From positions 1 to 22,813 of the IMG/VR virus record IMGVR_UViG_3300043466_002203: 22,813 bases of DNA, one strand, 5' to 3'. This DNA is from a virus. Below are positions 1-22,813 of the stretch, piece after piece (the stretch's first letter is position 1; every line of letters begins with the position of its first letter). The notes below the pieces were generated by a model. The model was given only the letters and a program-made list of their open reading frames with translations. It searched no databases and was not told where the DNA came from. A program made the translations under genes and the position numbers.

Positions 1-477
1 CGTGGCGACCTTGGTTGAACCGACATAGTTGGTGATCAGTGCCACCGTGCCAGCACCCACGCCGCCGGTGATGCGCAGGATCATCCCCGTGTAGAACCCG
101 TTCACCGCGCTGGCCGCTGCAGCGAGGGTGATGGTGTTTACACCACCAGCGGTTGCGGTTCCGGTAACGACTGACGCGGTTGTGGTGGCTGCGAAACCGC
201 ACGCCGTGATCAGTCGGCCAGGCCGGGGGGCAGCACCGACAACGCCCGAGCCGGCCAGTTCCACGCCGAACTCGCAGCCGCTGCGAACGTTGGCCATGAA
301 CTGTTCGCCCGCGCCGAGGTAGCCCCGCACCAGCTCGCGTTGCACCGTGTCGCCCTGCATGGGCGTGGGGTTCAGGCTCTGCAGCAGGATGGCATCCGCG
401 CCGTCGGGTACAGGATCGACGCCGTAAGTGGCCTCAGACTCGACAACAATCCAACGCTTGTTCGTTTGAAGGCCCAT
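1..477 (-). CDS. Phage tail tube / major tail protein (partial, C-terminus beyond window)
   Basis: The frame opens at an ATG at 477 and stays open for 159 codons to the window edge, so the C-terminus is missing. The protein begins MGLQTNKRWIVVESEATYG, followed by a stretch about early residues in which a 'PMQGDTVQRELVRGYLG' segment resembles the N-terminal part of siphovirus major tail (tube) proteins. A small-residue-rich beta-type region follows (TGTATAGGVNTITLAAAA). Tail tube subunits polymerise around the tape measure to form the DNA conduit. The start codon overlaps the stop of the 54-aa gene (TGATG), suggesting translational coupling. Position after the tail terminator fits a lambda-like order. 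The tail-tube call rests on resemblance and position; the reading frame itself is certain. Confidence 0.7.
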   Translation of the reverse strand, partial: MGLQTNKRWIVVESEATYGVDPVPDGADAILLQSLNPTPMQGDTVQRELVRGYLGAGEQFMANVRSGCEFGVELAGSGVVGAAPRPGRLITACGFAATTTASVVTGTATAGGVNTITLAAAASAVNGFYTGMILRITGGVGAGTVALITNYVGSTKVAT

Positions 478-641
478 CAGATTTCCTCAGTTTTGGGTTT
501 ACGCTCGCCAGTGCTCATATCCAGCACGTACTCACCGCCCAGACCCGCAAAAGGATCAGGCGCAGGACACGCCACCGGTTCAGGTGCAGGACACACCAAT
601 GGCGCGGATTCCTCCGGTGCAGGGTCTGTGGTTCGAGCCAT
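477..641 (-). CDS. Small proline-rich phage protein (54 aa)
   Basis: An ATG at 641 opens a 54-codon frame ending in TGA at 477-479, which shares one base with the ATG of the tail tube gene. The protein carries two near-identical short units, VCPAPEPVACPAPDP, then FAGLGGEYVLDMSTGERKPKTEEI. The DNA repeat behind these units is visible around 555-595. I do not recognise a family. The location between tail terminator and tail tube, with coupled overlap, makes a real gene likely. It has no obvious membrane segment or signal peptide. Confidence 0.6.
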   Translation of the reverse strand: MARTTDPAPEESAPLVCPAPEPVACPAPDPFAGLGGEYVLDMSTGERKPKTEEI

Positions 642-660
642 AGCGCTGGGTCGTGTACTT

Positions 661-677
661 CAGGCTATGGAGACGAT
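661..677 (-). promoter_or_regulatory. Candidate late-gene motif, copy 1 (CTCCATAGCCTG)
   Basis: On the minus strand the gap before the 54-aa gene holds ATCGTCTCCATAGCCTG, about 20 bases from the ATG. The same core, YCCRTASSCTR, occurs before four other structural genes (copies at 6620, 8263, 10754 and 11969). It contains a TANNNT hexamer of the cyanobacterial -10 type. Function is inferred from recurrence only. Confidence 0.4.
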
Positions 678-1106
678 TCAGATGCCCAGATCTTCAATGC
701 TGGTGCGGTATGTGACCCGGTATGTGAGCACCTCCCACACCGCTGCAGACTCGGCCCGCTCAAACTCAGGCGCGCGACTCATCGGCCAAATGTCCATCAC
801 CAGGCCGCCCAAACTGCGGTCGGCCATCAACAGGCCGTGGATCGACTTCACCACTGGATCGGCCACCTGATCGGGAACAGCGCCGCGCGCATAGACGGCG
901 ATCACCAGGGTCAGCGTGTGGTCGATTTTGCAGGTGCTCACCGGTTCAGGGGTGGCGGTGCTGGGGCCTGGCTCGATCACCACCGAGGGTGATTCATTGC
1001 GGCTGAATGCTTCCTGCCTGGAGCGATACACGCGGCCTGTCGCGCCTGTGGTGGCGGCCAGCAGGGTGTCTACAGCGTCAAGGATCTGTTCGCGTTTGGT
1101 GGTCAT
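678..1106 (-). CDS. Tail terminator/completion-like phage protein
   Basis: A 142-aa protein starts at an ATG at 1106, four bases inside the preceding gene (ATGA overlap). Features match small tail-completion proteins of siphoviruses: an N-terminal helix (REQILDAVDTLLAA), then VYRSRQEAFSRNESPSVVIEP, a beta strand HTLTLVIAVYARG, PDQVADPVVKSIHGLLMAD, and a C-terminal ending TYRVTYRTSIEDL. I have seen this pattern in unnamed phage proteins upstream of tail tube genes. Such proteins cap the tail tube and join it to the head. Its place immediately before the tail tube gene agrees. Family membership is from memory of sequence pattern and not proven; a head-tail adaptor is the alternative. Confidence 0.6.
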   Translation of the reverse strand: MTTKREQILDAVDTLLAATTGATGRVYRSRQEAFSRNESPSVVIEPGPSTATPEPVSTCKIDHTLTLVIAVYARGAVPDQVADPVVKSIHGLLMADRSLGGLVMDIWPMSRAPEFERAESAAVWEVLTYRVTYRTSIEDLGI

Positions 1107-1603
1107 GCCCAGGCCTCATTCACGTCAGGCGTTGCAGGATCGTCAGCAACAAACTGGCCGCCTGCATCACGCGCGCGCTCCGGTGTGGGCGGTGCCAGCA
1201 GATAGGTTCCGCTCAGGTGGTATGTGGTCATCAGCGCCGACAACTCAGCAGCGTGTGCCTCCGTCAGCGCCACCTGGCCCAGCAACAGCCAGATCGCGCC
1301 TTGCATTGCCCCGGGATTCACCCTGCCGGACATCGCGTCCTGCATGGCGCTCACGAAGATCGCCAGTGCTCTGGCCAGCTCAGCCGTGGCAGGCATCATC
1401 ACGACCGAGCGGTACGTCAGGCTGTCGAGTAGGCCGCTGTAGAACCCCACATAGTCCGGCTCCACTGGCGCCGGCTGCAGATACCCTGCCGCTGCAGACT
1501 CAACCTCTGCTGGTGTCGCCGTGGCGGGTAGCACCAGCGGTGGGCGGGATGGGTTGCGATCGTCCGTGATCGTGATGCCAGTGGGGGAATACGCGATGGC
1601 CAT
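1103..1603 (-). CDS. Hypothetical phage protein downstream of tail fibre (166 aa)
   Basis: I place the start at the ATG at 1603, which shares one base with the TAA stop of the fibre gene (TAATG); a longer reading that begins inside the fibre gene is less likely. The protein starts MAIAYSPTGITITDDRNPSR, has a helical middle (ATAELARALAIFVSAMQDAMSG) and a hydrophobic run GAIWLLLGQVALTEAHAAELS, and ends DVNEAWA. It overlaps the tail terminator start by four bases. I recognise no domain. Genes directly downstream of tail fibres often encode fibre-associated proteins or assembly chaperones, so that is a reasonable guess and nothing more. Confidence 0.65.
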   Translation of the reverse strand: MAIAYSPTGITITDDRNPSRPPLVLPATATPAEVESAAAGYLQPAPVEPDYVGFYSGLLDSLTYRSVVMMPATAELARALAIFVSAMQDAMSGRVNPGAMQGAIWLLLGQVALTEAHAAELSALMTTYHLSGTYLLAPPTPERARDAGGQFVADDPATPDVNEAWA

Positions 1604-3879
1604 TACAGGAGCGCCGTGACGTACAGGTACACAATTCCGCCGCGTGGGCCGGCTCCCTGCAAAGTCGTCGCCCCGGCCGTCAACGTTGGCCACGTGCCGA
1701 ATGTTGCAGCCGCCGACCGCCATGGGTTGGCTGCGGTATTGCCAGTTGATAACTGAGCCAGTGTTGGCGCTCCTACAATTGCCCCCGTATTCAAAGATGA
1801 GCCTGTAAAGCCTTGCAATGCTGGAGTGCCATCGCTATTCGCGGCCATCCAATACGTCACGCCGCCAGTCAAATTGAAATCAGCAACGTTGTCTGACACG
1901 GTTGTTGCTGTCGCTGAACTCAAGCTCGCCGTTGTTGCAAGCGGTGCACCATCTGGTTCGCCATTTGCTGATCCGTATATCGCCAGCTGAATTGATGTGC
2001 TCGCAACTGCTGTATTGACGCGCGCGCCGAGTTCACCAATCGTGACCGATCGGTCCAACACAAACGGATGCAGCGCAATGTTGTTCGCCACCATTGTGTT
2101 GCCAGTCGCTGCCACGGTATTGACCGGTGAAATCCAATACCCCGCCGTGTATTGCTGGTTGCTGGAGCCGCCGCCGCCACCACCAGTAGCGCTCAGCGTT
2201 CCGCCGCTCAGGCTCAGGCCGCTGCCGACTGCTGCAGTCGCCAGTGCGCTCAGGCCCAGGTTGGTCCGGGCCGTTGCTGCATTGCCCAGATTCGCCAGGT
2301 TGTCGGCTGCATTCAGCAGCAGCCGCTCAGCGTTCCCTGAGTCCCGATACCGCAGCGTGTCGGAGACCGCATAGATCTGCCGCGCACCCGGTGAGCCAGC
2401 AGCGCCATTCGGTAGCGTCAGCGCCGTGGCCGGGGCGATCACCGCCGGCAGGTCAGTCATCAACAGCGCACGGAATCCTGGTGTTGCCGCAGCGCCTGAT
2501 CCAGGCCCGGCGAACACCAGCCCAGCGGCTTGATCTACCAGCGTGGCGCTCAGTGTTCCGGCAGCCGTCACCGGGCTGCCGGCCACCGTGAATATCCCCG
2601 GCAGGCTCAGGCCCACGCTGGTCACAGTGCCCGATCCGCCGCCCGTGCCGCCGCCTGTTGCCACCAGCGCACCGCCTGAAATCGCCAGGCCCGCACCGAT
2701 CGAGATGGCCTCGGCTACACCTGTGCCGGCTGATGCGCGGCCCATCAGGGTGCCGCTTGCCAGGCTGGTTGAAATCTCAGGCGTGGCGCCGCCGGTGCTG
2801 GCCAGCAGACCCGTAGCAGTCACGCCCGTGACGGTCCCGTTTCCAGTTCCCGCGCCGATCGCCGCCCGTGCTGCTGCCGCATCGGCCTGGGTCAGCAACG
2901 ACCGGCCGAACGTCGTGGTGCTCAGTGCTGCAATCGCCGTCAGATCTGAATCCAGCGGCTGATATGTGGTGGCTGCTGTCGCCGCACTCAGTGCCCCTGT
3001 AATCCGGCTGTCATCGCCAGCCGCTACGGTCCCGGCCGTGGTGCCGACGCCCAATGTTGCAGCGCCACCCAGGCCCAGCGTGGTGCGCTGTGCGGCAGCG
3101 TTTGCATCATCCAGCAGCGCTTTTCCTGCTGTCGTGATGTCGCCGCCGAGCTTGGCGGTGTTGACCGCGCCGGCATCAATTACCCACGTGCTGCCTGACC
3201 CCGACACCGTGATGTCGCCCTTGTCGCCGTCGCTAATCCCCCCGCCGCCACCCGTGGGCAGATTCGTCAGCTGCGATCCATCGACCGCCGGCAGTCGGCC
3301 CGTCGTCGGGTCCAGCCGCACCAGGTTGCCCGCTGCTGTGCCGTGGTTGAGCGCCGCTGCAGTGCCCAGCGCGGACTCCAGCGCATAGCCAGGATGGGGA
3401 TCCGCAGCTGCAGCGTGTTCGCTCACCGCACTGGCAGCGGTCCCTGATGGATCCGCGCCCACGTTCGCCGCGCTCGGCATGGCGTGAACGTGGTTATCGC
3501 GCGCGTAATTCGTGCCATTGCCCGCTGCTGCCGTGCCCAGTGGTTGCGGAGTCGCTGAGGCTGCAGCTGGAATCGTCGGCCGCCCGCTCAGGTCGCCGTA
3601 CGCGCCACTGGTGGCCACCGCAGCCAGGCCGCCCGGCTGCACTGCTGTAGCTGCCAGCGCACCCTGCGCAGCGGTCGCATAGGCCGCGTTGCCCTCGGTG
3701 GATGTCAAATACTGGGGGTGGGGATCCGCAGCCGCAACGTGACCGGCGACGGCAGCGGTGGCAGCGCCCGTAGCCTCGCGCGCCTCAATCGCATCCTCCA
3801 GCTTGTCCAGGTTGCCGTCGTGATCCGCTGCCGTTAGCGGGCTCCCCTTGATCAGTCGCCGGATCAGATTCAGGCTCAT
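1603..3879 (-). CDS. Tail fibre protein (receptor-binding)
   Basis: A 758-aa protein starting at the ATG at 3879. The N-terminus (SLNLIRRLIKGSPLTAADHDGNLDKLEDAI) is typical of virion-anchoring segments. Two HVAAADPHPQYL / HAAAADPHPGYAL units, the classic phage tail-fibre repeat, follow at about residues 47 and 155. Further on come DNHVHAMP, DGSQLTNLP, many alanine/glycine/threonine-rich strand repeats of a trimeric shaft, and a glycine hinge. The last about 180 residues (from NQQYTAGYWISP) form a distinct domain with LAIYGSANGEPDGAPLATT and VTYWMAANSDG, resembling beta-sandwich tips that bind host surface sugars. Low-complexity repeats make exact homology hard to assign. The gene sits between the head-tail joiner and tail terminator, an unusual place for a fibre gene. 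Confidence 0.85.
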   Translation of the reverse strand: MSLNLIRRLIKGSPLTAADHDGNLDKLEDAIEAREATGAATAAVAGHVAAADPHPQYLTSTEGNAAYATAAQGALAATAVQPGGLAAVATSGAYGDLSGRPTIPAAASATPQPLGTAAAGNGTNYARDNHVHAMPSAANVGADPSGTAASAVSEHAAAADPHPGYALESALGTAAALNHGTAAGNLVRLDPTTGRLPAVDGSQLTNLPTGGGGGISDGDKGDITVSGSGSTWVIDAGAVNTAKLGGDITTAGKALLDDANAAAQRTTLGLGGAATLGVGTTAGTVAAGDDSRITGALSAATAATTYQPLDSDLTAIAALSTTTFGRSLLTQADAAAARAAIGAGTGNGTVTGVTATGLLASTGGATPEISTSLASGTLMGRASAGTGVAEAISIGAGLAISGGALVATGGGTGGGSGTVTSVGLSLPGIFTVAGSPVTAAGTLSATLVDQAAGLVFAGPGSGAAATPGFRALLMTDLPAVIAPATALTLPNGAAGSPGARQIYAVSDTLRYRDSGNAERLLLNAADNLANLGNAATARTNLGLSALATAAVGSGLSLSGGTLSATGGGGGGSSNQQYTAGYWISPVNTVAATGNTMVANNIALHPFVLDRSVTIGELGARVNTAVASTSIQLAIYGSANGEPDGAPLATTASLSSATATTVSDNVADFNLTGGVTYWMAANSDGTPALQGFTGSSLNTGAIVGAPTLAQLSTGNTAANPWRSAAATFGTWPTLTAGATTLQGAGPRGGIVYLYVTALL

Positions 3880-4232
3880 GCGAATACTCCCTCTTCGTAG
3901 ATTCCGGCTTCGAATACTCCTGCAATGTCGAGGATCTGCTCCAGCAGCACAATCGACAGCAGGCCATCAGCCATTCGCATCGGCTCGTGCCGCACCTTGT
4001 ACGTTGCGCCGTCAACACTCAGCTGATCGCCATACGTCAGATTTCCCAGCTCGCTGGTTTTGACCGTCAGCGCATTTTCCAGGCTCAACACCTGCTCATC
4101 CAGCACGATCTCCGACTTGCGGTCGAACATCCCGAACGTGCTCAGCTGGCCAAACTGCACCGCCACACGGCCCAGCCGTCTTGATGTGGCTTCCCACATC
4201 CGCAGATGCAATCTGTCCCAGGGGTTGGCCAT
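3876..4232 (-). CDS. Head-tail joining protein, lambda gpFII-like
   Basis: 118 aa from an ATG at 4232; the stop overlaps the fibre gene start by four bases (ATGA). The protein contains SLENALTVKTSELGNLTYGDQLSVDGATYKVRHEP followed by MADGLLSIVLLEQ, the pattern seen in gpFII-type attachment proteins that bridge the portal/connector ring and the tail. It lies directly after the decoration protein, as in lambda (D-E-FI-FII). The middle part with its turn (GDQLSVDG) is the strongest resemblance. The N-terminus (MANPWDRLHLRMWEATSRRLG) is helical and specific to this protein. A structural joiner is likely; the exact family is from memory. Confidence 0.7.
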   Translation of the reverse strand: MANPWDRLHLRMWEATSRRLGRVAVQFGQLSTFGMFDRKSEIVLDEQVLSLENALTVKTSELGNLTYGDQLSVDGATYKVRHEPMRMADGLLSIVLLEQILDIAGVFEAGIYEEGVFA

Positions 4233-4249
4233 GGCCTCAGAAAGAATTA

Positions 4250-4269
4250 GGCCCCGGGAAACCGGGGCC
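4250..4269 (-). terminator. Hairpin between decoration and joiner genes, possible attenuator
   Basis: A perfect 8-bp stem (GGCCCCGG/CCGGGGCC) with a 4-base loop lies in the 45-base gap between the decoration protein stop and the joiner start. On the minus strand it is followed by TAATTCTTTCT, a weak T-rich tail. It could partly terminate transcripts, so that capsid genes are expressed above the tail genes, or protect the 3' end of capsid mRNA. The stem is certain; the role is inferred. Confidence 0.5.
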
Positions 4270-4277
4270 AGAGGGGG

Positions 4278-4610
4278 TCAGTTGGACAGGCGCACGCGCA
4301 CCGTGGTGGCAGCCTGAGCCGCCACTTCAATCGCATGGCCGACCTGCTTCCGAGTGCCGCTGGAGCTGTTGCCCGACACGGAACCAGCACTGAAGAACAC
4401 CGGACCGCCCCGCGTGGTGGCGTCACCAGCTGCGCCGGTCAGCTTGGGGAAGGTGTAGACACCGGTCATCGCCAGGGCCCCAGTGGCGCCGTTGGCGATA
4501 GCGGTCACGGCCACACCGTGCAGGTCGCCAACTTGCACCAGCTCACCGCTGGCGATATTGGCGGCTGCTGTGTGGTCGAGATAATCGCCATTTTGGACAT
4601 CGTTTCTCAT
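4278..4610 (-). CDS. DUF2190-type capsid decoration protein
   Basis: 110 aa starting at an ATG at 4610. The opening (RNDVQNGDYLDHTAAANIASGELVQVGDLHGVAV) and the following GVYTFPKLTGAAGDATTRGGPVFF match the DUF2190 pattern, a small beta-rich protein that binds the outside of HK97-fold capsids and stabilises them. It is encoded directly downstream of the fused protease-capsid gene, the usual place for a decoration protein. No Shine-Dalgarno sequence is evident in the 30-base gap, so the start rests on the family pattern. The ending VRVRLSN is consistent with a final beta strand. Confidence 0.8.
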   Translation of the reverse strand: MRNDVQNGDYLDHTAAANIASGELVQVGDLHGVAVTAIANGATGALAMTGVYTFPKLTGAAGDATTRGGPVFFSAGSVSGNSSSGTRKQVGHAIEVAAQAATTVRVRLSN

Positions 4611-4640
4611 TGGATCAATGCGATGGGATTAGGTGATCAA

Positions 4641-6614
4641 TCAAACGTTCTTGGAACGGTAGAAACCGCGCCAGTCCTTCACCGCTGCGCCGAAATCGAA
4701 GCGGGCCAGCAGCTCAATGCCGTCAGGATCGCGCTTCTCAGTCGTGGTAACAGTCGGGCCTTCCTCGCCGGCGAGGTAGCCATAGACGATCCCTTCGACA
4801 GCGCCAGGCGAGGTGGCCAGATACCACACATCAGCAGCACCATCAAGCCTTGGCTCAACGATCAGCTCCATGTTGGTGGTCTGGGCGTTCACCACAGGGC
4901 CGTTATCGCCAGTGCGTACCGAAGGCGCAAAACCCGACGGGAACAGGAACTGCAGAGCGGTGCTCTCCAGGTCCGTGGGGACGATCAGATACGACGGCGT
5001 GATGTTGATCGTGTTGCCGGCGAGGTCGGTCTGCTTCCGCATCGCCTTCTTGGCGGTGTTGAAGCCGCTGGTGCTGATCGTCAGACCCGTCGATCCGCCC
5101 ATGTTGTTGTGGGCAGCGTTGAACAGTGCCACGTTGTCAACACTGGTGGCGGAGTTGCCGGTGATCAAGCCCCAGATCAAGTTGCTCTCCAGGCGACGGA
5201 AACCGCGGCCCAGCATCTCCGGCGCCCGCTCCATTGCAGAGAGGTCGTCATTGATGATGGCCTGACGGGTCAGGCTGATCTTCCGGGCGTACGTTGCAAG
5301 CCGCCAGGTGTGCTGACCTTCAACCAGCGTGCCAGCCTTGTACTCACCACCCTCAAGCAGGGGCTCAGGGGTGAGCGCGCCAGCCACAATCAGATCGTTG
5401 GCTTGCTTGAAATCAGGCAGGTTGCGCTGACGTGCAATCGGGCGCCAGGTGTGGGGCTCTTCCTCGTAGGCAGCATCCAGGGTCTTGCCGGCCAGGTTGG
5501 AGAACAGCAGCGGGAAATCGCTGGTGCTGTGGAAACCACGGGTGACCAGCTCGGTCTTCGACATCCCCCGGGTATTCACGCCCCGCATCTCCAGGCACTG
5601 GCGGGCCAGTTCGAGCAGCGTGTAGGAACGGAACTCCCGGCCCAGTTCGGCGGCTTCGCCCTTCAGCACGCCAGGACGGATGCGGGCCTCCAGGCCTGCC
5701 GAGATGCCGCGCAGCAGGGTGTCGCCAGAGTCGCGAGTCACCTCAACGCGGGCAGGGTGGCCGAGGGCAGCAGGGCCGTTTTCGTCGCGGACATCGCCGC
5801 CCTCAAGGCGCAGGCGCATCAGGCGCACGGCCTCGCGGCTGCACTCCATCACATTCTTGCCGGAGCGGATCAGCTCGTCCGTCTGCTCGCTGGTCAGGCC
5901 AGCGTCTTGGCCGAGGCGGAGAAGGTCGCGCTCCCTGCGAAGCTCGGCAGCAGTGCGCTGAAGTTCCGCATCCACAGCGGGCGCAGGCGTGGGAGTGGGG
6001 TCGGTGGAGCGGGCCTGGCTCGCAGGCTGCTGCTCGGCCGGATCACCTCCGGCCTGTTTGTTCAGGTTGTCGGGCATGGAAGTGTCCGGGATAATTGGTT
6101 GACTACGGGTTTGCGCTTTCGCGTCAAAGGGCACACCCACCAGGCTGAGTTCCATTGGCTCCCAGTCCAGTGCGCGGTAGGTCGGCGGTTCGCCATCTAC
6201 ACCGCGGATTGGATCAGACCACTTGTGGACCTGATACCCAACACTCACGTTGCGGATGATGCCGCTGGCCACATCACGGAAAATCGGCTCTACCTCTGCA
6301 CGCTCCGAAAAGCGCACCCGGGCTCTGCCTTCTCCGTTTTCAATCCACGCCCGCTCCACCACCCCGAGGATGTTGGACAGGTCGGCGGATTGATGACTGT
6401 TCAACAGCGATGCGCCATTGTTCAGCCGGTCCAGGCGGACGGCGCCAGAGCTCATGTCGAGCTCTTCGTACCAGTCGCCATCGAACCAAGAGGCACGCCG
6501 CCCCCTGGCGCCAGTGGTCCAGGTGAGCTCGATTGTGCGAGCGTCAGGATTCAGCGTCGCCGGCTGGAAAGCCGCGCGCCGCATATCGCTGGGTTGGGGG
6601 TGTTGATGCTCCAT
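4641..6614 (-). CDS. Fused prohead protease-major capsid protein
   Basis: 657 aa from an ATG at 6614. Residues about 15-170 are an HK97-type (U35) prohead protease: a histidine in LLNSHQ (H74), a serine in NVSVGYQV (S124) and an acidic WEPMELSLVGVP motif at about 151-162. A proline/alanine linker (180-215) leads to a charged helical region (215-275) that may act as a scaffold. The rest, about 300-657, is a capsid domain with HTWRLATYARKISLTRQAI and GRGFRRLESNLIWGLI, resembling gpT-like major head proteins. Such proteins self-cleave during prohead maturation, releasing the capsid subunit. The fusion is known in several phage groups. The gene lies between portal and decoration genes as expected. 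Confidence 0.9.
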   Translation of the reverse strand: MEHQHPQPSDMRRAAFQPATLNPDARTIELTWTTGARGRRASWFDGDWYEELDMSSGAVRLDRLNNGASLLNSHQSADLSNILGVVERAWIENGEGRARVRFSERAEVEPIFRDVASGIIRNVSVGYQVHKWSDPIRGVDGEPPTYRALDWEPMELSLVGVPFDAKAQTRSQPIIPDTSMPDNLNKQAGGDPAEQQPASQARSTDPTPTPAPAVDAELQRTAAELRRERDLLRLGQDAGLTSEQTDELIRSGKNVMECSREAVRLMRLRLEGGDVRDENGPAALGHPARVEVTRDSGDTLLRGISAGLEARIRPGVLKGEAAELGREFRSYTLLELARQCLEMRGVNTRGMSKTELVTRGFHSTSDFPLLFSNLAGKTLDAAYEEEPHTWRPIARQRNLPDFKQANDLIVAGALTPEPLLEGGEYKAGTLVEGQHTWRLATYARKISLTRQAIINDDLSAMERAPEMLGRGFRRLESNLIWGLITGNSATSVDNVALFNAAHNNMGGSTGLTISTSGFNTAKKAMRKQTDLAGNTINITPSYLIVPTDLESTALQFLFPSGFAPSVRTGDNGPVVNAQTTNMELIVEPRLDGAADVWYLATSPGAVEGIVYGYLAGEEGPTVTTTEKRDPDGIELLARFDFGAAVKDWRGFYRSKNV

Positions 6615-6619
6615 GCCAA

Positions 6620-6635
6620 CAGCCTATGGAGCTTC
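6620..6635 (-). promoter_or_regulatory. Candidate late-gene motif, copy 2 (CTCCATAGGCTG)
   Basis: The minus strand reads GAAGCTCCATAGGCTG six bases before the capsid ATG. The TAG inside the motif is also the stop codon of the portal gene. It shares the YCCRTASSCTR core with four other structural gene leaders. Being so close to the start, a promoter here would give an almost leaderless transcript; a translational or RNA-processing role is equally possible. Confidence 0.35.
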
Positions 6636-8048
6636 CGTATCCGCATCCTCAACGGACACCGCTGGCTGGCCACTGGCGCCATCGACGCTTAAGGCCAGAC
6701 CCTTGGCGCGGGCGTTGGCAATGTCTTCCTCCAGCTCCGCCATCACTTCCGCTGGGATGAATCCAAGCGACCGTTGAACCTCAGACAGCGACATGAAGCC
6801 AGCCTTCACCCCTTCAATCAGCGAGGCGATCTCCTTAGCTGGGTCGATCAACTCCCGCCGCGGTGGCGTCCAGATCATCCGCCGCGGACCGCGGACCTGG
6901 GCCAGCTTGGCTGCATCGTTGAACCACCGATGCACCGGGTCCATCACCTGCGGGATTGTCAGGTTCCATCGCCAGGCTGCAATCTGCCGGTGGAACTCGA
7001 TCCAGCCCATGCGGCCAGAGCTGAAGTTCACATCAGACAGAATCCCGGTCAGCGCTTCGAACGTGATGCCGTAGCCGGCAGCCACAGCATGGAGGTGATA
7101 CTTCTGATGCTCGACATAATCCGGTGCGACTGGCGGATTGGCAAACGTGATCTGCTTGCCATCGGGCAGGATCTCGATTGCACCCGGCTCCAGTGTTTCG
7201 GTCAGCGCTGCTACGGATGCCGACTCGCCCGGCTCGTTCGAGTACACGAACGCCGTGAAACACGCGGCGATCTTGGCCTTCAACAACATCGCCTGGGCAA
7301 TGTCGTCAATGTCACGCAGGTGCAGGAGCACCGCTGAGCCAAACGGCACGCCGATCGCTTGCTGCGGGCGGTTCACCTCGTAGGTGTGCAGGATTTCACT
7401 GGCCGGCACGAAGTCACTCTGGATCTTCACGCCGTTCCATTCCGTCTCGCCAGGGTGGGTCTGGCGGATGTAGTACCCCTCTAGCCGGCCCTCGCGGTCG
7501 TACCGCTTGCCGAACTTGATGCGGCTGCCGTCATCCTTGCTGAAATCCAGCATGTCCGGCTCCAGCACCTGTAGCTTCAGTGGCACCAGGCCCTGATCAA
7601 TCATCCGCTCGTCAACGTGGCGGCGGATTAAGCAGCTGCCGCGCACGGCGGTGGTGCGGGCGATCAGCGCCTGCAGCCCGTACCAGTTCAGTTTGCCCGC
7701 ATGGTCACAATCGATCGTGTCGGCCCAGTCGTTCCATGCCTGGTCGTAACGCCTGCTGCCGCCGATCGGGCTGCCAATGATTCCATCACCCACCCAGTTG
7801 TTGACGATCACCCGAACGGCCCGACTGGCCCACGGGTTGGAATCAACCAGATCCTGATGCCGCCGCGTCAGCAGTCGCCACGCCGTGCGGATGTCGGCGT
7901 TCGGCCCGCCGTTGCGCGTGTACCAGTTCTCAGTGCGGCGGCTTTCCTTCGCTGATTCAAACGCCCGCAGGTGCGACACCGCCAGCTGCTTCTGTGCCTC
8001 TTTCAGCGCCAACTCCAGCTGCCCGCGCGTTGCTTTCTTGCTCGCCAT
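6624..8048 (-). CDS. Portal protein, lambda gpB family
   Basis: 474 aa. I choose the ATG at 8048, since the codon before it is TTG and an AGGAGAG ribosome site lies five bases upstream. The sequence shows the lambda-type portal pattern: RRHQDLVDSNPWASRAVRVIVNNWVGDGI near the N-terminus, RTTAVRGSCLIRR, LQVLEPDMLDF, ILHTYEVNRPQQAIGVPFGSAVLLHLRDIDD and SSGRMGWIEFHRQIAAWRW. The portal is the dodecameric ring at the unique capsid vertex through which DNA is pumped and to which connectors bind. Its start overlaps the gpW-like stop (TGATG), and its TAG stop is ten bases before the capsid gene. Length is within the family's usual range. Confidence 0.93.
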   Translation of the reverse strand: MASKKATRGQLELALKEAQKQLAVSHLRAFESAKESRRTENWYTRNGGPNADIRTAWRLLTRRHQDLVDSNPWASRAVRVIVNNWVGDGIIGSPIGGSRRYDQAWNDWADTIDCDHAGKLNWYGLQALIARTTAVRGSCLIRRHVDERMIDQGLVPLKLQVLEPDMLDFSKDDGSRIKFGKRYDREGRLEGYYIRQTHPGETEWNGVKIQSDFVPASEILHTYEVNRPQQAIGVPFGSAVLLHLRDIDDIAQAMLLKAKIAACFTAFVYSNEPGESASVAALTETLEPGAIEILPDGKQITFANPPVAPDYVEHQKYHLHAVAAGYGITFEALTGILSDVNFSSGRMGWIEFHRQIAAWRWNLTIPQVMDPVHRWFNDAAKLAQVRGPRRMIWTPPRRELIDPAKEIASLIEGVKAGFMSLSEVQRSLGFIPAEVMAELEEDIANARAKGLALSVDGASGQPAVSVEDADTEAP

Positions 8049-8245
8049 CAATCTCTCCTGAAACTGGCGTACCGGCGCTGACGCCCCGCACCGCTCACGC
8101 CCAGCTCCTCCTCCATCACTGCCTTCAGCTTCATCATTTCGGCCAGGCTCCGATATTCAATTTTTCGGCCATTGCTTGCCACCGTGGTAACACCCTCGGC
8201 AATCGCAGCCACCAGATCTTCGTACTGCTGCTGCGTGAATGCCAT
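8048..8245 (-). CDS. gpW-like head-tail connector
   Basis: 65 aa from an ATG at 8245 with a strong AGGAGG site seven bases upstream. The sequence MAFTQQQYEDLVAAIAEG, then VTTVASNGRKIEYRSLAEMMKLKAVMEEELG and a basic C-terminal tail, matches the gpW pattern: two helices flanking a beta hairpin (GRKIEYRS). gpW-type proteins plug the portal after packaging and provide the surface for tail attachment. Its place between large terminase and portal is exactly that of lambda W. The one-base overlap with the portal start suggests coupled translation. Confidence 0.85.
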   Translation of the reverse strand: MAFTQQQYEDLVAAIAEGVTTVASNGRKIEYRSLAEMMKLKAVMEEELGVSGAGRQRRYASFRRD

Positions 8246-8262
8246 GGAAGCACCTCCTGTCT

Positions 8263-8279
8263 CAGGCTACGGAGATGAT
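8263..8279 (-). promoter_or_regulatory. Candidate late-gene motif, copy 3 (CTCCGTAGCCTG)
   Basis: The minus strand reads ATCATCTCCGTAGCCTG, differing from copy 1 (661-677) at two of 17 positions. The TAG is the stop codon of the large terminase gene. An AGGAGG ribosome site and the gpW-like ATG follow within 20 bases. Recurrence at the same distance from a start codon makes selection plausible. Confidence 0.4.
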
Positions 8280-10168
8280 CGAGTTAGCCAGCTGCCCTTT
8301 TTCCGCTCGATCGTGGCGACGGCTGGGGCGCCGGTGAGTTGCTGCGCCAGGCGATCCCACATCGACCCGCGCGCATAACGCCGCGACACCAGCTGCAGTG
8401 CCACATACGCCATCCGCGTACAGTCCCCGCCTTCATCGCGGCTGCCCGTTGGGCATTTCCACTCGTACACGGTCTGCCCCGACTGCCGCTTTGGCACCTT
8501 CTTCCACGGGAACACCTCCGCCAGGAACTGATCTGTAGACCCCTCGCCAAAGTGCAGATACCCCGGCCCTGGCGTCTCCTGCCTCAGTCGCCCCTGCAGG
8601 TGCTGAATACTCGTCTCGTACCCCACGTCATACAGCAGCACATCGCGTTTTGTGGAGCTCTGGTTCTTCCGGTCCACAAACACCGCCTTGCCCTTGCCTA
8701 CCAGCGGTCGGCCCTTACCGGGAATGCCTTTCATCGGCGCCCACTTCCCAATCCTGGTACGGCACCAGTCCCGCACCTCCTTAGTCGCCAGGCCGCCGTC
8801 GTCAATGCCGCCCAGCGCAATCTGTAGCTCGGCGCCATCCTCTCGCCGCCACTTCGTTTCGCTGATCGTGTCCAGCTGGTTCAGTGTTTCGACCTGCTGC
8901 GGGTCGCCGTCGATCTCATAGTGCGCGATATGCCAGCCCTCTTCCCCGCGGCCCCACCCCCAGATCGTCAGCACCAGCCGTTCGCCAAACGCACCGCCGC
9001 CGCCCTGCACGTCAACACCAGCCGTAAGCAGCAACACCCCTTCAGGAATCGTGTCGGCCGCATACCCGTTGCCTGCCTCGATATTCTCCCGGCGCTTTGC
9101 TAGCCCCTCGACATTCAGCTTCCCGGCCAGCGTGTCCTCCCACGGCAGGCCCAGCACCGTGTTATGGAACGTCTGCATCAGGTCGGGATCACCCTTGCGC
9201 ATCATCTCCAGCGCTTCCTGATACTCCCGCACCAGCACATCCCAGTCCGCTGCTGGCGAGTAGCTGTAACCCGCCCAGATGTGGAAGCTCACCAGCCCCG
9301 GCGCCTGTGACACAGCTGTTGCGCGCCATTCCCCGCGCTCAACCATCCACCGTTTCTTGCTATGCGGGATCAGCTCCTGGCAGTTCTGGCATTCGTACTT
9401 CCCCGCGTGCTCGCCTTCCTTCTGCATCTGCTCCCACCGCAGCGCCTGTGACTCACCGCAGAACGGACACGGCACATAAAACCGCCGCTGATCGCCCTTC
9501 AGGAACCACTGCTCTGCCTTGCCCCCGAGCTCTGCCTTGAAAATCGGCGTGCCGCCAATCGCAATCTTTCGATCCCAGTAGTAATCCGCCCGGTTTCGTC
9601 CCAGCTTGATCTGGTCACCTTCGCTGATTCGCTCGTATGCGTCCGGCTCGTCAAACAGCACCACCTTCCGCGACTTCCGGCGAAACGACCTGCCACTGGC
9701 CGCGTTCACAATGTCGATCAGCCCGCCATTCGTCAGGATCTTCAGCAGGATTGTGTTGGTTGCCGTGTTCCGCGCCTTCGACTCCGACATCAGCCCCTGA
9801 AGCGCTGGCGTGTCGTCAAACAACGGCTTGATTTCTTCCTTGCTGTACCCCTCCGCGTCTTCCTTGACCGGCTGCACAATCATGATCTCGCACGGATCAT
9901 GGTGGCTGTAATACTGCACCACCACCCCGTACATCTTGGTCCAGCCCACGCGCGCAGACTTCATGCACGCCACCATCTCAACCTTCGGATCCGTGAAGCA
10001 GTCCAGGATCTCCCGCTGATATGGCAGCGTTCGCCAGTTGCTCTTCTGCGCCGTGCTGCCGGTCAACACCGCGTGCTGGTCGGCATACTCGCTCAACTTC
10101 AACTTCGGCGATGGCTTGAACATCCGCAGAATCTTTCGCTCCATCTCCAGCACGTCCGAATCAGGCAT
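8267..10168 (-). CDS. Terminase large subunit, gpA family
   Basis: 633 aa from the ATG at 10168, preceded by a GGAGGG ribosome site; a longer TTG start at 10195 lacks one. The ATPase half has a P-loop-like CMKSARVGWTK (68-78) and a Walker B VVLFDEPDAYE (D173-E174). A zinc-binding pair, CPFC (234-237) and CQNC (260-263), is typical of gpA-type terminases. The nuclease half contains LLTAGVDVQGGGG and IALGGIDDGGLATKEVRDW. The protein cuts concatemeric phage DNA and drives it into the prohead together with the small subunit and portal. It overlaps the small-subunit stop by eight bases (ATGCCTGA). Assignment is firm. Confidence 0.95.
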   Translation of the reverse strand: MPDSDVLEMERKILRMFKPSPKLKLSEYADQHAVLTGSTAQKSNWRTLPYQREILDCFTDPKVEMVACMKSARVGWTKMYGVVVQYYSHHDPCEIMIVQPVKEDAEGYSKEEIKPLFDDTPALQGLMSESKARNTATNTILLKILTNGGLIDIVNAASGRSFRRKSRKVVLFDEPDAYERISEGDQIKLGRNRADYYWDRKIAIGGTPIFKAELGGKAEQWFLKGDQRRFYVPCPFCGESQALRWEQMQKEGEHAGKYECQNCQELIPHSKKRWMVERGEWRATAVSQAPGLVSFHIWAGYSYSPAADWDVLVREYQEALEMMRKGDPDLMQTFHNTVLGLPWEDTLAGKLNVEGLAKRRENIEAGNGYAADTIPEGVLLLTAGVDVQGGGGAFGERLVLTIWGWGRGEEGWHIAHYEIDGDPQQVETLNQLDTISETKWRREDGAELQIALGGIDDGGLATKEVRDWCRTRIGKWAPMKGIPGKGRPLVGKGKAVFVDRKNQSSTKRDVLLYDVGYETSIQHLQGRLRQETPGPGYLHFGEGSTDQFLAEVFPWKKVPKRQSGQTVYEWKCPTGSRDEGGDCTRMAYVALQLVSRRYARGSMWDRLAQQLTGAPAVATIERKKGSWLTRSSP

Positions 10169-10748
10169 CGCGCTCACCCTCCGCTGCCAGCTCAAACAAC
10201 GCCTCGCGCAGCATGTCCTTCAAGATCTCCACTTCCTCCGGGTCCAGGTGGGGGATCCGCTGTTTGGCCGCACTCGCTGTTGCCAGGATGCGCGACTTCA
10301 CCCGGCCCACGGTGTTGGCCCAGGCGCGCTCCGCTTCCTCACGGTCCAGCAGGGAGCCTTCCTTCTGCTTGCGCTCCAGTTCCAGCAGGTTGGCCTGCTC
10401 GAATGCTTTGCGCTGCTGGCTGATCGTGTACGCCGGCAGCTCCTCATCAGCCAGCCCATCGCCAGGTGGAGGCGCTGCTGGCTTGCGAGTCGCTGGCGGT
10501 GGCGCCGCATCGGCGCGGACCCCAGGCCGGTCGCGCACCGCTTGCCGTTGATCCACGTTCGCCAGGTACTCATCCACCAGCAGCTCCGCCCGCACCCGCA
10601 CCGGTGAAACGCTCGCGGTGCTGCGCGGCAACTTGCCCTGCTTGCACAGCTTCTCCAGGTTCTGCCGGGTGCAGCTCCGGCCCGTCTTGGTGCGGATCAG
10701 CTCAGCGCCCTTGCCAGCGCTCAGTTCTTGACTGGTTGCAACCGTCAT
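10161..10748 (-). CDS. Terminase small subunit, Nu1-like
   Basis: 195 aa from an ATG at 10748. The N-terminal part (SAGKGAELIRTKTGRSCTRQNLEKLCKQGKLPRS) reads as a helix-turn-helix DNA-binding domain of the Nu1 type, followed by VRVRAELLVDEYLANVDQRQ. A proline/alanine linker (about 80-100) leads to a helical C-terminal region with LLELERKQKEGSLLDREEAERAWANTVGRVKSRIL, a pattern common in phage small terminases. The protein would bind the packaging site and recruit the large subunit. It sits directly upstream of, and overlaps, the large subunit gene. No Shine-Dalgarno sequence is visible. Confidence 0.88.
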   Translation of the reverse strand: MTVATSQELSAGKGAELIRTKTGRSCTRQNLEKLCKQGKLPRSTASVSPVRVRAELLVDEYLANVDQRQAVRDRPGVRADAAPPPATRKPAAPPPGDGLADEELPAYTISQQRKAFEQANLLELERKQKEGSLLDREEAERAWANTVGRVKSRILATASAAKQRIPHLDPEEVEILKDMLREALFELAAEGERDA

Positions 10749-10753
10749 GCAAC

Positions 10754-10765
10754 TAGCCTATGGCG
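10754..10765 (-). promoter_or_regulatory. Candidate late-gene motif, copy 4 (GCCATAGGCTA)
   Basis: On the minus strand CGCCATAGGCTA ends six bases before the small terminase ATG. It keeps the CCATAGGCT core of copy 2. Twelve bases further upstream is CCAGATCCGGAAC (10774-10786), which matches 11 of 13 bases of the GGAAC box before the HNH gene at 14.9 kb. Confidence 0.35.
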
Positions 10766-10814
10766 TGGTTGCGGTTCCGGATCTGGGCTGCTCAGGCGGA
10801 AGTTGGCGAGACGC

Positions 10815-10829
10815 TGAGAATCATTCCCA
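10815..10829. promoter_or_regulatory. Fur-box-like imperfect 7-1-7 palindrome
   Basis: TGAGAATCATTCCCA matches 11 of 14 specified positions of the 7-1-7 Fur core (TGATAAT-N-ATTATCA). It lies in the terminase leader region. One such match in 22 kb may be chance, and the same bases also form a TGAGARTCA repeat shared with the nearby inverted repeat. Confidence 0.2.
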
Positions 10830-10948
10830 TGGCAACCTTATTGCGAATCGGATATCGCCCTACAGGTCGGAGCTGGGAAAGAACGGCTTGCCTAGACCCC
10901 GGCCAGGACCCAAACCCCCTGCCATGACTGGGTTCTCATTAGCACCGC

Positions 10949-10989
10949 CTTATTGAGAGTCACTTGGCGCCTTCTTGATTCTCAATAAG
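10949..10989. repeat. Inverted repeat, 13-base arms
   Basis: CTTATTGAGAGTC (10949-10961) pairs with GATTCTCAATAAG (10977-10989), with one G-T pair and a 15-base loop. It starts four bases beyond the stop of the gene ending at 10993. Neither strand shows a T-run after it, so it is not a canonical terminator; it could be a terminase or repressor binding site. Confidence 0.6.
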
Positions 10990-10992
10990 CCC

Positions 10993-11721
10993 TCACCGCC
11001 CGAGCACGCGTCTCATCTCGTAGTCCAGCGCATCGGACATGGATCGCCGCCATGTGCTGGCAAAGGAGTCCATCACGACCTGCTGTACGGGGAACTGCCG
11101 GGCGCGTGGCTTCGGTGATTCGTCGATGGTGAAGAGGCGCTGCACGCTGCTCTCCAGGGTGCTGGTGCGGGGGATGAATCCCTCCCTGCGCTGGAAGATG
11201 GCCATGGTCTTGCTGCCACGCTTCACGGGCGCGATGAACACGCCTGAGGCGCCACCTGCGCGGGCCTTGCCGAGGATCTCCGCCTGCTTGCGTAGGGGCA
11301 CGTTGCCGAAGCTGTCGATCAGGCCTGAGGTGCGGGCAGGGATCAGCACGGAGCGACGGGAGGCGCCAGCAAGACGCGAGGCAGACAGGTCGGCGCCCTT
11401 GAGGTGCGGTGCGGTGCCTGCGGCCATGGGGTTGACGTAGCGCCCTGCAGGTGAGCCGCGGCCCCGGCGCTCTGTAGCAAAGCCCAGCGTGATCGCCAGG
11501 TTGTCAGCCTTGGCGTAGGGGCGCTGGAAGATGCCGCCCATGGTCCAGCTGGTGGGGTTGTCGATGAAACGGGGCGCCTGATCCCTAAGGCTGGCTTGAG
11601 CCTTGCGCCCTGATTCCGTCATCGCCTTGGCCACCGCATACCTGAGGTTGCGCTCCGTCAACAGCGCGGCCCGCTCCGCCAGGCGGGTGATCTCTGAGGT
11701 GTCGAGGGTGACGTTCAGCAT
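10993..11721 (-). CDS. Minor tail / tail-completion-like phage structural protein
   Basis: 242 aa from an ATG at 11721 that overlaps the stop of the 75-aa gene (TGATG). The start (MLNVTLDTSEITRLAERAALLTERNLRYAVAKAMTESGRKAQ) followed by NPTSWTMGGIFQRPYAKADNLAITLGF and GRYVNPMAAGTAPHLKGAD resembles a family of phage proteins found beside head-tail genes; the helical start and basic body also recall lambda gpZ. The C-terminal part ends in an amphipathic helix (DSFASTWRRSMSDALDYEMRRVL). A role in tail completion is an inference. It is encoded upstream of the terminase, away from the tail genes, and is separated from them by the candidate packaging region. Confidence 0.6.
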   Translation of the reverse strand: MLNVTLDTSEITRLAERAALLTERNLRYAVAKAMTESGRKAQASLRDQAPRFIDNPTSWTMGGIFQRPYAKADNLAITLGFATERRGRGSPAGRYVNPMAAGTAPHLKGADLSASRLAGASRRSVLIPARTSGLIDSFGNVPLRKQAEILGKARAGGASGVFIAPVKRGSKTMAIFQRREGFIPRTSTLESSVQRLFTIDESPKPRARQFPVQQVVMDSFASTWRRSMSDALDYEMRRVLGR

Positions 11722-11948
11722 CAGCGCGCCTCGGACTCAGCATCCAGCAACTCCTCCAGCTCCAGCCGTGCCAGGTCGAGATCAGTGGGCACGCTCCAGG
11801 TGAGGTCCTCATCGGTCTGGCTGCTGGTGACGTGGAGGATGCCGATGCTGTGCCAGCTGGCCACCCAGTTGAGGATCAGCTCCTGCCACCAGGCCAGCCA
11901 GGGGGTGGAGCGGTCCAGCAGGGACGACGGGGTAGCAGCGCGTTTCAT
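11721..11948 (-). CDS. Hypothetical phage protein (75 aa)
   Basis: The frame opens at an ATG at 11948 and ends in TGA sharing one base with the next ATG. The N-terminal half is tryptophan-rich (STPWLAWWQELILNWVASWHSIGILHV) and might be a hydrophobic helix; the C-terminal half is acidic (DLDLARLELEELLDAESEAR) and probably helical. I recognise no family. It is the first gene of the structural block, and a late-gene motif copy lies about 21 bases upstream of the start. Translational coupling to the following gene supports a real gene. Confidence 0.55.
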   Translation of the reverse strand: MKRAATPSSLLDRSTPWLAWWQELILNWVASWHSIGILHVTSSQTDEDLTWSVPTDLDLARLELEELLDAESEAR

Positions 11949-12230
11949 GCCCAGCAGGGCGGCTGCTGCAGGGTATGGAGGGTGGGTGGATGGGGATGCG
12001 GAAGCTCACTAGTCGGCTTGCCAACCTGCTCACCTAGTCAACCTTTGTCTTAGGAGGCAGGAAACACAGCAGCACTACCCCTACTTCCTCTATTACTACC
12101 AATCTTTCTAAGAGGTTAGAAGGTTAGCAAGGTCAGAAGACCCCCTGCGCCGCAGCCGATCTGATGCTGCCAACCTCGCCCAATGAGGTTAGCAGATCTC
12201 ACGGTCCCGCTTGAGTCTCACAGTGCCACA
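11949..12230. other. Non-coding gap with repeated AGGTTRGC-type octamers
   Basis: No convincing gene lies here. The stretch 12001-12200 is less GC-rich than its surroundings. It holds GCCAACCT at 12020 and 12169 (and again at 12273), GTCAACCT at 12037, GAGGTTAG at 12112 and 12185, and AAGGTTAG at 12120. The copies at 12169 and 12185 face each other as AACCTC and GAGGTT. The late-gene motif copy at 11969 is at its left end. A multi-site operator is possible. Confidence 0.4.
11969..11982 (-). promoter_or_regulatory. Candidate late-gene motif, copy 5 (CTCCATACCCTG)
   Basis: The minus strand reads CCCTCCATACCCTG, 21 bases upstream of the ATG of the first structural gene. It differs from copy 1 at one base in the 12-base core. 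It contains TACCCT, a TANNNT hexamer. Confidence 0.4.
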
Positions 12231-12257
12231 AAGAAAAAGGCCGGCGGTTCGCCGGCC
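12231..12257 (-). terminator. Rho-independent terminator of the primase/VapE unit
   Basis: An 8-bp stem, GGCCGGCG/CGCCGGCC, with a 3-base loop (12239-12257) is followed on the minus strand by TTTTTCTT. It starts 22 bases past the primase/VapE stop codon. This is a standard intrinsic terminator for the minus-strand transcript. Confidence 0.88.
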
Positions 12258-12279
12258 TGTGCCATGCAATCTGCCAACC

Positions 12280-14460
12280 TCAGCCCTTGACGAACACCCA
12301 CCGCTGGACCCCGGCGATGGTGCGCCGGACCTTGCCGTAGCCCATGTCGCGCATGATCGCGGCAACCTGCATCTGATCGGCCTTGCTCTGGCGTTCAGTG
12401 GGCTTGGCGATGGCCTTGCTCAGGATCGTTTCCGAGGTCAGTTCGATGCCTTGGTTCCTGGCTTCATTGAGCCAATCAGCGATCGGCCCCTTCCATGGGT
12501 TCTCCACTTGATACGCCTCATTCTCCTGGCTGACGATGGTGGCCAGATCAGGGGGCAGGTAGTTTCGTTCGCCGTTGCGGTAGGCGTGAACCGCAGCAGA
12601 CCAGATCGCGTCCCGTTCAGCCATGAGGGTGGGCGTGTCGATCGGCTCGGCTTCGGTGCGGGTGGTGGGGATGACCCAGAACCGCCGGTTGCCGGTGTCG
12701 TCCTGCAGGAAGCCGGCGGAGCGATTGGTTGAGCCGACGATGATGCCGCGCCGGGGGAAGGCCTCGGTTGCCTTGCCGTAGGGCACGCGGAAGAGGTCGG
12801 TGCCTTGGCTGAGAAACGCCTTGACCTGGCCGGCGTGCTTGCGGCCCATGATGTGATCCAGCTCGGCCCACTCCATGATCCAGCTGCGATGCAGCACCAT
12901 CAGGTCGTCCTTGCTGGAGATGTCACCGAGGGCATCGGAGAAGAAGGCACCGCCGAGGGCTTCCCAGAACGAGGACTTGCGGGCGCCTTGATCACCCATG
13001 AGCACGCAGGCGGTGTCGTGTTTGCAGCCAGGTTCAAAGGCACGGCGTACAGCACCGATGAGGGTGCAGCGGATCATGTGGTCGTAGATGGTGGGGCCTG
13101 CGCCGAATTGGCCGTCCTCTGGCCGGAGGTAGGCGGTTGCCAGTCCGTTGATATAGCCAGGCTCAACCGTGGCGGCGACGTGCTCCAGGTAGAGCCGCAC
13201 GGGGTCGTATGGGTTTTCATGCGCCACCTGGATCAGGCAGTCAATGGCGAGTTCTTTGGAGACCTTGAAGTTCTGTTCGGCAAGGGTGAGGTAGAACCGC
13301 TCAGCACCTTCGAGCACGGCCCCATCGATTTCGATCTGCTGGGAGAAGCGGTTGTATCTGATGCGATCTTCGCCGGCCTGGATGCGGAGCATGGCGAGGA
13401 GTTCGCCGGCTTCGAGCTTGGTGGGCTTGCCGAGCATCGGCGCCGGACTGGCTGCGGGCTGCCCCTGGGGCGCTGGTGCGTGGGCAGCAGTCGCCGCGGG
13501 CGGATCAGCGAGTATCCGCCGCTGGCCCCGGGTGTGATGCTTGAGGCGTGATTCGAGCTTCTGGGCAGGTGTCGCCGGGGATGGACTGAGCGCGGCCGCG
13601 CCCTGGAAGCGCTTGCGGGCGCGGGTGACATCGAAGTCCCTGGCCTTGATGCGTGCGGCGGAGATGTGCTGCTCGAAGGCATCCGCCGCTGAGATATCCG
13701 GGCGATGGCCTTGGGCAATGATCCAGTCGGCGGTGCCTTGGAGGTCAAGGGCCAGCTTCAGCTGATCGTCGTTCCACTGCCCGGGTGTGCCGCCGGTTTC
13801 GATCAGCTCGCGAGAGTCGCGGGTGATGAACTCCAGCAGCGGCACAGTGGCCGGCATGGGCGCGGGGAGTGCTGCAGCGGTGAGCAGCGGCGCCAGCGGT
13901 GGGGGCGGCTCATCAATGAGCAGCTCGATGAGCGCTGCGGGCGCTTCGGCGATACCGACCTGCGCAGGGCTGCGGCCTTTGATCCAGCGATAGCCGGAGG
14001 TCGTGGGGTGAGCACCGATGACGACGGATTGGTGGCGATTCCAGCGCAGGTCGAGGTTTTCGGCCTTGCCGTCGGCGTCCACCTTGCCGGTATCGAACAC
14101 GCGGCGATTGCGCAGGCTGGGCCAGTACTGCTCGGGGATGGTGAACAGCGCCTGAAAGCGGCCATCCCTGCCGGATGTGCAGATCGCGGTCTTGGGGAGG
14201 GTGCGGGGCGGGATGCCGAGTTTTTCGAGCTGCTCGCTGGCGCTGATGCCGTCGTGATCCAGGAACAGCAGGCCGCCGGAAGTGGGGCCAGCGATGACAC
14301 CAATGGCCTTGGCGCGACCGGCGGTGATCTCGGTGGCGGCCTCTTCCTTGGTGAGCGGGTTGGCCTGCCAGCTGGCTTGATAGGGCCGCTTGGCGCCATC
14401 GACCGCAACGAGGCCCCAGGAGGCCGGTAGCTCCTGGAGCTGCTCTAGGAGCGTGGGCAT
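12280..14460 (-). CDS. Primase-polymerase / VapE-type helicase fusion
   Basis: 726 aa from an ATG at 14460. Residues 1-180 form a bifunctional primase-polymerase domain: SWGLVAVDGAKRPY, GVIAGPTSGGLLFLDHDG with acidic residues D68 and D70, and LDLRWNRHQSVVIGAHP (about 136-152). Residues about 350-726 form a virulence-associated-E (VapE) ATPase domain: CVLMGDQGARKSSFW (P-loop, G489 to S496), WIMEWAELD (Walker B, about 527-535), IIVGSTNRSAGFLQDDTGNRRFWVIP. The P-loop has arginine where glycine is more usual. An alanine/proline linker (about 320-345) joins the domains. Such fusions start and unwind at phage or satellite replication origins. The small ribbon-helix-helix gene is four bases upstream, and a terminator follows. 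Confidence 0.9.
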   Translation of the reverse strand: MPTLLEQLQELPASWGLVAVDGAKRPYQASWQANPLTKEEAATEITAGRAKAIGVIAGPTSGGLLFLDHDGISASEQLEKLGIPPRTLPKTAICTSGRDGRFQALFTIPEQYWPSLRNRRVFDTGKVDADGKAENLDLRWNRHQSVVIGAHPTTSGYRWIKGRSPAQVGIAEAPAALIELLIDEPPPPLAPLLTAAALPAPMPATVPLLEFITRDSRELIETGGTPGQWNDDQLKLALDLQGTADWIIAQGHRPDISAADAFEQHISAARIKARDFDVTRARKRFQGAAALSPSPATPAQKLESRLKHHTRGQRRILADPPAATAAHAPAPQGQPAASPAPMLGKPTKLEAGELLAMLRIQAGEDRIRYNRFSQQIEIDGAVLEGAERFYLTLAEQNFKVSKELAIDCLIQVAHENPYDPVRLYLEHVAATVEPGYINGLATAYLRPEDGQFGAGPTIYDHMIRCTLIGAVRRAFEPGCKHDTACVLMGDQGARKSSFWEALGGAFFSDALGDISSKDDLMVLHRSWIMEWAELDHIMGRKHAGQVKAFLSQGTDLFRVPYGKATEAFPRRGIIVGSTNRSAGFLQDDTGNRRFWVIPTTRTEAEPIDTPTLMAERDAIWSAAVHAYRNGERNYLPPDLATIVSQENEAYQVENPWKGPIADWLNEARNQGIELTSETILSKAIAKPTERQSKADQMQVAAIMRDMGYGKVRRTIAGVQRWVFVKG

Positions 14461-14464
14461 CCGC

Positions 14465-14647
14465 TCAGCCCTGCGCCGATTTACGACCCGGGCCCTGGCG
14501 TTCCATATCCCGAATCACCAGCCCACGGATGTACGCGGCCCGGCTGCAGCCGAGGTAGGAGGCCTGCGCGTCGAGGTGCTCGACGAGTTCGGTTTTCAGT
14601 TCAAGGGTGATCGCAGTCCGTCCTTCGCGTGATGGCCAGCCGGGCAT
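14465..14647 (-). CDS. Small ribbon-helix-helix DNA-binding protein
   Basis: I choose the ATG at 14647, giving 60 aa that begin MPGWPSREGRTAITLELKT; a longer upstream reading adds low-complexity residues across the promoter region. The core AITLELKTELVEHLDAQ then ASYLGCSRAAYIRGLVIRDM is one beta strand and two helices, the Arc/CopG/MetJ fold that binds DNA as a dimer. It is encoded four bases upstream of the primase/VapE gene, so it may control that unit or act at an origin. A C-rich stretch, and no Shine-Dalgarno sequence, precedes the start. A possible -10 (TATGCT, 14672-14677 on the minus strand) lies about 25 bases upstream. Confidence 0.65.
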   Translation of the reverse strand: MPGWPSREGRTAITLELKTELVEHLDAQASYLGCSRAAYIRGLVIRDMERQGPGRKSAQG

Positions 14648-14683
14648 GGAGGGGAGGGGGTGTGGATCTACAGCATAAGGGGT

Positions 14684-14710
14684 GCGGATCCGGAACAGAA
14701 GGGGTATGAT
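14684..14710 (+). promoter_or_regulatory. Promoter/operator box, copy A
   Basis: GCGGATCCGGAAC is followed eight bases later by TATGAT (14705-14710). The same layout, without gaps, occurs at 14780 and 20806. TATGAT is a good -10 hexamer; the GGAAC segment sits in the spacer where a repressor or activator could act. Confidence 0.6.
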
Positions 14711-14779
14711 CCAGAAGCCACCACCAACGCCCCGCTCCATGACGATGCCAGCCACTGCCCGGACCAGGCGGTGGGGGTT

Positions 14780-14806
14780 GCAGATCTGGAACCAAGGATG
14801 TATGAT
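14780..14806 (+). promoter_or_regulatory. Promoter/operator box, copy B
   Basis: GCAGATCTGGAAC, eight bases, then TATGAT (14801-14806). A second GCGGAACCA lies nine bases beyond the hexamer, and copy C has the same element two bases beyond its TATGAT. The HNH gene begins about 80 bases downstream. Confidence 0.6.
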
Positions 14807-14886
14807 TTGGCAATGCGGAACCAGGGCAGCACCACCTGCCCCCGCTCCTGGCCTTCGGGCCGGCCACTACTCGCCCAGCCGAAAGG

Positions 14887-15372
14887 TTGGCTCCATCATG
14901 CTTGAACACACCTAGCGGCTACTACCTGTCTCGCCAGTGGCGGCAGCGCAGACAGCAACGCCTTGAGATCGACAGCCACCAGTGCCAAGGGTGCGGCATC
15001 ACAGCTGCGCAACTGGAAGAACTGGGCTGGCCTTCGCTTCAGGTTCACCACAAGAACGCTGGCCCACCGAACTACACGTACCCGTCATTCGGTAATGAGC
15101 AGATGTCAGATCTTCTGACGCTGTGCTCTGAATGCCATGACGGCATTACTAATTCAGTTCGACGCCAGCGCTTCAAATTGGACCCTAAAAAGCAAGTCGA
15201 TCCGGTTCATATTGCCCCGCCTTCTCTTTCTGCATCGATTCCCACACGTAGACAACATGTCGAACCTTCCTTCTGTTCAGATCCGACTTCAGGGCGTCAG
15301 CCCACTGCTGTGCCACAACGGTCAAACAGCCGATCCGCGAAATACCTACGCGAAGGCAATGAAAGCCGTTAG
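14887..15372 (+). CDS. HNH endonuclease
   Basis: About 161 aa with a clear HNH zinc-nuclease core: CQGC (C33, C36), LQVHHKN (H54-H55), NEQMSDLLTLC (C80) and SECHDG (C83, H84). The start is uncertain: no ATG or GTG is in frame, so TTG at 14887 (just after AAAGG) or TTG at 14902 must serve. HNH proteins of this small type often work in phage DNA packaging or cutting. Here the gene is in the early-type region, far from the terminase. About 75 residues follow the core; the last 38 codons overlap the next gene in another frame, which may mean the C-terminus arose by loss of an earlier stop. Confidence 0.75.
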   Translation: MAPSCLNTPSGYYLSRQWRQRRQQRLEIDSHQCQGCGITAAQLEELGWPSLQVHHKNAGPPNYTYPSFGNEQMSDLLTLCSECHDGITNSVRRQRFKLDPKKQVDPVHIAPPSLSASIPTRRQHVEPSFCSDPTSGRQPTAVPQRSNSRSAKYLREGNESR

Positions 15373-15847
15373 CGGCAAGCGGAAGAAGACCGACGCTGAT
15401 TACGACGAAATGGCCCGCCTTGAATGGTTGGCCGGGCTGTATCGCATCGACGGCGACCTGGTGATTCCTGATTACGTGATCGAAAGCGCGATGATCAAGG
15501 GCGCCATGAAGTCCAAGCGTGGGCCCCAAGCCAAGTGCGGGCTGTTCTTCACTGATCACGCTTCGCTTGAGTTCGACGGCAAGCCTGCCACGATCACTGA
15601 TGACACCCTGTCGGAGATGTTCGCCAGTGGCCAGTTCACTCACACGATCGGCGTGAAGGTGGGCATGGCCAAGGTCATGCGGACGCGGCCGATGTTCCGC
15701 AACTGGAGCATCACGGTGCTGGCTCAGTACGACCCTGACGTGCTGAATATGCGCGAGGTCGAAGAGATCGCTGTTGACGCCGGCAAGCTGGTGGGCATTG
15801 GCGACTGGCGGCCCAAGCACGGCCGATTCAACGCCGAGGTGGCTTGA
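15257..15847 (+). CDS. Conserved phage protein of unknown function
   Basis: I choose the ATG at 15257 (MSNLPSVQIRLQGVSPLLCHNG), giving 196 aa. The pattern GVSPLLCHNGQTADPRNTYAK, then SGKRKKTDADYDEMARLEWLAGLY, GPQAKCGLFF, MRTRPMFRNWSITV, QYDPDVLNMREVEEI and GIGDWRPKHGRF recurs, to my memory, in uncharacterised proteins of temperate phages. The start is a beta strand and the end has a glycine-rich turn, faintly like the RAMP fold, but this is not established. It overlaps the HNH gene by 116 bases. No Shine-Dalgarno sequence is visible. Its stop shares bases with the ATG of the array-spanning frame (TGATG). Confidence 0.8.
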   Translation: MSNLPSVQIRLQGVSPLLCHNGQTADPRNTYAKAMKAVSGKRKKTDADYDEMARLEWLAGLYRIDGDLVIPDYVIESAMIKGAMKSKRGPQAKCGLFFTDHASLEFDGKPATITDDTLSEMFASGQFTHTIGVKVGMAKVMRTRPMFRNWSITVLAQYDPDVLNMREVEEIAVDAGKLVGIGDWRPKHGRFNAEVA

Positions 15848-16341
15848 TGTACTGGGCATCCGGCAACGGTGTAAGTCCCAGCCAGGTCGGGCCAAGCTCG
15901 GCTCGGCACGGCGGGGCCCGGTGTTGCCAGGCACGGCAGGGCGGGGCCAGGCGGGGTATGGGTCACAGACGGTGGCACGGAGGGCTTCGGCCTTCCCTGC
16001 CACCCTCACAAGGGTGGATGCGGCACGGCGCGGCGCGGTATGGCGCGTTTTGGCGAGGCTTGGCTTGCTGGGGCCTGGCGTGGCTGGGCAAGGGCTGCAG
16101 ACAGCAGCACGGAGCCTCTTCGGAGGTTCCCTGCTGCTCTCTTTGGAGGGCAGACAAGGCGCGGCCTGGACCGGCTTGGCCTGGCATGGCGCTGCGAGGC
16201 GGGGCGCGGCCTGGACCGGCTTGGCCTGGCATGGCGCTGCGAGGCGGGGCGCGGCAAGGCAAGGCGCGGCAAGGGCTGACGATCTCAGCGCGGAGGGCTT
16301 CGGCTCTCCCCAGTGAGTTCACCAAACACTTCATGGCATGA
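15847..16341 (+). CDS. Open frame spanning the pentamer array (doubtful gene, 164 aa)
   Basis: The frame starts at an ATG overlapping the previous stop (TGATG, 15845-15849) and ends in TGA overlapping the next start (ATGA, 16338-16341). These junctions are the same kinds seen between real genes elsewhere in this window, and the next gene has no ribosome site of its own. Against this, the product is a low-complexity reading of the array (GPAWPGMALRGGARP appears twice), and the array lacks stops in several frames on both strands, so openness means little. Either a genuine gene was invaded in frame by the repeats, or the overlaps are chance. Confidence 0.3.
   Translation: MYWASGNGVSPSQVGPSSARHGGARCCQARQGGARRGMGHRRWHGGLRPSLPPSQGWMRHGAARYGAFWRGLACWGLAWLGKGCRQQHGASSEVPCCSLWRADKARPGPAWPGMALRGGARPGPAWPGMALRGGARQGKARQGLTISARRASALPSEFTKHFMA
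15880..15964 (+). repeat. GGCNN pentamer array, module 1
   Basis: Seventeen consecutive pentamers in strict register; 14 of the 16 from 15885 start with GG, most as GGCNN. It ends GGTAT, GGGTC. Six bases (ACAGAC) separate it from the first TTCG hairpin. Confidence 0.85.
15971..16004 (+). repeat. TTCG-tetraloop hairpin, module 1
   Basis: Outer stem GGTGGCA/TGCCACC, a C-C mismatch, inner stem GGAGGGC/GCCTTCC with one G-T pair, and a TTCG loop. The right arm's CCACC can instead pair with AGGGTGG at 16011-16017 (CCACCCT, loop CACA), so two exclusive folds are possible. No T-run follows, so it is not an ordinary terminator. Confidence 0.85.
16022..16096 (+). repeat. GGCNN pentamer array, module 2
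   Basis: Fifteen pentamers in register, 12 of them GGCNN or GGTNN, ending GGCAA, GGGCT. The spacer to the next hairpin is GCAGAC, six bases. Confidence 0.85.
16103..16138 (+). repeat. TTCG-tetraloop hairpin, module 2
   Basis: Outer stem AGCAGCA/TGCTGCT, C-C mismatch, inner stem GGAGCCTC/GAGGTTCC with one G-T pair, TTCG loop. Outer stem sequence differs completely from module 1 while pairing is kept, which is compensatory-type evidence that structure matters. Confidence 0.85.
16158..16277 (+). repeat. GGCNN pentamer array, module 3, with a 45-base tandem duplication
   Basis: Twenty-four pentamers in register. Positions 16160-16204 and 16205-16249 are identical 45-base units (nine pentamers each), a recent duplication. 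The array ends GGCAA, GGGCT like module 2, then six bases (GACGAT) to the hairpin. Confidence 0.88.
16284..16317 (+). repeat. TTCG-tetraloop hairpin, module 3
   Basis: Inner stem GGAGGGC/GCTCTCC with a G-T pair and TTCG loop, flanked by a C-C mismatch and a weaker outer stem (CTCA/TGAG with internal mismatches). It ends about 20 bases before the ribbon-helix-helix start. Confidence 0.75.
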
Positions 16342-16490
16342 CCAACAAAAAAGACACTGATCGCCGATTGCTTCAGGTTTCGTTGAAGCCTGATTTTTAT
16401 GAGCGGGTTCGCCAGCATTGCGCCCGCATCGACCTGCCCATGGCTATCTGGGTGCGGCAGCTGATTAAGCGCGAGGTTCCCGATGATTGA
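16338..16490 (+). CDS. Small ribbon-helix-helix protein next to the pentamer array
   Basis: A 50-codon frame from an ATG at 16338 to TGA at 16488-16490. The sequence DRRLLQVSLKPDFYERVRQ followed by HCARIDLPMAIWVRQLIKREV gives one beta strand and two helices, the CopG/Arc-type DNA-binding fold. No Shine-Dalgarno sequence precedes the start, which overlaps the end of the array-spanning frame by four bases. The gene overlaps the helicase start by eight bases (ATGATTGA), so it is co-translated with it. Proteins of this fold can bind runs of short direct repeats, and a pentamer array ends 60 bases upstream; binding to it is my hypothesis. Confidence 0.75.
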   Translation: MTNKKDTDRRLLQVSLKPDFYERVRQHCARIDLPMAIWVRQLIKREVPDD

Positions 16491-17934
16491 ACTCCGCCCC
16501 TACCAAGAATTATTCACCGCCAACATCTCCACAGCACTAGCCATCCATCGGCGAGTGGTGGGCACCATGGCGACAGGTTCAGGCAAGGGCACGGTTGCCG
16601 CGTTCATGGCTGAGCGTGCTGCATCCCGTGGTCACCGGGTGCTGGTGCTGGCTCACCGCAAAGAATTGATTGAGGACCTGTCTGGCCGCATCGGTGGCCA
16701 CGGTGTGCGGCATGGGCTGATCGCTGCTGGCCGCAGCATGGACCTGAGCCAGGCTGTGCAGGTGGGCAGCGTGGATACGGTCGCGCGGCGGCTGCGTCTG
16801 ATCCCTGCGCCGACGCTGATCATCCAGGATGAAGCGCACCACCTGATCGAGGGCAACAAATGGGGCCGGGTGATTGATGCCTGGCCTGATGCGTACCTGG
16901 TGGGGCTGACGGCCACACCGCAGCGGCTGTCCGGTGAAGGGTTGGGTGAAGGTCACGGCGGGTATTTCCGCCAGCTGATCCAGGGGCCTACAGCGCAGTG
17001 GTTGACGGATGAGGGGTATCTGAGCCGCGCGCGAGTGCTGGCCCCGCCAGGGTTCGACCTGTCCGGGATCCGCAGGTTCGACACCGCCACGGGCAAGGCG
17101 CGAGCGTCTGAGGTGTTGCGCTCAGGGCAGGCAATGGGCGATCCGGTGGGCCACTACCGGCGAGAGATTGCACCGATCCACAACGGCACAGTGCTGGGGT
17201 TCTGCGTGAGCGTGCCGAACGCTGAGGGATACGCCCAGCTGTACCGCGATGCGGGGATTCCTGCGGCGTGCCTGCATGGGGATACGGAACCAGCACTGCG
17301 GCGCCAGCTGATTGCGGATCTAGGTAGCGGTGTTCTGAAGGCGCTGTTCAGCTGCGAGATCATCAGCGAAGGCACGGACATTCCGAGCGTCAGCGGTGTG
17401 CAGCTGCTGCGGCCAACGGACAGCCTGACGCTGTACCTGCAGCAGGTTGGGCGTGGGTTGCGGCCCATCTACGCGCCAGGCCGTGACCTGTCCACCAGGG
17501 AAGGCCGGCTGCAGGCGATTGCGGACGGAGGGAAGCCCTGGACTGTGGTGCTGGATCACGTCGGCAACAGCCACCGCCACGGGCTGCCGACGGATGACCG
17601 GGAGTGGACGCTGGAGGGCAAGGTAGGCCGCCAGGGTGGCCAGGCCGCCCCATCAGTCCGCGTCTGCCCCCGGTGTTTCTCCGCGATGCCGAGCGGCCGC
17701 CCGGTCTGCGCGGACTGCGGCCATGAGTTCGTCCCCGAACGCCGGGAGCTCGCCACGGTGGACGGTGAGCTGGTGGAGGTGCAGCGCCGCGAAGCCCGCC
17801 GCGAGCAGGCCACCGCCCAGACCCTCGAAGACCTGATCCAGATCGGCACGCGTCGGGGAATGAAGAACCCGAGAGGCTGGGCCCGGCATGTGCTGGCGGC
17901 GCGTGGTGCGAAGCGCGGGAAGGCGGTCGCGTGA
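16483..17934 (+). CDS. SF2 DEAH-box helicase with C-terminal zinc finger
   Basis: 483 aa from an ATG at 16483. Superfamily 2 motifs are all present: RPYQ (5-8), ATGSGKGT (motif I, 30-37), DEAH (116-119), TATPQR (143-148), FSCEIISEGTDIPSV (about 289-303) and QQVGRGLRP (motif VI, 320-328). A four-cysteine zinc site follows (C395, C398, C409, C412). The layout resembles phage and bacterial RadD/UvsW-like helicases that act on branched DNA during replication or recombination. Its start overlaps the ribbon-helix-helix gene, and its TGA overlaps the GTG start of the next gene. Substrate choice cannot be read from sequence. Confidence 0.92.
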   Translation: MIELRPYQELFTANISTALAIHRRVVGTMATGSGKGTVAAFMAERAASRGHRVLVLAHRKELIEDLSGRIGGHGVRHGLIAAGRSMDLSQAVQVGSVDTVARRLRLIPAPTLIIQDEAHHLIEGNKWGRVIDAWPDAYLVGLTATPQRLSGEGLGEGHGGYFRQLIQGPTAQWLTDEGYLSRARVLAPPGFDLSGIRRFDTATGKARASEVLRSGQAMGDPVGHYRREIAPIHNGTVLGFCVSVPNAEGYAQLYRDAGIPAACLHGDTEPALRRQLIADLGSGVLKALFSCEIISEGTDIPSVSGVQLLRPTDSLTLYLQQVGRGLRPIYAPGRDLSTREGRLQAIADGGKPWTVVLDHVGNSHRHGLPTDDREWTLEGKVGRQGGQAAPSVRVCPRCFSAMPSGRPVCADCGHEFVPERRELATVDGELVEVQRREARREQATAQTLEDLIQIGTRRGMKNPRGWARHVLAARGAKRGKAVA

Positions 17935-18401
17935 TCGAGCCGGCGTACCTCGCCAGCGTCCGCAGTCAGCTGCGGGCCGAGCTGGTGCTCGTGCTGGTAC
18001 AGCTGGAGCAGGTCTGCCCTGGGTGGTGGCTGTCGCTGGGTGAGCTGGCCGAGCAGCTGGGCACCGATCGAGCGACGCTCAACCGCAGCGTCAGCAAGCT
18101 GGAGACGCTGGGCCTGCTGCGGCGTACGTCCCTGGGCAACGGCGGCGGAACCTGGATCTGGTGGGTGAAGCGCAGCCCTGATGATGCGCCGCGGTCAGAA
18201 GCTGAGCCGGCCTGGGTGATCCGGCACACCACCACGCGGACCTATTCCCGGATCCCAATCAGCAACCCGTATGGCTGGGCAGCGCGCCACGAGATCCCGA
18301 AGCAGACGATGCGTTCATTCCTGGCGGGTAATCAGCTGGTCTTGCGGAACCAGTGGCAGCTGGTTGCAACACCTATGGATGGGTTGGATCAGGTGGCATG
18401 A
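17931..18401 (+). CDS. Winged-helix DNA-binding protein
   Basis: 156 aa starting at GTG 17931, overlapping the helicase stop by four bases (GTGA). Residues about 25-65 (CPGWWLSLGELAEQLGTDRATLNRSVSKLETLGLLRRTS) form a clear winged helix-turn-helix. The remainder (TWIWWVKRSP, then RTYSRIPISNPYGWAARHEIPKQTMRSFLAGNQLVLRNQWQLV) has no family I know. It could be a transcription regulator or a replication accessory protein that works with the helicase. A minus-strand terminator begins at its stop codon. Confidence 0.75.
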   Translation: MIEPAYLASVRSQLRAELVLVLVQLEQVCPGWWLSLGELAEQLGTDRATLNRSVSKLETLGLLRRTSLGNGGGTWIWWVKRSPDDAPRSEAEPAWVIRHTTTRTYSRIPISNPYGWAARHEIPKQTMRSFLAGNQLVLRNQWQLVATPMDGLDQVA

Positions 18402-18425
18402 AAAAGCCCCGGGGTTAGCCGGGGC
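18401..18425 (-). terminator. Intrinsic terminator of the HNH gene
   Basis: A 7-bp stem GCCCCGG/CCGGGGC with a 6-base loop (18406-18425) is followed on the minus strand by TTTTT. It lies 15 bases beyond the stop of the minus-strand HNH gene. The stem could also slow plus-strand transcription, though no T-run follows on that side. Confidence 0.82.
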
Positions 18426-18440
18426 GGGTGGGTCGGTCGG

Positions 18441-19328
18441 CTAAGCGGGCACAGGGATCGAGAGCTGTGCCGACAATGCATGTGGCGAATGTCGGCAAAT
18501 TTTCTTCCATTTTGTTTGGCTAAAAAACGGCTGAGATTTGTACCATTCTTCGACCAGCTTTGCTCCCTTGCTGGCATTACATGTAAAGCATGCAGGAATT
18601 AGGTTTGCGGCTTCGTCAAGGCCTCCCAGCTTGATTGGAAGCACATGGTCAATGACTATGCGATTGCTTGATCCACAGTACGCACATCTATTCTCAAACA
18701 ATTTACGTCTATGCGCCGCATCTTGTCGCTTGGCGGCGACAATGGCGCGCCTCATCGCACACCTTCGCTTTGCCCCGTAACACCTGCCTCTTTCTCTTGC
18801 CATTTCTAGGTTTAGCTTCCTATATTCACGCAACCTAGATCGAGCATAATCTAGGTTTTTGGTTCTCCATTCCTTGTGCCTTTGGGCCATGAGTTCTTTG
18901 TTGCGCTCATAATAAGCTTTAGCTATAAGCCTGACTCTTTCAGGATTATTCGCGCGGTAAGCCCTATGTCTTTCTCGTATTAAGTCACCGTTGGCAAGCT
19001 GGTAGGCTTTATTTCGTTCACGGCAATATTGCGAGTTTCTTGCTTGCCAGTTACGATAGCTTTCCCTTGCCTTATCAAGGTTATTTGCCCGCCACCGCCT
19101 ATTAATTTGCCTGGCATGCTCAGGATTTTTGGCCCTTTTTTCTCTGGCTTTAGATTTAAGTTTCTCGGCTACGGCTGCAATTAGCCAGTAACGAATGGTG
19201 ACAGGAGGCCTACTAAGGCTGCGGCCAATTTGAGCAATGGAGACTCCGCACGCAGCCATGACCTCTGCGTGGATTCGATCGCGTCGGAGCTTTTGAGGGT
19301 CGCGACGGCCCTTAGATTGAGATTGCAT
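18441..19328 (-). CDS. HNH endonuclease with helical repeats, homing-type
   Basis: 295 aa from an ATG at 19328. An N-terminal helix-turn-helix (GVSIAQIGRSLSRPPVTIRYWL, about 28-49) is followed by about eight units of 14-17 residues (66-190) of the type NPERVRLIAKAYYER and NLDYARSRLREYRKL, probably basic helices that track DNA. The HNH core is CAYC (C215, C218), VIDHVLPIKLGG (D227-H228), NLIPACFTCNASK (N242, C247, C250). The gene is visibly richer in A+T than its neighbours, points against them, and has its own terminator, all typical of a free-standing homing endonuclease acquired recently. Its target cannot be read here. Confidence 0.88.
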   Translation of the reverse strand: MQSQSKGRRDPQKLRRDRIHAEVMAACGVSIAQIGRSLSRPPVTIRYWLIAAVAEKLKSKAREKRAKNPEHARQINRRWRANNLDKARESYRNWQARNSQYCRERNKAYQLANGDLIRERHRAYRANNPERVRLIAKAYYERNKELMAQRHKEWRTKNLDYARSRLREYRKLNLEMARERGRCYGAKRRCAMRRAIVAAKRQDAAHRRKLFENRCAYCGSSNRIVIDHVLPIKLGGLDEAANLIPACFTCNASKGAKLVEEWYKSQPFFSQTKWKKICRHSPHALSAQLSIPVPA

Positions 19329-19343
19329 CGGTCGGTTTCTCGA

Positions 19344-19373
19344 CTGGTGTCACGGGTCCGGCTGGTGACACAG
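19344..19373. repeat. Inverted repeat upstream of the HNH gene
   Basis: CTGGTGTCAC (19344-19353) faces GTGACACAG (19365-19373), matching with one missing base. It lies between the HNH start and the TATAAT at 19391-19396, so it would fall in the HNH leader and could be an operator. Confidence 0.4.
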
Positions 19374-19390
19374 CGCGGATCCACACTTTC

Positions 19391-19398
19391 ATTATAAG
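19391..19398. promoter_or_regulatory. Divergent -10 elements (TATAAT minus, TATAAG plus)
   Basis: ATTATAAG reads as a perfect TATAAT on the minus strand, 62 bases before the HNH ATG, and as TATAAG on the plus strand just before the VRR-NUC GTG. No good -35 is seen on either side. The plus-strand copy also contains AAGGGG, the ribosome site for the GTG at 19409, so the minus-strand promoter is the safer reading. Confidence 0.4.
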
Positions 19399-19408
19399 GG
19401 GTGCACTT

Positions 19409-19801
19409 GTGGAAGCTCAGGTCCAGCAGCGCATTCTCCTGGCGTGCGGATCAGGCACCACCAGGCTCTGGCGCAACAATGTCGGCACCGGCTGGGCTGG
19501 GCCTGCCACCAAGGTCAGCGCCGGCAACATCCGCGCCGTGGCTGCAGCGCTCCGGCCCGGTGACGTGGTGGTGCGTCAGGGCCGCCCCCTGCACGCCGGC
19601 CTGTGCGTCGGCAGCAGTGACCTGATCGGATACCGCCAGGTGGCCGGCGTGGCCCAGTTCGTGGCGCTGGAGGTGAAATCAGCCACGGGCCGACCCACCG
19701 CCGAGCAGACGCGGTTCCTCGATCACATCCAGGCGGTGGGCGGAGTTTCCGGAATCGTGCGCAGCATCGACGACGCACGCACGCTGCTAGGGGTTCCGTA
19801 G
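19409..19801 (+). CDS. VRR-NUC domain nuclease
   Basis: 130 aa from a GTG at 19409 with AAGGGG seven bases upstream. The sequence has the VRR-NUC restriction-nuclease fold: GSSDLIGY (D71), FVALEVKSATGRPTAEQ (E88, K90, Q100), FLDHIQAVGGVSGIV and a final DDARTLL helix. Phage proteins of this type cut branched or damaged DNA and usually sit with helicases and recombination genes, as here. The TAG stop lies inside the palindromic operator of the next gene. Compact length is normal for phage members. Confidence 0.85.
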   Translation: MEAQVQQRILLACGSGTTRLWRNNVGTGWAGPATKVSAGNIRAVAAALRPGDVVVRQGRPLHAGLCVGSSDLIGYRQVAGVAQFVALEVKSATGRPTAEQTRFLDHIQAVGGVSGIVRSIDDARTLLGVP

Positions 19802-19818
19802 GGGTTCGGAACCCCTAC
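19788..19818. promoter_or_regulatory. Palindromic operator before the regulator gene
   Basis: A perfect 10-1-10 palindrome (GTAGGGGTTC, G, then its complement) covers 19798-19818, preceded by a direct copy TAGGGGTTCC at 19788. A TACGAT -10-like hexamer (19816-19821) overlaps its right end and would give a nearly leaderless mRNA for the ATG at 19828. GGAACCC also occurs in the promoter box at 20806. Confidence 0.7.
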
Positions 19819-19827
19819 GATATCCAT

Positions 19828-20571
19828 ATGCAGAACCACATCCCCGCCGCTGAACGCATCGACCGAGGCGTTCAGGTCCTGGCCTCGCTTATGAATCACT
19901 GGCTGGCCCCGTCCAGTAACGATCGGCTCTCAGCCATTTTCCGCTGGGCATATGGAGAACCAACCGGCCTCGATGGTGGCGCCATATCCCGGATTCGGAA
20001 TGGCCGGCAGCCCCGGGGCGCAGGGCTGAAGCACCTCGATGCGATGGCGGAAGCGAACCGCGCCATCTGGATCTGGCACACGGTCGGACCCGATGCGGCG
20101 ATACGGGAATTCGGCCCGCACAGCTCCTGGGATGTCCGCGCGGAATGGCTGGACGACGCGATCTGGCTCCCCTCCCCCATCGACCCCACCCAACCCCTGG
20201 ACCTGGGCGAGCTGGCGAGGTTGTTAATGGGCCGGCTGGAGCTGCCATATCTCGGCGAGCACCTGCTGGCCCCGGGGAAGCTGAGCCGGATGCGTCAGCG
20301 GCTGCCGGAGCTGTTGGACGATCTGGCCGAGGAGCAAGGGTGGAAACTGCGCGAGGCCGTGACCCGGTTCGCCGAGGCCTATCCGTCGAAGGATCCAGGC
20401 CGGCAGAAACGGATCCGTGACGTGGTGACGGGCGCCCGTGAGCTGACCGGCGAAGAGCTGGAGCTGGAGCTGGCCGCCCTGGCCCAGATGGTCGGCACGA
20501 TCAGGGGCACGGACTGCACACCAGCTGATCTACAAGCCGAGCTGTTGTCTGCTCGCCGTCGGCCGTCCTGA
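19828..20571 (+). CDS. Putative DNA-binding regulator
   Basis: 247 aa from an ATG at 19828. I do not recognise a named family. Residues about 28-75 (SNDRLSAIFRWAYGEPTGLDGGAISRIRNGRQPRGAGLKHLDAMAEAN) read like a helix-turn-helix of the Xre kind: a GLDGGAISRIRNGRQ recognition-type segment followed by LKHLDAMAEA. The rest is helical, with ELARLLMGRLELPYLGEHLL and a charged C-terminal part (ELTGEELELELAALAQMVG). The palindrome at its start suggests self-control, and related boxes stand before other early genes, so it may be the phage's early repressor or activator. The 3' end overlaps a small opposing gene. Confidence 0.65.
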   Translation: MQNHIPAAERIDRGVQVLASLMNHWLAPSSNDRLSAIFRWAYGEPTGLDGGAISRIRNGRQPRGAGLKHLDAMAEANRAIWIWHTVGPDAAIREFGPHSSWDVRAEWLDDAIWLPSPIDPTQPLDLGELARLLMGRLELPYLGEHLLAPGKLSRMRQRLPELLDDLAEEQGWKLREAVTRFAEAYPSKDPGRQKRIRDVVTGARELTGEELELELAALAQMVGTIRGTDCTPADLQAELLSARRRPS

Positions 20572-20698
20572 CGACGGTGTACTGGTGCTGCCCGTCGCGC
20601 CAGATCTCGGCGGGCTGGAACTCATCGTCAGGGACTTGAGCGAGCATCCGCCAGGCCTGGTCAAGGTGTTGGGGAGTCTCGCAATAAATCTTCAACAT
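20501..20698 (-). CDS. Small hypothetical protein behind a 13-C tract (65 aa)
   Basis: I choose the ATG at 20698, giving MLKIYCETPQHLDQAWRML, then AQVPDDEFQPAEIWRDGQHQ and YTVVRTADGEQTTARLVDQL. The composition looks like a small folded protein, with beta strands LKIYCET and HQYTVVRT. No family is known to me. The ATG lies two bases after a run of 13 C on the coding strand, and it overlaps the end of the plus-strand regulator by 71 bases. Both features leave the gene uncertain. Confidence 0.4.
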   Translation of the reverse strand: MLKIYCETPQHLDQAWRMLAQVPDDEFQPAEIWRDGQHQYTVVRTADGEQTTARLVDQLVCSPCP

Positions 20699-20700
20699 TC

Positions 20701-20713
20701 GGGGGGGGGGGGG
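20701..20713. repeat. Homopolymer run of 13 G
   Basis: Thirteen consecutive G on the plus strand, directly before the ATG of the minus-strand 65-aa frame. An upstream ATG on the minus strand (20714-20716) would be in frame with it only if the run had 11 or 14 bases. Slippage could therefore change expression; it may also be a sequencing artefact. Confidence 0.85.
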
Positions 20714-20805
20714 TACATGGCGACCGTTGCGGTTCCGGCTTTGTAGCCGCTGCTGCTGACTGCTGCCACGCGGATGCAACATCAGCATTATTGGGCAGAT
20801 GGGAT

Positions 20806-20832
20806 GCAGATGCGGAACCCTAGGGGTATGAT
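20806..20832 (+). promoter_or_regulatory. Promoter/operator box, copy C
   Basis: GCAGATGCGGAAC, eight bases, TATGAT (20827-20832), followed two bases later by GCGGAACCA. The exonuclease ATG is 24 bases past the hexamer. This is the likely promoter of the recombination genes. Confidence 0.65.
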
Positions 20833-20855
20833 AGCGGAACCACTGCACCCCCGCC

Positions 20856-21602
20856 ATGGTCCAAGCGCCTCCCCAGGCTCAGCCCCGGTATTACTTCGAC
20901 ATCCAGCAGGGCACCGACGAATGGCACGCGCTCCGGCGTGGCGTCATCACCGCCAGTGCGATCGGCAAACTGCTCACCGCCACGGGCAAACCGGCCAACA
21001 ACGACACCAGCCGCGCCCAGCTGTATCAGCTGCTGGCGGAGAGGGTCACTGGCGAGAGCGATCAGGGGTTCTACAACGACGACATGGCGCGCGGCCACCT
21101 GCTGGAGCCCTACGCCCGGGACCTGTACGCCAAGAATTTCGACCCGGTTGCCGAGTGCGGCTTCATCACCCTCACCACCTCCGCCGGCACCCTCGGGTAC
21201 TCACCAGACGGCCTGGTGGGTGATGACGGGCTCATCGAGATCAAGTGCCCGCGGCCGAAGACTCATCTGAAGAGCCTGCTCACTGGTGTACTCCCGGTGG
21301 AGTACGTCCCACAGGTTCAGACCGGCCTTGTTGTGACTGGTCGCCGTTGGTGCGACTACATCTCCTATTCGCCCGGCCTGCCGCTGTTCGTGCAGCGCTG
21401 CGGCCCTGAGCTGGCGGTGCATGAGCAGATCTTTGCCGCACACGAAGCGGCAGAGCGCCAGCTGGATCAGCTGATGGCCGACTACCGGAACGCCGCGGCG
21501 AAGTTTCCAGCAACCGAACTCGTGGAGGTGAAGATCCCGCCACGCACCAGAGCCGCCGCCCTTGCGGCTGGCATTGATCCTGATTCCATCGAACTGTTCT
21601 GA
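20856..21602 (+). CDS. YqaJ-type phage exonuclease
   Basis: 248 aa from an ATG at 20856. The YqaJ/lambda-exonuclease pattern is clear: QQGTDEWHALRRGVITAS (17-34), ARGHLLEPYARDLY (E84), GTLGYSPDGLVGDDGLIEIKCP with D118, E128 and K130, and YVPQVQTGLVVTG (about 150-162). The enzyme resects one strand of double-stranded DNA ends and leaves 3' tails for annealing. Its stop shares one base with the RecT-like start, so the two are coupled, and SSB follows. No Shine-Dalgarno sequence is visible before the start. Assignment is firm. Confidence 0.92.
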   Translation: MVQAPPQAQPRYYFDIQQGTDEWHALRRGVITASAIGKLLTATGKPANNDTSRAQLYQLLAERVTGESDQGFYNDDMARGHLLEPYARDLYAKNFDPVAECGFITLTTSAGTLGYSPDGLVGDDGLIEIKCPRPKTHLKSLLTGVLPVEYVPQVQTGLVVTGRRWCDYISYSPGLPLFVQRCGPELAVHEQIFAAHEAAERQLDQLMADYRNAAAKFPATELVEVKIPPRTRAAALAAGIDPDSIELF

Positions 21603-22336
21603 TGACAACTCCCGACAGCACAGCGCTGGCGACCACATCCAGCACAAGCCTGGCCAGCGGCGTCTTCAGTGGCATTGCCACATTTGAAGACGCGCAGCGA
21701 ATGGCCCGAGCGCTCGCTAGCTCCACGCTGGTCCCGCCTCAGTACCAAGGCCAGAACGGCCTGAGCAACTGCCTGATTGCCTTAGAGATCAGCGGCCGGA
21801 TGCGGCTCTCTCCGCTGGTGGTGATGCAGAACATGGTGCCGATCAACGGCAAGCCCACATGGTCTGCGTCGTTCCTGATCGCCACGGTGAACGCCAGCGG
21901 CCGATTCTCGCCGCTGCGGTTCGTGTTCGATGACGACGCCAACCCGAGCAGCTGCTATGCGGTGGCGATCGACAAGGACACGAAAGGCGAACTGCGCGGC
22001 CAGATGATCACCGTGGCAATGGCCAAGGCTGAGGGCTGGTGGGGTCGCAAGGGCAGCAAGTGGCCGACGATGACGGGGCAGATGCTGACGTATCGGGCCG
22101 CCTCAGCCTGGGCCCGGGTCTACTGCCCCGAGGTGAGCCTTGGCCTGGTCACACCTGAAGAGGCTCTCGATGTTGACGCGGTGGCGGTGCATGTCGTGAG
22201 CACCCCAGCCCCGGATGAAGAACCGCTGCGCATCGGCGCGGTGGAGTTCGCCGAGCCTGAGCCCGATGCAGCCCCGGCGCCTGAGCCGGAGCCACCCACT
22301 GACGCCGAAGACCTGCCCGCCGCCTGGGCAGTTTGA
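21602..22336 (+). CDS. RecT-like single-strand annealing protein
   Basis: 244 aa from an ATG sharing a base with the exonuclease stop (TGATG). After a serine/threonine-rich start come GIATFEDAQRMARALASS, NCLIALEISGRMRLSPLVVMQNM, PTWSASFLIATVNASGRFSPLRF, TVAMAKAEGWWGRKGSKWPTM and TYRAASAWARVYCPEVSLGL, the pattern of RecT-type annealing proteins of temperate phages. Residues about 205-240 form an acidic proline-rich tail, perhaps a contact for SSB or the exonuclease. With the exonuclease it would form a two-part recombinase working on phage ends. The family is well supported by context, less so by individual residues. Confidence 0.82.
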   Translation: MTTPDSTALATTSSTSLASGVFSGIATFEDAQRMARALASSTLVPPQYQGQNGLSNCLIALEISGRMRLSPLVVMQNMVPINGKPTWSASFLIATVNASGRFSPLRFVFDDDANPSSCYAVAIDKDTKGELRGQMITVAMAKAEGWWGRKGSKWPTMTGQMLTYRAASAWARVYCPEVSLGLVTPEEALDVDAVAVHVVSTPAPDEEPLRIGAVEFAEPEPDAAPAPEPEPPTDAEDLPAAWAV

Positions 22337-22372
22337 CCGGCGCAATTCACTTACGGAACCACACCCCACACC

Positions 22373-22813
22373 ATGAACAACATCACCCTGGTCGGCCGCG
22401 CAGGCCGAGATCCTGAAGTCCGCTATTTCGAGAGCGGCACGATGGTTGCCAACCTCTCTCTCGCCGTCAACGCCTACAAGCGCGACGAAGCCCCCGACTG
22501 GTTCAACCTGACCATCTGGGGCAAGCAGGCCCAGGTCGCTGCCGACTATGTGAAGAAGGGCAGCCAGATCGCGGTGTCGGGCCGGATGACATCCGAGAAA
22601 TGGACCGACAAGACCACTGGCGAAGAGAAATCCAAGCCGGTCGTGGTCGTGGAGCGAATCACCCTGCTCGGCAGCAAGAACGACTCCCTGGATGGCGGTG
22701 GTGGTCAGGCGGCCCCGGCTCCGGCAGCAGCGCCCGCCAGGTCCACAGCCTCCGCCCCCGCTCAATCGGCGTGGAACACAGCACCCCTGAGCGACGAGGA
22801 GGTGCCGTTCTGA
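22373..22813 (+). CDS. ssb: Single-stranded DNA-binding protein
   Basis: 146 aa from an ATG at 22373, complete, with its stop at the last bases of the window. The OB fold covers about residues 1-105: MNNITLVGRAGRDPEVRYFE, PDWFNLTIWGKQAQVAADYVKKG, GRMTSEKWTDKTTGEEKSKP. A proline/alanine linker and the acidic tip DEEVPF end the protein; that tip recruits partner enzymes. The sequence resembles SSBs of picocyanobacteria. It follows the RecT-like gene by 36 bases with no promoter seen between, so it probably shares the transcript. The phage copy would coat the single strands made by the exonuclease. Confidence 0.95.
   Translation: MNNITLVGRAGRDPEVRYFESGTMVANLSLAVNAYKRDEAPDWFNLTIWGKQAQVAADYVKKGSQIAVSGRMTSEKWTDKTTGEEKSKPVVVVERITLLGSKNDSLDGGGGQAAPAPAAAPARSTASAPAQSAWNTAPLSDEEVPF

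What the first reader, a model, noticed from the sequence alone, without database searches (positions are those of the whole stretch)
15880..16317. Three tandem modules of GGCNN pentamer array, six-base spacer and TTCG hairpin
The stretch is built from three units. Each has a run of pentamers in strict register (17, 15 and 24 copies, mostly GGCNN), then exactly six bases (ACAGAC, GCAGAC, GACGAT), then a TTCG-capped hairpin. The last pentamers of modules 2 and 3 are the same (GGCAA, GGGCT). The register holds while the two N bases vary freely, so the pattern is not simple slippage. I know of no named element with this design. It could be a protein-binding array, a structured RNA, or a replication signal.
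Basis: seen in the sequence. Interest (0 to 1): 0.88.

Follow-up and report, generated by a model that had tools for sequence, protein, structure and literature searches.

The report
Phage guide-RNA array aimed at rivals
The strange repeats are three guide-RNA genes of a recently described phage system (VIPR) that reads DNA in spaced two-letter steps; at least one guide points at related phages that lack the cassette, at the very spot where this phage carries it, as a selfish homing element would.

Summary
In detail: three in-register GGY-NN pentamer arrays, each ending in a TTCG hairpin. It is a VIPR locus (PMC13142463, preprint). The gene just upstream (15257-15847) is a Vipr: 32% identical to the SUSP1 protein (2e-34) and predicted to have the RAMP/Cas7-Csm3 fold (pLDDT 96.5, Z about 10). 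Of 120 IMG/VR loci found by the GGCNN pattern alone, 82 carry a Vipr gene; of 65 control loci, none. The hairpin is part of a covarying three-helix tail. The third array is longer because of a perfect 45-bp duplication.

The 1-nt-skip rule holds here independently: 19 of 131 arrays have strong targets, against 0 for shuffled guides and 0-1 for other skips. Guide 1 matches 27 of its first 28 positions in sister phages that lack VIPR at this site, inside the segment the cassette replaces. An HNH nuclease gene precedes vipr in 80/80 relatives. In 12 of 13 testable cases the target is the homolog of the cassette's own flanking genes. This suggests an RNA-guided homing or marker-exclusion cassette; that part is inferred. 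Targets of guides 2 and 3 were not found.

The parts
14494..14775 (+). Left flank and leader shared with VIPR-less sister phages; homology stops at 14775, just before the position of the guide-1 target in the sisters
   Evidence: blastn window vs L126: 72.8% identity, ends window 14775 = L126 3855, resumes window 16492 = L126 4007
14887..15372 (+). HNH endonuclease gene (161 aa ORF), overlaps the start of vipr; probable accessory gene of this clade
   Evidence: PHROG HNH endonuclease families, best 2.7e-10; found directly upstream of vipr in 80/80 relatives; HNH residues conserved in 81 sequences
15257..15847 (+). vipr: RAMP-family guide-RNA-binding protein, 196 aa
   Evidence: 32% identity, 2e-34 to SUSP1 ALH47069; phrog_4652 5.9e-48; AlphaFold pLDDT 96.5; Cas7/Csm3/Cmr fold, Z 10.6
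15880..15959 (+). vrRNA 1 guide: 16 pentamers, NN code CA CG CA TC TC AC GG CC GT CA AC AG GG CA GG AT
   Evidence: first 14 NN match 27/28 positions in sister phages under the 1-nt skip
15960..16021 (+). vrRNA 1 tail (three-helix RNA, TTCG hairpin in the middle)
   Evidence: covariance model 80.9 bits (member of the training set); covariation
16022..16091 (+). vrRNA 2 guide: 14 pentamers, NN code AC GC GC AT GC TT GA TT TT GG CT GT TG AA
   Evidence: no target found
16092..16157 (+). vrRNA 2 tail
   Evidence: 77.1 bits (member of the training set); predicted fold has the three hairpins
16158..16272 (+). vrRNA 3 guide: 23 pentamers because of an in-register duplication (16158-16202 = 16203-16247)
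   Evidence: no target found
16273..16330 (+). vrRNA 3 tail (third helix weak)
   Evidence: 55.2 bits (member of the training set); fold
16338..16490 (+). Small ORF, 50 aa, ribbon-helix-helix-like by eye; present after the arrays in two other helicase-site cassettes (L207, L232), not found in the VIPR-less sister loci
   Evidence: tblastn; fold not tested
16483..17934 (+). Helicase gene flanking the cassette; its leader in sister phages holds the guide-1 target
   Evidence: Pfam ResIII 9.4e-22, Helicase_C 8e-13

Best explanation
The stretch encodes three VIPR guide RNAs (vrRNAs). Each has about 14-16 GGY-NN units (23 in the third after a duplication) followed by a conserved folded 3' tail. The upstream Vipr protein, a RAMP-fold relative of Cas7/Csm3, is expected to bind the GGY units and hold the NN dinucleotides so that they pair with double-stranded DNA, skipping one base between pairs. 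Guide 1 addresses the leader of the early helicase operon in closely related phages that lack the cassette there. An HNH nuclease gene travels with vipr. I think the complex attacks the cognate empty locus of co-infecting sister phages: it blocks or cuts it, excludes the rival allele, and probably helps the cassette and its flanks to be copied in. Shown here: protein homology and predicted fold, RNA covariation, the skip-1 code, target positions, absence of self targets. Inferred: expression, RNP formation, nuclease recruitment, homing.
For: Vipr homology and fold. The pattern alone retrieves Vipr loci: 82/120 against 0/65 controls. Arrays beside vipr in 74/80 relatives. Tail covariation: 98.2% of cells paired, 14 of 17 pairs with changes on both sides, slid versions 41-54% paired. 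Skip-1 code: 19/131 arrays with hits of 34 bits or more, against 0 shuffled, 1 skip-0, 0 skip-2; one search agrees. Guide-1 target 27/28 in L343, L345, L347, in 8 of 50 related records with 0 control matches, inside the replaced segment. Targets lie in homologs of the source cassette's own neighbours, 12/13, permutation mean 2.9, none of 20,000 as high. HNH in 80/80.
Against: No RNA or protein data. Guides 2 and 3 have no target in IMG/VR (exact 8-dinucleotide sub-patterns) or in 50 related records with up to 3 mismatches. The last two NN of guide 1 do not match its target. Guide 3 exceeds the 9-16 repeats of the preprint. HNH activity and its link to Vipr are untested; the activity shown for VIPR in the preprint is repression (PMC13142463). 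The preprint is not peer reviewed. Some sources in the flank test are related to each other (L234/L280, L215/L217), so the p-value is optimistic.
Confidence: 0.85

Rival explanations
1. A VIPR locus that acts only by transcriptional repression of rivals, as in SUSP1, and the HNH gene is an unrelated hitch-hiker. The target choice near the cassette would be a by-product of which genes are conserved.
For: Repression is the only activity shown for VIPR. Guide 1 hits a leader of an early operon, a sensible place for repression. terL, portal and helicase are conserved genes.
Against: HNH is kept in 80/80 relatives at different genome positions. Target choice follows the position of the source cassette, not a shared favourite gene: helicase-site cassettes target the helicase region and head-site cassettes target terL or portal.
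Confidence: 0.4
2. A structured RNA or protein-binding array of another kind (replication origin, sponge RNA) that merely resembles vrRNA.
For: No Rfam family matches at the gathering threshold; the array is not itself shown to be transcribed.
Against: Vipr next to it, skip-1 targets, tail family shared with 74 tails of Vipr loci.
Confidence: 0.03
3. A slippage-born GC-rich minisatellite without function.
For: Module 3 has a perfect 45-bp tandem duplication.
Against: GGY kept while NN varies; simulated sequences never approach the score; the NN series predicts real DNA targets only in the natural order and with skip 1.
Confidence: 0.01

Closest known systems
VIPR systems (PMC13142463; type II examples SUSP1 and P. 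fulva prophage)
   Same: Vipr homolog with RAMP fold, GGY/NN repeat guides with structured 3' tail, several vrRNAs in tandem, phage-encoded, 1-nt skip code, coding targets with the skipped base at codon position 3
   Different: GGC-rich instead of SUSP1's GGT; a different tail with three covarying helices; HNH gene directly upstream instead of SUSP1's vap1; guides aimed at homologs of the cassette's own flanking genes in sister phages. The seven-type scheme could not be applied because its data are not held.
Free-standing HNH homing endonucleases and marker exclusion in phages (PMC10448857, PMC11620839)
   Same: HNH gene, position beside essential phage genes, target in the empty allele of relatives, no self target
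   Different: Here the address is apparently written in RNA guides read by Vipr, not in the nuclease's own DNA-binding domain; cleavage and homing not shown
Class 1 CRISPR-Cas effectors (Csm3/Cas7)
   Same: Fold of the backbone subunit; RNA-guided
   Different: No CRISPR repeats, no spacers, no other cas genes recognised; guide read in gapped dinucleotides

Membership tests
VIPR | Vipr protein of the RAMP family | tested here: met
   2e-34 to SUSP1 ALH47069; Cas7/Csm3 fold. That ALH47069 is the SUSP1 Vipr is inferred from its size and the flanking GGY arrays.
VIPR | vrRNAs of 9-16 alternating GGY/NN repeats | tested here: met
   Modules 1 and 2 have 16 and 14; module 3 has 23 because of a 9-unit duplication, outside the range
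VIPR | Conserved structured 3' tail after the repeats | tested here: met
   Covarying three-helix tail in 74 aligned tails
VIPR | Noncontiguous code with one skipped base | tested here: met
   By sequence statistics only
VIPR | Accessory (vap) gene | tested here: inconclusive
   HNH gene conserved with vipr; whether it is one of the preprint's vap1-6 could not be checked
VIPR | vrRNA expressed and bound by Vipr | not testable with these tools
   needs small-RNA sequencing and pull-down
Phage homing element | HNH catalytic motif | tested here: met
Phage homing element | Recognition site present in the empty allele and absent from the occupied one | tested here: met
   Guide-1 target at L126 3877-3921 lies between the two homology borders; window self best only 19 bits
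Phage homing element | DNA cleavage and biased inheritance | not testable with these tools
   needs co-infection and cleavage assays
CRISPR-Cas | Array of identical repeats with unique spacers, plus cas genes | tested here: not met
   No such repeats in the window; flanking genes are HNH, helicase, primase and other phage genes

The most novel reading that the evidence does not exclude
An RNA-guided homing (gene-drive-like) cassette: HNH, Vipr and vrRNAs move together between phage genome positions, and at each position the guides are written against the neighbouring genes of sister phages, so that the cassette excludes or converts the empty allele. This would be a function of VIPR not reported in the main text of the preprint.
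Probability: 0.45. Interest if true: 0.88.

Novelty: new variant of a known kind. Interest (0 to 1): 0.74.

Why it matters
It gives an independent test of the VIPR skip-1 code in a clade apparently not characterised in the preprint's main text, and a tail RNA family. It also shows a position rule for targets that points to RNA-guided homing between phages. If true, it links the proposed ancestors of CRISPR effectors with selfish homing elements and explains how such a cassette could spread. It also offers a compact RNA-guided system with a candidate HNH nuclease partner.

Tried and rejected
Rfam gave no family at the gathering threshold; the only weak match below it was a miRNA family, taken as chance. 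No tRNA. BLAST of the region to phages gave only 71% matches in mycobacteriophages, which turned out to be arrays beside a Vipr homolog too. Pattern scans for guides 2 and 3 gave only chance-level extensions. No guide-1 target in bacterial genomes. The genome scan for Vipr found one relative, in an uncultured Granulosicoccaceae MAG, so the host is unresolved. Helicase as the VIPR accessory was considered and dropped: it is present in only a few cassette loci and in the VIPR-less sisters. The promoter scan found nothing. ORFs running across the arrays were taken as mechanical and not tested further.

Full report
Observation. The stretch 15880-16317 does hold three runs of in-register pentamers, each followed by six bases and a TTCG hairpin. 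With GGY (Y = C or T) in register the region scores 15; the rest of the window reaches 3, and 5000 first-order Markov simulations of the stretch reach at most 5. Module 3 is longer because nine pentamers (45 bp) are duplicated perfectly. The window is a 22.8-kb phage contig from IMG/VR with a GpA-type terminase, a primase, a helicase and a YqaJ recombinase.

Identification. A literature search found VIPR (PMC13142463, a 2026 preprint): phage RAMP proteins (Vipr) with vrRNAs made of alternating GGY/NN units and a folded 3' tail. The NN letters recognise double-stranded DNA with one base skipped between dinucleotides. The gene just upstream of the arrays (15257-15847, 196 aa) is homologous to the 196-residue SUSP1 protein ALH47069 (32%, 2e-34), which sits among three GGT arrays in SUSP1; that this is the SUSP1 Vipr is inferred from size and position. 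The AlphaFold model (pLDDT 96.5) matches only Csm3/Cas7/Cmr-type subunits at the top of the list (Foldseek E about 1e-5, VIA Z about 10.6). The C-terminal GIGDWRPKHGRF looks like the RAMP glycine-rich loop (by eye).

Generality. An unbiased scan of IMG/VR with seven GGCNN units returned 120 loci and stopped at its limit. A profile of the window's Vipr family finds a Vipr gene in 82 of them and in none of 65 control loci. Eighty close relatives (71-93% identity) carry arrays in 74 cases. The mycobacteriophage Quico array found by BLAST lies beside a Vipr homolog as well.

RNA tail. Seventy-four tails align. Fourteen of 17 pairs show changes on both sides, and slid versions fall to 41-54% paired. 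A long hairpin that excludes helices one and three is also supported (97.6%, 9 of 12 pairs with double changes), so the tail may switch between two forms. A covariance model finds all three window tails (which are in its training set) but no match in SUSP1 or Quico, so the tail appears to belong to this clade.

Code and targets. Over 2.2 Mb of fetched DNA, 8 of 117 arrays have targets with E<1e-3 under skip 1, none under skip 0, skip 2, shuffled or reversed order; skip 3 simply finds the arrays themselves. With whole contigs included (1.53 Mb), 19 of 131 arrays have a hit of 34 bits or more, against 0 shuffled, 1 with skip 0 and 0 with skip 2. Nine examples were inspected; eight overlap open reading frames of 60 codons or more, and in each of these the skipped base falls on codon position 3 of the longest one, as the preprint reports. 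Guide 1 of the window matches 27 of the first 28 code positions in three IMG/VR contigs and is found in 8 of 50 related records, with no match for the control pattern. In the sister phages examined the site is the leader of the helicase operon. Homology of the window to sister L126 ends at window 14775 (L126 3855) and resumes at window 16492 (L126 4007); the target (L126 3877-3921) lies inside this replaced segment. The window itself has no such site (best self score 19 bits). Guides 2 and 3 have no target in the data searched.

Position rule. An HNH gene overlaps the start of vipr in all 80 relatives; its motif is conserved. The cassette, with Vipr 91-93% identical, sits between terminase and portal in many phages and between leader and helicase in the window and a few others, so it appears mobile. 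For 13 arrays with a target on a contig longer than 9 kb, 12 targets lie in or within 150 bp of a homolog of the genes flanking the source's own cassette, although such homologs cover only 4-29% of the contig. Exchanging the flanks among sources gives a mean of 2.9 and never 12 in 20,000 trials. Where the self site can be aligned it carries fewer matches than the target. Limits: some sources are related to each other, the contigs were chosen by homology to Vipr or to the helicase, and one case (G038, first array) is weak.

Reading. The identification as a VIPR locus is firm at the sequence level. The HNH gene and the position rule suggest that in this clade the guides aim at the cassette's own empty locus in sister phages, as homing endonucleases do (context: PMC10448857, PMC11620839). 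Cleavage, homing and even expression are inferred. A repression-only VIPR remains a serious rival. Part of this (nuclease accessory genes in some VIPR types) is already in the preprint, whose supplement could not be read, so I claim a new variant, not a new kind.

Noticed in passing
window 15960-16330 and relatives (alignment A3): The vrRNA tail has two mutually exclusive sets of helices that both covary (a:b and c:d versus b:c), which suggests a conformational switch or a processing signal.
   Followed up: partly
L002 2430-2680 (Mycobacterium phage Quico, between genes 56 and 57): Long GGCNN array beside a Vipr homolog (QUICO_57) in a cultured phage, annotated as hypothetical; a laboratory model for a GGC-type VIPR.
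   Followed up: partly
phrog_4652: The PHROG family of unknown function phrog_4652 corresponds to Vipr-like proteins (5.9e-48).
   Followed up: partly
L248/G043, L234, L235, L257, L232 and others: Other vrRNAs of the family target terminase, portal or helicase genes of sister phages, many of which carry VIPR themselves.
   Followed up: yes
window 18441-19328 (-): A second, unrelated-looking HNH gene (295 aa) with a long charged N-terminal part; possibly an ordinary homing gene.
   Followed up: no
L348 (uncultured Granulosicoccaceae MAG): The only Vipr relative found in the bacterial genome collection with this search (48% identity), with an HNH-like gene upstream as well.
   Followed up: partly
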